Part shown: positions 1 to 64,000 of the stretch, one piece after another
How the letters are laid out: each line of letters begins with the position of its first letter
How positions within the stretch are numbered: the stretch's first letter is position 1
NCBI RefSeq assembly: GCF_037969725.1
Contig: NZ_CP150203.1
Span: forward strand, 2,124,001 to 2,188,000
DNA: 64,000 bases
DNA from: Paenibacillus sp. FSL W8-0426
GTDB taxonomy: Bacteria; Bacillota; Bacilli; Paenibacillales; Paenibacillaceae
Reading direction: 5' to 3'
Translations under genes and position numbers: made by a program
The notes under the pieces: generated by a model
What the model was told of the DNA's origin: nothing
The model's database searches: none
Seen by the model: only the letters and a program-made list of their open reading frames with translations

Positions 1-1492
1 TGCCTGTCGTCGAAAGGTTATAGATATTGACGTCGTTCTGCTGCCCGAGCCGATGTACACGCCCGATTCGCTGCTCGACCCGCATCGGATTCCATGGAAG
101 ATCGAAATTGATCATATGGTGGCAGAACTGCAGGTTGATGCCCTCGCCGCCCGCTTCCGTGGCAATCATGGCTTGCACGCGACCGCGGAAGAGGTCCATC
201 ATCCAATCTTTTTTGCCCCGGTTCATACCGCCGCGGTAGGGAACTGCCGTCAGCCCGTTATTGCGGAAATAGTTCAGCAGGTATTCCTGCGTGGCCCGGT
301 ATTCCGTGAAGATGATCACTTTTTCGTTCATGCCGCGAATGAGTTCCATCGTTTTTTCCGCTTTGGAATTGGCCTTAATGGCTTTGATGTGGGCAACGAG
401 CTCCCAGATCTTGTCCCGCAGCGGAGAATCCAGCGGAAGCTTTTTGGCCAGGTTGACCAGGGTGACAAAGACGGCATCGCGGCTGCTGCATACTTCACGC
501 TGCAGCGTGACCAGTGACAGCATGCTGTTTAAGTTGCCGCCGGCCTCCTGGTATTGATCCTTCACGAAGGCCGTAACCGCATCATAAAGAGCCTGTTCGT
601 CTGGTGACAGCTGCAGGTTCACGTTGGATACATTGCGTTTCGTGAACTGAACGGGGCCTTCACCGCGCCGATTGCGGATCATGACCTTGGACAGCTCGTC
701 CTTGAGCTGCTCCTGATTTTTCGGTATACGTTTGTCGACGACGAAGTTGGCGGCAAAATCGCCTTGCTTGCCGAGCTGCCCGGGCTTCAGCAGGTTGATG
801 AGGTTAAACAACTCGCCCATGTCGTTTTGCACCGGGGTAGCGGTAAGCAGCAGGCAGTACTTTTTTCGCATTTTGAGCATGAATTGATAGTTCGTCGTCT
901 TTTTGTTTTTGAGCTTGTGGGCCTCGTCGACAATGATCATGTCGTAGTCCGTGCCCAGCAAAATATCCTTATGCGGATCGCGTTTGGCCGTATCCATGGA
1001 GGCAACGACGACTTCGGATTGCCAGGAGTAGGCTTTTTTCTGCGCGACTGCGGGAATGCCGAACTTGGAATTCAGCTCTCGCACCCACTGCAGGACAAGG
1101 GATGCGGGCACGAGAATAAGCACTTTGGAGACGAGTCCACGGATCATGTATTCTTTGAGGATCAGCCCGGCCTCGATCGTTTTGCCCAGACCTACCTCGT
1201 CGGCAAGAATGGCCCGGCCTGACATTTCAAAGAGTACCTTGCGGGCAGTATCCAGTTGATGGGGGAGCGGAGTAAGCCCTTGCAGATGTTTCAGGCAATG
1301 GATTTCGTCAAAATTGGGAATGAGATTCGTTTCTTCGGCTTGATTCGCCAGTTGAAAGAGCCGGTAATCGCCCCAGGGACCGCCTTTGTCAAGCCGGGAT
1401 TCGAGCTGGTTCAACCAGGTGCGGTCCAATTCCAGCGGAACGGGCAATTTCGGTGGTGCAGGTTGATTGTTCTGCGGTTGTTTCCGGTTCAT
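1..1492 (-). CDS. SNF2-family DNA helicase/ATPase, 3' end outside window
   Basis: Read by hand on the minus strand: 497 residues are visible from an ATG at 1492, preceded by GGGAGG seven bases upstream, and the frame is open to the left edge. It has a full superfamily 2 motor: Walker A GLGKT at residues 101-105, DEAH at 189-192, motif III LLLTATPVQND, then in the second RecA-like lobe ATEAGGEGINLQ and the arginine-finger motif QRIGRVHRLGQ. These are the SNF2/RapA-type motifs of ATP-driven DNA or nucleoprotein translocases, as in Bacillus YqhH. The N-terminal 70 residues carry no recognised domain. The C-terminus is cut off by the window, so any extra domain is unseen. The gene is divergent from the acyltransferase at 2212. 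The specific cellular role is not known. Confidence 0.93.
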   Translation of the reverse strand, partial: MNRKQPQNNQPAPPKLPVPLELDRTWLNQLESRLDKGGPWGDYRLFQLANQAEETNLIPNFDEIHCLKHLQGLTPLPHQLDTARKVLFEMSGRAILADEVGLGKTIEAGLILKEYMIRGLVSKVLILVPASLVLQWVRELNSKFGIPAVAQKKAYSWQSEVVVASMDTAKRDPHKDILLGTDYDMIIVDEAHKLKNKKTTNYQFMLKMRKKYCLLLTATPVQNDMGELFNLINLLKPGQLGKQGDFAANFVVDKRIPKNQEQLKDELSKVMIRNRRGEGPVQFTKRNVSNVNLQLSPDEQALYDAVTAFVKDQYQEAGGNLNSMLSLVTLQREVCSSRDAVFVTLVNLAKKLPLDSPLRDKIWELVAHIKAIKANSKAEKTMELIRGMNEKVIIFTEYRATQEYLLNYFRNNGLTAVPYRGGMNRGKKDWMMDLFRGRVQAMIATEAGGEGINLQFCHHMINFDLPWNPMRVEQRIGRVHRLGQQNDVNIYNLSTTG

Positions 1493-2211
1493 GTTGCATC
1501 CTCCCTGCCATGGTTCATGACGTAGTATTCGTAGGTTATAGTATGGACGAACGGGAAGCAGTTCATAACCATATGCGTAATGTACGCGTTTGTCCGGGCA
1601 TGAGATTTCATAGAATTGCAGAACTTTCATCAATATGCACCTTCTTGGCGATTCCATACGCTAATGCGTACTCTCTCCCTGGTCCTAGGTATCTGGACGC
1701 AATTCGGGGCAAAACTTTCAATCTGGCAATAATTCGGTTTATAATGGGTAATGGCTGTTAGACATGGTTTGCAGCCTTTTTTTGTCGGACGAAGTCGGGT
1801 TTTCACGACATCTGTGGAAGTGCTTCTGCATTGCGGATGAAAACGCGGCCATGAAATGACAGGTAATATTGTCCAGTACGAGAAAAACATTGTATTAAAC
1901 GGCGGTTTTGCAGTATGATTTTACAGCTAGTTGAATCTGGCAGAAAAGGTTACATCGTTTCATTGATTTGTAATGGTTGCTGTCATTTCTTCCCGGAAGC
2001 ATCGGCGTATAATGCTAAACGGGAAGCGATGCGGATTCAATAAATATAGATGCAACGCGAACAGAATATGGCGCGTCTTTGTTGTGTGGAAATGAAGGAT
2101 GGAAGGTGCAGTACGAATGTTAATGATGTGGATGACAACCAGAAATGCAACAAGCACGGCAACGCTACGGACGCTTTCGGCGTCGGCTCCTGCTGACAAG
2201 GAGGGGCTTGC
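1493..2211. other. 719-bp intergenic region between divergent genes
   Basis: No convincing gene. Reading frames here lack ribosome binding sites and recognisable sequence. Two things stand out. A TATAAT at 1740-1745 is followed within 10 bases by a terminator-like hairpin (1753-1783). A TATAAT at 2006-2011 lies 200 bases before the acyltransferase start but has no good -35 element. An imperfect inverted repeat, GCGTA-atg-TACGC, sits near 1576. Confidence 0.5.
1753..1783 (+). terminator. Terminator-like hairpin in an intergenic region
   Basis: GGCTGT (1753-1758) can pair with GCAGCC (1771-1776), including one G-U pair, and seven T follow. No plus-strand gene precedes it, so it would end a very short transcript or act on read-through. 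Confidence 0.45.
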
Positions 2212-4293
2212 ATGTCACAAGTAATGAATGGCAGACGCCACATGAACGGGCTGGATGGCATGAGGGCCATCGCGGTGATGGCGGTCATCGCCTATCACCT
2301 GAATTTAGGATTTATTCCCGGCGGTTTGCTCGGAGTAGGCATGTTTTTTGTTTTATCGGGCTATCTCATAACGGATATTCTACTGTCTCAATGGAAGGCG
2401 CACGGGCGGATCGCCCTTGGCGACTTCTGGCTGCGCAGGGCAAGGCGGCTGCTCCCGGGCATGCTCACGATGACGGCGGTTGTAATGATCTGGTTGTTGT
2501 TTACTGATCCTTCCCGGCTTGCGGCGCTTCGCGGAGACATCATTTCGGGCATTTTATACATAAGCAATTGGTGGTACATTTTTCATCACGTTTCTTACTT
2601 TGAGAGTTTTGGGCCGCCATCGCCGTTCGGCCACTTCTGGTCACTGGCCGTGGAGGAACAGTTCTATATCGTTTGGCCTCTGATTCTCATTGCGTCGATC
2701 GCATTGTTTAAACGGAAAGGATGGCTGGTCGTATTCATCGTGGTGGTTGCGGAATTGTCCGCCGGCATGATGGCGATCCTGTACGATCCGGATCTCGATC
2801 CAAGCCGCGTCTATTATGGAACGGACACGAGGGCGTTTGCCCTTCTCGCAGGCGCAGCTTTGGCTGTCGTATGGCCGAGCCGCAAACTGTCCGCATCGAT
2901 TGCCGCCAGGGGCAGAATGATGATGGATGCGGTGGGACTGACCGCCTTGGGCGTGCTTGTGGTTATGCTGTTGACCAGCAGCGAGTACGATCCTTCGTTA
3001 TATATGGGCGGCATGGCATTGCAGGCTCTTGCTACCACGGTGCTTGTGGCAGTGCTGGCCCACCCCGCGTCGTTGCTGGCACGCGTCATCGGCGCAAAGC
3101 CGCTGCGCTGGATTGGTGAACGTTCATACGGACTATACCTGTGGCATTATCCGGTCATTGTGCTCACCAGCCCTGCCGTGGACACGGATGGAGCAGACCC
3201 TGTACGCATGCTGCTGCAAGTGCTGGCGACGTTTGTGCTGGCATCGTTATCTTTGAAGTATATCGAAAACCCGATTCGGCATAACGGGTTTCGCCATGCG
3301 TTTTCCGGATGGTGGGGTAAGGGGCGGCAGAATGTTCCGCAGCACCAATTGTGGGGAAAACGTGCTGCTCTTATGATGGGCTTGCTGTTGTTTTGCTTTA
3401 CCATTTCGCAGATGATGGTTACATCGGCCGCCAACGTGGATTCCCATTCGGAATCGGTCTCGGCCACATTCAACGGAGATCGTGAATCGAATGAAGAAGA
3501 AGGGCATACGCTGCTCCCCAACGATGCGGGCTCTACTCCTGCTGAAGAACAGCATGTAACTGCAAGCGAGAAGCCTTCATCCGGTTCAGACCAATCGGCG
3601 AATGGAAGCAACGATCAGGGAGAGCCGCAGTCAAGCAATGATAAGCCGGCCGCTGGAGCGGGTTCCGGCGAAGGAAAACAACCGGTGCAGGAAGATGCGC
3701 CGGTCGTTTCGGGGAATGAACCGAAGGGAAACGTCCCCGACTCCAAAGGCAGCAGAGGGGGGAAAGCGCCGGAAGCTCCGTCCAATGAAGCGGGCAAGGA
3801 AGATGTCGTTCCACTGTCGGCCAAGGACGGAAAAATTGCATATACCGTGATCGGAGATTCGGTTATTCTGGATGCCAAACCTTATCTTGAAAAAGGCATA
3901 GCCGGCGTATACGTGGACGGGCATGTCGGCCGCCAGATGTGGGAGGCTGCCGACGTTCTGACGGAACTGGCACAGAATCGGAAATTGGGCAGCCGGGTCG
4001 TGCTTGAGCTCGGAACGAACGGTTCCTTTAACTCGAAGAGTCTGAATGCCGTACTTGACTCCCTCAAGGATAAAGAGCGGGTATATCTCGTGACGGTAAG
4101 GGTGCCACGTCCTTGGGAGCGTACGGTCAATAAAGCGTTGAACGATGCGGAAAGCAGCTACGACAATGTATCGCTGATCGATTGGTATAGTGCAAGCGAA
4201 GGGCACGACGAATATTTTGAGCACGATGGCGTGCATTTGACGGTGGAAGGGTCGGAAGCTTTTGCCGATCTCGTGAAAAGCAGCATCGAATAA
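2212..4293 (+). CDS. OatA/YrhL-like membrane acyltransferase with SGNH domain
   Basis: 693 residues; ATG 2212 has AAGGAGGGG six bases upstream. The N-terminal 370 residues form an acyltransferase-3 (AT3) multi-span membrane domain with the conserved His29 in an RAIAV...AYH context and the FFVLSGYLI signature. A low-complexity linker rich in S, E, N, G and P follows (about 410-535). An SGNH/GDSL-like extracytoplasmic domain closes the protein: VIGDS near 543, LELGTNGSF, and a DGVHLT Asp/His pair near the C-terminus. This architecture matches OatA and B. subtilis YrhL, which move acetyl groups across the membrane onto peptidoglycan or other envelope polymers. The exact acceptor cannot be read from sequence. 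It stands alone and ends in a strong terminator. Confidence 0.9.
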   Translation: MSQVMNGRRHMNGLDGMRAIAVMAVIAYHLNLGFIPGGLLGVGMFFVLSGYLITDILLSQWKAHGRIALGDFWLRRARRLLPGMLTMTAVVMIWLLFTDPSRLAALRGDIISGILYISNWWYIFHHVSYFESFGPPSPFGHFWSLAVEEQFYIVWPLILIASIALFKRKGWLVVFIVVVAELSAGMMAILYDPDLDPSRVYYGTDTRAFALLAGAALAVVWPSRKLSASIAARGRMMMDAVGLTALGVLVVMLLTSSEYDPSLYMGGMALQALATTVLVAVLAHPASLLARVIGAKPLRWIGERSYGLYLWHYPVIVLTSPAVDTDGADPVRMLLQVLATFVLASLSLKYIENPIRHNGFRHAFSGWWGKGRQNVPQHQLWGKRAALMMGLLLFCFTISQMMVTSAANVDSHSESVSATFNGDRESNEEEGHTLLPNDAGSTPAEEQHVTASEKPSSGSDQSANGSNDQGEPQSSNDKPAAGAGSGEGKQPVQEDAPVVSGNEPKGNVPDSKGSRGGKAPEAPSNEAGKEDVVPLSAKDGKIAYTVIGDSVILDAKPYLEKGIAGVYVDGHVGRQMWEAADVLTELAQNRKLGSRVVLELGTNGSFNSKSLNAVLDSLKDKERVYLVTVRVPRPWERTVNKALNDAESSYDNVSLIDWYSASEGHDEYFEHDGVHLTVEGSEAFADLVKSSIE

Positions 4294-4345
4294 ACCGGAA
4301 TCATATGATCCTAATTTTACGATTCAAAACGAAAGGCGTCTTTGC

Positions 4346-4374
4346 AGGAGCTCTCGAAGGAGGGCTCCTTTTTT
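4346..4374 (+). terminator. Intrinsic terminator after the acyltransferase gene
   Basis: A 10-bp stem with a GAAG tetraloop (arms 4346-4355 and 4360-4369, two G-U pairs allowed) followed by a T run. Confidence 0.9.
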
Positions 4375-4494
4375 GTGAACGAAATTTTTTGGACGCAGGG
4401 CAATGGTCTGTGTTAAGTTAGCTATGTATGCGTTATCTTTGAGTGTTGGGTGAAATCAGAGGCAATATATTTGTATATTTTTCGTTTCATTTTC

Positions 4495-4508
4495 TGAAAA
4501 CGGTTTCT
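4495..4508 (+). promoter_or_regulatory. Candidate cre (CcpA site) before beta-mannosidase
   Basis: TGAAAACGGTTTCT matches the Bacillus consensus TGWAARCGYTWNCW at 13 of 14 positions. It lies 34 bases before the beta-mannosidase start, where bound CcpA would block transcription. Binding is inferred from sequence only. Confidence 0.65.
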
Positions 4509-4541
4509 GCACGACTATGTTTAATGCTGGGAGAGAGGCAC

Positions 4542-7121
4542 ATGATGACGTTGAAGAATTCAGATCTGGATTTGTCGGGAGAATGGAAAATACAGCATTT
4601 CGAGGTGGGCGAAAAACGGGCCATGGAATTGGCGGCGGCCGGATTGGACGACCGTTTTTGGATCGGAGCGGACGTGCCGGGGGATGTGCACACAGCCCTG
4701 ATTCAACGCGGTATTATTGATCCGCCGTATTATGGGCATAACGATGCCAAAAGCCGTTGGATCGAACATAAGGAATGGTGGTACAGAACCAACTTCAACT
4801 GCGTGAAGGAGATGAACGCGGAAGATCGCTTTGAACTGGTTTTCGAGGGGCTTGATACCTTTGCAACGGTATACGTCAACGGGCATGAAATCGGCAAAAC
4901 AGCCAACATGCTGATGTCCCATACGTTCGACGTCACAACGATCATCCGCAATGGATGGAATGCTGTCGCCGTAAAATTCGATCCGCTATCCATCCATCAT
5001 CGGGATAAGGAGCAGTTTGACTGGTCCTCCTATACGAAGGAACGACCCTGGTTACGCAAGGCGGCCATGAACTTCGGATGGGACTGGGGCCCGCGCATGG
5101 TCACTGTGGGGATCTGGGGAAAGGTATGGCTGAAGCGCAGCACCCGTGCCCAGCTAAAGAGCGTGTATGCGCAGACCCGTGCTGCGAGCAAGCAGCAGGC
5201 CCTTGTCGATGTTACGGCAGAAGCCGCCTCCGTTGAGTCTTTTCGCAGCAAGAAACGAAGGGAGCATCCGATCTCCCTTACTTGCGATGTACGACTGTTT
5301 GATGCACAAGGAAACGAAATCGCATCGGCTCACGGCCTAGCCGTGCTGGCAGGACAAGCGAAGGCTACTTTGTCAGTTTCATCACCGCGTTTATGGTGGA
5401 CGCATGATCTTGGCGAGCCGTATTTGCATACGCTTGAAGTCGTTCTTTATGCAGATGGCCGGGAAGTGGATCGGTACAGCGAACCGTATGGCATTCGCAC
5501 GATGGAGCTTGCCCTGCACAATGAGCAAGGAGAATCTTCGTTTGCGTTTGTGCTGAACGGAGTGAAGATATATGCCAAGGGCGCCAACTGGATTCCCGCA
5601 GATCATCTGATCGGTTCGATTCCGGAGCACCGTTATCGCGAATTGGTCGAGCTGAGCGTGGAAGCCCATATGAACATGCTGCGGGTATGGGCGGGCGGAA
5701 TCTACGAGAAAGACGTGTTCTATGACGAATGTGACCGTCAAGGCGTGCTGGTATGGCAGGATTTTGCGTTTGCCAACGCATTGTTCCCGGATTTCAATCA
5801 GGATTTCATGGAGAACGTGCGCAGGGAAGTGGAAAACAATGTAGTGCGTTTGCGCAATCGGGCCTCGCTTGCCCTGTGGTGCGGCAATAACGAAATCGAT
5901 TGGCTGTATGACATGAAATCGGCTAGCGGAGATATAACAAGCCCGTTCTATGGCGAATTGATCTATCACGAGCTGATTCCGGAAGCGTTGGAACGGCTTG
6001 ACCCGTCCAGGCCATATTGGCCATCCTCGCCTTTTGGCGATAGCCACGGAATGGATGCCAACGATCCCGGCGTCGGTGATCGGCACAACTGGCAGGTGTG
6101 GCATGGATCGGTGTATCCGCGAAAACAAGGCGAACCCCCGTTGTTGGACTACAGCGTCGAAGGCGTAACGTTCAAAAACTATAAAAAGGATATGGCGCTG
6201 TTTAGCAGCGAATTCGGCATGCATGCCTCGGCGAACAGGTATACGCTTGAAAAAAACATGCCTCCTGGCCAGTTTTATTGGGGGAGCCCTGAGATGGCTT
6301 ACCGAAATAAAGACACGAACCACCAGAAAGGCATTTTGCTGATGGAAGGCTACACAGGCATTCCGCAAAACATCGATGAATACATGAACTTTTCGATGTT
6401 GACACAGGCCGAAGGCTTGCGTTACGGCATTGAACATTTCCGGCGGATCAAACACCGCAACAGCGGTGCGCTGGTATGGCAGCTGAATGACAGTTGGCCG
6501 GGCACGAGCTGGTCGATGATTGATTATGAGCTGCTGCCTAAGGCTTCTTTTTATTATGGGAAAGTGTTCTTTCACCCTGTTTTATTGTCCTTGGAGCATG
6601 AACCGGGCGAACCGCTTGCCCTCTGGATGGTGAATGATACGCTGGAACCGGTGCGTGGGCAGCTTCAGCTTCGGGTGTATGATTTTGAAGGCGGAAACGT
6701 ATACTCCAGCAGCTATGCCGCTGAGGTGGGCCCGCAATCGGCGGTCTGCGTGGCGAAGTTGAATGAAGCGGAGGCGCTTATGGGCCGGCGTGCCCAAGAC
6801 GTTATTGTCGAACTGAGCGCGGAAGGGTTCGCGGCACCTTCCAATCGATATTTCTTGCGCGATCCGAAGGAGGTGGCATTGCCGGAATCCCGGCTGAGCG
6901 TGCACGTCAACGAAGAGGAGCTATCTGTCACGGTGACGGCGCATCATGCGATTGCCCGTATGGTCAAGCTGGAACTTCCCTTGGGCCGCGTCCGGTTCAG
7001 CGACAATTATTTTGACCTGCTGCCGGGGGAGAGCCGGACTGTGCGCTTGCGCCATCCGGAACGGGGCAGCTTGCCTTTAAGCGAGCTCAAGGTGAGCGCC
7101 ATGAACGGGCGAGAAGGCTAA
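4542..7121 (+). CDS. GH2 beta-mannosidase
   Basis: Intracellular exo-beta-mannosidase of glycoside hydrolase family 2, removing terminal beta-mannose from manno-oligosaccharides or N-glycan cores. Starting at ATG 4542 (GGGAGAGAGG just upstream) it is 859 residues, usual for the family; the frame is open further upstream but without a better ribosome site. It begins with the typical LSGEW strand of the GH2 sugar-binding domain. NFGWDWGP (177-184) is a beta-mannosidase signature, the acid/base is Glu451 in WCGNNE and the nucleophile is Glu557 in SSEFGM. No signal peptide, so the substrate must be imported, yet no transporter adjoins it. A cre-like site just upstream suggests glucose repression. 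Confidence 0.93.
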   Translation: MMTLKNSDLDLSGEWKIQHFEVGEKRAMELAAAGLDDRFWIGADVPGDVHTALIQRGIIDPPYYGHNDAKSRWIEHKEWWYRTNFNCVKEMNAEDRFELVFEGLDTFATVYVNGHEIGKTANMLMSHTFDVTTIIRNGWNAVAVKFDPLSIHHRDKEQFDWSSYTKERPWLRKAAMNFGWDWGPRMVTVGIWGKVWLKRSTRAQLKSVYAQTRAASKQQALVDVTAEAASVESFRSKKRREHPISLTCDVRLFDAQGNEIASAHGLAVLAGQAKATLSVSSPRLWWTHDLGEPYLHTLEVVLYADGREVDRYSEPYGIRTMELALHNEQGESSFAFVLNGVKIYAKGANWIPADHLIGSIPEHRYRELVELSVEAHMNMLRVWAGGIYEKDVFYDECDRQGVLVWQDFAFANALFPDFNQDFMENVRREVENNVVRLRNRASLALWCGNNEIDWLYDMKSASGDITSPFYGELIYHELIPEALERLDPSRPYWPSSPFGDSHGMDANDPGVGDRHNWQVWHGSVYPRKQGEPPLLDYSVEGVTFKNYKKDMALFSSEFGMHASANRYTLEKNMPPGQFYWGSPEMAYRNKDTNHQKGILLMEGYTGIPQNIDEYMNFSMLTQAEGLRYGIEHFRRIKHRNSGALVWQLNDSWPGTSWSMIDYELLPKASFYYGKVFFHPVLLSLEHEPGEPLALWMVNDTLEPVRGQLQLRVYDFEGGNVYSSSYAAEVGPQSAVCVAKLNEAEALMGRRAQDVIVELSAEGFAAPSNRYFLRDPKEVALPESRLSVHVNEEELSVTVTAHHAIARMVKLELPLGRVRFSDNYFDLLPGESRTVRLRHPERGSLPLSELKVSAMNGREG

Positions 7122-7134
7122 TTGCGTTTGCCCC

Positions 7135-7179
7135 AAAAAAACAGCCGGTTGCACTCACAGGCATTCCGGCTGTTTTTTT
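7135..7179. terminator. Bidirectional terminator
   Basis: ACAGCCGG (7141-7148) pairs with CCGGCTGT (7166-7173), flanked by seven A on the left and seven T on the right, so it serves both the beta-mannosidase and the convergent monooxygenase gene. Confidence 0.9.
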
Positions 7180-7214
7180 ATTCTTGTTGATGCAGTCAGG
7201 CATTTTTGCACACA

Positions 7215-8330
7215 CTAAACCATAAAGGAGGCGTAACGCTCCTGGAAGGAATTCTCCATGTCGACCTGTTTGGCCAGCTGTTGTTTCACTTTCTCCCCAC
7301 GAGCGAGCTGCAACTGCTGTAATGGAGCCATATCGATAAAGTGGTCATCAGCCATTCCGATCAGCAATTCAGCTAACACGTCGGCATCCTCGATGGCGGC
7401 GTTCAGGCCAAAAGCACCCGTAGGCGTCATGGTGTGTGCCGCATCGCCGAGCAGCACAATATTGCCATGCGTCCACGACTCGCAGTAACTGCTTTCCACG
7501 GATAATAATACAAAATCGCTCCATGACCGGATATGGGCGGCCACGGAATCCGAAAGGCACGGAAACGCGGCGACCAGTTGCCGGATGAACGGCTCAAAAT
7601 GCTGCTGCCGCAGTTTCGGATAAGAGCCTTGCGGAATATTCCAGCCAATCTGCACGTAACCGCCGAACTGGGAGAAAAGAGCGAGCTGCTCGCCGTCCAT
7701 GCTGGCCAGGCGCACAGCCGGTTCCCATGCCGCCGGAGCGGGGATTCGCGCCCATAACAGATCATACCCGTGCTTGCGGACGTCCGGAACCAAACCCGCA
7801 TGCCTGCGGACGGCCGAATAACGCCCGTCTGCGCCCACGATGACCGAAGCCCGGATGGAGGCGGGCGATCCGTCTTGCCGTACGTGAATCCCGATCACGT
7901 TATCCTGCTCGTCTTTCAGCAGACCGGTCATGATCGTATTGAACAATACATGTTCCCGGTTGCCTGGAAGCCGGCCGGACTCGGCAACGATGACGTCGAG
8001 CAGATGATGCTGAGGCACATGAATGCCTACATGGGACTCGTGTTCACCTGGATAGACGGTGTGCAGGATGCTCCCGTTTTCCCAGTATTCTATTTTTGCG
8101 AGCGGAAGCGTGCCGCTCTGGGCAACGAGAGAATACAGCCCGTATTTGTTCAGGACAGCCTCGCCGTCCTGGTTAAGCACTTCGCCGCGAAATGACTTAT
8201 GCAGGTTCGCCTGCCGTTCGACCAATGCCGTGGATATTCCTTTTCGGTTCAAAAGATGAGAGAGCAGCGTTCCGGCAGGACCGGCTCCCACGATGCACAC
8301 ATCAACGTGTAACGGAGTATTATTGTTCAT
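7215..8330 (-). CDS. FAD-dependent aromatic-hydroxylase-type monooxygenase
   Basis: 371 residues from the ATG at 8330, preceded by AAGGGAA; an upstream in-frame ATG has no ribosome site and would overlap the promoter. The protein belongs to the PHBH/UbiH group of NAD(P)H-dependent flavin monooxygenases: Rossmann FAD motif VGAGPAG near the N-terminus, the middle GADGR motif, and the GDAAHTMTPTGAFGLN motif that contacts the FAD ribityl chain. The substrate is unknown; relatives hydroxylate phenolic compounds, quinones or antibiotics. It is transcribed away from a MarR regulator at 8583, with an inverted repeat over its promoter, suggesting induction by a small aromatic ligand. It ends at a shared terminator. 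Confidence 0.88.
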   Translation of the reverse strand: MNNNTPLHVDVCIVGAGPAGTLLSHLLNRKGISTALVERQANLHKSFRGEVLNQDGEAVLNKYGLYSLVAQSGTLPLAKIEYWENGSILHTVYPGEHESHVGIHVPQHHLLDVIVAESGRLPGNREHVLFNTIMTGLLKDEQDNVIGIHVRQDGSPASIRASVIVGADGRYSAVRRHAGLVPDVRKHGYDLLWARIPAPAAWEPAVRLASMDGEQLALFSQFGGYVQIGWNIPQGSYPKLRQQHFEPFIRQLVAAFPCLSDSVAAHIRSWSDFVLLSVESSYCESWTHGNIVLLGDAAHTMTPTGAFGLNAAIEDADVLAELLIGMADDHFIDMAPLQQLQLARGEKVKQQLAKQVDMENSFQERYASFMV

Positions 8331-8368
8331 GTCTGTAAGTTCCCTTGCATTAAAGTAGCTTGCCATCA

Positions 8369-8396
8369 GTATATACAATTACTTAATGATAACAAA
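8369..8396 (-). promoter_or_regulatory. Probable promoter of the monooxygenase gene
   Basis: On the minus strand TTGTTA (-35; 8391-8396) and TATACT (-10; 8369-8374) are separated by 16 bases. The left arm of the inverted repeat 8380-8417 lies inside the spacer. Confidence 0.6.
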
Positions 8397-8417
8397 TTTA
8401 CAAAAATCATTAAGTAA
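8380..8417. promoter_or_regulatory. Operator-like 12-bp inverted repeat, probably for MarR
   Basis: TTACTTAATGAT (8380-8391) and ATCATTAAGTAA (8406-8417) are perfect reverse complements flanking a 14-base AT-rich spacer. A looser pair of AGTAACT repeats follows. The site covers the monooxygenase promoter and faces the marR gene, the usual place for a MarR operator. Confidence 0.6.
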
Positions 8418-8582
8418 CTAAAAGTAACTTAAACGTATATGTTATTATAAACAAATCTTTTGAACGATTGCAACTGCCATTTCATTTTTTTGGCGAAGCC
8501 GTAAGGGTAAATTGCTCAAACCGTTTTCGTTAAATATGTTACAATAAAAGACAGGTTATGATTTTAGTCGGGAGGAAAAGGT

Positions 8583-9065
8583 ATGCGCCCAGAACCGGAG
8601 CAAAGCTCGCAATTGGCAAATGTGGATCAATTGATTGAAGCTTTTTTCAGATATAAAAACAAAGTGTTGGAGCAAAAACAGAAAACGGACACGAATTGCA
8701 AACTGAACCCAACCAAGAGTCACATTCTTGGCATGATTTTGCGCGAAGGCCGCTGCATGGCTGTCGACGTGGCCAGGCAGCTCAGCCTCTCTTCAGGGGC
8801 AACGACGATTGTGCTGAACCAGTTGGAGAGCGAAGGCATGATTCGGCGCGTACGCAGCGAGGAAGACCGCAGAATCGTCTGGCTTTCCCTTACGGAAGAA
8901 GGAGAACAGCTTGCGCAGGCATTAAATGCAAATCGCGGACGCATGACGTGGGAGCTTTTGCAGGCGCTTACGGAAGAGGAGCAGCAGCAAATGCTGGGTA
9001 TGCTGAAGAAGATTGAACTGAAGCTGTTGGAGAAAATGAAGCAATTGGAGCACGCGAACCGTTGA
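8583..9065 (+). CDS. MarR-family transcriptional regulator
   Basis: 160 residues, ATG 8583 with GGGAGG eight bases upstream. It has a MarR winged-helix domain: helices with LNPTKSHILGMI, the recognition segment LSLSSGATTIVLNQLESEG, and the wing R-x-x-x-EEDRRIVWLSLTEEG. MarR proteins bind palindromic operators as dimers and are usually released by aromatic ligands. The divergent monooxygenase gene and the inverted repeat between them make that gene the likely target. The final 40 residues form the dimerisation helices. Confidence 0.9.
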   Translation: MRPEPEQSSQLANVDQLIEAFFRYKNKVLEQKQKTDTNCKLNPTKSHILGMILREGRCMAVDVARQLSLSSGATTIVLNQLESEGMIRRVRSEEDRRIVWLSLTEEGEQLAQALNANRGRMTWELLQALTEEEQQQMLGMLKKIELKLLEKMKQLEHANR

Positions 9066-9082
9066 ACGGGCATGTGCAGAAA

Positions 9083-9143
9083 GACGTCAGTATTCAGGGA
9101 TGCCCCGTGCAACGGGGGCCATCCCGAAAACTGGCGTTTTTTT
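9083..9143 (+). terminator. Intrinsic terminator after marR
   Basis: Nested stem: GGGATG with a run of C on the left pairs with a run of G and CATCCC on the right, extended below by AGTATTC/GAAAACT, then seven T. Confidence 0.8.
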
Positions 9144-9198
9144 CTTGTTCCCGCACAAGAAGCAGGGGCCGGGTGGAATGGATGAGCGACCGACAGCA

Positions 9199-9498
9199 TT
9201 AAAGACGGAAACGTTCAATGTGCTCGGTTAACCCCTCTTCGAGCAGGATTTCCTTTTGCCGCCTGCCGAGCAGGTCAAAGTGTGGGTAGGGCTGTCGCCG
9301 GTGGATGTACTGCGGGTCCAATCCGTGATCCCTGCACCACTTCTCCAACCGATCCAGGTCGGCGCATCCCACCTTGGTCACAGTTGTGACGCCGGGGAAA
9401 CGGGAATCGATCCAATAATGAGTCAGATAAGCCAGCTCGCCTTGAGCGACGCGTTTTTTCCATTCGGCCAGTTCCTGCCGTTTGATTCCGAAGGCCAT
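9199..9498 (-). CDS. yneQ: YneQ-like small conserved protein
   Basis: 99 residues from ATG 9498 with AAAGGAT upstream. The sequence matches what I recall of Bacillus YneQ: the start MAFGIKR, a central LTHYWIDSRFPGVTTVTKVG segment and a YPHFDLLG motif. The function is unknown. It is soluble, basic at the N-terminus, has no signal peptide and holds two Cys. It lies alone between convergent marR and the divergent antiporter gene. Confidence 0.75.
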   Translation of the reverse strand: MAFGIKRQELAEWKKRVAQGELAYLTHYWIDSRFPGVTTVTKVGCADLDRLEKWCRDHGLDPQYIHRRQPYPHFDLLGRRQKEILLEEGLTEHIERFRL

Positions 9499-9644
9499 AA
9501 CATCAAGATCCTTTCCAATGCAGGTATTGTCCGGTTCTTATTGTAACATCTTATAGTCAGAATCGGTCTTTTGGGTTTGAGGTAAGCGCCAAACGATACA
9601 ACATGCGAAACGTCAAACTTTTGCCTGCGGAAAGGAAGGTCATC

Positions 9645-11666
9645 ATGGAACTGTTTATCCCTGTGCTCGTGCTTCTTGTGCTGATCGGCTTATCGAATAT
9701 TTTAAACCGGTTCGTACCGTTTATCCCCGTTCCGCTGATCCAGATCGCGCTGGGCGTTGTCGTTGCTTTGCTACCCCACGGCGTGAAGCTTCCGCTTAGC
9801 CCGGAATTGTTTTTTGTGCTGTTCATAGCACCGCTGCTATATAACGATGGCAAACGCACGCCCAGGCACGAGTTGTGGAACCTGAGGGCTCCCATTCTGC
9901 TGCTGGCGTTAGGCCTGGTTTTTGTTACCGTTCTGGTTGCCGGATATGCGATTCATTGGTGGATTCCCAGCATTCCGTTACCGGCTGCTTTCGCGCTCGC
10001 CGCGATTCTGTCGCCCACGGACGCGGTTGCCGTCGGAGCGATGGCAGGCAGGGTTCATTTGCCGAAAAGCATACATAGGCTGCTGGAAGGCGAAGCCTTG
10101 ATGAATGATGCTTCCGGTCTGGTCGCGTTCAAATTCGCCATCGCGGCCACGGTTACAGGCGTCTTTTCCCTGGCGGAAGCATCGGTCAGCTTTCTGATTA
10201 TCTCGATTGGCGGACTGCTGCTCGGGGCGATTTTGTCGTTTTTGCTCATTCGCCTTGGCGTCTGGGTCCGCAGGCTTGGCATGGAGGACGTCACCGTCCA
10301 TATGCTCCTGCAGATTCTAACGCCGTTCATCATTTATATGGTCACCGAGGAGCTGGGCGTTTCCGGTATTTTGGCCGTGGTGGCGGGAGGTATTATCCAT
10401 GCGATTGAGCGGGACCGTACCGAATCCGTGCAGATCAAGATGCAGGTGGTATCGGCCAGTACGTGGTCGGTCATTCTGTACATTTTGAATGGTCTCGTCT
10501 TTGTCATTTTAGGGGTGCAGATGCCTGACGTATTGGGCAAAATTTTCTCGAGTGCCTCGTTCGACAACCTGCAGGTGCTCGGATACGTCGTTCTGATCTC
10601 GGTTCTGCTGCTGCTGCTGCGGTTCGCCTGGATTTATTTGTTCTGGCAAGGCAGCGACGCGCTGCTAGGCAAATCGTTTATTGGCAAACCAAAGGTGAAA
10701 GAGACAAGCATCATCACATTGTCCGGGGTGCGCGGGGCCGTTACGCTGGCAGGAGCGTTCTCCATTCCGTATGTTCTTCAGGACGGTTCTCCTTTTCCGG
10801 AAAGGGATCTGATCATCTTTTTGGCGGCGGGTGTCATTTTGTTCACGTTGATTGCCGGCAGTGCCTTGCTTCCTGTATTAGCCAAAAAGGATGAATCCGT
10901 CGGCGAGGAAACTCCTCAGAAGACGGAGCGCAAAGCGCGGAACATGATGCTCAAGGCCGCCATACGCGCCGTCAAGTCGGAGATGACCGACGACAACAAG
11001 GCTGCTGCCCTTGCTGTGGTTTCCGACCTTTCCAAAACCATTCGCCAAGCATCCGGCTTGGATGCACGGAAACAGAAGGAATTTTTGAAACAAGAGGCGG
11101 ATATCAGCCTGATCGGCACCCGGGCAGAGCGCAAAGAAATCGAAAGCATGATGGATGAACAAGTCATCTCATCCGATGCGGCGTTCAAATGCAATAGTTG
11201 GCTGGACAAAAAGGAAATGATGCTCTCCAGCCGCACGAATGCACAGATGATGTATTCGCTCGGCGAGATCGGGCGCATGTTCGGCCATCTGTTTGCCAAC
11301 CGGGCGGGCAAACCGGATAAACCGTTTGCCATCGAAAATGCGGACCTGTATCGCCAGGTCAAATTGCGGAGCTCCGAAGCGGCGATCAAGGCTATCCGTT
11401 CACAGATGAACGACAGCAATCGCTCTGCGGCGTTATCTGTCATCGCTAAATACGAACGCCTCGTTGCGAAGCTAAGGTCATGGAACGAGGATGAGACGGA
11501 AGATCCGTTCGATCAGGAAAAGCTGCAGCTGCAAATGGTAGCCGTTCAGGAACAGCGCAATACCGTGCAGCAGCTGTACGAAAACGGCGAAATCAACCGG
11601 GACGTTGCGGCGAAGCTGCGCCGCTTCATCAACGATGTGGAGGCAACCGTTTTGAAGAATAGCTGA
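9645..11666 (+). CDS. CPA1-family Na+/H+ antiporter
   Basis: Exchanges cytoplasmic Na+ or K+ for protons across the membrane. ATG 9645 is chosen over 9603 because GGAAAGGAAGG lies just upstream; this gives 673 residues. The first 410 residues have about a dozen membrane spans with the CPA1/NhaP signature: LSPTDAVAVGA and EGEALMNDASGL, the latter holding the Asn-Asp pair of the transport site. The remaining 260 residues are hydrophilic, charged and predicted helical, a cytoplasmic regulatory tail as in NhaK/YjcE-type Bacillus proteins. It is a single gene with no partner, distinct from the multi-subunit Mrp system. Confidence 0.9.
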   Translation: MELFIPVLVLLVLIGLSNILNRFVPFIPVPLIQIALGVVVALLPHGVKLPLSPELFFVLFIAPLLYNDGKRTPRHELWNLRAPILLLALGLVFVTVLVAGYAIHWWIPSIPLPAAFALAAILSPTDAVAVGAMAGRVHLPKSIHRLLEGEALMNDASGLVAFKFAIAATVTGVFSLAEASVSFLIISIGGLLLGAILSFLLIRLGVWVRRLGMEDVTVHMLLQILTPFIIYMVTEELGVSGILAVVAGGIIHAIERDRTESVQIKMQVVSASTWSVILYILNGLVFVILGVQMPDVLGKIFSSASFDNLQVLGYVVLISVLLLLLRFAWIYLFWQGSDALLGKSFIGKPKVKETSIITLSGVRGAVTLAGAFSIPYVLQDGSPFPERDLIIFLAAGVILFTLIAGSALLPVLAKKDESVGEETPQKTERKARNMMLKAAIRAVKSEMTDDNKAAALAVVSDLSKTIRQASGLDARKQKEFLKQEADISLIGTRAERKEIESMMDEQVISSDAAFKCNSWLDKKEMMLSSRTNAQMMYSLGEIGRMFGHLFANRAGKPDKPFAIENADLYRQVKLRSSEAAIKAIRSQMNDSNRSAALSVIAKYERLVAKLRSWNEDETEDPFDQEKLQLQMVAVQEQRNTVQQLYENGEINRDVAAKLRRFINDVEATVLKNS

Positions 11667-11684
11667 AACCGATAAATCCGATAT

Positions 11685-11713
11685 TTTAAATCCGATTATG
11701 CTTCTGGTATAAT
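11685..11713 (+). promoter_or_regulatory. Probable sigma-A promoter of iolS
   Basis: TTTAAA (11685-11690), 17-base spacer, TATAAT (11708-11713). The start of iolS is 105 bases downstream. Confidence 0.65.
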
Positions 11714-11818
11714 CTCATCACAGCCGATCCTCGTCCAGGGATGCTGCGGGTGCCTGATTCATCCGGTTTGATAGATGGGTACCTACATATCAATTTCAAT
11801 AAAGGAGATGCGTGAGAC

Positions 11819-12757
11819 ATGACAGAACAACAGACACGTCTGGGTAAGAGCGAGCTGGTGGTTAATCCCATCGGGCTGGGGGCAAATGCGGTCGGAGGCC
11901 ACAATATTTATCCGAATTTGCTCAATGACGAAACGGGCAAGGATGTCGTTCGCACGGCACTGGAACAAGGCATTAACTTTATTGATACGGCCTTTATTTA
12001 TGGACCTGAACATTCGGAGCGCTTGATCGGCGAAGTGTTGAAGGAAACCGGAAAGCGTCAGCAGGCGGTCATCGCCACCAAAGCTGCGCATAAATTCGTG
12101 GACGGCAGCATCGTTCTCGACAATTCCCCCGCCTTTTTGAAAGCTTCAGTGGATGAAGCGCTGAAACGGCTGCAAACGGATTACATCGATCTGTTTTACA
12201 TCCATTTTCCGGATGAACACACACCGAAAGATGAAGCAGTCGGAGCATTGGCCCGATTGAAAGAAGAAGGAAAAATCCGGGCGATCGGTGTTTCGAACTT
12301 CTCGATCGACCAGCTGCGCGAAGCGAACCGTGACGGTTACGTCGATGTGCTGCAATCGGAATATAACCTGTTCAAACGGGAGGTGGAGAAAGAAATTCTC
12401 CCGTATACGACGGAGCAGCATATTTCATTCGTTCCGTATTTCCCGCTGGCTGCCGGGCTTCTTGGCGGCAAATACACCAAAGATACGACATTCAAGGACG
12501 GCCGGGCCAAAAATCCGCTGTTTACCGGGGAAGCTTATATTCGAAATCTGGGCAAGGTGGACCAGCTTCGGAGCATCGCCCAGTCCAAAAACGTGGAGGT
12601 CGCGCATCTGGTGCTTGCCTGGTACCTTACCCAACCATCCATTGATGCATTGATTCCGGGCGCCAAAAAGCCGGAACAAGTCGTATCCAATCTGAAAACC
12701 TTGGAAGTTCGGTTGTCCGCCGAGGAAATTGCGGTGATTGATCAGATTTTCCGTTAA
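11819..12757 (+). CDS. iolS: IolS-like aldo/keto reductase
   Basis: 312 residues, ATG 11819 with AAAGGAGATG upstream. It is an NADPH-dependent aldo/keto reductase with the tetrad visible: Asp and Tyr in DTAFIYG, Lys in ATKAAHK, His in FYIHFPDEH. Close sequence agreement with B. subtilis IolS ([44 protein letters not shown]) supports the name. IolS belongs genetically to inositol catabolism in B. subtilis, but no iol gene is nearby, so the substrate here is open. It is probably monocistronic, with its own promoter and a leader of about 100 bases. Confidence 0.88.
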
Positions 12758-12871
12758 TTTAGAAGCTGCAAGGAGACTGCAGGCACTTGTTTCGCCCTGG
12801 TCTCATAGTTCCGCGAATTCGGGAAATGCTAACAGGGAGTTTACGTTTGAACATAAAGTGAGGACAACGAC

Positions 12872-13645
12872 ATGAACCTGAAGGCAGCCCGAATGATCGG
12901 ACTTGTCATGATTTTGCTGTTAAGCAGCAGTACAGCGCAGGCTTCGCCGGTAAAGAAAAACCGCGATTACTACGAGCAGCGCGGCGAGATCGTGTGGGAA
13001 GTGCCGACTCAGGGCAAATTGATTGCGCTGACGTTCGACGATGGTCCGGACCCGGTCCAGACTCCGCAGATTTTGGCTTTGCTGAAACGGTATGATGCCA
13101 AGGCGACGTTTTTTGTGCTCGGAAAATGGGCGGAAAAGTATCCTGAGCTGATCGTGCAGGAGCAGCGTGAGGGCCATGAGGTGGCCAATCACACATTTAA
13201 CCACATGTATTCCAACAGATCGACCGGTGCAAGCAAGGTGCTGCGCGAGATGGATGAGGCGGAGAAATCCATTATCGAGGCCGGAGCCGAGCGTCCCGTC
13301 TTGTTTAGGCCCCCTGGCGGATTTTACAATGATACGCTGGTGCAAATGGCGAAACAGAAAGGGTACACCATTGTGCTCTGGTCCTGGCATCAGGATACGC
13401 GGGACTGGGCATCGCCAGGGGTGGGGCGTATTACCAAAAAGGTGCTGACCAATGCCCGTAACGGGGATATCGTTCTTTTTCACGATAAGGTTGAAGGCAA
13501 GTCCCACACGATCGCTGCCCTGGAGCAAATTTTACCTGTCTTGCAAAAGCGGGGATACCGGTTCGTCACGGTCTCCGAGCTGCTCGCCCTGAAAGCAAGG
13601 GAAGCTGCGAACGATGACGTTTCGGCGAAGCATCACCGTCCATAA
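12872..13645 (+). CDS. Exported polysaccharide deacetylase (NodB fold)
   Basis: 257 residues; ATG 12872 with GTGAGGA upstream. Residues 1-24 form a signal peptide ending near AQA. The NodB homology domain (CE4) carries all metal and catalytic motifs: TFDDGPD (Asp56, Asp57), NHTFNH (zinc ligands His107 and His111), RPPGG and the final FHD motif. These enzymes remove N-acetyl groups from peptidoglycan, chitin oligomers or other polysaccharides outside the cell. It resembles the Bacillus PdaA/YlxY type; the exact polymer is not determined. It ends in a clean terminator. Confidence 0.9.
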   Translation: MNLKAARMIGLVMILLLSSSTAQASPVKKNRDYYEQRGEIVWEVPTQGKLIALTFDDGPDPVQTPQILALLKRYDAKATFFVLGKWAEKYPELIVQEQREGHEVANHTFNHMYSNRSTGASKVLREMDEAEKSIIEAGAERPVLFRPPGGFYNDTLVQMAKQKGYTIVLWSWHQDTRDWASPGVGRITKKVLTNARNGDIVLFHDKVEGKSHTIAALEQILPVLQKRGYRFVTVSELLALKAREAANDDVSAKHHRP

Positions 13646-13656
13646 GCATGACAAAG

Positions 13657-13692
13657 CCGCAGACTCCCGAAAGGGTGCAGTCTGCGGTTTTG
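13657..13692 (+). terminator. Intrinsic terminator after the deacetylase gene
   Basis: CCGCAGACT (13657-13665) pairs perfectly with AGTCTGCGG (13679-13687), followed by a short T-rich tract. Confidence 0.85.
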
Positions 13693-13810
13693 TGTTTTTC
13701 ACAGCAAGCATTCTCCCTTGGCAAAGGCGGGCTGGAAGCTCTACAATAAATGCAGCGCGACGAATGATGTTCTTCATGCATGAACAAATAACGGAAGGAG
13801 AGAACGGCAT

Positions 13811-14017
13811 ATGAATGGACAACAACGGGCAAACATCAGACCAGGACTTGAGGTGGATATCGTCCTGAAAGAGGATCAGCGGTCCGGCAAATTGACGAGG
13901 GGCATCGTCAAGGACTTGTTGACCAACTCCCCCACACACCCTCACGGCATCAAGGTACGTTTGACGAATGGGCAAGTGGGAAGAGTGAAACAAATCATCA
14001 CGGGTTCACCCGAATGA
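13811..14017 (+). CDS. ywbE: YwbE family small protein
   Basis: 68 residues, ATG 13811 with GGAAGGAG upstream. The whole length matches the YwbE family: RANIRPGLEVDIVLKEDQRS, LTRGIVKDLLTNS and HPHGIKVRL, a small beta-rich SH3-like fold of unknown function. Its stop overlaps the start of the next gene (ATGA at 14014-14017), so both are translated from one message. Confidence 0.88.
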   Translation: MNGQQRANIRPGLEVDIVLKEDQRSGKLTRGIVKDLLTNSPTHPHGIKVRLTNGQVGRVKQIITGSPE

Positions 14018-14646
14018 GCGATGGCGAGATGCGACCGGACTTGACGAGTGCGGCAGGCGTCATGACCCATCTTGCATCAGGCAATGAAAGACAGCGATCC
14101 GCTTATCGGGCACTGAAGCAGAGCGGGTTGATGGAGCGGTTGGCGGCGTACCATCCATATCCCGCGGGAACCGTGCCCATCGATATCGATGTGCCGGGCA
14201 GCGATATCGATCTCTTGTGCGAAGCCGAGGATCTGGAGCGGTTCAGAGCTGTGGTGCATCAAGCGTTGGGAGAGATGGAAGGCTTCCAATGTACCCTAAT
14301 AACCCGAGAAACGGGAGTGTCGCCTTACGTCGTCTGCAGCGTGTCTACAGGAGGCTGGCCTGTGGAAATATTCGCCCAATCCATGCCGGTCCGGCAGCAA
14401 AATGCCTACAGGCACATGCTGGTCGAATGGGCGTTGCTGACGCATTGGGGACGTGAAGGGCATAAGGAGATACGCAGACTGAAAAATAAAGGAATGAAGA
14501 CGGAACCGGCATTTGCATATGCGTTGGGATTGAATGGGGATCCCTATGCTGAATTGCTGAATCTGGCGGACAAGAGTGATGAAGAACTGGCTGATCTTGT
14601 TCGTTCACGACCAGTTACATCAGAAAAATCGCAACTACCGTTGTGA
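14014..14646 (+). CDS. DUF4269 nucleotidyltransferase-like protein
   Basis: 210 residues, coupled to ywbE by a 4-base overlap. It resembles DUF4269 proteins: PIDIDVPGSDIDLLC, with the paired acidic residues (D-x-D) of a nucleotidyltransferase fold, then WPVEIFAQSMPV and QNAYRHM. Catalysis has not been established for the family as far as I know. The last 32 bases overlap the 3' end of the convergent permease gene, which is read on the other strand. Confidence 0.78.
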   Translation: MSDGEMRPDLTSAAGVMTHLASGNERQRSAYRALKQSGLMERLAAYHPYPAGTVPIDIDVPGSDIDLLCEAEDLERFRAVVHQALGEMEGFQCTLITRETGVSPYVVCSVSTGGWPVEIFAQSMPVRQQNAYRHMLVEWALLTHWGREGHKEIRRLKNKGMKTEPAFAYALGLNGDPYAELLNLADKSDEELADLVRSRPVTSEKSQLPL

Positions 14647-16045
14647 CGATCAATCCCAGCAGCACCGGCTTCAGATTGCGTCGGGCCAGCTCGAACGGGC
14701 TAACCCCGCAGATCGCCGCGGCCGGAATTAACGCCCACGGAATCAGCGTACCGCCACCGACCCAGATGGCGGCAATCTGGCCGAGCGCAGTCAGGGTTGG
14801 GGCTGCATCCGCCGTTCCGGCAAACATCGATGCCACGGAACCAACCAGCGATATGCCCGAAAACCCCGATCCATCCATGCCGGTGATCGCCCCGGTCAAC
14901 GTTAGCGTCACTGCGCCCACCGTATGGTTTAATGGCACAAGGCCCGCAAGGGCTACCCCCAAATCGTTTACGATGCCGTGCGATCCGTCCGGAAGCGGAC
15001 TGCTGAACAATTCGTTGATGGCGGCATCTCCGAGGTAGAAAAAAGCCGCTATGGGAATGACCGGCCCGAACACCTTGAACCCGAATTGAAACCCCTCGAT
15101 CAAATACTCCGTGGTCTGCTCGGGTCCTTCGTGACGATGCGCCGCGAGGGTTACCGCGATCAAAATGAGGATCGCCGTGCCGCCGATCAGCGCCGTGGCA
15201 TCTCCCCCCTGCAGCTTCAGCACAAACATGAGCACAACATCGACCGCAAACAACAAAGGAATGCCAATGGCAAATACGTGCCGAAGCCGCGAAGGTAAAG
15301 GGCGGACGCCGGCATTCGCTTCGTTCGTTGGAGCTTCCTGCGTCGGCGTGTCCGTTACGGCTTCCGGCGAAGAGGACGGGAGAAGGTTGCCCGTTCCTTG
15401 GTTTGAACGCATCTCCCGCTGAAGCATCCAGAACGCAGTGAGCGTGGAGACGGTGCCCATAACGATGACCAGGGGCAGGCTCGCAGACATGACGGAAGTT
15501 ACGGATAATCCGGCTGCATCTGCGGTCAGCTTGGGCGCGCCTTGAATGATGAAATCTCCCGACAAAGCGATGCCGTGCCCGAACAGATTCATGGCGACGG
15601 CCGCGCCGATAGGCGGCAGGCCGACCCGGACCGCGACAGGAAGCAACACGGCTCCCACCAGCGCCACTGCCGGAGACGGCCAGAAGAACAGGGATACCGT
15701 CATCATGATGAGCCCGATGCCCCAATACGCAACCTGAGGCGATCGGATAAACCGGGTGAGCGGCGCAACCATCGTCTCGTTGATGCCTGTTCGGATCAGT
15801 ACCCGGCTCATAGCCACGATGATCGAGATGATGAATATGGTGCTGAGCAGCTCTTTGGCCGCATAAACAAAGCTGTTGAAAATGCCGGTAACCGACCCGC
15901 TTAATGTTTCGGTCGCAAGGATTCCGATCGTCATTACTCCGGCCACGCAGATGATCGTTGTATCCCTGCGGCGAATCATGACGGCCATGATCAGGACGAT
16001 AAAAGCAAGATATACATAATGCAACGAAGTGAGCTGTATATGCAT
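14615..16045 (-). CDS. Multi-span permease, substrate unknown
   Basis: 476 residues from ATG 16045, with AAGGGTGG eight bases upstream; a GTG four codons earlier lies too close to that site. Hydrophobic segments are spread over the protein, giving about 11-13 spans, with a hydrophilic loop rich in E, T, N and P near 220-250. Glycine- and proline-rich half-helix motifs (NLFGHGIALSGDFIIQGAPK in the middle, GTADAAPTLTALGQ near the end) recall the ion-transporter superfamily of carboxylate and Na+ carriers. I do not recognise a named family. Its 3' end overlaps the DUF4269 gene, and no separate terminator is visible. Confidence 0.7.
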   Translation of the reverse strand: MHIQLTSLHYVYLAFIVLIMAVMIRRRDTTIICVAGVMTIGILATETLSGSVTGIFNSFVYAAKELLSTIFIISIIVAMSRVLIRTGINETMVAPLTRFIRSPQVAYWGIGLIMMTVSLFFWPSPAVALVGAVLLPVAVRVGLPPIGAAVAMNLFGHGIALSGDFIIQGAPKLTADAAGLSVTSVMSASLPLVIVMGTVSTLTAFWMLQREMRSNQGTGNLLPSSSPEAVTDTPTQEAPTNEANAGVRPLPSRLRHVFAIGIPLLFAVDVVLMFVLKLQGGDATALIGGTAILILIAVTLAAHRHEGPEQTTEYLIEGFQFGFKVFGPVIPIAAFFYLGDAAINELFSSPLPDGSHGIVNDLGVALAGLVPLNHTVGAVTLTLTGAITGMDGSGFSGISLVGSVASMFAGTADAAPTLTALGQIAAIWVGGGTLIPWALIPAAAICGVSPFELARRNLKPVLLGLIVTTVVAIFLM

Positions 16046-16284
16046 GCTGCAGGCCACCCTTCTTCTTGAAAGTCAACGTATCATATGCTTGGGTGGGCGC
16101 TCAGGTGTACGTGCCGAACTACGAATTGTACAACTCTGCTCATGACTGCCGAAGACAAGGGATTGCGTGACCTTGCCTGTTTTCTGCCCTAACCGAAGGG
16201 TTGAAGGATTTTTTTTACAAATGGAGAACTATCTATGTAAACCGCAAAAAAACATACACACGTCAACGGAGAGGCAGAACCAAT

Positions 16285-16510
16285 CTGGAGAAGCGAAGCG
16301 TTCGCTGAAAGCTTTCTGAAAGAAAGCTGCATCGGAAGCATAGGCTTATCACCGGATTTTCCCCTTAGAAAAGGGGAATCAAAAAATCTGGGGATAACAG
16401 CGATCGGAAGATGGTACTGCACTCGCAGTGCCTTGTGTGATTGTTAGTGCGGTAAAGAGAAAGTCGACTTTCGAAGCAACACGAGGCGGCAAAGCGATTC
16501 GAAAGGAAAG
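16285..16510. other. Hairpin-dense noncoding segment, possible structured RNA
   Basis: Within the 636-bp gap between the permease gene and the sensor kinase gene are consecutive inverted repeats with short loops: AGCGAA-gcg-TTCGCT (16292-16306), AGCTTTCT-gaa-AGAAAGCT (16310-16328), TTCCCCTT-agaa-AAGGGGAA (16359-16378) with outer arms CCGGATTTT/AAAATCTGG, GGTACTGC-actc-GCAGTGCC (16413-16432), the palindrome GAAAGTCGACTTTC (16459-16472) and CTTTCGAA/TTCGAAAG (16468-16505). None has a terminator T run on the plus strand and no gene fits here. The strand is unknown. It does not match a riboswitch consensus I can recall. Confidence 0.5.
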
Positions 16511-16651
16511 TCACCATAATGTTCAGAAACAGGTCACGGAATGACATAGACAATGAACAATGACCGTGATTACAATGAAACATGCCATAAAAGGAAGGAA
16601 ATTGCAGATGCCGTACATTCGAGGTTGACATGCCCTGCGTACAGGCACTTT

Positions 16652-16665
16652 TGATAACGCTTTCG
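16652..16665 (+). promoter_or_regulatory. Weak cre-like site before sensor kinase 1
   Basis: TGATAACGCTTTCG agrees with the cre consensus at 12 of 14 positions and sits between a TTGACA (16625-16630, no good -10 partner) and the ribosome site of the kinase gene. A similar sequence (TGACAACGCTTACC) occurs near 25004 before kinase 2. Confidence 0.4.
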
Positions 16666-16681
16666 AAAAGGGCGGGAGACG

Positions 16682-18505
16682 ATGAATTTTATCCGTTCAT
16701 TACGCTTCAAATTCATAGTTGGATTGACGCTGATCATGCTTCCGCTATTTTTGCTGATGTATTACAACAACGTGTATGCCATGAATGTGGTCAGGGATCA
16801 AGTGTCTCTTACCAACATGAACCATCTGGCAAAGAGCGTGGAGCAGAATGAACGCGTGCTGCAGGAAACCAACCGTTATTTATACAGTCTGGGTGAACGC
16901 GATCCCGACATCATTTCATTGTTCTTCCTGAAATACGGCAGCGGCGATTACATTATCGCGAAGCAGCGGATCATGAACAAATTTATGACCGATCTCGGAT
17001 TCTACAGCTTGATCGATTCTTTTTTTCTGTATGACGCCGTGAACGACGACCTGCTGCTCGCCACATCGGGCAATTATGATGTCAAAATGTCGCTGGTCCG
17101 CGAAAACATGCCTGCGCAAATGCAGCAGTTCGAAGGTGAAATTCAGCAGCCGGAGTGGGATATCGTGCAAGGACCGACATGGAATGCGCTCGCGAAGACG
17201 GTCCGGATCAATCAGCAGTTTTACGCCGGAGCGCTTGTGGATATGAACGCGCTGAATCATCCCGAACAGTTCACGGAAGCGGGAGGGCGGGGTGGCGCCG
17301 TCATTGTGGGCGAGGACGGGAAGGCCCTCTCGGATTCCGCCCTGAAAGAGGGTCAGATCCGTCTCGCGGCCGCGCACCTGTCCGGCCTGCAGAGTCCGTA
17401 TCAGGTTATCTCGGAGGATACGTCCGCGGGAGAGACCAAGCAATATCTTATGTTGGGCATCCCTTCGGCGATGTCGGACATGAACTACATTGTGCTTCTG
17501 CCCGAAGAGGACATGATGCGCAACCTTCCGTTTTTTCAACGGATCATTCGCCTGCTGCCCCTGGGGGCGGCAATCATTCTGGTCACTGCGCTCGTGTTTA
17601 TGCGCCAGCTCCTGTTCCGGCCGATCCACATGCTGATTCGCGCCATGCGGCGGGTGAGCCAGGGGGAGCTTGAAGTCCGGCTTCCGACTCCCTCCTCGTC
17701 CGAATTAGCCTTCGTGACGAGCAGCTTCAATCAAATGACGAGCCAGATCCAGCATTTGAAGATCGATGTATATGAGGAGCAGCTGCGAACGAGGGAGGCG
17801 GAGTTCAAACAGCTGCAGATGCAGATCAATCCTCATTTTTATCTAAACTCGCTTAATATCATTCACAGTCTGGCCTCGCTGCAGAAGCATGAACTGGTGC
17901 AGCAGATGGCAGGACATCTTGCGGATTATTTCCGATTCAGCCTGCGTGCGGGCAAACGCGAAATCCGGCTTGGCGAAGAGATGGAGCATATCCGGCACTA
18001 CCTGGAAATCCAGAAGCTGCGCTTTCCGAATCGCTTGAACTACGTGCTCGACATTGACCCGGCCATCTCGCAGTACGTTCTCCCTCCTTTGACGCTGCAG
18101 CCTTTTGTCGAAAATGCCATTATCCATGGCTTTCAGCGGCGATCAGAGCCATTTGTCATTGAAATCGAAGCCAAATGGGCGCCTCAAGAGGACGGCGGGG
18201 CTTCCGTTGCAGCCGGAACGCCTCCCGCCCGCGGCATGCTTGAGCTGTGTGTCAGGGACAACGGCGTCGGCTTTGACCCGGAGCTGTTGGACCGGTTGCA
18301 GCAAGGACAATATGCAGAAAATCCGGATGGACAGCACATTGGCATCTGGAACGTTGCCCACCGTTTGCTTGTAAAGCACGGCGATCAGGCCGGCATTTCA
18401 TTTAGCAATCAGCCCGCAGGAGGGGCGGCTGTCGTCATTCGATTGCCCGCCCAGACCGAAGAGAAAGAAGGAGGAAACTATGCGCAACCTGTTGATCGTG
18501 GATGA
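16682..18505 (+). CDS. YesM-type sensor histidine kinase (cluster 1)
   Basis: 607 residues, ATG 16682 after GGGCGGGAG. Two membrane spans (about 11-29 and 290-310) enclose a 260-residue extracellular sensor region of the sugar-sensing YesM type. HAMP follows (about 311-363), then the His_kinase domain with phospho-acceptor His385 in QMQINPHFYLNS and a HATPase domain with ENAIIHGF and DNGVGFD. Its partner is the response regulator whose start overlaps by 26 bases. Such pairs sense extracellular oligosaccharides, often via the binding protein of the neighbouring ABC transporter. The natural signal here is unknown because no hydrolase is linked to the cluster. Confidence 0.92.
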   Translation: MNFIRSLRFKFIVGLTLIMLPLFLLMYYNNVYAMNVVRDQVSLTNMNHLAKSVEQNERVLQETNRYLYSLGERDPDIISLFFLKYGSGDYIIAKQRIMNKFMTDLGFYSLIDSFFLYDAVNDDLLLATSGNYDVKMSLVRENMPAQMQQFEGEIQQPEWDIVQGPTWNALAKTVRINQQFYAGALVDMNALNHPEQFTEAGGRGGAVIVGEDGKALSDSALKEGQIRLAAAHLSGLQSPYQVISEDTSAGETKQYLMLGIPSAMSDMNYIVLLPEEDMMRNLPFFQRIIRLLPLGAAIILVTALVFMRQLLFRPIHMLIRAMRRVSQGELEVRLPTPSSSELAFVTSSFNQMTSQIQHLKIDVYEEQLRTREAEFKQLQMQINPHFYLNSLNIIHSLASLQKHELVQQMAGHLADYFRFSLRAGKREIRLGEEMEHIRHYLEIQKLRFPNRLNYVLDIDPAISQYVLPPLTLQPFVENAIIHGFQRRSEPFVIEIEAKWAPQEDGGASVAAGTPPARGMLELCVRDNGVGFDPELLDRLQQGQYAENPDGQHIGIWNVAHRLLVKHGDQAGISFSNQPAGGAAVVIRLPAQTEEKEGGNYAQPVDRG

Positions 18506-20093
18506 TGAAGTGTACGCGCTGCAGGCCATGATGGAAGGCATCGACTGGAGCAGAGCCGGAATAGACCGGGTGTTCGGCGCAGGTGATGCCGAGGAAGCCA
18601 GAATGATTCTGAAAAGCCATGCCATCGATATCATGGTCTGCGATATTGAAATGCCTGGCGAAACGGGACTTGACCTGCAAAGCTGGGTATTGAAACATGA
18701 TCCGGGCATGCTGACGATTTTTCTCACAGGGCATGCGCTGTTCGACTACGCCCAGACGGCCATCAAGTTGAACAGTTTCGATTATGTGCTGAAGCCTGCA
18801 CCGGCCGATCAGCTGCTGAAGACCGTTTCCCGGGCGGTGGAAAAAATCCGGGCAGGCGAGCAGAGCAAACATACCAATGAAATCTATGAAACGGCGTATA
18901 AACGCTGGCAGGCTCATAAACCGCTATTGACCGAACGATTCTGGAAGGATGCCGTTTCGCAGCGCGCCGCGTTGACGACAAAGCGACTGGAAGAATTGGC
19001 TGAGGTTTACGGAGCGGAGATCGATCCCCATGCCCGCGTGCTGCCTATTGTGATTTCGGTAGAGGAGTGGGTGCGCGAGTTCAATCTGCGCGATGAAGAA
19101 GTGCTGGAATACGCTTTGCGCAATGCGGCCCGGGAGATGCTGCTCGGAGTACGTCCGGGAGAGGTATTTCAGGATCACGGCGGATTAAACGTCGTTCTCG
19201 CCTATGAGCAGGACGGCATCGTTCCTCTGGCGGAAGACATTGAGAAAGACTGCCAGCTGTATATTCAGGAATGCGGCAGCTACTTCTATTGCAGGCTTTC
19301 TTGTTATGTTGGCGCCCCTGTGGCCGTGACGGAGCTGCAGGGCATGTTAAACGAATTGATGGACATGGAGCGGCGCAATATCCGGGAGCTCGAAGGGGTT
19401 TTTACGTATGACAGGAAAGCCCGCCAAACGGAGGATCGTTTTTTGCCGATCCCTTGGCTCCCGGAACTGTCGATCCTGTTCGAAACGGGCAAAGTCGCGG
19501 ATTTGCGCACGCGCGTGGATGAAATCTTTGAGCTGCTGGAAACCGAGGAGCATCTGTCGCCGGAAATGCTGAGGCTCTACTACCATGCGATGCTGCATAT
19601 GGTTTATCCGCTGCTGCACCAGAAAAACGTGTCCGTGCGCAGCTTGTACGGGGATGAGCGGGAACCGGAAGAAGGCGTCGTGACGCGTTCGTTGCCCCAA
19701 TTGAAGCAGTGGACGTCTGATTTGATCGATCGCGTCATTCCCGTGTTATATCCGGATGACCAGAACCCGATGACGGTGGTGGACCAATTGTGCGTATATA
19801 TTGAGAATCATATCGGCGAGGAACTCATGAGAGAGGAACTGGCTGCCTTCGCTGGATTCAATCCCGCATATCTCTCCCGCCTTTTCCGCAAGGAAAAGGG
19901 AATGTCGCTCTCCGAATTCATCCTGCAGCGCAGGGTGGATATGGCCAAAACGCTGCTTTCCCAATCCACGGTCAAAGTAACGGATATCGCGGGCAAGGTG
20001 GGGTATTACAACTACTCGCATTTCACAAAAATGTTCAAGAAGTGCACAGGCATCACCCCGCAGGAGTTCCGGAAACAGTCCCGCACCGTATAA
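18480..20093 (+). CDS. YesN-type response regulator with AraC DNA-binding domain (cluster 1)
   Basis: 537 residues; ATG 18480 lies inside the kinase gene after GGAGGAAAC, so translation is coupled. The receiver domain (1-120) has the acidic pair in VDDE, phospho-acceptor Asp55 in VCDIEMPG, Thr in FLTGHA and Lys105 in VLKPA. A long middle region of unknown fold follows (about 130-420). The C-terminal 100 residues hold two AraC-type helix-turn-helix motifs (GFNPAYLSRLFRKEKG; GYYNYSHFTKMFKKCTG). It most likely activates the downstream ABC transporter genes. A terminator follows, so those genes need their own promoter. Confidence 0.92.
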   Translation: MRNLLIVDDEVYALQAMMEGIDWSRAGIDRVFGAGDAEEARMILKSHAIDIMVCDIEMPGETGLDLQSWVLKHDPGMLTIFLTGHALFDYAQTAIKLNSFDYVLKPAPADQLLKTVSRAVEKIRAGEQSKHTNEIYETAYKRWQAHKPLLTERFWKDAVSQRAALTTKRLEELAEVYGAEIDPHARVLPIVISVEEWVREFNLRDEEVLEYALRNAAREMLLGVRPGEVFQDHGGLNVVLAYEQDGIVPLAEDIEKDCQLYIQECGSYFYCRLSCYVGAPVAVTELQGMLNELMDMERRNIRELEGVFTYDRKARQTEDRFLPIPWLPELSILFETGKVADLRTRVDEIFELLETEEHLSPEMLRLYYHAMLHMVYPLLHQKNVSVRSLYGDEREPEEGVVTRSLPQLKQWTSDLIDRVIPVLYPDDQNPMTVVDQLCVYIENHIGEELMREELAAFAGFNPAYLSRLFRKEKGMSLSEFILQRRVDMAKTLLSQSTVKVTDIAGKVGYYNYSHFTKMFKKCTGITPQEFRKQSRTV

Positions 20094-20098
20094 ACACT

Positions 20099-20121
20099 GA
20101 CGCAGCATGCTGCGTCTTTTG
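20099..20121 (+). terminator. Terminator between regulator and transporter genes
   Basis: GACGCAGC pairs with GCTGCGTC around an AT loop (an 18-base palindrome at 20099-20116), followed by T-rich sequence. Confidence 0.75.
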
Positions 20122-20194
20122 TTTTTGCGGCAAAGTCATAATTTGACCATGAATTGGTAACCACAGCAGATATAGCAGCGACGCTTGCCCGCCG

Positions 20195-20200
20195 TATACT
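20195..20200 (+). promoter_or_regulatory. Possible -10 element of transporter operon 1
   Basis: TATACT 68 bases before the first permease, with no recognisable -35 element, as expected of an activator-dependent promoter. GTCA-taatt-TGAC (20135-20147) upstream could be part of a regulator site. Confidence 0.35.
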
Positions 20201-20267
20201 TGAACCACAGGAGAACCATCCGATGTTCGATCCTGAGGAATTCAAGAGGAGTGAGGGAGACGAAGCC

Positions 20268-21254
20268 ATGATGACACAACCCCGGGCGGGCAAACGAGCC
20301 GGAATTTCGGAAGTCCCCGAGAGGACCACTCGGAAACGAAAGTCTGTTTGGTACAACCTCGGAAAATACAAAGTGCTGTACCTGATGTTTTTGCCAGGTG
20401 TCCTGTTTCTGCTGGTCAACAACTATATGCCGATGTTCGGCGTGCTGATCGCCTTCAAAAACGTAAATTATGCCGACGGCATATGGGGCAGCCCGTGGAG
20501 CGGCTGGGACAATTTCAAATATTTGTTCTCCACCAGCGATGCTTGGGAAATTACCCGCAATACGCTTGCTTATAACACGGTTTTTATATTGCTTAATCTG
20601 GTTGTCGGCGTAGGCTTGGCCATACTGCTGAACGAAGTAAAGAACAAGGGCATGTCGAAACTGTATCAATCGCTGATGCTGCTGCCCTACTTTTTATCGA
20701 TGATCGTGGTAAGTTACCTGGTGCTAGCCTTTCTCGGAAAGGATTCCGGGTTTATGAACTCGACCATTCTGCCCCTGTTCGGCGGGGAGCCTGTAGATTG
20801 GTATTCGGAGACGAAGTATTGGCCCTACATTTTGCCGCTGGTGAACACGTGGAAAAACATCGGGTACTACGCGGTGATTTACCTGGCAGCGGTCGTCGGC
20901 ATCGATGAAGAGTATTACGAAGCGGCCGTGCTGGACGGTGCGAACAAATGGCAGCAAATCCGTTCGATTACGATTCCGTTTCTCGTGCCGCTCATCATCA
21001 TTATGACCCTGCTGCAGATCGGCCGCATTTTCTACGCGGATTTCAGTCTGTTCTATCAGGTTCCGCTCGAGTCGGGCGCATTGTTCCCGGTCACCAACGT
21101 ATTGGATACCTATGTGTACCGCACATTCCTGATCGGAGGGGACATCGGAATGTCCTCCGCAGCCGGATTGTATCAGGCGATCGTCGGTTTCGTGCTGGTG
21201 CTTATATCGAATTCCATCGTCCGAAAAATCGATAAAGATAACGCACTATTTTGA
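20268..21254 (+). CDS. LplB-type sugar ABC transporter permease (cluster 1)
   Basis: 328 residues from ATG 20268 (GTGAGGGAG upstream); an earlier in-frame ATG at 20223 also has an AGGAG but at a poorer distance. It is an inner-membrane permease of a carbohydrate ABC importer of the LplB/YteP type: a cytoplasmic basic N-terminus, six spans, and the EAA loop EAAVLDGANKWQQIRSITIP, which docks on the ATPase. No ATPase gene is in the cluster; these systems usually share an MsmX-like ATPase encoded elsewhere. It pairs with the next gene, 18 bases downstream. Confidence 0.9.
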   Translation: MMTQPRAGKRAGISEVPERTTRKRKSVWYNLGKYKVLYLMFLPGVLFLLVNNYMPMFGVLIAFKNVNYADGIWGSPWSGWDNFKYLFSTSDAWEITRNTLAYNTVFILLNLVVGVGLAILLNEVKNKGMSKLYQSLMLLPYFLSMIVVSYLVLAFLGKDSGFMNSTILPLFGGEPVDWYSETKYWPYILPLVNTWKNIGYYAVIYLAAVVGIDEEYYEAAVLDGANKWQQIRSITIPFLVPLIIIMTLLQIGRIFYADFSLFYQVPLESGALFPVTNVLDTYVYRTFLIGGDIGMSSAAGLYQAIVGFVLVLISNSIVRKIDKDNALF

Positions 21255-21272
21255 GAGGAGGCACATCAGCCT

Positions 21273-22181
21273 GTGAAAACACGTGATCCGCTAGCCATAT
21301 CGCGGCGTTCGGCCGCGGTCATTCACGCCATGTTCCTTTTTTACGCCATCGCCTGCATCGTGCCGATCCTGCTTGTCTTTGCGATCTCCTTTTCGGACGA
21401 AACGACGATTGTGGCGAACGGCTACAAGCTCATTCCCGAGAAGTTCAGCCTGCAGGCTTATGAATATTTGTTCAAGGATATGGATCAGATTATCCACTCT
21501 TATGGAATTTCCATTATCGTCACGGTCATAGGCACCGTCACCAGCGTGGCATTGACAGCACTGTATGCCTATCCGCTATCCCGGAGGGATTTGCCGTACC
21601 GCGGCTGGTTCGCGTTCTTCATTTTCTTCACCATGCTGTTCAACGGCGGTCTCGTTCCCTGGTATCTCGTCTATGTGAACGTGCTGGACCTGAAAAATTC
21701 GATTCTCGCACTCATTTTGCCGCTGCTGATGTCACCGTTCTTCGTGCTTGTCATGCGCACTTTTTTCGCGAATTCCATTCCGACGTCCATCCTGGAATCG
21801 GCACGGATCGACGGCGCTGGAGAGATCCGGACGTTCGCGAAAATCGTGCTTCCGCTCTCGCTGCCCGTTCTGGCAACGGTCGCCCTGTTCAGCACATTGA
21901 ACTACTGGAACGACTGGTACCTCAGCATGATTTTCATTTCCGATAACCGGACGATCAGCCTTCAGTACCTCATGTACCGGACGCTGCTCGATATTCAATA
22001 TTTGACGTCCAATTCCAACGTGTCTTCACAGATCTCTTCGCAAGGCGGATTGCTGAATCTGCCGAACAAAACGCTGCAGATGGCGATGGCGGTCGTCGGG
22101 ATCGGCCCGATCGTGCTCGCGTATCCGTTCTTTCAGCGCTATTTCATCAAAGGACTTACCGTAGGAGCTGTGAAAGGCTAA
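21273..22181 (+). CDS. LplC/YtcP-type sugar ABC transporter permease (cluster 1)
   Basis: 302 residues; GTG start at 21273 with GAGAGGAGG 11 bases upstream. Six predicted spans and the EAA-like loop ESARIDGAGEIRTFAKIVLP identify it as the second permease, partner of the LplB-type subunit. The C-terminal PFFQRYFIKGLTVGAVKG is a hallmark of this subfamily and recurs in cluster 2. The binding protein gene follows after about 190 bases, probably on the same message, since no terminator or clear promoter intervenes. Confidence 0.9.
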   Translation: MKTRDPLAISRRSAAVIHAMFLFYAIACIVPILLVFAISFSDETTIVANGYKLIPEKFSLQAYEYLFKDMDQIIHSYGISIIVTVIGTVTSVALTALYAYPLSRRDLPYRGWFAFFIFFTMLFNGGLVPWYLVYVNVLDLKNSILALILPLLMSPFFVLVMRTFFANSIPTSILESARIDGAGEIRTFAKIVLPLSLPVLATVALFSTLNYWNDWYLSMIFISDNRTISLQYLMYRTLLDIQYLTSNSNVSSQISSQGGLLNLPNKTLQMAMAVVGIGPIVLAYPFFQRYFIKGLTVGAVKG

Positions 22182-22372
22182 CTCCGCCCGGTTAACGGAG
22201 GGGAAAATGGACTCAGGCCTGGATGGACAATGAAAGGGCATATACAAACCGACTGTGCATACAGTCCTGCCGACTTAACGGCTATGCTTGGCGAATGAAC
22301 CCTGTGCGCATCAAGCGGAATTGGGGAAATGCTGCGGGCAGGGTTCTTCACAAATTCATGGGAGGGGTTCAT

Positions 22373-23902
22373 GTGTTGAAATCGATCAAGGTATGGCCGC
22401 GAATTGCGGCGGCAATCATGGCGCTCAGCCTGGTGCTGGCGGGCTGCTCGTCCGACAAGGGAGGAACGACTCCGGCAGCGGAAGGCGGCGGAGGGGGCGA
22501 AAGCGCAAGCACGCCTTCGTATGAGGTAACGCTTTATTACCCGGGAACGCCGCAGAAGGACGTGGCGTTGGTGGAAGCGGAAATCAACAAAAAAATGGAG
22601 CCCAAAATCGGCGCGACGCTCAAAATCAATGCGATCGATTGGGGACAATGGGACAACAAGCTTAATCTGATGATTTCTTCCGGAGAAAAGTCGGACATCA
22701 TCTTCACCGCGGCGTGGCAGAACTACACCGTAAACGTGGCCAAGGGAGCATTCCTGCCTTTGAATGATCTGCTCGATCAATACGGCCAGGACATCAAGAA
22801 AAACCTGGACCCGGCCTTCCTGGAAGGTTCCCAGGTGGATGGCGTGAATTACGGCGTTCCGACCAACAAGGAGCTGGCGGCGACCCGCGGAGTGCTTGTG
22901 CGCAAAGATCTCGCCGACAAGTACAACATGGACCTTTCGGCGGTGAAAACGTGGGCAGACCTGGAACCGCTGCTCAAAACGATCAAGGACAATGAACCTG
23001 GCGTCACGCCGTTCTACATGTCCAACACCAACGGCAACGGGTTGCTGGAGAATCTGGACTGGGATTATCTGGGCGATGCTTCCGTGCCTGGAGTCATCTC
23101 CAAAACGGCCGGAACGACGACCGTGCTGAACGAAGTGGAAACGCCTGAATTCAAGGAAGCCGCGGCGCTCGCCCGCAAATGGTATCAGGCAGGGTACATC
23201 AACAGCGATGCGGCGACGTCCAACGTATTCCCGAAAGACCAGGCCAAAGCTGGCAAAGCATTCATGTGGACGGACGGCATGAAGCCCGGCAAGGACAAGG
23301 AAGAGGAAGGATACGTCGGATATCCCCTGACTCAGATCGAAATGACGCAGCCGACCATTACGACAGGCGATGCATCCGGCGCGATGCTGGCGATTTCCCG
23401 ATCGTCCGAACAGCCTGAAAAAGCGATGCAGGTCATCAACCTGCTGCACTCCGACAAAGAAATCAACAACTTGCTGAACTTCGGCATCGAGGGCAAACAT
23501 TACGTGAAAAAAGAAGGCGAAGACAACATCATCACCCTGCCTCCAGGCGTGGATGCCAACAGCCGTACCTATAATCCAGGTGCCCAATGGCAGCTCGGGA
23601 ATCAATTCCTGAACTACCTGTGGGATAACGAGGACCCGCAGAAATGGGAGAAATTCAAGGAATTCAATGCCAAAGGCGTCAAATCGCCTGCGCTTGGATT
23701 CACGTTTAACAGCCAATCGGTCAAAAACGAAATCGCGGCGGTCAACAACGTGAACAAACAGTTCAAACCGGGCATGACATCCGGCGCAGTCGATCCGGAC
23801 GAGATGATCCCGAAATATTTGGAAAAGCTGAAAGCGGCAGGCATCGACAAAATCATTGCTGCCAAACAGGAACAGCTGGATGCATTCCTTTCCAAAAAAT
23901 AG
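22373..23902 (+). CDS. LplA-type extracellular sugar-binding lipoprotein (cluster 1)
   Basis: 509 residues from GTG 22373, five bases after GGGAGGGG; earlier in-frame starts would put an implausibly long tail before the signal peptide. The signal peptide ends in the lipobox LAGC, so the mature protein is lipid-anchored outside the membrane. A Gly/Ser/Glu linker follows, then a type 1 solute-binding fold resembling LplA/YtcQ: TLYYPGTPQKD, MISSGEKSDIIFTAAWQNY, GVPTNKE and a DUF3502-like C-terminal region. It captures an oligosaccharide for the two permeases and may present it to the adjacent sensor kinase. The substrate cannot be read from sequence. Confidence 0.9.
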   Translation: MLKSIKVWPRIAAAIMALSLVLAGCSSDKGGTTPAAEGGGGGESASTPSYEVTLYYPGTPQKDVALVEAEINKKMEPKIGATLKINAIDWGQWDNKLNLMISSGEKSDIIFTAAWQNYTVNVAKGAFLPLNDLLDQYGQDIKKNLDPAFLEGSQVDGVNYGVPTNKELAATRGVLVRKDLADKYNMDLSAVKTWADLEPLLKTIKDNEPGVTPFYMSNTNGNGLLENLDWDYLGDASVPGVISKTAGTTTVLNEVETPEFKEAAALARKWYQAGYINSDAATSNVFPKDQAKAGKAFMWTDGMKPGKDKEEEGYVGYPLTQIEMTQPTITTGDASGAMLAISRSSEQPEKAMQVINLLHSDKEINNLLNFGIEGKHYVKKEGEDNIITLPPGVDANSRTYNPGAQWQLGNQFLNYLWDNEDPQKWEKFKEFNAKGVKSPALGFTFNSQSVKNEIAAVNNVNKQFKPGMTSGAVDPDEMIPKYLEKLKAAGIDKIIAAKQEQLDAFLSKK

Positions 23903-23955
23903 ACCGTGAATTACAGGCAGCAATTTCAACGTTAGCCATAAATTCGGCCAGCCAA

Positions 23956-23986
23956 GGCGTCCCGACATGTTGTCGGGGCGTCTTTG
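23956..23986 (+). terminator. Terminator after transporter operon 1
   Basis: GGCGTCCCGACA (23956-23967) pairs with TGTCGGGGCGTC (23971-23982) with G-U pairs, then TTTG. Confidence 0.8.
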
Positions 23987-24125
23987 TGTGCAGGACCGGC
24001 TTCCCTGCATGCGTGGCTTGTTTCTTGTGCAAGGCTTTTCTCTTTTTTTGCTGAATTCAGTTGGATTATAAATCATTTACAGGAAAAATATGATATAATA
24101 GGGCGGATCATTAGGGGGTGTTCCG

Positions 24126-24818
24126 GTGTCGAGGGCAAGGCTGGTCTGTTCCGCAATATTGTTGATGTTTGCGATTATGTTTACGTTCAAGCATCATCTG
24201 GGTTATTCCGTGGGGGATACGATATTGTCGCATTTAGGGGTGTCCCCGTATACCAAGTCCTATATCAGCGGCGTGCACGTTACGTTTTTTGTCGGCATAG
24301 GGCTGATATGGTGCGGATATTATGTTGTGCGCAGAGAGTTGATGCAGGCCTACCCTCGTTTGGCAAAGAAACTATGGCTGGTCGTCCTTCTTGTTATTGT
24401 TAGCTACCCCTACGTCAGCGACAAAATGATGTATTTGACCAAATGGGGCGCAACCGGCATGGATGGTGTGTATTTCGTTCGGGACGAGAGTTCCTGCATC
24501 TACAACGTTCAAGAGAGCGGCGTGACCGGAGCGGCGTGCACGATTACGCTTAAAAACTACGGCAGACATGATGTAAGCGTGGCGCTCAAGCCGGATCTGG
24601 CTCGTACGTATGGAAATCAGGATGACCCGTTGTTTAATACGTTAAACTCGGTGGAGCTTAGCCCGGTGCATCTGGATCTAAAGGCACATGCCGCATTTAG
24701 CGGCAGATTAGTGTTTAAGGGGCAAGCCAAGGCGCCTTTTCAAGTGGGTGGGCGGCTGACGGATATCGTGTTCGACGTCACGGCCGAGGGAAAAGATATT
24801 GTATTGGAAGAACCTTGA
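24126..24818 (+). CDS. Membrane protein of unknown function
   Basis: 230 residues; GTG start at 24126, five bases after GGGGGTG. A TATAAT lies about 30 bases upstream of the start. Three hydrophobic segments fill the first 105 residues (around 6-24, 50-68 and 83-102); the remaining 125 residues are hydrophilic and beta-rich, with two Cys (CIYNVQESG and ACTITL) and a Thr/Gly-rich end. No family is recognised. The tail may be extracytoplasmic and fold like an immunoglobulin domain (SPVHLDLKAHAAFSGRLVFK), but that is a guess. It lies alone between the two sugar clusters. Confidence 0.65.
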   Translation: MSRARLVCSAILLMFAIMFTFKHHLGYSVGDTILSHLGVSPYTKSYISGVHVTFFVGIGLIWCGYYVVRRELMQAYPRLAKKLWLVVLLVIVSYPYVSDKMMYLTKWGATGMDGVYFVRDESSCIYNVQESGVTGAACTITLKNYGRHDVSVALKPDLARTYGNQDDPLFNTLNSVELSPVHLDLKAHAAFSGRLVFKGQAKAPFQVGGRLTDIVFDVTAEGKDIVLEEP

Positions 24819-24915
24819 TCAAAGTGTATTTCTAAAAACAGCAATGGATTTATTGGTTCTATACATAGAAGAAACAAACCTAGAAATGATGTTTATTACT
24901 CTGGTTCTCTTGAGA

Positions 24916-24943
24916 AGAGCTGGCTGCGGCCGGCTCTTTTTTT
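24916..24943 (+). terminator. Terminator before cluster 2
   Basis: AGAGCTGGC (24916-24924), loop TGCG, GCCGGCTCT (24929-24937), then a T run. It isolates cluster 2 from the upstream gene. Confidence 0.85.
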
Positions 24944-24957
24944 CGTACGACCGGAAG

Positions 24958-24990
24958 TTGTATTAAGTGCAGAAATATTGGTTTTGTCGC
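24958..24990 (+). promoter_or_regulatory. Tandem direct repeat, candidate regulator site before kinase 2
   Basis: TTGTATTAAGTGC (24958-24970) and TTGGTTTTGTCGC (24978-24990) start exactly 20 bases apart. The same arrangement occurs before the binding protein and permease genes of this cluster. A poor TATATA lies at 25020. Confidence 0.55.
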
Positions 24991-25155
24991 CTTTAACCGC
25001 TTATTGACAACGCTTACCCTATATAGAGACCGCTGCCATGGAAAGGAATAAAGGGGCATGGGTCCTTCAAGAAGGCCGAAAAAAGGAATTGTAATTGGCT
25101 TTGGCATCGCTAAAATAGAATACACTGACAAATTAAGCTAAGGTGAGATGAGAAA

Positions 25156-26940
25156 ATGTCGTACCGGACGAACTTGTTTTCCAAAATGATGATACTGATC
25201 TTGATCATGCTGATTCCGGTCGTGCTGCTATATGGGTATTCCAACCATAAAACGACTGCCGTGCTTCGCGCCGAATTAAACCGTTCCAACAGCACCCAGC
25301 TCGAATTTTTTCAAAATCAGGTCAATACGCATTTCGAGCTGCTGTCCTCGTGGCCCAACCTGCTGATTCACGATCCGGATATCTCGAGCTTTCGCCGGAT
25401 TTACGTCGACAGTGAATACTTTGACCTGGACATGATCAATTTGGTCAAACGCATTCAAAAAAAGCTCAGCATCCAAGAGAGCTCGTCCAACTGGACGACC
25501 AAACTGTATCTATACTCCCCTTCACTGGGCAGGGTGGTGTCGGAACGGGATGCCCGTTCCTATGATCCGAAATCGCTTCAGGGCAACATTGCGACAGGTT
25601 GGAACGTGCGAAAAGTCGAGGAGGGCGAAGATACCAAATTTGTGTTCAGTTGGATTACGTCTTCGCCGTATTGGATCAACGACCCGGCTCAAAATGCCGA
25701 AACGCTGATCAAGCTTGAGTTCAACAGCGACAATATCCGGGATATGCTGGACAAGTTCAAAGGAGATGGACGCCACGATCCCTTTTATTATCGCGAAGAC
25801 ATGGGCGTCGTATATAACCGGACGTCGGATCGCGAGTTGACGGGTGAACTGATCCGGGAGCTATCTTTCGACAAGCTCAAAAACGTGGACAGCCGGACCG
25901 TCGTCATCGATGGCGAGCCCTATATGGTAAATACGGTGAAATCCCGAACGACCGGATTTTATCTGGTGGATTACATGCCGCTGTCCGATATTTTAAAACC
26001 GATCCATCAATCGAACACGCTGTTCTATGGCTCGATGATCTTTTTGTTGATCACCGGCGCCCTCGTCGCCTATTTGCTGTACGTACAGGTACAGATGCCG
26101 GTCAAACAGCTGATCCGCGGTTTCCAGCGACTGAAGCAGGAGGATTATTCCGTACGGATCAAACCCAAGGGCAAAAACGAGTTCAGCTTTCTGTCCGAAC
26201 GGTTCAATTCCATGGTGGAAAAAATACAGCAGCTGTTCGAGCATGTCTATCTCGAGCAGATCCATGTGCGGGAAGCGCGCTTGAAACAGCTGCAATCGCA
26301 GATCAATCCGCACTTTTTTTATAATTGCTTCTCGTTCATCACTAGCATGGCGAAGCTGAAGCGCGTGGATGCCGTCGTGGCTATGTCCCACAACCTGTCG
26401 AGATATTATCGGTACACGACCCGGCAGGAACGCGATCTGGTCCCTCTCAGGGAAGAGATCGAATTTGTGACGTGTTATCTGGAAATTCAACAAATGCGCA
26501 TGGAGCGAATCCGCTATACGGTAGAATTGCCGGATCGTTTGCTCGGGCAGGACGTGCCCCCGCTGATCGTGCAGCCGCTCGTCGAGAACGCGGTGATTCA
26601 CGGCATCGAAACAGACGCTGAAGCCGGCCAAATCCGGGTTTCCGGCGAGATCCGGAACGGACTGATGGTGTTGGCTGTGGAGGATGACGGGCAGGGCATG
26701 GATGAGCTTGCTCGCGCAGAGCTGCAGCATAAACTGACGGGCGCAATGGATCAGGAGATGGGCTGCGGTCTTTGGAACGTGAACCAGCGCCTGCAGCTCA
26801 AGTACGGCGACCGGGCTGGCATGAGCATTGCGGAATCGCCGCTTGGCGGACTGAAAGTGACCTTATTCTGGCCTGCTTCCGATGGCGAGTTATTCGACGA
26901 AATGGAGAGGCAGCATGGACAAGCGGAGTTAGACGAGTAA
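25156..26940 (+). CDS. YesM-type sensor histidine kinase (cluster 2)
   Basis: 594 residues, ATG 25156 after AAGGTGAGATG. Membrane spans at about 10-27 and 288-309 bracket an extracellular sensor of about 260 residues; HAMP follows (to about 363). Phospho-acceptor His386 is in SQINPHFFYN and the HATPase has ENAVIHGIE and DDGQGMD. It pairs with the response regulator 42 bases downstream. Its linkage to a galactanase and a beta-galactosidase makes galactan-derived oligosaccharides the probable signal. It resembles the cluster 1 kinase in layout but diverges strongly in the sensor region. Confidence 0.92.
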   Translation: MSYRTNLFSKMMILILIMLIPVVLLYGYSNHKTTAVLRAELNRSNSTQLEFFQNQVNTHFELLSSWPNLLIHDPDISSFRRIYVDSEYFDLDMINLVKRIQKKLSIQESSSNWTTKLYLYSPSLGRVVSERDARSYDPKSLQGNIATGWNVRKVEEGEDTKFVFSWITSSPYWINDPAQNAETLIKLEFNSDNIRDMLDKFKGDGRHDPFYYREDMGVVYNRTSDRELTGELIRELSFDKLKNVDSRTVVIDGEPYMVNTVKSRTTGFYLVDYMPLSDILKPIHQSNTLFYGSMIFLLITGALVAYLLYVQVQMPVKQLIRGFQRLKQEDYSVRIKPKGKNEFSFLSERFNSMVEKIQQLFEHVYLEQIHVREARLKQLQSQINPHFFYNCFSFITSMAKLKRVDAVVAMSHNLSRYYRYTTRQERDLVPLREEIEFVTCYLEIQQMRMERIRYTVELPDRLLGQDVPPLIVQPLVENAVIHGIETDAEAGQIRVSGEIRNGLMVLAVEDDGQGMDELARAELQHKLTGAMDQEMGCGLWNVNQRLQLKYGDRAGMSIAESPLGGLKVTLFWPASDGELFDEMERQHGQAELDE

Positions 26941-26982
26941 CGATGAAATCAAACATGACGATACAGACAGGGAGTGACGAAG

Positions 26983-28602
26983 GTGATCGACATTTTGCTG
27001 GTGGATGATGAAACGTATGTGACGGAAAGTCTGGAAATGACCATTCCGTGGGGAGAGCTTGGCGTAACGACCGTGCTGCGCGCGGCTTCGGGAAACGAAG
27101 CGCTGCGGATTCTGGAAGAAAACGCAGTGGACGTCGTGGTCACCGACATCCGCATGCCTGGCATGACGGGGTTGGAACTGATCGCTGAGATCGGCAGCCG
27201 CTGGCCGCACATTCGCTGCATTTTGCTTACAGGACATAGTGATTTCGAATATGCAAAGAGGGCCATTCAGCTGCAGGCTGCAGACTACATCCTCAAGCCG
27301 GTGAACGACGACGAGTTCATGTCTTCCGTTACGGCTGCCATTACGGCGCTGCGCGGGGAATGGGATGAATTCGACAAATACCACAGACTGCTCTACAGCC
27401 GCAAGTCGGACTACAAAATTTTGCGGGAAAATTTGATGCACGATCTGCTGTTGGGGCGCGAAATGACAACCAAGGCGCTTGGCGAACAGTTGTCCGAATA
27501 CGAAATTCCGCTTCAGCCGGACAAGCCGTCGGTCATGATGCTGATCCGTCTGACGGGACGGTTCGCGGCCATGGATCAGCAATCGCTCGACCTGATGGAT
27601 TTTGCCGTCGGCAATATCGCCGAGGAAGTGTTCGGGCAGCAATTCAACGTATGGTTCGCACGGGGACCGCACGACTGCCTCGTCATGCTGATACAGGACC
27701 CGAAAGGAACGGAAGGACCGTTGGAAGCGTCCGAATTAAAGACATGGGCCGCAAAGTTCCGCGAACATGTCATCCGTTATTTGCAGGGAGATCTGTTCCT
27801 TGTCGCCACCTCGCCTTTTCCATTCGGCGAATTGCCGGTCGTTTACCGCAAAAGCCTAGGTTCATTGGTACTGTCCGGCCCGGATCAGGATGCCATCGTT
27901 TTGCTGGAAAAAGACATGGACAAGCGGCCGGAGAACGATGCGGCGCAAGTGTTGGAGGAATTGTACAAACCGCCGATGCTGCCCCAATTGTTGGAAACGA
28001 AGCAATGGGATGAGGCCGCCCGCAAACTGAACGCGGTTTTTGATGCCGCTGAACGGGTTCGGCTCGCAAGGGAGCACGTTTACGAGATGTATTTGTCGGT
28101 CACGAACGCTTTTATGTACATTGCGCATAAACAAGGCCATTTGGTGCATGAAATCGATCATGCGGGCTTTGATCTTCTGCTTGCGCATCAACTGATCCAA
28201 TCGCCGGAGCGATTGCGCCGCTGGGCGATGGAAATGCTGGCCAAGCTGCAGGAGGAACTGTCCGACCAGGATGGCACGCAGAGCCGCAGGCATGTGATCA
28301 AACAAGTGCAGGAATTGGTGGCAAGGGATGCGGGACAAGAGCTGTCCGTCAAGATGATCGCCGACAAGGTCTACTTGCATCCCGTCTATCTGTCCAAAAT
28401 CTACAAGGCGGAGACCGGCGAAGGCTTGGGCGACTACATGATCCGGATGCGAATGGAGCGCGCGCTGTATTTGCTCAAACACACAAACAAAAAAATATAC
28501 GAGATCACCAGCGAGCTGGGGTATCAAAATCCCCAATATTTCAGCAAAATGTTCAAAAAACATTACGGTATGACCCCCAACGAATTCAGGGACCAGGCAT
28601 AA
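26983..28602 (+). CDS. YesN-type response regulator with AraC domain (cluster 2)
   Basis: 539 residues from GTG 26983, eight bases after GGGAG; a GTG three codons earlier overlaps that site. The receiver has phospho-acceptor Asp55 in VVTDIRMPG and the conserved Thr and Lys (LLTGHS, ILKPV). The C-terminal AraC domain has two helix-turn-helix motifs (KVYLHPVYLSKIYKAETG; GYQNPQYFSKMFKKHYG). AraC-type dimers recognise direct repeats about two helical turns apart, exactly what is found at three promoters of this cluster, including that of its own kinase operon. Positive autoregulation is therefore likely. Confidence 0.92.
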   Translation: MIDILLVDDETYVTESLEMTIPWGELGVTTVLRAASGNEALRILEENAVDVVVTDIRMPGMTGLELIAEIGSRWPHIRCILLTGHSDFEYAKRAIQLQAADYILKPVNDDEFMSSVTAAITALRGEWDEFDKYHRLLYSRKSDYKILRENLMHDLLLGREMTTKALGEQLSEYEIPLQPDKPSVMMLIRLTGRFAAMDQQSLDLMDFAVGNIAEEVFGQQFNVWFARGPHDCLVMLIQDPKGTEGPLEASELKTWAAKFREHVIRYLQGDLFLVATSPFPFGELPVVYRKSLGSLVLSGPDQDAIVLLEKDMDKRPENDAAQVLEELYKPPMLPQLLETKQWDEAARKLNAVFDAAERVRLAREHVYEMYLSVTNAFMYIAHKQGHLVHEIDHAGFDLLLAHQLIQSPERLRRWAMEMLAKLQEELSDQDGTQSRRHVIKQVQELVARDAGQELSVKMIADKVYLHPVYLSKIYKAETGEGLGDYMIRMRMERALYLLKHTNKKIYEITSELGYQNPQYFSKMFKKHYGMTPNEFRDQA

Positions 28603-28628
28603 ATGTCATCTTTCATTCGTCATATAGG

Positions 28629-28691
28629 TTGCATAAGGTGCAGAAATCTTGTTTTCGTGACATAGGCTGAAAGCCTTGGCACACCTATAAT
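28629..28691 (+). promoter_or_regulatory. Binding protein promoter with tandem direct repeats
   Basis: TTGCATAAGGTGC (28629-28641) and TTGTTTTCGTGAC (28649-28661) start 20 bases apart. A perfect TATAAT follows at 28686-28691, 37 bases after the start of the second repeat. No good -35 is present, which fits an activator bound next to RNA polymerase. Confidence 0.6.
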
Positions 28692-28727
28692 GAAAGGGTA
28701 ACCAAAATGATCGAAGGGGGAACAACA

Positions 28728-30413
28728 ATGAGAGCGAATTCTACGAAAAAGAGATGGCTGTCGCTTCTCGCCACAACAACCTGTCTGGCCGTCGTTCTGG
28801 CCGGATGCGGAGGGGGCAATGGCAGCGGTGATAGCGCAAGCTCAAGCTCGTCTGCCACCCAAAATGAATACAAAGAAAAATATGATCCGGAAGTGACCAT
28901 TTCCACGGTATGGGGGATCGATCCGGAGCTGAAATTCAAAAACGGGGAATCCATTGAAAATAGCGTAGCTACCAAATGGGCCAAGGAAAAATTCGGGATC
29001 AACATCAATTCGCTGTGGTCCGTGACCGACACCAACGGTGCGTTTGCAACCAAGCTGCGGCTCGCGATGTCCTCCGGCCAAGAGATGCCGGATGTCGTTA
29101 CCGTCGGGGATAACCTGCTTGCCCAGGATTTGATCGATTCCGGCATGTATCAAGAAGTGGGTCCGTTGTTCGACAAATACGCATCTGATACATGGAAAAA
29201 AGCGATGGAACAGGATCCCAACGTATGGAACCAATACATGCGCGACGGCAAACGCATGGGGATCCCGGTACTCGATTATGCGTACAACAACGACTACCTG
29301 CTCTGGATTCGCCAAGACTGGCTCGACAAGTTGAACATGGAAGCTCCAAAAACGATTGACGAATTAGAGACTGTTATGGAAGCGTTTAAAAACAAAAATC
29401 CGGACGGCCTTGCACCGGATAAAGTGACGCCGCTCAGCATCGGATTCAAAACATCCATGAACACCTGGATGGGGGATCCTTCCTGGATCTTCGGTGCATA
29501 CGGCACGCTGCCGTTCCAGTGGAATGAAAGCGCAGACGGCAAGCTGGAATACGGGTCCATCCACCCGGGCATGAAAGAAGGTTTGGTCAAACTGAGCGAA
29601 TGGCTGAAAAAAGGCTACATTCCTCAGGAAGCGGCGCTGTGGGACGAAAATAAAACCGCAGAGCCTGCGGTTGCCGGCACGGCGGGGATTATTCCAGGTC
29701 CGTACTGGATGAGCGGTTGGCCATTGAAAGACACGGTTAAAAACGCTCCGGGCGCGGTATGGAAACCGATTCAGATTCCGACAGGCCCGGATGGCAAAGC
29801 GATGCGTCATGGCACGCCGTTCGTCAATGGCGTCATCTTGATCAAAAAAGACATGGAGCATCCGGAAGCGTTCTTTACCTATGAGAATTACCTGTTCGAC
29901 AACTACGCCAACCCTGAACCGGGCAGCCCTTACGATAACGGCTTGTTCGAAGGGTATGATTATCAGCTGGACGCCAACGGCAAACAACTGCCGATCGAAG
30001 AAATCGACGGCGGTTATGTCAATGTCGTTCGCTATCTGCTCGTTCGCGACGGCGCACGCATTCCCGATGCACAGATGAAAGCACTGCTTAACCTTGCGGA
30101 CGGCAAAGAGCCGGAAACGAAGCTGGAGAAGGACGTTGCCGTCAACTACGGCAGCGAAACGCCTGCGGCAGCCAAAGTGCTGCTTTCCCAAGAAGATATT
30201 TCGTACAAAAACATGTTTACCGGTCCTACGACCCAAACGATGAAGTCGAAACTGGATTACCTGAACAAAATCGAGAATCAGGCATTCAACGAAATCATCT
30301 ATGGAAAAAGTCCGGCCGATGCGTTCGACACGTTCGTGCAAACGTGGAAATCGGGCGGCGGCGACCAGATTACCCAAGAGGTCAACGATTGGTATGCTAG
30401 CGTGAAAAAATAA
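28728..30413 (+). CDS. LplA-type sugar-binding lipoprotein (cluster 2)
   Basis: 561 residues from ATG 28728, six bases after GGGGGA; an in-frame ATG seven codons earlier overlaps the ribosome site. The signal peptide ends in the lipobox LAGC and a Ser/Gly-rich linker follows. The rest is a large solute-binding protein of the LplA/YtcQ kind (LWSVTDTNGAFATKLRLAMS, MPDVVTVGDNLL, WIRQDWLDKLNM). By context it captures galacto-oligosaccharides from pectic galactan for the permeases downstream. It has its own promoter and a strong terminator, so it can be made in large excess over the permeases. Confidence 0.9.
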   Translation: MRANSTKKRWLSLLATTTCLAVVLAGCGGGNGSGDSASSSSSATQNEYKEKYDPEVTISTVWGIDPELKFKNGESIENSVATKWAKEKFGININSLWSVTDTNGAFATKLRLAMSSGQEMPDVVTVGDNLLAQDLIDSGMYQEVGPLFDKYASDTWKKAMEQDPNVWNQYMRDGKRMGIPVLDYAYNNDYLLWIRQDWLDKLNMEAPKTIDELETVMEAFKNKNPDGLAPDKVTPLSIGFKTSMNTWMGDPSWIFGAYGTLPFQWNESADGKLEYGSIHPGMKEGLVKLSEWLKKGYIPQEAALWDENKTAEPAVAGTAGIIPGPYWMSGWPLKDTVKNAPGAVWKPIQIPTGPDGKAMRHGTPFVNGVILIKKDMEHPEAFFTYENYLFDNYANPEPGSPYDNGLFEGYDYQLDANGKQLPIEEIDGGYVNVVRYLLVRDGARIPDAQMKALLNLADGKEPETKLEKDVAVNYGSETPAAAKVLLSQEDISYKNMFTGPTTQTMKSKLDYLNKIENQAFNEIIYGKSPADAFDTFVQTWKSGGGDQITQEVNDWYASVKK

Positions 30414-30420
30414 GCTTTGC

Positions 30421-30455
30421 AGCGCGCGGAACTCGGCTTCCGCGCGCTTTTTTTT
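30421..30455 (+). terminator. Strong terminator between binding protein and permease genes
   Basis: AGCGCGCGGAA (30421-30431) pairs perfectly with TTCCGCGCGCT (30438-30448), followed by eight T. Confidence 0.95.
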
Positions 30456-30538
30456 GCGCATGCTTCCGAGGGCGGAAACGACTTGGAACGCGGATAAAGG
30501 CGGGTTTTTCCCCTTTTTGTGCCGATGCCCGAAAGTGG

Positions 30539-30602
30539 TTGCTTTTGTGCCATTTATATTGCTTTTATGTGCTGTTTGAGCGTCCGGACAGGTTGATATA
30601 AT
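30539..30602 (+). promoter_or_regulatory. Permease operon promoter with tandem direct repeats
   Basis: TTGCTTTTGTGC (30539-30550) and TTGCTTTTATGTGC (30559-30572) start exactly 20 bases apart. TATAAT follows at 30597-30602, 38 bases after the second repeat begins, almost the same geometry as at the binding protein gene. The -35 region is poor. Confidence 0.65.
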
Positions 30603-30659
30603 CGCACTATAAGCCACCCGGAAACAGCTTGGGTAGGAAGAACTACAGGGGGAGCACTC

Positions 30660-31550
30660 ATGAGAACATTGAAACGAACTTGGCCATTTCACGTAATGCT
30701 GCTGCCGGCCGTCATCTTTCTGATCATTTTCAGTTATGTGCCGATGGGCGGCATCGTGATGGCTTTCCAAAATTACAAACCTTGGTTGGGCATCGGCGGG
30801 TCAGAGTGGGTAGGACTCGACAATTTCCGCTTTTTATTCGAACGCGAGGATAGCCTTCAGGTCATCTGGAATACGCTGATTATCGCGGTGCTGAAACTGA
30901 TCTTTAACCTGGCGGTGCCGTTTGTGTTCGCCATTCTGCTGAACGAGGTGCGCAAGATCGCCATACAACGGTCCATCCAGACGTTGGTGTATTTGCCCCA
31001 TTTTCTGTCATGGGTCATCCTGGGCGGCATCCTGATCGACCTCCTGTCCAACGAGGGCTTAGTGAATCGGGTGCTCGGCACATTTGGATTGGGTCCTTAC
31101 TTTTTCCTCGGCGATAATAATTGGTTCCGGTTTACGGTCATCCTGACCGACGTATGGAAAGAATTCGGGTACAACACGATCGTGTTTCTGGCAGCACTCG
31201 CAGGCATCAATCCGGCCTTGTACGAAGCGGCTGAAATCGACGGGGCGGGACGCTGGAAACAAACGCTCCATATTACGGTTCCTTCGCTCGTGCCGATGCT
31301 GATGGTCGTGGGAACGCTGGCGCTCGGAAACGTGCTTAACGCAGGCTTCGACCAAATCTTCAACCTGTACAACCCGCTGGTCTACCAAACAGGCGACATC
31401 ATCGATACGTTCGTGTACCGCTCGGCGATGGTGAACGGCGAGATGGGCTTTGCGACCGCGATCGGATTGTTCAAATCGGTCATCAGCATGATCCTGATCC
31501 TCGTATCCTACGGCTTGGCCAAAAAATACGCCGGATACCGCATATTCTAA
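30660..31550 (+). CDS. LplB-type sugar ABC transporter permease (cluster 2)
   Basis: 296 residues, ATG 30660 preceded by GGGGGAG. Six spans and the EAA loop EAAEIDGAGRWKQTLHITVP mark it as a carbohydrate importer permease of the LplB/YteP type. It pairs with the permease 30 bases downstream and probably shares a genomically distant MsmX-like ATPase, since no ATPase gene is in the cluster. It is the first gene of an operon that continues through the galactanase and beta-galactosidase genes. Confidence 0.9.
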   Translation: MRTLKRTWPFHVMLLPAVIFLIIFSYVPMGGIVMAFQNYKPWLGIGGSEWVGLDNFRFLFEREDSLQVIWNTLIIAVLKLIFNLAVPFVFAILLNEVRKIAIQRSIQTLVYLPHFLSWVILGGILIDLLSNEGLVNRVLGTFGLGPYFFLGDNNWFRFTVILTDVWKEFGYNTIVFLAALAGINPALYEAAEIDGAGRWKQTLHITVPSLVPMLMVVGTLALGNVLNAGFDQIFNLYNPLVYQTGDIIDTFVYRSAMVNGEMGFATAIGLFKSVISMILILVSYGLAKKYAGYRIF

Positions 31551-31580
31551 TCGAATCGAACAGAGAAAGAAGGGACTACG

Positions 31581-32459
31581 ATGTATCATAAATCAACGCC
31601 GTACCGCGTGTTCAGCATAGTCAATACTTGCTTCCTGATCCTGCTCGCCATCATGTGCATCATTCCGCTCATCCACGTGCTGGCCGTATCGTTCAGCACG
31701 AAGGCGGCAGCGGATGCGAACCTGGTAAGCCTCTGGCCGGTCGGATTCTCGCTGGAAGCGTACAAAAAAACGATGAACAATCCGATTTTCCTCAACTCGC
31801 TCTGGATTTCGCTGCTCCGCACGGTGGTAGGCACGGGGATCACGCTCCTCATTACCTTTTTGGCAGCTTATCCCCTGTCGAAGGAAAATAGTGAATTTAA
31901 AGGAAGAACGATCTATTCATGGCTGTTTGTTTTCAGTATGATTTTCAATGGAGGATTGGTACCGTTCTACATGGTCATCCAGAAGATCGGCCTGATGAAC
32001 TCCTTCTGGGTTCTGGTACTTCCCGGCGCCGTTAACACGTTCCTCGTCATCCTGATGCTGAACTTTTTCCGGGGCATCCCGAAAGAGCTGGAAGAAGCGG
32101 CACTGATCGATGGCGCGAATCATTTTCGGACGCTGTTCAGCATCTTCCTGCCAATCTCCATGCCGTCCATTGCGACGATTGCGCTGTTCAGCATGGTATT
32201 CCACTGGAATTCCTGGTTCGACGGATTGCTCTACCTGAACAACGCCAAAGATTATCCGCTCGCGACCTTCCTGCAGACGGTGATCATCGGACGGGACATG
32301 AGCACGATGAGCATGGATCCGAAGGAGATGGATGCGATCTCGCAAACGACCGTGCGCGCAGCGCAAATTTTCATCGGAAGCGCGCCGATCCTGATCGTGT
32401 ATCCGTTCCTGCAGCGTTTCTTTGTTAAAGGCATGACCCTGGGCTCAGTGAAAGGCTGA
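31581..32459 (+). CDS. YtcP/LplC-type sugar ABC transporter permease (cluster 2)
   Basis: 292 residues, ATG 31581 with AGAAGGG upstream. Six spans and the EAA-type loop EAALIDGANHFRTLFSIFLP; it ends in the family hallmark PFLQRFFVKGMTLGSVKG, nearly the same as in the cluster 1 counterpart. Together with the previous gene it forms the membrane channel that brings galacto-oligosaccharides to the two cytoplasmic hydrolases downstream. Confidence 0.9.
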   Translation: MYHKSTPYRVFSIVNTCFLILLAIMCIIPLIHVLAVSFSTKAAADANLVSLWPVGFSLEAYKKTMNNPIFLNSLWISLLRTVVGTGITLLITFLAAYPLSKENSEFKGRTIYSWLFVFSMIFNGGLVPFYMVIQKIGLMNSFWVLVLPGAVNTFLVILMLNFFRGIPKELEEAALIDGANHFRTLFSIFLPISMPSIATIALFSMVFHWNSWFDGLLYLNNAKDYPLATFLQTVIIGRDMSTMSMDPKEMDAISQTTVRAAQIFIGSAPILIVYPFLQRFFVKGMTLGSVKG

Positions 32460-32496
32460 GCCCGGTATTTCCGAAAATGCGATGGAGGTTGATGAA

Positions 32497-33573
32497 GTGA
32501 GTAACCACAAGGAACAGCCGTTCATTCTTGGCATGGACGTGTCTTTCATGGACGAAATCGAACAGCACGGCGGCAGTTACAGCGACGTGGACGGCAAAGA
32601 ACAGGATCTGCTGTCCATCCTGAAATTGAATGACGCCAATGCAATCCGTTTGCGGATCTGGAATGATCCTGTCGGCGGTTATTGCAACCTGGAACGCACG
32701 GTGGAGATCGCAAAGCGGATCAAGGCGCACGGCCTGCATTTCCTGCTGGATTTCCACTATTCGGATCGCTGGGCGGACCCGGCCAACCAATGGAAGCCGA
32801 AGGCATGGGAAAGCTTGTCCTATGAGGAGCTGCAGCGGGCAGTATGCACGTACACGGCCGATGTGCTGAACACGCTGAAGGATAATGGCGCCCTGCCGGA
32901 CATGGTGCAGGTCGGCAACGAGATCACGCCCGGCATGCTCTGGAACGAAGGCCGTGTTGGCGGAGAAGAGAACGATACCGATGAGCAATGGGAGCGGTTT
33001 GCCGGTCTTGTGAAGTACGGCATCGCGGCAGTGAAGTCGGTGGACGCGAACATTCAGGTCATGATTCATATCGACCGCGGGGGAGACAATGCCGAGAGCG
33101 TGAAGTTTTATGACCGTTTCGAGCAGCTTGGCGTGGAATTCGACGTCATCGGCCTCTCGTTCTATCCATGGTGGCACGGCACGCTGGAGGCATTGCGCGA
33201 TAACCTGCACGACCTGGCCGCGCGTTACGGCAAACCGATCAACGTGGTTGAAACCGCTTATCCTTGGACGCTGGAGCAGCCGGAAGGGCACGAATGGATC
33301 TTCAATCAGGAAGAGATGCTGCTGCCAGGATATCCCGCAACGGTGGAAGGACAGCGCAAATACTTGCAGGACTTCCTGCAAATCATCCGCGACGTGCCGG
33401 GCGGGCTGGGAGCCGGATTCTATTATTGGGAGCCCGCCTGGATTCCGAGCAAACCGGATTGGTCCGTGGGACATCCGAACAATTGGGGCAACCTGACGAT
33501 GTTTGATTTCAAAGGACGCAAGCTGGAATCGTTCTCGGCGTTATCGACCGTACGCGAACAGCCAGCGACGTAA
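32497..33573 (+). CDS. ganB: GH53 endo-beta-1,4-galactanase lacking a signal peptide
   Basis: 358 residues from GTG 32497, seven bases after GGAGGT; an ATG at 32482 overlaps that site. It is a GH53 TIM barrel: GMDVSFM at the N-terminus, LRIWNDP, LDFHYSDRWADP, acid/base Glu142 in QVGNEITPGMLW and nucleophile Glu252 in NVVETAYPW. The family hydrolyses beta-1,4-galactan of type I arabinogalactan. Bacterial GH53 enzymes such as B. subtilis GanB are normally secreted, but this one starts directly at the barrel with polar residues (SNHKEQPF) and has no signal peptide with either start. It therefore probably trims imported oligosaccharides in the cytoplasm before the GH42 enzyme acts. Confidence 0.9.
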   Translation: MSNHKEQPFILGMDVSFMDEIEQHGGSYSDVDGKEQDLLSILKLNDANAIRLRIWNDPVGGYCNLERTVEIAKRIKAHGLHFLLDFHYSDRWADPANQWKPKAWESLSYEELQRAVCTYTADVLNTLKDNGALPDMVQVGNEITPGMLWNEGRVGGEENDTDEQWERFAGLVKYGIAAVKSVDANIQVMIHIDRGGDNAESVKFYDRFEQLGVEFDVIGLSFYPWWHGTLEALRDNLHDLAARYGKPINVVETAYPWTLEQPEGHEWIFNQEEMLLPGYPATVEGQRKYLQDFLQIIRDVPGGLGAGFYYWEPAWIPSKPDWSVGHPNNWGNLTMFDFKGRKLESFSALSTVREQPAT

Positions 33574-33615
33574 TCGTGGGCAACATCAAGAAACGCGAAA
33601 AGGAGAGTTGTACTC

Positions 33616-35688
33616 ATGACATATAAATATTCACCCGCAAGTTCCAAAGTGCCGCATATGCTGCATGGTGCCGATTATAATCCAGAGCAGTGGCTTCGTT
33701 ATCCCGAGGTGCTTGAAGAAGACATCCGTCTGATGAAGCTGGCCAAATGCAACGTCATGTCCATCGGTATCTTCTCATGGGTTTCCCTTGAGCCGGAGGA
33801 AGGGGTTTATACGTTTGAATGGCTGGACCGTATTTTGGATGCGTTTGCAGCGGAAGGCATTTATGCCTTTTTGGCTACGCCGAGCGGAGCGAGACCGGCC
33901 TGGATGTCGGCGAAATATCCCGAAGTGCTGCGGGTAGGGGCTAACCGCGTGCGCAATTTGCACGGTTTCCGGCATAACCACTGTTATACTTCCCCGGTAT
34001 ATCGGGAAAAAGTGAACCAAATGAATACCAGGCTGGCTGAGCGGTATGCCGATCATCCGGCTGTCATTGGATGGCATATTTCCAACGAGTACGGCGGGGA
34101 CTGCCACTGCGATCATTGTCAGGAAGCATTCCGCGGCTGGGTGCAAAAGAAATACGGCACGCTGGACGAATTGAATCACGCCTGGTGGACGACATTTTGG
34201 AGCCACACGATCACGGATTGGAGCCAGGTCGAATCCCCTGCGCCGCACGGGGAAACCCAAGTGCATGCGATGAATCTGGATTGGCGCCGCTTCGTGACGG
34301 ATCAAACCGCCGATTTCATCGTGCATGAGACCAAGCCGCTCAAAGCGAAAAATCCGAATCTGCCGGTAACGACCAACCTGATGGAGTTCTATGAAGGGCT
34401 TAACTATTGGAAGTTTGCCGACATTCTTGATGTCCTGTCCTGGGACAGCTACCCGACGTGGCATGATGCCGACGATGATGCCAAGCAGGCCGCGCGCATC
34501 GGCATGATGCATGATATCGTGCGTTCCATCAAGGGAGGGCAGCCGTTCCTGCTCATGGAGAGCACCCCGAGTTCCACCAACTGGCAGGATGTCAGCAAAC
34601 TGAAACGCCCCGGCATGCATCTTCTATCCTCCTTGCAGGCGGTAGCGCACGGTTCGGACAGCGTGCAGTACTTCCAGTGGAGAAAAAGCCGCGGCTCAAG
34701 CGAGAAGCTGCATGGCGCGGTCGTGGATCATGCCGGGCATGAGCATACCCGCGTGTTCAAGGATGTCTCGGATGTGGGCACCGTGCTGGAAGGCATGGAT
34801 GCCATCGTCGGAACGTCCGTGCCGGCAGAAGTTGCCATCATTTTCGATTGGGAGAATCGTTGGGCCGTCAAAGATTCCCAAGGTCCGCGCAACATTGGCG
34901 TGAAGTACGAGGAAACGGTGCAGAGCCACTATGAAGCGTTTTGGAAAAAAGGCGTGGCGGTCGACGTGATTGACATGAATGCCGACCTGTCCAAGTACAA
35001 GCTGTTGATCGCGCCGATGCTGTACCTGATGCGGGAAGGCGTAGGAGAGCGAATCGAACGGTTTGTGGAGAACGGAGGCACGTTCGTGGCCACGTATTGG
35101 TCCGGCATCGTCAACGAGAACGATCTTTGCTTCCTGGGTGGATTCCCGGGCCCGCTTCGCAAAACGCTCGGCATCTGGTCGGAGGAAATCGACGGCTTGC
35201 ACGATCGCGACCGGAACGGGATGACCCCGCTGGAAGGGAACGAACTGGGGCTGGACGCATCGTACGATGCGGTGGAATTGTGCGACCTTATTCACCTCGA
35301 AGGTGCGGAGGCGCTCGGAACATATCGCTCGGATTTCTACGCGGGCAGACCGGCATTGACGGTCAACCGTCTGGGCTCCGGCAAGGCGTATTACATCGCG
35401 GCCCGTTTCACGGAACCGTTCCATGACGATTTCTACGGCAGGCTCATCCGTGACCTGAACATCGAGAAGGCATTGGATACCGAGCTTCCGGCCGGAGTAA
35501 CGGCCCATGTGAGAACCGACGGCACGGCAGACTACGTCTTTGTACAGAATTACACGCCTGACAGCAAACAGGTCGGGTTGGGCAGCCTGTCTTATACCGA
35601 CTTGTTGACCGATGAACCGGTGGAATCCAATCTGGAATTGAAACCATACGACATTTGCGTTTTGCGCAGAGCGGCGGAGCGTGTCTAA
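33616..35688 (+). CDS. ganA: GH42 beta-galactosidase
   Basis: 690 residues, ATG 33616 after AAGGAGAG. It is a full-length GH42 enzyme: catalytic TIM barrel with acid/base Glu158 in HISNEYGG and nucleophile Glu315 in LLMESTPS, a Cys cluster (123, 163, 165, 168) matching the structural zinc site of the family, then the trimerisation domain and a small C-terminal beta domain. There is no signal peptide. GH42 enzymes release galactose from short beta-1,4-galactan chains, so it completes the galactan pathway started by GH53. It is the last gene of the operon, 42 bases after the galactanase. Confidence 0.95.
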   Translation: MTYKYSPASSKVPHMLHGADYNPEQWLRYPEVLEEDIRLMKLAKCNVMSIGIFSWVSLEPEEGVYTFEWLDRILDAFAAEGIYAFLATPSGARPAWMSAKYPEVLRVGANRVRNLHGFRHNHCYTSPVYREKVNQMNTRLAERYADHPAVIGWHISNEYGGDCHCDHCQEAFRGWVQKKYGTLDELNHAWWTTFWSHTITDWSQVESPAPHGETQVHAMNLDWRRFVTDQTADFIVHETKPLKAKNPNLPVTTNLMEFYEGLNYWKFADILDVLSWDSYPTWHDADDDAKQAARIGMMHDIVRSIKGGQPFLLMESTPSSTNWQDVSKLKRPGMHLLSSLQAVAHGSDSVQYFQWRKSRGSSEKLHGAVVDHAGHEHTRVFKDVSDVGTVLEGMDAIVGTSVPAEVAIIFDWENRWAVKDSQGPRNIGVKYEETVQSHYEAFWKKGVAVDVIDMNADLSKYKLLIAPMLYLMREGVGERIERFVENGGTFVATYWSGIVNENDLCFLGGFPGPLRKTLGIWSEEIDGLHDRDRNGMTPLEGNELGLDASYDAVELCDLIHLEGAEALGTYRSDFYAGRPALTVNRLGSGKAYYIAARFTEPFHDDFYGRLIRDLNIEKALDTELPAGVTAHVRTDGTADYVFVQNYTPDSKQVGLGSLSYTDLLTDEPVESNLELKPYDICVLRRAAERV

Positions 35689-35706
35689 GCACGCTTCTCC
35701 CGGCAG

Positions 35707-35741
35707 CCCTGCATGTCCTTCACCGGATGTGCAGGGTTTTT
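35707..35741 (+). terminator. Terminator after the galactan operon
   Basis: CCCTGCATGTCC (35707-35718) pairs with GGATGTGCAGGG (35725-35736), two G-U pairs, then five T. Confidence 0.85.
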
Positions 35742-35860
35742 GCATGTTCTCTGTTACATGGACCACTTTTTCGGGAAGGATAAAGGAAAAGGGCGGCTAT
35801 GCATCGAAATGAAAACGGGTAGCAATATAACTCAAGACATTCGGTCTGGGAGGAATAGAC

Positions 35861-37303
35861 ATGAATCAGAGAAATCTGGACGGCAACAGCATGATTATTC
35901 GGCTGGAAATGACAACAAAGGACATCAAGTTTGGCGAAGTGGCTTCGGCCATCTCGGAAGCTGGGGGCGACATCATTGCTATTGACGTCATTTCGACCAA
36001 TCAGGATGTCACCGTACGCGATCTTACGGTTGCGGTGACGGACGCTCAGGATAACCAAAAAATCCTTGAAGGGGTACGCCAGCTCAAGGGCGTCTCCATC
36101 ATTAACGTATCGGATCGCACGTTCCTGCTGCATCTGGGCGGCAAGATTGAAGTCACGCCAAAAACGCCGATTCATAACCGCGAGGATCTGTCGAGGGTGT
36201 ATACGCCTGACGTGGCGCGTGTATGTACCGCGATTTCCGAAGAGCCCGGCAAGGCTTTTTCGCTAACCATCAAAAGAAATACGGTTGCCGTAGTTTCCGA
36301 CGGCAGCGCCGTACTGGGACTGGGCAATATCGGGCCAAAGGCCGCCATGCCGGTCATGGAAGGCAAAGCGATGCTGTTCAAACAGTTTGCTGGAGTGGAC
36401 GCGTTCCCGATCTGTCTGGATACCCAGGATACCGAAGAGATCATTCGTACTGTGAAAGCGATATCACCCGCGTTCGGCGGCATTAATCTCGAGGATATCT
36501 CCTCGCCGCGCTGTTTTGAAATCGAGCGCCGTTTGAACGAGGAGCTGGACATTCCGGTATTCCACGATGACCAGCATGGCACAGCAGTGGTGTTATACGC
36601 AGGTTTGATCAATGCCTTGAAGCTGGTCGGCAAATCGATCGAGGACGTAAAAATCGTCGTATGCGGCATCGGTGCGGCCGGCGTGGCATGCAGCAATATC
36701 CTGCTCTCGGCGGGAGCGACCAGGCTGATCGGCGTGGACCGCGAAGGAGCCCTGGTGCGCACGCAAACTTACGAAAGCGATGTTTGGAACGATTATGCCG
36801 CCAGGACGAATCCCGAACTGGTGACAGGGTCTCTGCAAGAGGCGATTCGCGGAGCCGACGTGTTTATCGGTTTGTCCCGAGGCAACCTGCTGACGCGGGA
36901 GGACGTGCAGACGATGGCCGCAGACCCGATCGTGTTTGCCATGGCCAATCCCGTGCCGGAAGTCATGCCTGCGCTGGTCGAGGATATTGTGGCGGTTATG
37001 GCGACGGGGCGCTCCGATTATCCCAACCAGATCAACAACGTGCTTTGCTTCCCGGGCATGTTCCGGGCGGTGTTGGATTGCCGTGCGTCGGAAATCAACG
37101 AAGAGATGAAGCTCGCTGCGGCCCAGGCGATCGCCTCATCCATTTCGGATGAAGAGCGGAACCGTTACTACATCATTCCAAGCGTATTCAACGACAAAGT
37201 GGTGAAATCCATCCGCCGCCGGGTCGTGGAAGCGGCCGTAAACACGGGCGTGGCCCGGCGCGTACCGCGTGAACAGGCCCGTGAAGACAAGGAGCGGGAA
37301 TGA
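35861..37303 (+). CDS. Malic enzyme with N-terminal ACT domain
   Basis: 480 residues, ATG 35861 with GGGAGGAAT upstream. It oxidatively decarboxylates malate to pyruvate with NAD(P)+. Residues about 11-85 form an ACT domain (MIIRLEMTTKDIKFGEVASA), a small-molecule-binding regulatory module. The malic N-domain follows with YTPDVARVC and SDGSAVLGLGNIG, the metal-binding FHDDQHGTA, then a Rossmann domain with CGIGAAGVACSN. MANPVPEV and NQINNVLCFPG are also conserved. The bacterial short-form length fits. Its stop overlaps the next gene's start by four bases. Confidence 0.93.
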   Translation: MNQRNLDGNSMIIRLEMTTKDIKFGEVASAISEAGGDIIAIDVISTNQDVTVRDLTVAVTDAQDNQKILEGVRQLKGVSIINVSDRTFLLHLGGKIEVTPKTPIHNREDLSRVYTPDVARVCTAISEEPGKAFSLTIKRNTVAVVSDGSAVLGLGNIGPKAAMPVMEGKAMLFKQFAGVDAFPICLDTQDTEEIIRTVKAISPAFGGINLEDISSPRCFEIERRLNEELDIPVFHDDQHGTAVVLYAGLINALKLVGKSIEDVKIVVCGIGAAGVACSNILLSAGATRLIGVDREGALVRTQTYESDVWNDYAARTNPELVTGSLQEAIRGADVFIGLSRGNLLTREDVQTMAADPIVFAMANPVPEVMPALVEDIVAVMATGRSDYPNQINNVLCFPGMFRAVLDCRASEINEEMKLAAAQAIASSISDEERNRYYIIPSVFNDKVVKSIRRRVVEAAVNTGVARRVPREQAREDKERE

Positions 37304-38025
37304 TGGACGAGGCATCCAGGAACCTTCCGGTCCCGGGCTTGGAGTCCTCTGCGAATGGAGAGAAGGACGAAACATCGGCAAGGGAAGCCGTGCTTCAAGC
37401 CGCTCGAACCTTCGTCCAAGGCGATACAGCAGGCAATGCCGACGGCCATGATTGGCCGCATGTAGAGCGGGTAACGGCGCTTGCGGTCGAACTTGCGCAC
37501 CGCGAAGGAGCGGATCCGTACATTTGCGAGCTGGCCGCCCTGCTCCATGACGTGCCTGACGAAAAGTTGAACGAGAGCCTGGAGGCAGGCATGGCGAAAC
37601 TGAATGCCTGGCTGGACCTGCAGCCGCTCGAACCGGGCGTAAAGGAAGCGGTGCTGAGCATCATCCGCACGATTTCCTTCGCTGGGGGCGATCGTGTTCC
37701 GGTCAGCTCGCTGGAAGCACAGGTCGTCCAGGACGCCGATCGGCTTGATGCTCTCGGCGCGATCGGCATTGCCCGCACGTTTGCATTTGCTGGTGCCCGC
37801 GGCCGCGAAATGTATGATCCTTCCCTGCCGCCGCGGGAGAGCATGACGCGGGAGGAATATCGGAACGGGCGCAGCACCACGATCAATCATTTTTACGAAA
37901 AACTGTTCAAGCTGAAGGATCGAATGAATACGACGGTCGGCAAAGAACTGGCACAGCAGCGCCATGACTTCATGGTTCAGTTCGTGGAACGGTTCAAGCA
38001 GGAATGGGAGGGCATCGTTCCCTAG
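37300..38025 (+). CDS. HD-domain phosphohydrolase
   Basis: 241 residues; ATG 37300 overlaps the malic enzyme stop (ATGA), with AAGGAG inside that gene. After a nonconserved 40-residue N-terminus the HD signature is clear: HDWPHVERV, the His-Asp pair in ALLHDVPDEK and QDADRLDALGAIGIARTF, as in the E. coli YedJ group. These are metal-dependent phosphohydrolases of mostly unknown substrate. The second half is helical and charged. Coupling to malic enzyme is unusual and no functional link is obvious. Confidence 0.85.
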   Translation: MMDEASRNLPVPGLESSANGEKDETSAREAVLQAARTFVQGDTAGNADGHDWPHVERVTALAVELAHREGADPYICELAALLHDVPDEKLNESLEAGMAKLNAWLDLQPLEPGVKEAVLSIIRTISFAGGDRVPVSSLEAQVVQDADRLDALGAIGIARTFAFAGARGREMYDPSLPPRESMTREEYRNGRSTTINHFYEKLFKLKDRMNTTVGKELAQQRHDFMVQFVERFKQEWEGIVP

Positions 38026-38256
38026 TCCTCACCGGAGAACGGGGGGAGATGGCCTGACATGAGACAATCCTCGGTGCTTGCGACGAGCAGGCGGCGGGGA
38101 TTGTTTGCGTTGCAAGATCAGGAATGGCATCTCTGTGCCTTCCATGATAAAATAAATCTTTCTCTTGAACTTGTCAGGCAAAAAAAGAAATATGGGGTAA
38201 TAATGATAATGATCATCCAACGAACACAACCGGAACCTGGAAAAGGAGGGGCTTAG

Positions 38257-39324
38257 ATGTCTTTTGGTGCGCGCGTGCTCAAAACGGGTATCGCGGTGAC
38301 GCTGGCCTTGTACCTGAGCAGCTTATTCCTGAACCCGCAATCCCCGGTTCCCGCCGCGATCGCGGCCATCTTTGCCATGCAGCCGTCCATCTACAGATCG
38401 TGGAAATACTTCCTGGACCAGCTGCAAACGACGACGCTCGGAGCCATCGTTGCTCTGATTGGCGGCATGGTGTTATCCAATGAACCGATCGCGGTCGGTC
38501 TGATCATCGTGCTGGTCATCATGATCTGTTTGAAATTGAACATGGGAGAAACGGTGGGGCTCACGCTGGTCACCGTCGTTTCCATTATGGAGGCTTCGGG
38601 AGACTGGCACTTTGCGCTTAATCGGTTCCTGTTGACACTGGTGGGCATCATTTCGGCTTTTTTGATTAACATTATGGTTTTTCCGCCCAAGCCCAAGGTG
38701 CAGTTTGTGAAACAGATCCAAAGCGTATTCAACAACATGTCTCTTCTCCTGCGGACATCCATTTCCGATGAGATCAAGGAAGCGGTTTTTCGCGATCAGA
38801 AGAACGAATTAGGGGCAGCCATCAAGTCGCTATCCGACAAATACAATCTGTTCGAGGAAGAGCAGAAGAAGATGAAACGACCGAAATTCAGCGAAACCCG
38901 CCAAATGGTCGTTTATAAACAGATGCTGCTTAGTCTGCAAAAGGGATACGACGTCCTGGATTCGGTCGAGCGCCACTACTTTCAAGCACAGCGCACGCCG
39001 GAAATGGACCAGTTCTTCGATAACCATTTGGAACGCGTCATCAAGTTTCACGAGCATGCGCTGCTTAAGTTTGAGGACAAGCTGAAGCCCAACGATGAAG
39101 AAGCAGCCCAATTCAATGAGGACAACGACCGTTTCATGGAGCAGGCGATTTCCCGTTTCGACGTGAAACAGGAAGGCATGCTGAGACTGTCCATCGCTGC
39201 GGCTGCAATCTACGATTACGGCTACCAGCTTGAACGGCTCAACCGACTTGCGGAGCATGTACACAGTGCAGCCGACGACAAGGAGTCTCATGACCATTTG
39301 CTGAATTGGCTGAGATGGCCGTAG
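38257..39324 (+). CDS. Aromatic acid exporter (ArAE/FUSC-like) membrane protein
   Basis: 355 residues, ATG 38257 six bases after AAAAGGAGGG. The first 145 residues carry four to six membrane segments (VLKTGIAVTLALYLSSLF, PAAIAAIFAMQPSIYRSW, LGAIVALIGGMVL) typical of the aromatic acid exporter family, like Bacillus YgaE/YqjA. The rest is a long charged helical cytoplasmic domain. Efflux of aromatic acids is the inferred role; the substrate is unproven. It is monocistronic with its own terminator. Confidence 0.85.
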   Translation: MSFGARVLKTGIAVTLALYLSSLFLNPQSPVPAAIAAIFAMQPSIYRSWKYFLDQLQTTTLGAIVALIGGMVLSNEPIAVGLIIVLVIMICLKLNMGETVGLTLVTVVSIMEASGDWHFALNRFLLTLVGIISAFLINIMVFPPKPKVQFVKQIQSVFNNMSLLLRTSISDEIKEAVFRDQKNELGAAIKSLSDKYNLFEEEQKKMKRPKFSETRQMVVYKQMLLSLQKGYDVLDSVERHYFQAQRTPEMDQFFDNHLERVIKFHEHALLKFEDKLKPNDEEAAQFNEDNDRFMEQAISRFDVKQEGMLRLSIAAAAIYDYGYQLERLNRLAEHVHSAADDKESHDHLLNWLRWP

Positions 39325-39344
39325 TGGATTGCACCAAGGAACAA

Positions 39345-39380
39345 ACAACCTGGCCCAGCAGCGGTGCCCAGGTTGTTTTT
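39345..39380 (+). terminator. Terminator after the ArAE-like gene
   Basis: ACAACCTGG (39345-39353) pairs perfectly with CCAGGTTGT (39368-39376), followed by T. Confidence 0.88.
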
Positions 39381-39405
39381 GCAAATCAACCGAAGAGAGG
39401 GAAGT

Positions 39406-39867
39406 ATGATTATGCATGAACTTAACAGCGAATTGGCGGAGTGGCTGAACGGGCGGAATTTGGAAGGCAAACAGCACGAAGCAATGCAATTGCTGACCGT
39501 ATCCCCGGAAGGCTGGGCACACCAGGCGATGGTCAGCGTCGGCGAAGTCGTGGCATTGGGCCCGGACCGGATCAGATTGGCCTTATGGCCAGGCACGCAG
39601 ACCAGCCAAAACATGCATCATACGGGAAAGGCGGGCCTGGTGTTGGTATTGAACGGAGAATTGATACATATAAAGCTTGAGGTTGAGCCGCTTCCCCGGC
39701 TGAAGAATGCCCGCCATCCGCGAGACCGATTCGAAGCAAAGATAACGCAAGTCAAAGTGGATAAGGCTCCCTATGCGGAGATTACGTCAGGTATCACGTT
39801 TGAATTAAAGAACGTGGACGAAGGAGTTTCGCGCTGGAAAGAAACCGTTGAAGAGCTTCGGCAGTAG
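39406..39867 (+). CDS. FMN-binding split-barrel protein (pyridoxamine oxidase-like)
   Basis: 153 residues from ATG 39406 (GAGAGGGA just upstream); an ATG two codons later is an alternative. The fold is a pyridoxamine 5'-phosphate oxidase-like split barrel: LLTVSPEGWAHQAMVSVGEV, RIRLALWPGTQTSQNM and GKAGLVLVLNGELIHIKLEVE are its strands. Members bind FMN, haem or F420, or no cofactor; the substrate is unknown here. It stands alone; no terminator is visible before the helD promoter region. Confidence 0.75.
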   Translation: MIMHELNSELAEWLNGRNLEGKQHEAMQLLTVSPEGWAHQAMVSVGEVVALGPDRIRLALWPGTQTSQNMHHTGKAGLVLVLNGELIHIKLEVEPLPRLKNARHPRDRFEAKITQVKVDKAPYAEITSGITFELKNVDEGVSRWKETVEELRQ

Positions 39868-40001
39868 AATGCAGGAAACGGAGCAGGCTATATTTCAATT
39901 CGATGCGGATTATAATAGGAAGGCGTGGTCGGAGCAGAAACGGGAGGTTGAGGCTTTGTGGCGATCATCAACGAGAACGAAAGCAAAAATAACGTCTCCG
40001 C

Positions 40002-40030
40002 TTGCAACGGGACGTTGTGGCTGGTACAAT
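40002..40030 (+). promoter_or_regulatory. Probable sigma-A promoter of helD
   Basis: TTGCAA (40002-40007), 17-base spacer, TACAAT (40025-40030). An AT-rich tract and a second possible -10 (TATAAC, 40097-40102) follow before the gene. Confidence 0.55.
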
Positions 40031-40159
40031 AAAAAAACGACGCATGAATTAGAATTAATTCACAAAATACCAAAATAATTACTTTATTAATTTGACTATA
40101 ACATGGCATTTTCAGATTGTCAAATTGCCATATTGGGGGATAAAGGGGCGTATGGACAA

Positions 40160-42535
40160 ATGAGTGCAGATCGGCAGTGGCTTGAGGAGCAGCAGCGCGT
40201 AGACAGCGTGACGAAGCAGATCGAACGGAAAATTGCGGCGCTTGAACAGGAGGTAAGCACCTTCCGGGAAGAAGTCGTTGAGATGAGAAAGGATTTCTGG
40301 GACGAGGTTACGATGAACTTCAGCGAGGCGGACGATGTCGGGGAAACGTCGACGAGCATGCGGCAGCAATCGCAGGTCCTCTCCGACCGGGAGCGGAGCC
40401 ACCTGAACACGGCAGCTTCCCTCAGCAAAATGAAACGGCTGCATTACTCCCCGTATTTCGGCCGCATCGATTTTACGGAGACCGGTTATTCGGATACAGA
40501 AAAGGTTTACCTCGGGATCGCCTCCATGTTGGATGAGAAAGAGGAGAACTTCATCATCTACGACTGGCGCGCGCCGATTTCCAATCTGTATTACGATGGC
40601 GCTCCAGGACCGGCCGCATACCACACGCCGGGCGGAGAGATTCGCGGCACTATTGAAATGAAGCGGCAGTTCGTCATTCGGGACGGGCGCATTCGTTTTA
40701 TGTTCGACACGGGAGTCACGATCGGTGATGAACTGCTGCAGGCCGTGCTGAGTCGAACGTCCGATGCGCAGATGAAAAGCATCGTGGCCACGATTCAACG
40801 GGAGCAGAACCGGATCATCCGCAATGACCGGGCTCGCATGTTAATCGTGCAGGGAGCGGCAGGCAGCGGCAAAACGTCGGCCGCCCTGCAGCGGGTAGCC
40901 TATTTGCTGTACAAATACCGGGAGCATTTGCGGGCAGACCAGATGGTTCTTTTTTCGCCGAATCCGATGTTCAACAGCTATGTATCGACGGTACTGCCCG
41001 AGCTTGGAGAAGAAAACATGCTGCAGACCACCTTCCAGGAGTACCTGGAGCGGCGGCTCGGCAAAGAATATCAATTGGAGGATCCGTTCATCCAGCTGGA
41101 ATACGTACTGACAGCGACGGCCGACCCGGGATACGCGGCGCGCATGTCAGGGATCCGTTTTAAATCGTCGGAGTCGTTCCTGAACGTTATCACAAAATAC
41201 AAGGACGGTTTGATGAATGGCGGCATGAAGTTCAAACCTGTGCGTTTTCAGGGACAGGTCGTCGTTCCCGCAGAGGCGATGCTTGAGAAATTTTACAGTT
41301 TCGAGCCGTCCGTCAAACTGGTCAGCAGACTGGAGCTGCTGCGCGATTGGATGCTCAAGGAGTTATCGGCGTTCGGCAAACGGCAGTTGGAAGCGGATTG
41401 GGTCGATCAGCAGCTCGATGTGATGGATGCAGAGGATTTGCAGAAAGCCTATCAACGCCTGAAACGTAAACAAAAAGGCAAGGTGGACAGTTTCGACGAT
41501 TTCGAACAGGAACGCGGCATTTTGGCACGCATGGTCGTAAGCGATCGGCTGAAACCGCTGCGCAAATGGATCAAAGCGCTTCGTTTCGTTGACGTCCGCC
41601 AAATGTATGCACTCCTGTTCCAGGACCAGGCGCTGATGACGCGTTTGTTGGAAGGAGAAGCGCTGCCGTCTCACTGGCAGGACATTTGCGATGTGACGCT
41701 GGGCAGGCTGAAGGTTCAGGAGCTGGCCTATGAGGACATTACGCCGTACCTGTATCTGCGGGAATTGCTGCTTGGATTTCACATTAATTCCGCCATCCGT
41801 CACGTCATCATCGACGAAGCGCAGGATTACTCGGCCTTCCAGCTTGCATTCATGAAACGTTTGTTTCCGCGTTCGAAATTTACGGCACTCGGCGACTTCA
41901 ACCAGGCCATCTATGCGCACTCTTCCGTGCTTAAGGGGACGGGGCCGCTGACAAAGCTATATGGACCTGAAGAGACTGAACTCATTGAGCTGACGCGGAG
42001 TTACCGGTCAACGCGCGAGATCGTGGAGTTCACGAAAGGAATGATTCCCGGCGGGGAAGAGATCGTGCCGTTTAACCGTGCCGGAGACAAACCGAAAGTG
42101 GTTGTAACTTCTTCGGCACAAGAACATATCGACGCCATGACAAAGGATATCGAGGGCCTGGTGAAGGAAGGTTTCGAGACCGTTGCCGTTATATGCAAAA
42201 CTGCTGAGGAGAGCAAAAAAGTGCACGAGGCTTTAAGCAAAAGGCTGGAACAGGCACCCAAGCTCATCAAAAAAACGACGCTTTCCTTTGAGCAGGGCGT
42301 ACACGTTATTCCAGCGTATCTTGCCAAAGGCGTCGAGTTCGACGCCGTGCTTATTCACGACGCCTCTGCCCGCAGATACGGCCAGGAGCATGAGCGCAAG
42401 CTGTTCTATACGGCATGCACGCGGGCGATGCATTTGCTGCATGTGTACTGCAAAGGCGAGCCAAGCCCGTTCATTACTTCCCAGCCGGCAGAGCTGTATG
42501 CGATGGCAGATGTCCCCATGGCCCAAACGGAGTAA
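40160..42535 (+). CDS. helD: HelD-like RNA polymerase recycling ATPase
   Basis: 791 residues from ATG 40160; B. subtilis HelD is 774. HelD uses ATP to pull stalled RNA polymerase off DNA. An N-terminal antiparallel coiled coil (about 1-70: EEQQRVDSVTKQIERKIAAL) is the arm that enters the secondary channel. The UvrD/Rep-like motor follows, with Walker A GAAGSGKTSAALQ, DEAQDYSAFQ, LGDFNQAIY, LTRSYRSTREIVEF and the final YTACTRAMHLLHV. The frame is open back to 40103, but that start has no ribosome site. A three-codon frame (ATG 40152) with AAAGGGG upstream ends in a TGA that overlaps the helD start, so translation may be coupled. Confidence 0.92.
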   Translation: MSADRQWLEEQQRVDSVTKQIERKIAALEQEVSTFREEVVEMRKDFWDEVTMNFSEADDVGETSTSMRQQSQVLSDRERSHLNTAASLSKMKRLHYSPYFGRIDFTETGYSDTEKVYLGIASMLDEKEENFIIYDWRAPISNLYYDGAPGPAAYHTPGGEIRGTIEMKRQFVIRDGRIRFMFDTGVTIGDELLQAVLSRTSDAQMKSIVATIQREQNRIIRNDRARMLIVQGAAGSGKTSAALQRVAYLLYKYREHLRADQMVLFSPNPMFNSYVSTVLPELGEENMLQTTFQEYLERRLGKEYQLEDPFIQLEYVLTATADPGYAARMSGIRFKSSESFLNVITKYKDGLMNGGMKFKPVRFQGQVVVPAEAMLEKFYSFEPSVKLVSRLELLRDWMLKELSAFGKRQLEADWVDQQLDVMDAEDLQKAYQRLKRKQKGKVDSFDDFEQERGILARMVVSDRLKPLRKWIKALRFVDVRQMYALLFQDQALMTRLLEGEALPSHWQDICDVTLGRLKVQELAYEDITPYLYLRELLLGFHINSAIRHVIIDEAQDYSAFQLAFMKRLFPRSKFTALGDFNQAIYAHSSVLKGTGPLTKLYGPEETELIELTRSYRSTREIVEFTKGMIPGGEEIVPFNRAGDKPKVVVTSSAQEHIDAMTKDIEGLVKEGFETVAVICKTAEESKKVHEALSKRLEQAPKLIKKTTLSFEQGVHVIPAYLAKGVEFDAVLIHDASARRYGQEHERKLFYTACTRAMHLLHVYCKGEPSPFITSQPAELYAMADVPMAQTE

Positions 42536-42592
42536 AACGTTGATATGACCCGGCAGACGAATGAATCCTTCGACTGGTATTAATGATTACCG

Positions 42593-42621
42593 GCTTCCGT
42601 ACTCTGGGTACGGGAGCTTTT
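42593..42621 (+). terminator. Terminator after helD
   Basis: GCTTCCGTAC (42593-42602), loop TCTGG, GTACGGGAGC (42608-42617), then four T. Confidence 0.8.
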
Positions 42622-42710
42622 GCTTATGTGCATCGTACAGCCCTTGCACGGTTTCATTGCTGCATATATGCTCGGATGGAAACAGAAACGAACGAAAGAG
42701 GAGGATGAAC

Positions 42711-43070
42711 GTGGATTACGCCAACGTCACTTACACATTGGAAAGCAATGGGATCAAATATCAAAATGAGGACATGAATGCTTCATTGTTCGACGAACTC
42801 ATCACGAACTTAGACTTGATGGACTATCTGGTGCTTGTGCCGTCACAACCTATAGACAAGAGCATCTATTTACAGGCTGCGACCACGGATAATCCGGAGG
42901 AATTCGTCGTAGAAGTGCGATTCGTATTCGATGACGAAAGATTCGAACATTACAGTTACATATCTGAGGATCCTCGTAAAGTTATAGCGATTTTCCTGGA
43001 CTATTGGGGACAGCAAAAGCTGCCGAATCTGGGCGATTGGCAGGATATTACGGAACAATTTCTAACATAG
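42711..43070 (+). CDS. Small acidic protein of unknown function
   Basis: 119 residues from GTG 42711, six bases after GAGGAGG; the upstream in-frame extension is Cys-rich and lacks a ribosome site. The protein is soluble and acidic, with no signal peptide or membrane span. Alternating hydrophobic patterns (YLVLVPSQ, EFVVEVRFVFDDERFEHYSY) and a C-terminal helix (PRKVIAIFLDYWGQQ) suggest an alpha/beta fold. No family is recognised. It is isolated by the helD terminator upstream and the ade promoter downstream. Confidence 0.68.
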   Translation: MDYANVTYTLESNGIKYQNEDMNASLFDELITNLDLMDYLVLVPSQPIDKSIYLQAATTDNPEEFVVEVRFVFDDERFEHYSYISEDPRKVIAIFLDYWGQQKLPNLGDWQDITEQFLT

Positions 43071-43155
43071 GCATGTCGGAGAAATACCAATCATTGTTTT
43101 GGTTCATCATATTTGCCGTGCATTTTATCATCAAAAACAAATCAAGTGAGGGTTC

Positions 43156-43184
43156 TTTACACACCGGATACGGACTCTTATAAT
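43156..43184 (+). promoter_or_regulatory. Sigma-A promoter of the adenine deaminase gene
   Basis: TTTACA (43156-43161), 17-base spacer, TATAAT (43179-43184). Transcription would start near 43191, leaving a leader of about 45 bases, too short for a purine riboswitch. Confidence 0.75.
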
Positions 43185-43235
43185 CGTAACAATATACTTT
43201 TTTGCAGGGCGTACTGGAACGGAGGAGGAAGGAAA

Positions 43236-45077
43236 TTGAAAAAAACACGTTTTGAGCGGGTGCCATTGGCAGATTGCGTACCCGACCTGGTTGCGACGGC
43301 GCGGGGAGATTTGCCAGCGACGCTGGTCATTCGCGGGGGCACGCTGGTAAACGTCATTTCGGGCGAAATTTTACCGGGCATGTCCGTTGCGATTCAAGGC
43401 GCACGTATTGCCTATGTGGGCAAAGATGTCAGCCATGCAATCGGCGAGCATACCCGAATTATTGAAGCAGAGGGACGATATATTGCGCCTGGATTGTTGG
43501 ATGGGCATTGCCATATTGAAAGCACGCAAATGAAGGTATCCGAATTTGCAAGAGCGGTGCTGCCATCCGGGACGACGGGCGGATTCTTCGATCCGCACGA
43601 AATTTCCAACGTACTTGGCTTGAAAGGGCTGCGCATGATGCTGGACGAGGCGCGGACAACGCCGCTGGCTGCCTATTTGCAAGTGGCTTCCTGCGTGCCT
43701 TCCACCCATCCGGGTCTGGAAACGACAGGGGCGTACATCGGGCCGGAGGAGGTTGCCGAGGCCCTCTCATGGGGGCCTGACATGATTGGCCTGGGGGAAG
43801 TCATGAACTTTCCGGGGGTCGTCTACGGCGACGACACGATGCTTGGCGAAATTCAGGCCACGCTGCGCGCAGGCAAAGTGGCCGATGGCCATTTTACGTG
43901 GGCAGCGGATGACTGGCGTCTTCCTGCTTATGCGGCAAGCGGGGTTTCGGGGGATCACGAGTGCGTGACGAAGGAAGACGTGGTTGAACGGCTGCGTCTG
44001 GGCATGTATGCAAAAATGCGCCAAGGATCGGCCTGGCATGACGTTGCCGAAACGATCAAAGCCTGTACCGAGCTGGGGCTTGATACACGCCGCATGCTGC
44101 TTGTCACTGATGACCGGAGTTCGGAGTCCTTGCTCAAGGAGGGCCATATGGATTTCGTTGTGCGTCTGGCCATCTCCCAAGGGGTGAAGCCGGTGACCGC
44201 GTTCCAGATGGCGACGATCAACACAGCCGAGAGGTTTGGGGTGGCCCGCGATATCGGCGCCGTCATTCCCGGAAATATGGCGGACATCATTTTGCTGGAC
44301 GGAAGGCTGGCCGACGTTCGGGTCGGCATGACCATTGCAGCGGGCCAGATCGTTGCTGAGCATGGAAAAATGACGGCAGCATGGGAGCCATTCATCTATC
44401 CGGACGAAGCACTGAACACGGTAAAGCTGAACCCGGATCTTCAGCCGGGTGACATGGCTTTGGCCGCACCGATTGCCGAAGGCACCATTGCTGCCAAAGT
44501 CATTCAAGTGACCGAAAATCATGTGGATACGAAAGAGAAGCTTGCCCACGTTGAAGTAAAGCAGGGGCTTGTGCAGGTCCCGACCGATGGTGACGTATGC
44601 AAGATTGCCGTGCTCGAACGGCATAAGCAAACAGGCAACCGCGCGGTTGCGCTTGTGGGAGGCATTGGTTTTAAGAAACCGGCTGCCATTGCCATGACCG
44701 TTGCGCATGATAGCCACAATCTGCTCATCATCGGCAATGACGATGCACTGATGGCAGAGGCAGGAAACAGGGTGATCGGCATGCAGGGCGGCGTCGCCGT
44801 GGTGACGGCATCGGGCAGCACGGAGTTTCCGCTGCGGATTGCCGGCCTGATGTCGACCGAGCCTTTCGAGCAAGTGGCTGCACAGTCCGAAGCCGTCAGC
44901 GAGGCGCTGCAATCGGCAGGCTGCACGCTGAACAATGCCTTTATGACGCTGTCCCTGCTGGCACTAGTCGTCATTCCCGAGCTGCGTTTGTCCGACAAAG
45001 GACTTGTTCGGATCTCGTCGGAAGGCATTGAACAGGTATCCCTGTTTGAGGAGGTCAACGAGGTAAAGGCTCAATGA
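43236..45077 (+). CDS. ade: Adenine deaminase
   Basis: 613 residues from TTG 43236, seven bases after GGAGGAGG; an ATG at 43113 would precede the promoter. It converts adenine to hypoxanthine plus ammonia in purine salvage. Amidohydrolase fold: an N-terminal beta-sandwich segment (LVIRGGTLVNVISGEI), metal motif DGHCHIEST, FDPHEISNVLG, GLGEVMNFPGV, GDHECVT and the metal Asp in LVTDDRS. The C-terminal third has the family's second domain (VGGIGFKKPAAIAMTVAHDSHN). Bacillus has two relatives, AdeC and YerA; which of the two is the true orthologue is not decided here. A strong terminator follows. Confidence 0.85.
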   Translation: MKKTRFERVPLADCVPDLVATARGDLPATLVIRGGTLVNVISGEILPGMSVAIQGARIAYVGKDVSHAIGEHTRIIEAEGRYIAPGLLDGHCHIESTQMKVSEFARAVLPSGTTGGFFDPHEISNVLGLKGLRMMLDEARTTPLAAYLQVASCVPSTHPGLETTGAYIGPEEVAEALSWGPDMIGLGEVMNFPGVVYGDDTMLGEIQATLRAGKVADGHFTWAADDWRLPAYAASGVSGDHECVTKEDVVERLRLGMYAKMRQGSAWHDVAETIKACTELGLDTRRMLLVTDDRSSESLLKEGHMDFVVRLAISQGVKPVTAFQMATINTAERFGVARDIGAVIPGNMADIILLDGRLADVRVGMTIAAGQIVAEHGKMTAAWEPFIYPDEALNTVKLNPDLQPGDMALAAPIAEGTIAAKVIQVTENHVDTKEKLAHVEVKQGLVQVPTDGDVCKIAVLERHKQTGNRAVALVGGIGFKKPAAIAMTVAHDSHNLLIIGNDDALMAEAGNRVIGMQGGVAVVTASGSTEFPLRIAGLMSTEPFEQVAAQSEAVSEALQSAGCTLNNAFMTLSLLALVVIPELRLSDKGLVRISSEGIEQVSLFEEVNEVKAQ

Positions 45078-45157
45078 AGCGGCTTGCATAACCCTGAGGT
45101 GTGATCGTGTCCAACGCGAACAGGACGTTAACCATTGAACTGGAGATATGTTGCTAC

Positions 45158-45194
45158 AAAAAAACCTTGCGCTGCATTGCGCAAGGTTTTTTTT
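45158..45194. terminator. Strong terminator after ade
   Basis: ACCTTGCGC (45164-45172) pairs perfectly with GCGCAAGGT (45179-45187), flanked by A on the left and a run of eight T on the right. Confidence 0.95.
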
Positions 45195-45516
45195 GCATGT
45201 CAATTTCCATGTCCATGAGGCGAACGTTTACAAGTTTTGTAACTCCTTATTAGAAGAAATCCAGCATGGAATCCGCTCGTCTCTCATCATATGGCTAAAA
45301 TTCCAGTCCCAAAAATAGGGTCTAAAGAACTATTAATACAGAAGTGTGAACGCCCGAAATATGTTTAAGTGATTCTTTTGTCGTGCGTCTATAAGGTGGT
45401 ATTGCATATATAAGAAATGCAATAAAGTCCTATATTCGCAGAGGTTCCATGAGCCGGGAGCAGCACATGATCTCCCTGATCGGCAGAGGAGTTAACAAGC
45501 AAGGGAGTGTTCAAAC
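45195..45516. other. Intergenic stretch before the lipoprotein gene
   Basis: No gene seen. It contains a perfect 7-bp inverted repeat, ATTGCAT/ATGCAAT (45401-45423), and a looser GGGAG/CTCCC pair near 45460, both upstream of the lipoprotein gene. These could be leader structure or an operator. No clear -35/-10 pair was found. Confidence 0.45.
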
Positions 45517-46446
45517 ATGAAAAAAAACCGGGGTCGTCGTTTTATGTTGTTGTTCAGCAGTCTCTTTCTTCTCATTGGCGCGTCGTGTTCGACGCCAAGC
45601 GTCATCGCGGAGAGCTCTCCGGGGGAAATTCCCACGGTGCAGGGAATTGTTCAGAAGGAGGGACCCATAAGGGCAACCTGGTTATGGGATACGATGCAGA
45701 TCGTCGATCACACCGAAAGCATCTTGCAATTTGCGGCAACCCATCAAATCAGCGCCATTTATTTGCAAATCAACAGGGACGTGAAATTGCCTTATTATAA
45801 GGAATTCATCCGCAAAGCAGGTGAACAGGGCGTTGTCGTAGATATTATGGATGGACGTCCTGCATGGGGGCTGAGCGAAAACGTGAATCAGATTGCAGCT
45901 TTTTTGGATTGGATAGAGGCGTACCAGTCCCAAGCGGAAGCCGATGAACGGTTTGCCGGAATCCACCTGGATATCGAGCCGCATGTGCTTCCCGAATGGA
46001 AGACCGACCAGGAACGGGTCATTTCGGAATGGCAGGGCAATGTGCGTTATATCATGAACCGGGCGGCGAAAATGAACCTGCCTGTGGCGGCCGATTTACC
46101 TTTCTGGCTGGATAACTACAAGATTCCGGGATCGGACATGGCCGTCAGCAGCTGGATGATCCGCCAATACGATGCCGTGACCATCATGGCATATCGGGAT
46201 ACGGCGAAGGCCATCTTCGATGTGGCCAAGACCGAGCTCGCCGAATCGGCCGCGCTGGGCAAAAAGCTTTCGATCGCCGTCGAGACGAAACAGAGCAAAG
46301 AAGGCCAGTTCATAACGTTTTACGAGGAAGGCAAAGCATACATGGAGAGCCAGCTGAAGCTGGTAGAAAGCATGGCAAAAGGCTACGATTCCTACTCGGG
46401 CATATCGGTGCATGAGTATAGCGCATGGAAATCGTTGATCCCTTAA
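45517..46446 (+). CDS. Lipoprotein with glycosidase-like TIM-barrel signature
   Basis: 309 residues, ATG 45517 with AAGGGAG upstream. Residues 1-24 form a signal peptide; Cys24 in IGASC is a plausible lipidation site, though Ser at -1 is not the commonest choice. The mature part looks like a small TIM barrel: ATWLWDTMQ near the start, ISAIYLQINRDV, GIHLDIEPH with adjacent acidic residues at a barrel strand end (as in GH18-like enzymes), and AVTIMAYRDT. I cannot name a family with confidence. It probably acts on a cell-surface or extracellular glycan, or may be noncatalytic. Confidence 0.6.
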   Translation: MKKNRGRRFMLLFSSLFLLIGASCSTPSVIAESSPGEIPTVQGIVQKEGPIRATWLWDTMQIVDHTESILQFAATHQISAIYLQINRDVKLPYYKEFIRKAGEQGVVVDIMDGRPAWGLSENVNQIAAFLDWIEAYQSQAEADERFAGIHLDIEPHVLPEWKTDQERVISEWQGNVRYIMNRAAKMNLPVAADLPFWLDNYKIPGSDMAVSSWMIRQYDAVTIMAYRDTAKAIFDVAKTELAESAALGKKLSIAVETKQSKEGQFITFYEEGKAYMESQLKLVESMAKGYDSYSGISVHEYSAWKSLIP

Positions 46447-46472
46447 TACGTGCTTAAAGCTGTTTGGGCGCA

Positions 46473-46515
46473 AAAAAGAGGAAGGATCCCGGCAAGTCCG
46501 GAATGCTTCCTTTTT
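46473..46515. terminator. Bidirectional terminator
   Basis: GGAAG (46480-46484) and CTTCC (46506-46510) close an imperfect stem with inner CCGG arms, flanked by A6 and T5. It serves the lipoprotein gene and the convergent araC-type gene. Confidence 0.7.
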
Positions 46516-46542
46516 CGTTTGTTCTGTTGCCATCTCGGCGTT

Positions 46543-47457
46543 TCAAATCGGAAGGGGCTCCATGGCCAGTTTTTCATAGAAGAGCTTGCGATATTGGGAC
46601 GGCGTAATGTTTTTGTGTTTTTTGAAGGTCGTGATGAAATAACTCAGGTGCTCGAACCCGACGTCCATGGCGATGTCGACGATTTTGTGGTCGGTGTTCT
46701 CCAATTGGTAACAGGCCTGCTGCACACGGTAATAATTGATGTAATCGACAGGGCTCTTCTGTACCATCTGTTTGAAAAAGCGGCAGAAATGCCCTTCGCT
46801 CATGTTGGCTTCGTCAGCCAGCTCTTTCAGCTTGAGCGGTTCCGGATAACGGCGGTGGATGTATCCGAGCACGGATTTCAACCGCTCGATTTTGTCATGG
46901 CTGCCGGTCGGGACTGCGCTTTTGAGCGGAGCAGGCTTCATATGCTCGAACATGCGGGCGAAAATCAGATACAGCAATGCTTTGGTCGTCATTTCGCAAG
47001 TGTCGGATCCTTGCTCATGCTCGGCAAAAATCCGCTGCAAGTAAAGGAGAATCTCCTGGCCCCACGCCTCATCGGACTTGATATGACAGGGAGGGACGAG
47101 CGTTTTGTGCATCAGCGGGCCAATGAACTTCTCCTGAACGGCATCGAACGTGCGGCTGCCGAGCAGCTCCGGGTTAAAGACGATGGAAGAAAACACGCAT
47201 GGATCCTCGCCCTTGAGGTAGCCTGCATGAATTTCGCCGCGATTGACAAAGATGGCTTCCCCGGCTTGAACTTCAACCGTATTCATATCGATCTGAAAGA
47301 CGGCGCTTCCGTGAATCATCATCGTAAATTCCATTTCGTCATGCCAGTGGCAGTCAAGAATGCTGTCCCCGTTCAACTGCTGAATATCCGGATAGACGCT
47401 GACAGGATACATGGCATTGCCGTGAATGCGGTCCTCCCGCAATCGTTCTCTTTCCAT
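46543..47457 (-). CDS. AraC-family regulator of the alpha-xylosidase operon
   Basis: 304 residues from ATG 47457, eight bases after GAGGGGG. An N-terminal cupin-like sugar-binding domain (DCHWHDEMEFTMMIHGSAVF; QAGEAIFVNRGEIHAGY) is followed by a C-terminal double helix-turn-helix (LADEANMSEGHFCRFFKQM; VGFEHLSYFITTFKKHKN). It is divergent from the GH31 gene at 47629 and is most likely its activator, responding to an imported sugar such as isoprimeverose or xylose. A perfect cre match in its promoter region implies glucose repression of the regulator. Confidence 0.9.
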   Translation of the reverse strand: MERERLREDRIHGNAMYPVSVYPDIQQLNGDSILDCHWHDEMEFTMMIHGSAVFQIDMNTVEVQAGEAIFVNRGEIHAGYLKGEDPCVFSSIVFNPELLGSRTFDAVQEKFIGPLMHKTLVPPCHIKSDEAWGQEILLYLQRIFAEHEQGSDTCEMTTKALLYLIFARMFEHMKPAPLKSAVPTGSHDKIERLKSVLGYIHRRYPEPLKLKELADEANMSEGHFCRFFKQMVQKSPVDYINYYRVQQACYQLENTDHKIVDIAMDVGFEHLSYFITTFKKHKNITPSQYRKLFYEKLAMEPLPI

Positions 47458-47484
47458 AGAGAAGGCCCCCTCATTTCAGTATTA

Positions 47485-47500
47485 ATGTAATCGTTTCCAT
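47485..47500. promoter_or_regulatory. Perfect cre (CcpA site) in the araC-yicI divergent region
   Basis: ATGTAATCGTTTCCAT satisfies every position of the consensus WTGNAANCGNWWNCAW. It lies 28 bases from the araC-type start and about 130 bases before the alpha-xylosidase gene, suggesting repression of the regulator. Confidence 0.7.
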
Positions 47501-47534
47501 TGTTTGGGCATCATGTGGCGGAAATGATCATCAA

Positions 47535-47552
47535 ATATCAAAATCGTGATAT
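47535..47552. promoter_or_regulatory. Inverted repeat between araC-type gene and alpha-xylosidase
   Basis: ATATCA-aaatcg-TGATAT, a perfect 6-bp inverted repeat midway in the divergent region. It is a candidate regulator site, though AraC proteins more often use direct repeats. Confidence 0.35.
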
Positions 47553-47628
47553 ATTTGGTCAAAATATGATAAGAAAACACGCTTTAATATCAATATTATT
47601 ATAGTATAACCAAAGGGGGTAATGATCA

Positions 47629-49947
47629 ATGAAATTTACGGACGGTTATTGGCAAATCCGTGAAGGATACCATGTGCAAAATCCTGCAGATGTTCGAGAT
47701 ATAGTACAAAAAGGCGATACCATGACGGTATACGCGGCAACCAAACGCATTGAACGCAAAGGAGATACCCTGAACGGAACGCTGCTCAAGGCGACTTACA
47801 GCTCTCCGATGCCTAACGTTATTCGCGTGCAGCTGAACCATCACAAAGGTCAAGTAAACCAAGGGCCGGAATTCGCGCTGAACACGTTCAATACCGATGT
47901 GCAAATTACACGCGATGAGCAGGGTGCCGTGCTGAAGAGCGGCGATCTGAGCGTGACTGTGGACAAAACCAAAGGCTGGGACATCGGCTTCTATTATAAT
48001 GAGAAACGTCTCACTGGCAGCGGCTGGAGAGGCGCGGGATACATTCAATCCAAAGAAGAAGGCGCATTCTTCCGCGAACAGCTGGATCTGGGCGTAGGCG
48101 AGTATGTCTACGGCTTGGGCGAGCGCTTTACTCCGTTCGTGAAGAACGGACAAGTCGTGGATATTTGGAACGAAGACGGCGGCACAAGCAGTGAGCAAGC
48201 TTACAAAAACATTCCGTTCTACCTGTCCAACAAAGGATATGGCGTTTTCGTCAACCATCCGGAAAAAGTATCGTACGAGATCGCTTCCGAGAACGTATCG
48301 AAAGTGCAATTCAGCGTAGCTGGAGAGTCTCTGGAATACTTCATCATCGGTGGAGCGAACCCGAAAGAAGTGCTTGATAATTACACCAAATTGACAGGCA
48401 AACCTGCACTGCCGCCGGCATGGACGTTTGGCCTGTGGCTGACGACTTCGTTTACGACGGATTACGACGAAGCAACGGTAAACCATTTCGTGGACGGCAT
48501 GGCCGAGCGCGATCTGCCGCTTTCCGTATTCCACTTCGACTGTTTCTGGATGAAGGAGTACCAATGGTGTGATTTCGAATGGGACAAAGACATGTTCCCT
48601 GATCCGGAAGGCATGCTGAAACGACTGAAAGAAAAAGGCCTTAAAATCTGTGCATGGATCAACCCGTACATCGCCGAGAAATCCTATCTGTTCGACGAAG
48701 GCATGGAAAACGGATATCTTGTTAAACGCGCCGACGGCAGCGTATGGCAGTGGGATATGTGGCAAGCCGGCATGGGTCTCGTGGACTTCACGAATCCTGC
48801 GGCTGTGGACTGGTACAAAGGCAAGCTGAAAACGCTGATCGACCAAGGCGTGGATTGCTTCAAAACGGACTTCGGCGAAAGAATTCCGACGGACGTCGTT
48901 TATTATGACGGCTCCGACCCTGTGAAAATGCACAACTACTATACATTCCTGTACAACAAAGCCGTATTTGACGTATTGGAAGAAAACCTGGGCAAAAACG
49001 AAGCGGCGTTGTTTGCGCGTTCCGCAACGGTAGGCGGACAACAGTTCCCTGTGCACTGGGGCGGAGACTGCTCGTCCAACTATTCTTCCATGGCGGAATC
49101 GCTGCGCGGAGGCCTGTCCCTCGGTCTTTCCGGTTTCGGGTTCTGGAGCCATGACATCAGCGGTTTCGAAAGCACGGCAGAGCCTGACGTGTACAAACGC
49201 TGGGTACAATTCGGACTTCTTTCTTCCCACAGCCGTCTGCACGGTAACGAGTCGTACCGCGTACCTTGGTTGTTCGACGAAGAAGCGGTGGACGTGGTCC
49301 GCGACTTTACGAAGCTCAAGCTGAGCCTGATGCCTTACCTGTTCAATTCCGCGGTGGAATCGAGCGTGCAAGGTCTGCCGATGATGCGTGCGATGGTGCT
49401 GGAGTATCCGGAAGATCCGACATGCGCCACGCTGGACATGCAATACATGTTCGGAGACTCGATCCTTGTGGCACCGATCTTCAACAAAGAGGGCGACGTT
49501 CGTTACTATCTGCCTGAAGGCACATGGACGAATTACCTGACTGGCGCAAAAATCGAAGGTGGACGCTGGATCAGCGAAAACCACGATTTCAAAACGCTGC
49601 CAATGATGATCAAACCGAACACGCTGCTTGCGGTCGGTGCGGTTGACAGCAAACCGGATTACGACTTTGCGCAGGATGTATCCTTGCATTTGTTCGAATT
49701 GGCAGACGGCCAGGCTGCAGAAGCTGCCGTCGTGAACCAAGCCGCGGAACAGGAACTGAAAGTACAGGTTTCCCGTCAAGGCGAAGTGCTTGAAGTACGT
49801 GCCGAAGGCGCGGGCAAACCATGGAGCATCGTTCTGCGCGGCATCGAGCGCGTATCCGGCGTAGAAGGCGGTTCTTACGCTGCCGGCGAGCATGGCGTGG
49901 TTGTAACGCCTGCAGCAGGCGCGAGCAAGCTGACGATCCAGTTGTAA
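47629..49947 (+). CDS. yicI: GH31 alpha-xylosidase (YicI type)
   Basis: 772 residues, ATG 47629 with AAAGGGGG upstream; E. coli YicI has 772. It releases alpha-linked xylose from the non-reducing end of xyloglucan oligosaccharides (isoprimeverose). The start MKFTDGYWQIREGY is typical of YicI; an N-terminal beta-sandwich is followed by the TIM barrel with nucleophile Asp414 in FKTDFGERIP and acid/base Asp480 in HWGGD. MKEYQWCDFEWD fits xylosidase rather than glucosidase specificity. There is no signal peptide. It is the first gene of an operon-like set with a kinase-like gene and a GH3 gene, though a terminator lies between it and the kinase. Confidence 0.94.
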   Translation: MKFTDGYWQIREGYHVQNPADVRDIVQKGDTMTVYAATKRIERKGDTLNGTLLKATYSSPMPNVIRVQLNHHKGQVNQGPEFALNTFNTDVQITRDEQGAVLKSGDLSVTVDKTKGWDIGFYYNEKRLTGSGWRGAGYIQSKEEGAFFREQLDLGVGEYVYGLGERFTPFVKNGQVVDIWNEDGGTSSEQAYKNIPFYLSNKGYGVFVNHPEKVSYEIASENVSKVQFSVAGESLEYFIIGGANPKEVLDNYTKLTGKPALPPAWTFGLWLTTSFTTDYDEATVNHFVDGMAERDLPLSVFHFDCFWMKEYQWCDFEWDKDMFPDPEGMLKRLKEKGLKICAWINPYIAEKSYLFDEGMENGYLVKRADGSVWQWDMWQAGMGLVDFTNPAAVDWYKGKLKTLIDQGVDCFKTDFGERIPTDVVYYDGSDPVKMHNYYTFLYNKAVFDVLEENLGKNEAALFARSATVGGQQFPVHWGGDCSSNYSSMAESLRGGLSLGLSGFGFWSHDISGFESTAEPDVYKRWVQFGLLSSHSRLHGNESYRVPWLFDEEAVDVVRDFTKLKLSLMPYLFNSAVESSVQGLPMMRAMVLEYPEDPTCATLDMQYMFGDSILVAPIFNKEGDVRYYLPEGTWTNYLTGAKIEGGRWISENHDFKTLPMMIKPNTLLAVGAVDSKPDYDFAQDVSLHLFELADGQAAEAAVVNQAAEQELKVQVSRQGEVLEVRAEGAGKPWSIVLRGIERVSGVEGGSYAAGEHGVVVTPAAGASKLTIQL

Positions 49948-49960
49948 TCTGTTATTGTAA

Positions 49961-49992
49961 GGACGGTACCTCGCAAGGTGCCGTCCGTTTTT
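49961..49992 (+). terminator. Terminator after yicI
   Basis: GGACGGTACC (49961-49970), loop TCGCAA, GGTGCCGTCC (49977-49986), then GTTTTT. Genes downstream are reached by read-through or an unseen promoter. Confidence 0.85.
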
Positions 49993-50018
49993 AAATTCTT
50001 TGAGGGCATAGGAGTTTG

Positions 50019-51041
50019 ATGATCATGAACGCAACAAGAAGCACAGGGTTGCATCAACCCGTTACACCGGAAACGATTCAAATTTTGGTAAAACATCATT
50101 TTGGAAACGCTACCAATATAATCAGCCAACACATCATGCAGGGCGGACTTTTTAATACGACCTACAAGCTTGAGCTGGAGCATGAGGTACACCCGCATGT
50201 CATCCTGCGACTGGCTCCCGAACGGATCTGTTCTTCTGCCGATCCGGCAGCAGATCCGCTCTTTTCGTTTGAACGGACGATGATGTCCGCTGAACCCGTG
50301 ATTTACGAGCATTATCGAAACGTAGGTATACCTGCCCCTGATGTCATTGTTTGTGATGACAGCGGAAAGCTTGTACCACGAACCTACATGTTCATGGCAT
50401 TCATCCCGAGCATGCAGCTGGACCACCCGTCGATTTGTGCAGAGCAAAAGGATCGTTTGTACCGCCAGCTTGGAGCTTATACTGCGGCGATGCACCAAAT
50501 TAAGGGCCACTCTTTTGGCTGGCCGCAAAAAGACGGAACCATCCGGGGTTCGGAGCGATGGTCGGACGTGCTGCTTGCGTATGCCCGGGAAACTGCCGAT
50601 AAAGCAGCGGCGGCGAATTACATGCCTGAGGCCGGGGAAGAGATCGTAACGCTGTTTGAGGTGCATCGCGATTTGTTCGATCAAGTCACCCAACCCGTGT
50701 TGGTCCATAACGACTTGTGGGAGGCCAATGTGCTGATCCAAACGCCTGTGCAGGATCTGCCCGTTATCGCGGCCGTGATCGACGGGGACCGCTCCATGTT
50801 TGCGGACAGGGAATATGAAGCCATCCTTTCCGGCAAATCCGCTTCGTTCCATGCAGGATACGGAATGGAGCTGGACATGTCCCCGGAGGGACAAACGAGG
50901 CGGCTCGCTTATCGGATCCTGTCGTCTTTCTTTAACGCATATGTGCATGAGCATCAGGTAAACCAACCCGAGGATGGGGAAGTATACCGCCAGCGGACGC
51001 TGAGTTTGCTGAAGGAGTGGAAGCAGCTTCTTGTCAACTAA
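50019..51041 (+). CDS. Aminoglycoside-phosphotransferase-fold kinase
   Basis: 340 residues from ATG 50019, with GGAG four bases upstream (ATG 50025 is an alternative). Protein-kinase-like fold of the APH/choline-kinase group: GGLFNTTYKLEL (nucleotide loop), catalytic HNDLWEANVL (His, Asp and Asn of the Brenner motif) and metal Asp in VIDGDRSMFADREYE. The family includes antibiotic, homoserine, methylthioribose and sugar kinases. Its place between an alpha-xylosidase and a GH3 glycosidase, 21 bases before the latter, suggests a sugar or oligosaccharide kinase rather than a resistance gene, but this is inference. Confidence 0.8.
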   Translation: MIMNATRSTGLHQPVTPETIQILVKHHFGNATNIISQHIMQGGLFNTTYKLELEHEVHPHVILRLAPERICSSADPAADPLFSFERTMMSAEPVIYEHYRNVGIPAPDVIVCDDSGKLVPRTYMFMAFIPSMQLDHPSICAEQKDRLYRQLGAYTAAMHQIKGHSFGWPQKDGTIRGSERWSDVLLAYARETADKAAAANYMPEAGEEIVTLFEVHRDLFDQVTQPVLVHNDLWEANVLIQTPVQDLPVIAAVIDGDRSMFADREYEAILSGKSASFHAGYGMELDMSPEGQTRRLAYRILSSFFNAYVHEHQVNQPEDGEVYRQRTLSLLKEWKQLLVN

Positions 51042-51062
51042 ACAATTGAGGGAGGAATTTCC

Positions 51063-53951
51063 GTGCACGAATATTACGATTACCCCATGTGGAACGCTTC
51101 GCTTTCGCTGGAGGAACGACTGGACGATCTGATCTCAAGGCTCACGCTGGCGGAAAAAATAAGTTTGATTCCGACGCGCGAAGCGGCCGTTCCGAGATTG
51201 GGCATTCCCAAATACAACGTGGGCGGCGAGGCTGCGCACGGGGTAGCCTGGAAGGGCGTCGCCACCGTATTTCCGCAGCCGCTCGGACTGTCGAGCACAT
51301 GGAACCCGGAACTTCTGCGCCGGATCGGTTCCGTCATTGGCGATGAAGCGCGGGCATATCATCACAGGGAGCCCGAGGTTCACGGTTTGACCCTTTGGGC
51401 ACCCACGGTTGACCTGGAACGGGACCCGCGTTGGGGAAGAACCGAGGAGGGTTACGGGGAGGACCCTGTGCTGACGGGAGAAATGTCGAAGGCACTGGTG
51501 CAAGGCATGCAGGGCGAGCATCCGTTTTATCTGAAAATGGTTGCGACGCTGAAGCACTTTTTTGCCAACAACAATGAAAAAGACCGCTTGAACTGCTCAT
51601 CCAGCATCGATCCGCGCAATTTGCGCGAATATTATTTGAAAGCCTTCGAAGCTCCGTTCGTGGAAGGCGGTGCCTTGTCGATGATGACGGCGTACAACTC
51701 CATCAACGGCACCCCGGCCATCGAGAGTCCATATATCAACGATGTCGTTAAAGGAGAATGGGCGATGCCCGGCTTCATCGTGTGCGACGGAGGAGACTTG
51801 TCCCAGACGGTCGATTACCACAAGTACCACGCATCCCATGCAGAGTCGGCGGCAGGAGCGATCAAGGCGGGCGTGGACTGTCTTACGGATGAAGTGGACA
51901 TGGTCGTGCCTGCCCTGGAAGAGGCGCTCCAACGCGGTCTGCTGCAGGAGAAAGACCTGGATCGGGCCATTCGCAACATTTTCGGCGTACGCATGAGATT
52001 GGGGCAGCTGGATCGGACGGGAGCGAATCCGTATGCATCGATTTCGGAGGATGTGTTGTGTGCGCCGGAGCATGCCCGGTTGAGTTATCGCGCGGCTGCC
52101 GAATCCGTCGTATTGCTCAAAAATGATGGACTGCTCCCGCTGAAACCGGAAAAGCTGCATAAAGTCAGCGTCATTGGGCCGCTTGCGGACGCGGTTTATA
52201 CCGACTGGTACAGCGGCACGCTTCCGTACAAAGTTTCCGCATTGGACGGATTGCGAAGCCGTTTGAAGAATGTGGAAATTGCCTATGAAGACGGCAATGA
52301 CCGGATTTCCCTGAAAACTGCAGACGGAAAAGTGATTGTGCATGGAACTCAAGGAACTTTAGCTGCCGTTGAGGAAGAAGGAGCGCAGCCGGCGGAGTTC
52401 GTACATCAGGATTGGGGCTGGGGGAGCCATACGCTTCGCAGCAGAAGCAACGATCGTTACGTCACATTGACCGAGGAAGGCATCTATCAGGCTTGTGCGG
52501 AACAGATCGGCGGATGGTTCGTCAAAGAAATTGTACGATTCGAGGAAGACGCTTCCGACGGCCATCAGACGCTGCGTTCATGGAACGGATTGCCTCTGGG
52601 CCTTCGCGAGCACAAGGGACAGTTGGTTCTCGCACCTTTGGCGGAGGAAGTGGAACAAGGCGCTGCAGTCCCGTTTGTGCGCGAGCTGCGGCTCGACGGG
52701 GTAGAGCGGGCGGCGCGTATCGCACAGGATAGCGACGTGTCCATCGTCGTGGTGGGTAACAACCCCTACATCAACGGCAAGGAAGAAATCGACAGACCGG
52801 GCCTCACACTTCCGACCGAGCAGATTCGGCTTGTGAAAGAAGTATGCGCGGCCAACCCGAACACCGTGGTCGTCATCATAGGCAGTTATCCGTTTGCCCT
52901 TCACGATCTCAAGGATGTGGCCCCGGCCATCGTGTACCTGACTCATGCGGGACAGGAATTAGGCAGTGCCCTCGCCGATGTGCTTACAGGTGCTTATGCT
53001 CCGGCAGGGCGGCTCAACATGACATGGTACGAAGATGAATCCCAGCTTCCGGATCTGCTGGAATACGATATTATCCGTAACGGATTGACTTATCAATACC
53101 ATGAAGGATCGGTGCTCTACCCGTTCGGGCATGGATTGACCTATTCCGAATTCGAATACGAATCGCTGCAAGTGGAACGAACGGTAGACGCGGCAGGTAA
53201 AGACGTGCTGAGCGTTGAAGTAAGCATTCGGAATGCTGGCGCTGTTGCAAGCGATGAGGTGGTACAGATCTACGGCTCCGCGCAAACCTCCAGGGTCAGA
53301 CGCGCCCGCAAGCAATTGCTGGCTTTCCGCCGGCTCCATGTTGCGGCCGGAGAACAAGCGATCGTGCGCCTGACGGTTCCCGTACAGCGTTTGGCCATGT
53401 GGGACGTGACCCGTGACCGTTACTGCGTGGAATCCGCCGTCTGGTCCATCATGGCCGGCCGTTCCTCCGCAGACGCCCGGCAAACGCTGGCGTTAACCAT
53501 TGAAGGAGAGACGATTCCCGCACGGAAGCTTCATCTGCCTACACCTGCGGAGAATTACGACGATTGCCATGCCGTTTTGCTGGATGAATGTTTGGAAGGA
53601 AGAACGGCCGTCCGAGCCATCGCTCCGGGAGAACCGCTGTACCGTGAGGATCAGATCGCATGGATCGTGTTCAAGGATAATGGCACAGAAGACGCACGGC
53701 AGTTTGAAGCACGTGTATCGGATTTTGCAAACGCTGGCGACGCCCGTCTTGAGATCCGTTCAGGTGCGCCGGACGGCGAACTGATTGGCGAATGCGACGT
53801 TCCGAGCACAGCATCTGGTCCGATTCGGTACATGAAAGAGCGTGTCTGGACAACGGTACGATGTGAACTCAAGGCAAGTGATTCCGTGGAACAACTGTAC
53901 ATTGTGTTTAGAGGCGGGGCTGCACTGCAGCAATTTTGCCTGATTCCATAA
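51063..53951 (+). CDS. GH3 beta-glycosidase with inserted and C-terminal domains
   Basis: 962 residues from GTG 51063, seven bases after GGAGG, longer than the usual 700-800. The GH3 N-terminal barrel has WAPTVDLERDPRWGR, the conserved KHF (164-166) and nucleophile Asp242 in GFIVCDGGDLSQ. The alpha/beta sandwich starts near 350 but is interrupted at about 420-540 by an extra domain with SHTLRSRSNDRYVTLTEEG, which looks like a beta-trefoil/fascin-like repeat. The sandwich then resumes (VVVGNNPYINGKEEIDRPG) with a fibronectin-like domain (FGHGLTYSEF). About 140 more residues resemble a carbohydrate-binding beta-sandwich. No signal peptide. Beta-glucosidase or beta-xylosidase activity on xyloglucan fragments is likely. 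Confidence 0.88.
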   Translation: MHEYYDYPMWNASLSLEERLDDLISRLTLAEKISLIPTREAAVPRLGIPKYNVGGEAAHGVAWKGVATVFPQPLGLSSTWNPELLRRIGSVIGDEARAYHHREPEVHGLTLWAPTVDLERDPRWGRTEEGYGEDPVLTGEMSKALVQGMQGEHPFYLKMVATLKHFFANNNEKDRLNCSSSIDPRNLREYYLKAFEAPFVEGGALSMMTAYNSINGTPAIESPYINDVVKGEWAMPGFIVCDGGDLSQTVDYHKYHASHAESAAGAIKAGVDCLTDEVDMVVPALEEALQRGLLQEKDLDRAIRNIFGVRMRLGQLDRTGANPYASISEDVLCAPEHARLSYRAAAESVVLLKNDGLLPLKPEKLHKVSVIGPLADAVYTDWYSGTLPYKVSALDGLRSRLKNVEIAYEDGNDRISLKTADGKVIVHGTQGTLAAVEEEGAQPAEFVHQDWGWGSHTLRSRSNDRYVTLTEEGIYQACAEQIGGWFVKEIVRFEEDASDGHQTLRSWNGLPLGLREHKGQLVLAPLAEEVEQGAAVPFVRELRLDGVERAARIAQDSDVSIVVVGNNPYINGKEEIDRPGLTLPTEQIRLVKEVCAANPNTVVVIIGSYPFALHDLKDVAPAIVYLTHAGQELGSALADVLTGAYAPAGRLNMTWYEDESQLPDLLEYDIIRNGLTYQYHEGSVLYPFGHGLTYSEFEYESLQVERTVDAAGKDVLSVEVSIRNAGAVASDEVVQIYGSAQTSRVRRARKQLLAFRRLHVAAGEQAIVRLTVPVQRLAMWDVTRDRYCVESAVWSIMAGRSSADARQTLALTIEGETIPARKLHLPTPAENYDDCHAVLLDECLEGRTAVRAIAPGEPLYREDQIAWIVFKDNGTEDARQFEARVSDFANAGDARLEIRSGAPDGELIGECDVPSTASGPIRYMKERVWTTVRCELKASDSVEQLYIVFRGGAALQQFCLIP

Positions 53952-54006
53952 ACCAGCCTCGGCACATTTGGTGCTGCACTGAATGACCATGTTTACGTTG
54001 GGCTGA

Positions 54007-54046
54007 ACCGCTTTGCATGCTGAAAGTTATGCAAAGCGGTTTTTTT
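54007..54046 (+). terminator. Terminator after the GH3 gene
   Basis: ACCGCTTTGCAT (54007-54018) pairs perfectly with ATGCAAAGCGGT (54029-54040), followed by T6. Confidence 0.93.
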
Positions 54047-54157
54047 CTTGCGAGCAACGTGTCTTCGGCTACGAAATGTTAGAGAAATCAAACCCGCCGT
54101 ATATTAAAGTGAGCAATCATCCACAATAAAACCGTTGTTATTGGAGGAGATCCGTCA

Positions 54158-54211
54158 GTGGACCAGGCAGTAGCTCCATCCGGAATATTTCGGATGATGG
54201 AGTCGCATTGA
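54158..54211 (+). CDS. Possible 17-residue leader peptide before the MFS pump
   Basis: GTG 54158, eight bases after GGAGGAG, opens a 17-codon frame (MDQAVAPSGIFRMMESH) ending in TGA at 54209-54211, 34 bases before the MFS start. A hairpin lies within it: CTCCA (54174-54178) with TGGAG (54198-54202), and TCCG (54179-54182) with CGGA (54191-54194), so a translating ribosome would open it. This resembles translation-attenuation leaders of resistance genes, but no alternative pairing that hides the MFS ribosome site (AAAGGTGG) was found by eye. Confidence 0.4.
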   Translation: MDQAVAPSGIFRMMESH

Positions 54212-54245
54212 CCGGGGTTTCCTATCTCGTAAAGGTGGTTGTGGC

Positions 54246-55556
54246 ATGAACGAAAAAAAGCGGGACCTTGCTGCATTGGCATCTATACCGGTTATTATGA
54301 CCTTGGGAAATTCAATGTTGATTCCCATCCTTCCGCAAATTGAACGTCAATTGCATGTATCCTCCTTTAAAGTGAGCATGCTGATCACGGTATATGCGGT
54401 CGTTGCCATCTTACTTATCCCGCTTGCAGGTTACCTCTCGGACCGATTCGGGCGCAAGGTTGTCATTATCCCCAGCTTAATCATCGCGGCTGCAGGAGGG
54501 GCTGTAGCCAGCGTAGCGGCCATGATGCTTGCCGGCTCTGCCGCATATTGGACGATCCTTGCGGGCCGCTTGCTGCAGGGGATCGGTGCGGCAGGCGCGT
54601 TTCCCATCGTGATTCCACTGGTCGGAGACATGTTCGATGACGAGAAACAAGTGAGCAAAAGCCTTGGCATTATTGAGACCTCGAACACGTTCGGCAAGGT
54701 CGTTAGTCCGATCCTTGGTGCGGCGCTGGCTGCCTGGCTCTGGTATTTGCCTTTTATCGCCATACCGGTGCTGTGCGTGTTTTCCCTTGTGCTGGTCATC
54801 ATGTTTGTCAAAGCTCCGAAGAAAAAAGAACGTCCGCCATCCTTTTCCGAATTCGTGGCTTCGGTCAAAAAGGTAATGAAAGAGAATGGCCGCTGGTTAT
54901 ATGCTTTGTTTGCCATCGGCGGCATATGCATGTTTATCCTTTTTGGCGTGCTGTTTTATTTGTCCGAAATGCTGGAATCCAAATACAAGCTCGCCGGGGT
55001 GGTGAAAGGCCTTGTATTGGCGATCCCCTTGGCCGCGCTTTGTTTGGCGTCCTTTCTGGCCGGAAAGTGGATCGGCAAAAGCAAAGTACGCATGAAATGG
55101 ATCGGATTTGCCGGTCTCGCCATTGTGACGGCGTCCCTTGTACTGATGGGATTCTGGAACAACATCTATCTAGTGGTCGGTTTGTTTTCCGCAGGAAGCG
55201 TCGGGATCGGGGCCACTTTGCCTTGTTTGGATGCCCTGATTACGGAGGGGATCGACAAAGAAATGCGGGGGACCATTACCGCGCTGTTCAGCAGCATGCG
55301 TTTTATCGGCGTATCCCTCGGCCCACCCGTCATTTCATTGTTGCTGGGCAGCGCTCACATGCTCCTCTTTGGCTTGTTGGCAGCCATAAGCGCGGTGGGC
55401 GCTCTCCTGAGCTTCTTTGCGGTCAAACCGGAGAAAGAAGAGCAGGAAAAAGGCGGGAAAAGCCAAGATCAGCAGCAGCGAAGCGTTTACGAAGAACCGA
55501 AAAAAGGGTTTGAACAAAAGGGAATCCGGTCCAAACGAAACAAGAGCCCGTTCTGA
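54246..55556 (+). CDS. MFS drug efflux-type transporter
   Basis: 436 residues, ATG 54246 seven bases after AAAGGTGG. Twelve-span major facilitator of the DHA1 drug:H+ antiporter kind: motif A GYLSDRFGRKVV between spans 2 and 3, GRLLQGIGAAGAFPIVIPLVG (motif B-like, span 4 region), GIIETSNTFGKVVSPILGA (motif C-like). A central charged loop (KAPKKKERPPSF) divides the halves. The last 45 residues form an unusually long charged Lys/Glu/Gln tail. The substrate is unknown. The stop codon lies inside the terminator stem. A short leader frame with a hairpin precedes the gene. Confidence 0.85.
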   Translation: MNEKKRDLAALASIPVIMTLGNSMLIPILPQIERQLHVSSFKVSMLITVYAVVAILLIPLAGYLSDRFGRKVVIIPSLIIAAAGGAVASVAAMMLAGSAAYWTILAGRLLQGIGAAGAFPIVIPLVGDMFDDEKQVSKSLGIIETSNTFGKVVSPILGAALAAWLWYLPFIAIPVLCVFSLVLVIMFVKAPKKKERPPSFSEFVASVKKVMKENGRWLYALFAIGGICMFILFGVLFYLSEMLESKYKLAGVVKGLVLAIPLAALCLASFLAGKWIGKSKVRMKWIGFAGLAIVTASLVLMGFWNNIYLVVGLFSAGSVGIGATLPCLDALITEGIDKEMRGTITALFSSMRFIGVSLGPPVISLLLGSAHMLLFGLLAAISAVGALLSFFAVKPEKEEQEKGGKSQDQQQRSVYEEPKKGFEQKGIRSKRNKSPF

Positions 55557-55577
55557 ACTGTCAGAAACGGGCTTTTT
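55545..55577 (+). terminator. Terminator overlapping the MFS stop codon
   Basis: AGCCCGTT (55545-55552) pairs with AACGGGCT (55566-55573), inner CTGA/TCAG arms, then TTTTT. The TGA stop (55554-55556) is part of the stem. Confidence 0.82.
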
Positions 55578-55645
55578 CCAATGCTTGCCGCCAGAGGCGC
55601 ATGCTCATTGCATGTAAGGCTGCAACGTTGTTTCGAGGCTTCGCC

Positions 55646-56929
55646 TCAATCGTTTGTTTCCTTGTCTTTACCTTCGATGTGAGTATGCGCCAGCAGTGGA
55701 TGAACCTGCACGTCGAAGCTGCCGCTGCGTTTGCCTTGAATGAGATAAATGATCAGGAAGAGCACCACGGCAACGGCCGAGTAACGATACATTTCGGTAT
55801 AACTTGTCAATGAAGCAATGCCGCCCAGCAGGAGGGCACCCATGGCAATACCGAAGTCGAGCGAGTTCAGGAACATGCCGTTAGCCATCCCGCGCTGCGA
55901 CGGCGCAACGATTTGAATCATCCACGTTTGCAGCGAAGACTGCATGGACCCATATCCGATGCCGTAGATGAAAGCAGACAACAGCATGAGTGGCATGGAG
56001 GTCGCGAACGAAAGAAGAATCAAACCGCCGGCCATGAAGAAGGTCCCCGGAATCAACAGCGCCTTCGGTCCTTTGCGATCATATAACCGGCCTGCAAAGG
56101 GACGGACAATAAGAATGGCGATGGCATTGAACAGGAAAAAGAATGCCGGATTGGACAAGTTGGCTTCTTTTCCGTAAAGGACGATAAAACCGACGAGACC
56201 TCCATACGTAACGGCCAAGAGGGCGTTCAATATGCTGGGCAGAAACAGTTTCCGGTTGAACGGCAGCTTCTCTCTGGTGCCTGACACCGATGCGGCCTTG
56301 GGCTGAGCCTGTGGCACTGAGCCTGCAGAAGAGGCGACTTTGTTCGCTTTTTTACGCGTTAACGATAAACTTAGCGGATAGATGACTGCAATAACGCCAG
56401 CCGTGCACAACATAAGCGTTGTGAAGCCTGCGCCTTGTAGGAGGGTGACCCCGATCATCGGGCCAATGGACATGGCCAGGCTTGTTGACAAGCCGAAATA
56501 TCCCATTCCCTCGCCCATTCGCTTAACGGGAATAATATCCGAGGCCATCGTGGGGAAGGCCGTACTGGTCATGCCAAAGCCTGTGCCGAAGATCATGCGC
56601 AGGAGCAGCAGCAGGGCGATTCCGCCGGCAAAATAATAGCCCAGCGTGGCAAGCAGGGCGACGGTCAACCCAAGGTAAATCATGGTGTTGCGAAGCCCTC
56701 TTTCCAAAGCTTTGGCCGAATATAGGCGAGCAGCGATGGCGCATAGGGCGAACAGGCACGTAAATAGGCTTACTTCAAAGGCGTTCGCATGAAAACGCTC
56801 CTGTACATAGGACGGGAGCGGAGAGACGATCATATGCAGCTGCAAGAAAAGCAGAAAATTACAGAGCATAAGCAAAGTAAAATCGATGGTCCATAGTTTG
56901 ACGCGTGAAGCTTGTGGCGATTCGTTCAT
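55646..56929 (-). CDS. MFS transporter in a marR operon
   Basis: 427 residues from ATG 56929, with GGGGGA ten bases upstream, inside the end of the marR gene. Twelve spans in two halves; motif A-like GRLYDRKGPKALL occurs in the second half and FGTGFGMTSTAFPTMASDI in the span 4-5 region. The loop between halves is Ala/Lys/Gln rich. The protein is of the YfcJ/AraJ-like general efflux type, substrate unknown. The six-base gap to the MarR gene shows it is co-transcribed and probably de-repressed by whatever ligand MarR binds. Confidence 0.87.
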   Translation of the reverse strand: MNESPQASRVKLWTIDFTLLMLCNFLLFLQLHMIVSPLPSYVQERFHANAFEVSLFTCLFALCAIAARLYSAKALERGLRNTMIYLGLTVALLATLGYYFAGGIALLLLLRMIFGTGFGMTSTAFPTMASDIIPVKRMGEGMGYFGLSTSLAMSIGPMIGVTLLQGAGFTTLMLCTAGVIAVIYPLSLSLTRKKANKVASSAGSVPQAQPKAASVSGTREKLPFNRKLFLPSILNALLAVTYGGLVGFIVLYGKEANLSNPAFFFLFNAIAILIVRPFAGRLYDRKGPKALLIPGTFFMAGGLILLSFATSMPLMLLSAFIYGIGYGSMQSSLQTWMIQIVAPSQRGMANGMFLNSLDFGIAMGALLLGGIASLTSYTEMYRYSAVAVVLFLIIYLIQGKRSGSFDVQVHPLLAHTHIEGKDKETND

Positions 56930-56935
56930 TGGTTG

Positions 56936-57382
56936 TTATTCCCCCTGAGTGTCTATTCGTTGAAGGTTGCGGTTGATGAGGGAGAGAACAGTTTTGAATG
57001 TTTCCATTTGCTCTTCCGGAATGTCGGCGGCGAGGATATCATTCATTCCTTTTTCAATCGGAATCAATTGGTCGAGCAATGCCCTGCCGTCTTCGGTAAG
57101 ATAAAGAAGGTATGCCCTGCGATCCTGCTTGCTGGTGCGGCGTTCGACCATCCCTTTTTTTTCTAAAAGATCGATGATGCGGGCAGTCGTGGGCTGGTCT
57201 TTGCACACACGGGCAGCAAGCTCCTTCTGGTTGACCCCTTCCCCCCGGCCAATGTTAAACAGCACAGAGAATTGCTCTGTCGTGATGTCGTACGGCTTGA
57301 ATCGATTGGCAAGAACGACAGCAGCCTTTCGATGGGTTAATCCCATGAGAAAACCGACAGATTGGTCCAGTGAATATTCCAT
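56936..57382 (-). CDS. MarR-family repressor of an efflux operon
   Basis: 148 residues from ATG 57382, first gene of a two-gene operon with the MFS transporter. Winged helix: FSVLFNIGRGEGVNQKELAA, recognition CKDQPTTARIIDLLEKKG and the wing RRTSKQDRRAYLLYLTEDG. Dimerisation helices lie at both ends. A consensus promoter with a palindrome at its start site is found just upstream, so autorepression is likely. It differs clearly from the MarR at 8583. Confidence 0.92.
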   Translation of the reverse strand: MEYSLDQSVGFLMGLTHRKAAVVLANRFKPYDITTEQFSVLFNIGRGEGVNQKELAARVCKDQPTTARIIDLLEKKGMVERRTSKQDRRAYLLYLTEDGRALLDQLIPIEKGMNDILAADIPEEQMETFKTVLSLINRNLQRIDTQGE

Positions 57383-57428
57383 GTGTGCGAGGCCTCGCTT
57401 CCTTCAAAAAAGTTGTTCGCAGAAATAG

Positions 57429-57468
57429 TTGTTGCAACAATTATATGTTGACTAAGTAGTTTTGTCAA
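57429..57468 (-). promoter_or_regulatory. Consensus sigma-A promoter with palindromic operator for marR-MFS
   Basis: On the minus strand TTGACA (57463-57468), 17-base spacer, TATAAT (57440-57445), both hexamers perfect. The 12-base perfect palindrome TTGTTGCAACAA (57429-57440) covers the transcription start, and the repeat TTGAC/GTCAA spans the spacer. Tight repression by the MarR product is implied. Confidence 0.85.
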
Positions 57469-57630
57469 AGCAAATTTATGCAAAGTGCACCATGCGATGG
57501 CAAGCAAAGCCTGTTACAATGTAAATGTGCATCCGCGCGCTGATAAGCCTCCGAACCTACCCAGACATGCAGATGGACAAATTCGATCCGCACCGGTCAA
57601 TTTGAACCGGGGAGTAAAAGGAGATACGTT

Positions 57631-58083
57631 ATGCTGAAAAACATTCCGGCCATCCTGCCACCCGAACTGCTTAAAATCATGTCCGAGATGGGACATGGGG
57701 ACGAGCTTGTTTTGGCGGATGCCAATTTTCCGGCGGCGAGCCATGCCAAGCGGCTGATCCGCTGTGACGCCGTGGGAGCGGTCCAATTGCTGGATGCGAT
57801 GTTAACCTTGTTTCCGCTTGACACTTACGTCGAACATCCCGCAGCAGTCATGCAAGTCGTTCAGGGAGATCCCGTCGTACCTGTCATTTGGGAGGACTTC
57901 CGAAAGAGCATTCAGCGCCATGAAGGTGTCGTGAATCCGCTTGAGGAAGTGGAGCGTTTTGCATTTTATGAAAGGGCTTCCAGGTCGTTTGCGATCATCG
58001 CTACCGGGGAAGGTGCGCAATATGCCAACCTGATTTTGAGAAAAGGGGTCATTCGTTCGAGGGTAAATAACATTTTCCCCTAA
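57631..58083 (+). CDS. fucU: FucU/RbsD family sugar mutarotase
   Basis: 150 residues, ATG 57631 with AAAAGGAGATA upstream. It catalyses interconversion of sugar anomers (alpha/beta-fucose in FucU, ribose ring forms in RbsD). The signature MGHGDELVLADANFPA holds the catalytic His, and a C-terminal RSFAIIATGEGAQYANLILRKG is typical. The length fits FucU more than RbsD (about 130). No fucose or ribose catabolic genes adjoin, so the natural sugar is unclear. A TACAAT about 100 bases upstream may be its -10. Confidence 0.9.
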   Translation: MLKNIPAILPPELLKIMSEMGHGDELVLADANFPAASHAKRLIRCDAVGAVQLLDAMLTLFPLDTYVEHPAAVMQVVQGDPVVPVIWEDFRKSIQRHEGVVNPLEEVERFAFYERASRSFAIIATGEGAQYANLILRKGVIRSRVNNIFP

Positions 58084-58224
58084 GAGGCATGACTAAACCT
58101 GTCGAATGACGATAGATATTACAAACTTTGAGACGGATGATGTATGGGACCAGTGTCGATGCCTTGCTACAATAATGGAAACGATACAAAGGCAGGAATC
58201 ATCGGAAAAGGGAGGTTGCACGCG

Positions 58225-58695
58225 ATGCAATATAACCTGAAGTTGGCTGGCCCGGATGACGTCGTCCGGCTTGGAGAGCTGTTCAACCAATATCGAATGT
58301 TCTATGGGCAGGAATCGGATGAAGAGGGTGCCGTTCGTTTTATCTCAGAACGCATGGAACGCGAGGAATCTGTCATTTTGGCAGCCGTGTGCCCAAGTGG
58401 CATTAACGGCGTTGAACAAATAGCGGGTTTTGCACAACTTTATCCGAGCTTCAGCTCGGTATCCATGGGGAAAATATGGATTCTTAATGACCTGTACGTA
58501 CACCCGGATCATCGCGGGCAAGGCATTGCAGGCATGCTGCTCGACGCAGCACGGGAAATGGCGTATCAGGATAAAGCAATCCGGATCGTGTTATCCACGG
58601 CGAAGGATAACGGGCAGGCTCAGCGGATCTACGAAGCCAAAGGGTATGTTCAGGACGCCCATTTCCTGTATTATGAACTTGATCTGCTGCCATAG
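58225..58695 (+). CDS. GNAT-family N-acetyltransferase
   Basis: 156 residues from ATG 58225, nine bases after AGGGAGG; the in-frame ATG at 58144 lacks a ribosome site. Acetyl-CoA-dependent GNAT fold: LNDLYVHPDHRGQGIAGMLL is motif A with the pyrophosphate-binding R/Q-x-x-G-x-G/A pattern, and AQRIYEAKGYVQDA is motif B. The acceptor is unknown. An extended -10 (TGCTACAAT) lies at about 58168, so it may have its own promoter. Confidence 0.88.
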   Translation: MQYNLKLAGPDDVVRLGELFNQYRMFYGQESDEEGAVRFISERMEREESVILAAVCPSGINGVEQIAGFAQLYPSFSSVSMGKIWILNDLYVHPDHRGQGIAGMLLDAAREMAYQDKAIRIVLSTAKDNGQAQRIYEAKGYVQDAHFLYYELDLLP

Positions 58696-58754
58696 GATGA
58701 ACGCTGGCACAGCCGGAACAACGGAACATAACAAAGAGGAGGATTACAGCCAAA

Positions 58755-59375
58755 ATGATGCAATGGATCGCGATGATCACGATGCTGATCGATCATATGG
58801 GCGCTATCTTTTATCCCCAGGTGCATGAGCTGCGCATCATCGGCCGTATTGCCTTTCCCATCTATGCTTTTGCCGTCTACATCGGTTACAAGCATACTCG
58901 GAATGTACAAAAATACATATGGAGATTGTTCTGGATCGCGGTCATTTCACAGGTTCCGTTTATGGCTGCCTTTAATCATGTCTCGTTAAACGTGGTGTGG
59001 ACGTTATGGTCCTCCCTGCTGGTATTATTCGTGCTGGATCGGCTTCCAAACCGGTGGCTTGGCATTCCTCTCGTCATCGGGGCCGGGATCATCATGGAGC
59101 TTTCGACGATGGATTATGGCATGTATGGTTTGCTGCTGGTGCTGTTGTTCCGTTATTTTACGGGCCCGGTGCTGGTCCTGGGACATGTTCTGATTACGGC
59201 AGTCTATATTATGGGATACAGCAGCCCCATCCAGATGTATAGCGTGGCGGCCACGATCGGTATCGCCGTTGCGATGCATTACGGAGCCCATTTCCGGATG
59301 CGAGGCCCGCGTTGGGTCTGGCGTTATTTCTATCCGGTACACCTGGCTGTAATTGCCCTGATCAGGTGGGTATAA
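58755..59375 (+). CDS. TraX family membrane protein
   Basis: 206 residues, ATG 58755, 12 bases after GAGGAGG (an ATG one codon later is equally possible). TraX family: MMQWIAMITMLIDHMGAIF at the N-terminus, RIIGRIAFPIYAFAVYIGYKHT, and about seven membrane spans. In plasmid F, TraX N-acetylates pilin; chromosomal Firmicute members are common and of unknown role, probably membrane-bound acyltransferases. No conjugation genes are nearby. It ends at a strong bidirectional terminator. Confidence 0.88.
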   Translation: MMQWIAMITMLIDHMGAIFYPQVHELRIIGRIAFPIYAFAVYIGYKHTRNVQKYIWRLFWIAVISQVPFMAAFNHVSLNVVWTLWSSLLVLFVLDRLPNRWLGIPLVIGAGIIMELSTMDYGMYGLLLVLLFRYFTGPVLVLGHVLITAVYIMGYSSPIQMYSVAATIGIAVAMHYGAHFRMRGPRWVWRYFYPVHLAVIALIRWV

Positions 59376-59415
59376 AAAAGGCCATTCTCCGCAAACATGG
59401 GAGAATGGCCTTTTT
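59373..59415. terminator. Bidirectional terminator
   Basis: GGCCATTCTCC (59380-59390) pairs perfectly with GGAGAATGGCC (59400-59410), flanked by A6 and T5. It ends traX and the convergent synthetase gene. Confidence 0.95.
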
Positions 59416-59442
59416 GGCGTAAGTATAGGAAGAATGAGGTCG

Positions 59443-62400
59443 TTAATCCAGAGCCGAGGTGGCGTCTGAAGACGGCAGGATGGATGAAGGGAAATATCCG
59501 ATATCCACCGCGTGCTTCAACATGGTCGTTACAAAGCGGTCATCCGCTTTCGCGCATATAATGCCGGCCGGCTCTACGTATGCTGTCGTTACAGGGCAGG
59601 CATACATATATGCCGAATCCTTCGCGCCGTCTCCTTCGAGCTGGGCAATCGCGAGCTGCAGCGCCTCTGCGTCTTTCTCCACGCTGGCGTCGAACAGCCA
59701 CTGGGTATATTCCGCAAACGGCATCGTTTCCACCTGATATCCGGCACGCCGGATGGAGGCAATCAAGTCATCGTAGCGGATCGGTTCCGGGTTGCAGATG
59801 TGGAATACCCGTCCTGCCGTATCTTCGCGCATGGCCAGGTGGGCAATGGACTGGCTGGCGTAATCAATCGGCGTGAAGTCGACCATCCATTCCGCCGCCG
59901 GCGCTTTGCCGAGCAGCAGCATAGCTTTGATCATGCGGTAGAAGGCGTTGCTGTCAATATTGGTCTGGAAACGGCCGGTTTCCGAATGGCAAGTGAGATT
60001 GCCCGCCCGATAAATGCTTACAGGCACGCCTTCCCGGGCCGCCTGCATCAGAACCTTTTCCGCCTCAAGCTTACTGTCGGAGTACAGGTTGTCTACATGC
60101 AGATCTTCCGGGAAGCTGTCGTATTGCAATGAAGATTCCCATTGCCCGCTCAGCGCGAGATCTTCAGGTATGCCCATGGTGGAGACATGGTGGAAGGACG
60201 CACCCGGTTTGTGTCGGATCAGGCTGAGCAAGGAAACGGTGCCTTCGACATTGGTCTTGGCAAATTGCTCCGCCTCCCCGAAATGCCGAACGTCTGCCGC
60301 ACAATGGATGATACGGTCGATGCGGGCCTGCACATAAGCGGCCTGCGCGTCGGACAGCCCCAGTCCTGGACGTTCAAGATCACCTTCTATGATCTCCACT
60401 CTCGCGGCAAGCATCGATTCGATGCCGTTTCCGAAATAACCTTTCATCACGCCGTTCAAGCGTTCCCTGGCCGTACTGCCATCGGATGGACGACGCACCA
60501 AGGCGTAAATGGTTGCATCGGAGCGCATGAGCAGCTGCTCCAGCACGTGGGATCCGAGATAACCGGTGGCACCGGTCAGCAGGACATGCTCCGGTTTCAA
60601 TATCTCGGGATAACCCAGTCGGGTCTCCAGCTCCACCGGATGTTCCGCCAAACGGGTGATCGTACCTGCGTTCTTTGCGATCGAAGCCGAATCATCATTG
60701 GCAGAAAGCGCCATGGCTTCTGCGCGCTTCGCCAGGGCGCGGATTGTCTTTTCTGCAAAGAAGTCAGCGATTTTCAATTGTGGATAATGCCGCTTCAGGA
60801 TGACCAGGACGTGGATAACGCGAAGGGAATCCCCGCCTACGGCAAAAAAGCTGTCTTCCACGCCAAAATCGTCGTGTCCCAGAATTTGCTTCCAGGCATC
60901 ATATAGAATGGACTCTGTCCCGGTTGCAGGCATGACGCGGTCAGGCTGGTTCTCGTGCCGCTCTTCGTTAGGGAAATCCACCATTGCTTTGCGATGGATT
61001 TTACCGGTAGGAGCAATCGGCATCTCATCAAGCTGGCACACCCACTTCGGCACAAAATAGGAAGGCAGTTTGGCTGCCAGCTGTGCTTTGATGTCAGCGA
61101 CGGAAAGGGTGGACCCGTCTTTGGACGTAAAGTAGGCGACCAGCATGTTTTGGCCATCGCTTTCCTTTTTGGGAATGACAACGACATTCTGCACTTGGTC
61201 CAGACGGGCAAAATGATCCTCGATCTCCCCGATTTCAATCCGATGGCCCCGGATTTTCAACTGGGAATCGCTGCGGCCGACATATTCGAGCAAGCCATTG
61301 TCCAACACTTTGGCAATATCGCCGGATTTATAGATTTTCTCGTTTATGGCAAACGGGCTGTCAATGAAAGACTGGGCTGTACGCTCCGGCAGGTTCAAGT
61401 ATCCTTTGGCAAGAGCAGGCGTGGCGATATATACTTCTCCCGGCACGCCTACCGGACAAAGCTGTTGCTCTTCGTTGACGATGTACACTTTGTAGTTGTG
61501 GATCGGTTTGCCGATCGGAATGTGGACCACATGATCCGGAACGCGTTCGCTAATGCGATGCGTCGTTGTAGCAACGGTGCACTCCGTAGGCCCGTAAACA
61601 TTCACGATGTCGATTTGATCGCCAAACTTGCGTTGGAATGCACGAACCTGCTCGCCATAGAGAGCTTCGCCCGCAACGGTAATGATTTTGACCTTCGACA
61701 ATCGGTGGAACCCTTCTTCCGACAAGTACGAAGCCAGCTGATTGAAAAAGATGGTCGGCAAAATCGTAATGATCGTGGTGCCTGTCCGCTCAATGGCGAT
61801 TGCAAAGTCCTCAACGGACACGCGCTCTTCCGCGGACAGAAGATAAAGCTCTGCCCCGTAGAAGAGGGCCCCGATCGTATCCCACACGGATGCGTCAAAG
61901 CTGTATGTAGCAAATTGGGTTAATACGTCGCCTGGTTTAATGTCACAATCCCGCTGCACGACACTGCCCAAGTTCGTCACGCCCCGATGAGCGATAAGCG
62001 CGCCCTTCGGTTTGCCCGTGGAACCGGAAGTATAGATGATATAAGCGAGGTCGTCGGGATGGACGTCGACGTTCGGGTTGCTGGCTGCAAATCCGGCGAG
62101 ACGCCCGTCAACGGCAACAATTTGCCGCACGGTCGAGATGCCGGAGAATAATCGGGTTGCTTCAGCGAACGATGATTCCGTGGTCAGAACGAATGAAGAC
62201 GAAGTGTCCTCGACGATGTAGCTGTTACGCTCCTCGGGATGCTCGGGATCGATCGGAACGTAGGCACCTCCCGCTTTGAGAATGCCAAGCAGGGAAATGA
62301 TCGTTTCCAGGCTTCGCTCCATAAAAATGCTGACGAACTCGCCTTTTTTCAGTCCATTGGACAGCAGGACGCGTGCCACTTGGTTGGCCCGTTCGTTAAG

Positions 62401-63150
62401 CTCGCGATACGTATACCGGCCGGATCTGGACGTGATCGCAGGCGAATCCGGGAATTCGGCGGCAGTGGCTTCAAACCAGCCATGGATCGTTTGGTGTTCC
62501 GGCTCGAGCACGGCGGTGTCGTTCATTTCGCGGTACACGAGCCGATCGGAAGCAGACAGAATGTCCACCGAGCCCAGTGCCCTGTCTGCAGTGCGCAGGG
62601 CGGACCGCAGCAGGGTTTGGTAGTATTCCGCATAGCGGAGCACGGTGTCCTCCCGGAGAAGGGAGCGGTCATAGAATATATCCAGGGCAAATTGGCCCTG
62701 AATTTCGCGCATGTTCCAGCTTAGGACTTGCGGCCTTTGAGGGAGCTGGACGCTATTTAACATAAATAATGTTTCAGGATATTCCGCAGCAGAAGGATCT
62801 TGTTCGTGCTGCAGTTGCGCAGAAACCTGATCGTTTAATTCCCGGAACGCCATTTTACCATGAAGTTCCAATCTAAGCGTGGCTGTCCGCTCCGGGCATA
62901 CCGCCCCCACCGCAATTTCGCGTTCTCCGGACAATCGATACAGCAATGCCGCATAAGCGGTGAGCAAGACAGGATATAAGGAATCTGCTCCAAGCTTTTG
63001 GCTCAGCTCTGGGATCAGGGAAGGATCGATCTGAACATGAGCCGATTCATAGGAAAAGGTTTGATGCCGGCGTCCAAAATCCAGTGGAATCTGGAGAACC
63101 GGAAGATGAGATTCTGCGGCATGGTTTGTCGTCGTTTGGTTATCAATCAC
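59443..63150 (-). CDS. One-module nonribosomal peptide synthetase: half-C, A, T, reductase
   Basis: 1235 residues from GTG 63150, nine bases after GGAGG. Order: the C-terminal lobe of a condensation domain (about 15-200) without the HHxxxDG active site; a complete adenylation domain (about 215-735) with YTSGSTGKPKG, NVYGPTE, YKSGD, and GKIHRK; a carrier domain with phosphopantetheine Ser775 in FFAVGGDSLR; and a thioester reductase domain (about 850-1235) with NAD(P)H motif TGATGYLGSH, Thr991 and Tyr1023-x3-Lys1027. Such proteins activate a carboxylic or amino acid and release it reductively as aldehyde or alcohol, as in carboxylic acid reductases and Lys2. The hand-read A-domain code is D-A-W-T-T-A-V-V-A-K, nearest Phe-type codes. 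It lies 47 bases after a chemoreceptor gene. Confidence 0.92.
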   Translation of the reverse strand: MIDNQTTTNHAAESHLPVLQIPLDFGRRHQTFSYESAHVQIDPSLIPELSQKLGADSLYPVLLTAYAALLYRLSGEREIAVGAVCPERTATLRLELHGKMAFRELNDQVSAQLQHEQDPSAAEYPETLFMLNSVQLPQRPQVLSWNMREIQGQFALDIFYDRSLLREDTVLRYAEYYQTLLRSALRTADRALGSVDILSASDRLVYREMNDTAVLEPEHQTIHGWFEATAAEFPDSPAITSRSGRYTYRELNERANQVARVLLSNGLKKGEFVSIFMERSLETIISLLGILKAGGAYVPIDPEHPEERNSYIVEDTSSSFVLTTESSFAEATRLFSGISTVRQIVAVDGRLAGFAASNPNVDVHPDDLAYIIYTSGSTGKPKGALIAHRGVTNLGSVVQRDCDIKPGDVLTQFATYSFDASVWDTIGALFYGAELYLLSAEERVSVEDFAIAIERTGTTIITILPTIFFNQLASYLSEEGFHRLSKVKIITVAGEALYGEQVRAFQRKFGDQIDIVNVYGPTECTVATTTHRISERVPDHVVHIPIGKPIHNYKVYIVNEEQQLCPVGVPGEVYIATPALAKGYLNLPERTAQSFIDSPFAINEKIYKSGDIAKVLDNGLLEYVGRSDSQLKIRGHRIEIGEIEDHFARLDQVQNVVVIPKKESDGQNMLVAYFTSKDGSTLSVADIKAQLAAKLPSYFVPKWVCQLDEMPIAPTGKIHRKAMVDFPNEERHENQPDRVMPATGTESILYDAWKQILGHDDFGVEDSFFAVGGDSLRVIHVLVILKRHYPQLKIADFFAEKTIRALAKRAEAMALSANDDSASIAKNAGTITRLAEHPVELETRLGYPEILKPEHVLLTGATGYLGSHVLEQLLMRSDATIYALVRRPSDGSTARERLNGVMKGYFGNGIESMLAARVEIIEGDLERPGLGLSDAQAAYVQARIDRIIHCAADVRHFGEAEQFAKTNVEGTVSLLSLIRHKPGASFHHVSTMGIPEDLALSGQWESSLQYDSFPEDLHVDNLYSDSKLEAEKVLMQAAREGVPVSIYRAGNLTCHSETGRFQTNIDSNAFYRMIKAMLLLGKAPAAEWMVDFTPIDYASQSIAHLAMREDTAGRVFHICNPEPIRYDDLIASIRRAGYQVETMPFAEYTQWLFDASVEKDAEALQLAIAQLEGDGAKDSAYMYACPVTTAYVEPAGIICAKADDRFVTTMLKHAVDIGYFPSSILPSSDATSALD

Positions 63151-63197
63151 TTATGGGATCCTCCTTGTTTCCATAGTATGCATGTTGGATTTCAGGT

Positions 63198-64000
63198 TTA
63201 TTTTTTGACGTTGAATTGTGAAACGAGCTCCTGCAGCTCTTCGGACATGCTGGTCAGGCGGTTCGAAGAATCGACGAGCGTGCTAAGGGAAGACTTCTGC
63301 TCATTCACGGATTCCGAAATTCGCACGCTGCTCTCGGCTGTTTTGCTTACGCTGGCGGACAAGTCGTCGGCGGTTGCCGTCATCTCTTCGGTCCCGGCGG
63401 AGATTTCCTGGGTTGCGCTGGAAACTTCCTGGATTTGCGAAGACACTTTTCTCGCTGCAGCCAAAATATCGTGGAACAGCTGTCCGGTCTCGGCGGCCAC
63501 GGCCAGTCCCGTATCCACTTCGGAAGTACCTTGCTCCATGGCGCGTACAGCCTGTTTGATCTCTCTTTGGATTTCTTCGATGAGCACGGCAATTTGACTC
63601 GTTGCTTGTTCGGACTGTTCGGCCAGCTTGCGAACCTCGCCTGCCACGACGGCAAAACCTCGCCCTTCTTCACCAACGCGGGCAGCTTCGATGGAAGCAT
63701 TCAGGGCAAGCAGGTTGGTTTGGCTTGATATCCCCGAAATGATATTAAGAATATCGCCAATCTCTTGCGAGCGGCTCTCCAGCACTTGGATGGCAGATGC
63801 CGTGTTTTTAACCGACTCGGTAATCAGCGTCATTTGCTCGGAAACCTGATTAACGACGGCATTCCCTTGCTCGGAGCGGCGTTCCATCTCATAGGCTTCG
63901 TCGGCGACATTGGACGAACTGCTGGCAATGGTCTGAATGACGGTAGCCATTTCGTTCATGGCGCGGGCGCTGTCGATGCTGGCCTGCTCTTGGGCGCGAA
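63198..64000 (-). CDS. Methyl-accepting chemotaxis protein, 5' end outside window
   Basis: The visible 267 residues are the cytoplasmic signalling part of a chemoreceptor, open at the right edge (frame [18 protein letters not shown] continues upstream of the first Met). The hairpin tip [20 protein letters not shown] and [18 protein letters not shown] is nearly invariant across the family and contacts CheA and CheW. Long heptad helices follow to the C-terminus NVKK. The sensor domain lies outside the window. No terminator separates it from the synthetase gene downstream, so read-through is possible. Confidence 0.95.

What the first reader, a model, noticed from the sequence alone, without database searches (positions are those of the whole stretch)
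24958..30602. A shared 20-bp-spaced direct repeat marks three promoters of the galactan cluster
Upstream of kinase 2, the binding protein gene and the permease operon there are six copies of a TTGnWTWWnGTGC-like element in three pairs, each pair exactly 20 bases apart (24958/24978, 28629/28649, 30539/30559). At the last two the second copy begins 37 and 38 bases before a perfect TATAAT with a poor -35. AraC-family domains bind direct repeats about two turns apart next to RNA polymerase, and the cluster encodes such a regulator (26983-28602). I found no equivalent in cluster 1, which has its own regulator. This looks like a readable operator code for one YesN-type regulator.
Basis: partly seen in the sequence, partly recalled or inferred. 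Interest (0 to 1): 0.8.

Follow-up and report, generated by a model that had tools for sequence, protein, structure and literature searches.

The report
Shared operator of a galactan regulator
Three promoters of a Paenibacillus galactan-use gene cluster, and those of two distant galactan-cutting enzyme genes, carry the same conserved DNA element, very probably the landing site of the cluster's own regulator, which makes a whole regulon testable.

Summary
The conserved unit is a ~40-bp island. A profile of the kinase promoter ranks exactly the three sites 1, 2 and 3 of 127,922 window positions. The binding-protein site is found in all 56 orthologous clusters examined, with the -10 37 (50) or 38 nt (6) after the second copy. 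Its core, searched in 84,980 genomes, hits 47 places, all beside this regulator's gene. A cluster-specific operator of the linked YesN-type regulator, placed as for AraC-type class II activation, is very likely; binding is untested.

Beyond the finding: the same element, with the same -10 distance, precedes this genome's two other GH53 galactanase genes, 2.1 and 3.6 Mb away, and is conserved there, though their scores are modest. Cluster 1 is not empty: it has its own GTCAC repeat, 23 nt apart, also 38 nt before the -10. A wider code for YesN paralogues fits two systems and only partly a third, predicted in advance.

The parts
24957..24995 (+). operator of the kinase-regulator unit; copies start at 24958 and 24978
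   Evidence: site found in 25 of 61 kinase upstream regions
25015..25020 (+). weak -10-like TACCCT, 37 nt after the second copy, overlapping a cre-like AACGCTTAC (25009-25017)
   Evidence: inferred function
25089..25116 (+). second, proximal promoter candidate of the kinase unit (TTGTAA-16-TAAAAT)
   Evidence: consensus match only; 5 such sites found, 9.1 expected in shuffles
25156..26940 (+). sensor kinase (His_kinase PF06580, HAMP, HATPase_c), YesM type
28627..28666 (+). operator of the binding-protein gene; copies start at 28629 and 28649
28686..28691 (+). -10 TATAAT, 37 nt after the second copy
28707..30413 (+). solute-binding protein gene (position and neighbours; no Pfam or NCBIfam hit)
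   Evidence: role inferred from neighbours
30421..30455 (+). terminator-like hairpin between binding-protein gene and permease operon
30537..30578 (+). operator of the permease-GH53-GH42 operon; copies start at 30539 and 30559
30597..30602 (+). -10 TATAAT, 38 nt after the second copy
30660..35688 (+). two permeases, GH53 galactanase, GH42 beta-galactosidase
16510..16576 (+). cluster 1's own operator: GTCAC repeat 23 nt apart, second copy 38 nt before TACAAT (for comparison)

Best explanation
The repeats are the operator of the cluster's own two-component pair. Shown by sequence: one ~40-bp element, with TT(G)-started copies 20 nt apart, stands with its second copy 37-38 nt before the -10 of the binding-protein gene, the permease-GH53-GH42 operon and (weak -10) the kinase-regulator unit, and, in more divergent form, before the genome's two unlinked GH53 galactanase genes. 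Inferred: a galactan breakdown product, alone or with the binding protein, triggers the kinase; the phosphorylated regulator binds as a dimer, each double-HTH domain covering one copy, the nearer copy over the poor -35, and recruits RNA polymerase (class II activation). That switches on uptake, cleavage inside the cell, secreted galactanases and, in the close clade, the regulator itself. Where a cre-like box overlaps the -10 (kinase and some galactanase promoters), CcpA may shut the unit off on better sugars.
For: Three sites are one motif. Site in 56 of 56 orthologous clusters, including other families of the order. Islands: identity to the window 0.81/0.95/0.85 inside (binding-protein, permease, kinase) against 0.29/0.33/0.30 above and 0.39/0.49/0.48 below. 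Fixed distance to the -10. Specific: own genome 2 of 2 hits at <=3 mismatches; 77 of 78 hits in 99 genomes at binding-protein or kinase promoters; 40 of 40 permease-type hits downstream of the binding-protein gene; 47 of 47 hits in 84,980 genomes beside the regulator gene. Both HTH recognition regions kept in 56 aligned orthologues. GH53 promoters.
Against: No binding or expression data. The inner repeat is weak in the binding-protein promoter taken alone, and the permease site is far from it in sequence. The kinase site is found in only 25 of 61 and the permease site in 32 of 60 regions. L089 keeps YQNPQYF in its second helix but shows no such site. GH53 scores are modest: p 0.0017 against 573 window segments, 0.018 against 168 AT-rich ones in this genome, and some orthologues are no better than AT-rich chance.
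Confidence: 0.82

Rival explanations
1. Another, unlinked regulator (or that of cluster 1) reads the operator, and the linked pair controls something else.
For: Nothing here shows binding; the genome has dozens of regulators of this kind (40 matches to the cluster 1 regulator in G000).
Against: 47 of 47 pattern hits worldwide sit beside this regulator's gene. Cluster 1 has its own, different operator.
Confidence: 0.1
2. The islands are core promoter or RNA polymerase contact sequence (for instance an alternative sigma factor or an UP-like element), not a regulator site.
For: They lie next to -10 boxes and part of the binding-protein island (CATAGG) is where a -35 would be.
Against: A core element would recur at many promoters; these do not. 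Conservation reaches about 57 nt above the -10 and the spacer between island and -10 is not conserved.
Confidence: 0.04
3. The regulator represses rather than activates from this site.
For: The nearer copy overlaps the -35 region; the kinase promoter has a second promoter candidate further down.
Against: The -35 is poor at both perfect -10 boxes, as expected of activated promoters, and the 37-38 nt distance is kept.
Confidence: 0.08
4. Only the cluster sites are real; the two GH53 promoters resemble them by chance.
For: Modest scores; the first was picked from 14 pattern hits, the second from being a GH53 gene.
Against: Both are islands in relatives, with the -10 at 37/38 in 29 of 30 and 13 of 16 promoters (orthologues are not independent). 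49 other cre-like -10 sites score -10.5 or lower at the same two offsets.
Confidence: 0.15

Closest known systems
XylS/Pm of Pseudomonas putida (AraC/XylS family); PMC5481539, passages seen
   Same: Two direct repeats, each with a 5' and a 3' box read by two recognition helices; operator overlaps the RNA polymerase site
   Different: Boxes TGCA and GGTA there, TT(G) and GTG-like here; XylS binds its inducer itself and is no response regulator
AraC I1-I2 of Escherichia coli (recalled)
   Same: Direct repeats about two turns apart, the nearer at the -35, class II activation
   Different: Sequence; ligand-bound regulator without receiver domain; spacing 21 (recalled) against 20
XydS/XydR of Clostridium cellulolyticum; PMC3572039, passages seen
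   Same: Receiver plus AraC-HTH regulator beside its kinase, controls plant-polysaccharide genes, one of them unlinked
   Different: Common direct and inverted repeats are listed there but no consensus site; own genes reported not regulated, whereas here the kinase unit carries the operator in the close clade
Pneumococcal YesNM and TCS07; PMC11034029, passages seen
   Same: Same regulator kind, site sought by comparing upstream regions of relatives
   Different: No clear repeat found for YesN; a CTWWWWWWAG candidate for RR07, unlike this element
ganSPQAB of Bacillus subtilis; PMC5472308, search listing only
   Same: Galactan uptake and cleavage operon
   Different: Controlled there by a LacI-type repressor GanR (recalled), not by a two-component pair

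Membership tests
YesM/YesN-type two-component pair | regulator with receiver and C-terminal AraC-type double HTH | tested here: met
   Response_reg 7-119 and HTH_18 462-540; conserved-looking Asp in VVTDIRMPG (by eye)
YesM/YesN-type two-component pair | adjacent kinase of the His_kinase (PF06580) type with HAMP | tested here: met
YesM/YesN-type two-component pair | phosphotransfer between the two | not testable with these tools
   needs biochemistry
AraC/XylS-type direct-repeat (class II) operator | two direct repeats about two helical turns apart | tested here: met
   joint profile best shift 20, p 0.0007 uncorrected; weak in the binding-protein promoter alone
AraC/XylS-type direct-repeat (class II) operator | nearer repeat at the -35, fixed distance to the -10 | tested here: met
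   37 or 38 nt in 56 of 56 binding-protein and 32 of 32 permease promoters; kinase promoter ambiguous
AraC/XylS-type direct-repeat (class II) operator | bound by the regulator and activates | not testable with these tools
   needs footprint and reporter
General YesN operator frame (TT copies 20 nt apart, second 37/38 nt before the -10) | present in other YesMN sugar systems | tested here: inconclusive
   091 system 10 of 10 and 092 permease promoter 8 of 8 (seen after the fact); third system, predicted beforehand: TTA at 57 in 8 of 8 but TTA at 37 in 2 and CTA in 6 of 8; cluster 1 repeats at 23 nt

The most novel reading that the evidence does not exclude
YesN-type regulators of several paralogous sugar importers share one operator frame (TT-anchored copies 20 nt apart, the second 37-38 nt before the -10), in which the first HTH, nearly constant (HPVYLSK), reads the near-constant TT anchor and the second HTH reads a system-specific box. 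The sites of the many such regulators in Paenibacillus could then be predicted from protein sequence, and unlinked targets found as the two galactanase genes were here.
Probability: 0.2. Interest if true: 0.7.

Novelty: new member of a known kind. Interest (0 to 1): 0.5.

Why it matters
Paenibacillus genomes carry many regulators of this kind beside sugar importers, and the passages I could read on relatives report no clear consensus site. Here one site is defined well enough to propose a five-promoter regulon, including two galactanase genes millions of bases away that gene neighbourhood alone would not connect, and each prediction can be tested with a gel shift or a reporter.

Tried and rejected
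TTGnWTWWnGTGC as an exact code: rejected, 2 of 6 copies. A loose pair pattern with one mismatch in the own genome gave 8 hits against 7 for the reversed control, so weak patterns do not discriminate. A broader pattern drawn partly from the large-GH53 site, so circular for it, gave 2 exact hits (kinase and large-GH53 sites) but 73 in all with one mismatch against 36 controls; the one-mismatch hits were not followed.

Generic pattern TTR-N17-TTG-N34/35-TATAAT: 14 hits against 3 reversed controls, of which 3 known and 1 the small GH53; for the other 10 only the nearest ORF was looked at. Cre-like -10 sites as a route to more targets: 74 found, 49 distinct ones in fetched DNA scored, none positive; the rest were not fetched. 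Rfam: nothing in the window at gathering score.

Third paralogous system as a test written down beforehand: from the alignment I first read it as a plain failure; the recount shows TTA at 57 nt in 8 of 8 but TTA at 37 in only 2 of 8 (CTA in 6), and its first helix is HPVYVSK, not HPVYLSK, so I call it partly met, and raised the odds of the novel reading slightly for that reason.

Rows and limits: the 5 fetched loci without the binding-protein site (L088, L089, L091, L092, L098) were set apart as paralogous systems after (regulator 35-40% identical), not beforehand. The binding-protein expression was widened after viewing, with one alternative for the degenerate site of L086. Clusters with diverged sites are missed by the pattern (for example G009, G018, G030). 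For the small GH53, 30 loci of 42 genomes with a match were examined. L287 and L288, a different shorter GH53, were dropped from the large-GH53 set; L276, L283 and L289 are its three misses. L141 is the cluster 1 sequence that the pattern missed (22 nt apart in the alignment); the more distant cluster 1 relatives L153-L160 were not scored. L381 and L382 were fetched and not used.
Full report
CHECK OF THE OBSERVATION. The six places are as stated: TTG starts at 24958/24978, 28629/28649, 30539/30559, pairs 20 nt apart, and TATAAT begins 37 and 38 nt after the second copy at the last two. The printed consensus is too strict: only 24958 and 28629 match it, and none of the other four appears even with one mismatch. 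The GTG part floats by one or two bases between copies.

SETTING. The window is G000:C1:2124001-2188000 of a 6.9-Mb single-contig genome. A named record, Paenibacillus sp. JJ-223, encodes a binding protein 99.8% and a regulator 99.6% identical. Genes: sensor kinase 25156-26940, response regulator 26974-28602 (receiver plus AraC HTH), binding protein 28707-30413 (no domain hit), two permeases, GH53 galactanase and GH42 beta-galactosidase to 35688. Terminator-like hairpins stand before the kinase operator (near 24918-24943) and after the binding-protein gene (30421-30455), so the operators probably head separate units; the terminator scan itself is weak evidence (19 found, 12.8 expected in shuffles).

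CONSERVATION. I fetched 60 loci; 55 hold orthologous clusters (regulator at least 46% identical) and 5 more distant paralogous systems. In the close clade the promoters stand out as islands. More distant members, including other families of the order, keep the binding-protein site in the form GTTGnnAAAGGTGCAGAAATnTT...CATAGG. By pattern the binding-protein site is in 56 of 61 regions (window included), the 5 others being the paralogous systems; the kinase site in 25 of 61; the permease site in 32 of 60. Mean identity to the window over distinct sequences (41, 21, 23) is 0.81, 0.95 and 0.85 inside the binding-protein, permease and kinase operators, 0.29, 0.33 and 0.30 in the 40 nt above, 0.39, 0.49 and 0.48 in the spacer below. 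The -10 lies at 37 (50) or 38 (6) nt in 56 binding-protein promoters and at 38 (31) or 37 (1) in 32 permease promoters. At the kinase promoter it is unclear: TACnnT at 37/38 in 25 of 25, but the best match to TATAAT is there in only 10 of 25.

ONE MOTIF, AND ITS REPEAT. The kinase profile scores the three sites as ranks 1, 2 and 3 of 127,922 positions; the permease profile puts the kinase site second and the binding-protein site 17th; the binding-protein profile puts the kinase site second and the permease site 103rd. The kinase site thus links two that differ much. The joint profile's best self-shift is 20 (z 3.3, p 0.0007 uncorrected), then 9, as expected if each protein touches two successive grooves (inference).

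SPECIFICITY. A strict pattern with up to 3 mismatches hits only the kinase and binding-protein sites in the whole genome, with no control hit. In 99 genomes a core pattern gives 78 hits: 56 at the binding-protein promoter, 21 at kinase distance, 1 elsewhere, inside an RHS-repeat-like frame. The permease pattern gives 40 hits in 40 genomes, all on the same strand and 70-213 nt past the binding-protein gene, except one at 1192. In 84,980 species genomes the core pattern gives 47 exact hits, 44 named Paenibacillus and 3 Cohnella; all 47 stretches encode the regulator, 45 with the binding-protein start 62-120 nt downstream, and in 2 that gene is not in the stretch, whose end is near.

THE REGULATOR. 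In 56 aligned orthologues the HTH motifs HPVYLSK and ELGYQNPQ(Y/H)FSK are kept; cluster 1's regulator and those of the paralogous loci differ, mostly in the second helix, though L089 keeps YQNPQYF. This is association, not binding.

UNLINKED TARGETS. I turned the geometry alone into a pattern, TTR-N17-TTG-N34/35-TATAAT: 14 hits in the genome against 3 reversed controls. Three were known; one stands before a 349-aa GH53 enzyme with a signal-peptide-like start, 3.6 Mb along the contig (G000:C1:5708164-5709210). Its promoter keeps GTTnnnAAAACAnCCAAAATATTGnAAAnnnACCCTnTAG in 21 of 21 close orthologues, sharing AAATATTG with the kinase operator. The third GH53 gene (1462-aa frame; F5/8 type C, Big_4 and GH53 domains in the 683 aa read; 2.1 Mb away) has GTTGCAATAACTGCTGTTTCCTTTG before GCGCTTACAAT, the core AATAACTGCTGTTT kept in 12 of 12 aligned. 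With a profile made only from the three cluster promoters, the best upstream hit has its -10 (best of offsets 34-42) at 37/38 in 29 of 30 small-GH53 and 13 of 16 large-GH53 promoters; the register is uncertain by one base where a copy reads TTT (one search gives 39 for L275 and L276). Scores are modest: 11.7 and 12.0 in this genome, p 0.0017 against 573 window segments and 0.018 against 168 AT-rich ones, and several orthologues reach only 0.16-0.26 against the latter. As a control, 49 other sites of this genome with a cre-like box over a -10 score -10.5 or lower at the same two offsets (a fixed-place score, not a best-of-region one). A search with the small enzyme lists three GH53 matches in this genome: the cluster one in the permease operon and these two.

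CLUSTER 1 AND PARALOGUES. Cluster 1 has an operator too: GTCAC repeats 23 nt apart, the second 38 nt before TACAAT, in 12 of 13 sequences by pattern, z 4.6 for the 23-nt shift (window 16510-16576). Two paralogous systems of the same genome show a conserved TTG 37 nt before TATAAT and a TT 20 nt above it, in 10 of 10 and 8 of 8 sequences (noticed after the fact). For a third I wrote the prediction first: TTA at 57 nt in 8 of 8, but at 37 nt TTA in 2 and CTA in 6 of 8. The wider frame is suggestive and unproven.

MECHANISM. Two direct repeats, the nearer at a poor -35, as in XylS/Pm (PMC5481539 passages) and AraC (recalled). I infer dimer binding and class II activation; phosphorylation as trigger follows from the domain make-up. 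At the kinase promoter the weak -10 overlaps a conserved ACGCTTAC (25 of 25) that resembles a CcpA cre box (recalled), and a proximal promoter candidate follows, so control there may be mixed.

LITERATURE. Passages of PMC3572039 state that no consensus site could be identified for this family; passages of PMC11034029 find no clear repeat for pneumococcal YesN. Searches listed no paper on this operator; passages of PMC4765114 list an S-layer-type GH53 in Paenibacillus sp. JDR-2 but no operator. The library holds open-licence papers only, so an earlier description elsewhere (for example for Geobacillus relatives, recalled) is possible.

VERDICT. A specific, conserved operator prediction, extended to a likely five-promoter regulon; a new member of a known kind.

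Noticed in passing
window 16510-16576: Cluster 1's own operator, a GTCAC repeat 23 nt apart ending 38 nt before TACAAT, conserved in relatives.
   Followed up: partly
window 24126-24818: ORF between the two clusters without Pfam or NCBIfam hit, found at 49-56% identity in 27 of the 60 loci, at the same place.
   Followed up: partly
window 25009-25017; GH53 promoters L263, L265, L269-L272: A cre-like CGCTTAC box overlaps the -10 region at the kinase promoter and at several galactanase promoters: possible joint control by CcpA (motif recalled).
   Followed up: partly
L063 (G043), between binding-protein and permease genes: The gap is 1.3 kb instead of about 0.25 kb and foreign-looking sequence ends right above the operator, which stays with the permease gene.
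   Followed up: no
L090 (G059): The orthologous cluster looks broken: partial matches for regulator, binding protein, GH53 and GH42; described only.
   Followed up: no
window 57440-57503, minus strand: One of the generic pattern hits lies 57 nt before a 148-aa ORF (56936-57382) that looks MarR-like by eye; probably chance.
   Followed up: no
L370-L376, L378, upstream of the permease gene: A long conserved island (ATATTAACAATTTGTTAT...TTATCATGTTGAC) marks the operator of a third YesMN system.
   Followed up: partly
L092, L171, L173-L179, two promoters: The 092 system shares one element, CAAYAT...CnTTGAAAT..TG, between its permease promoter and its binding-protein promoter, a second multi-promoter operator.
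   Followed up: partly
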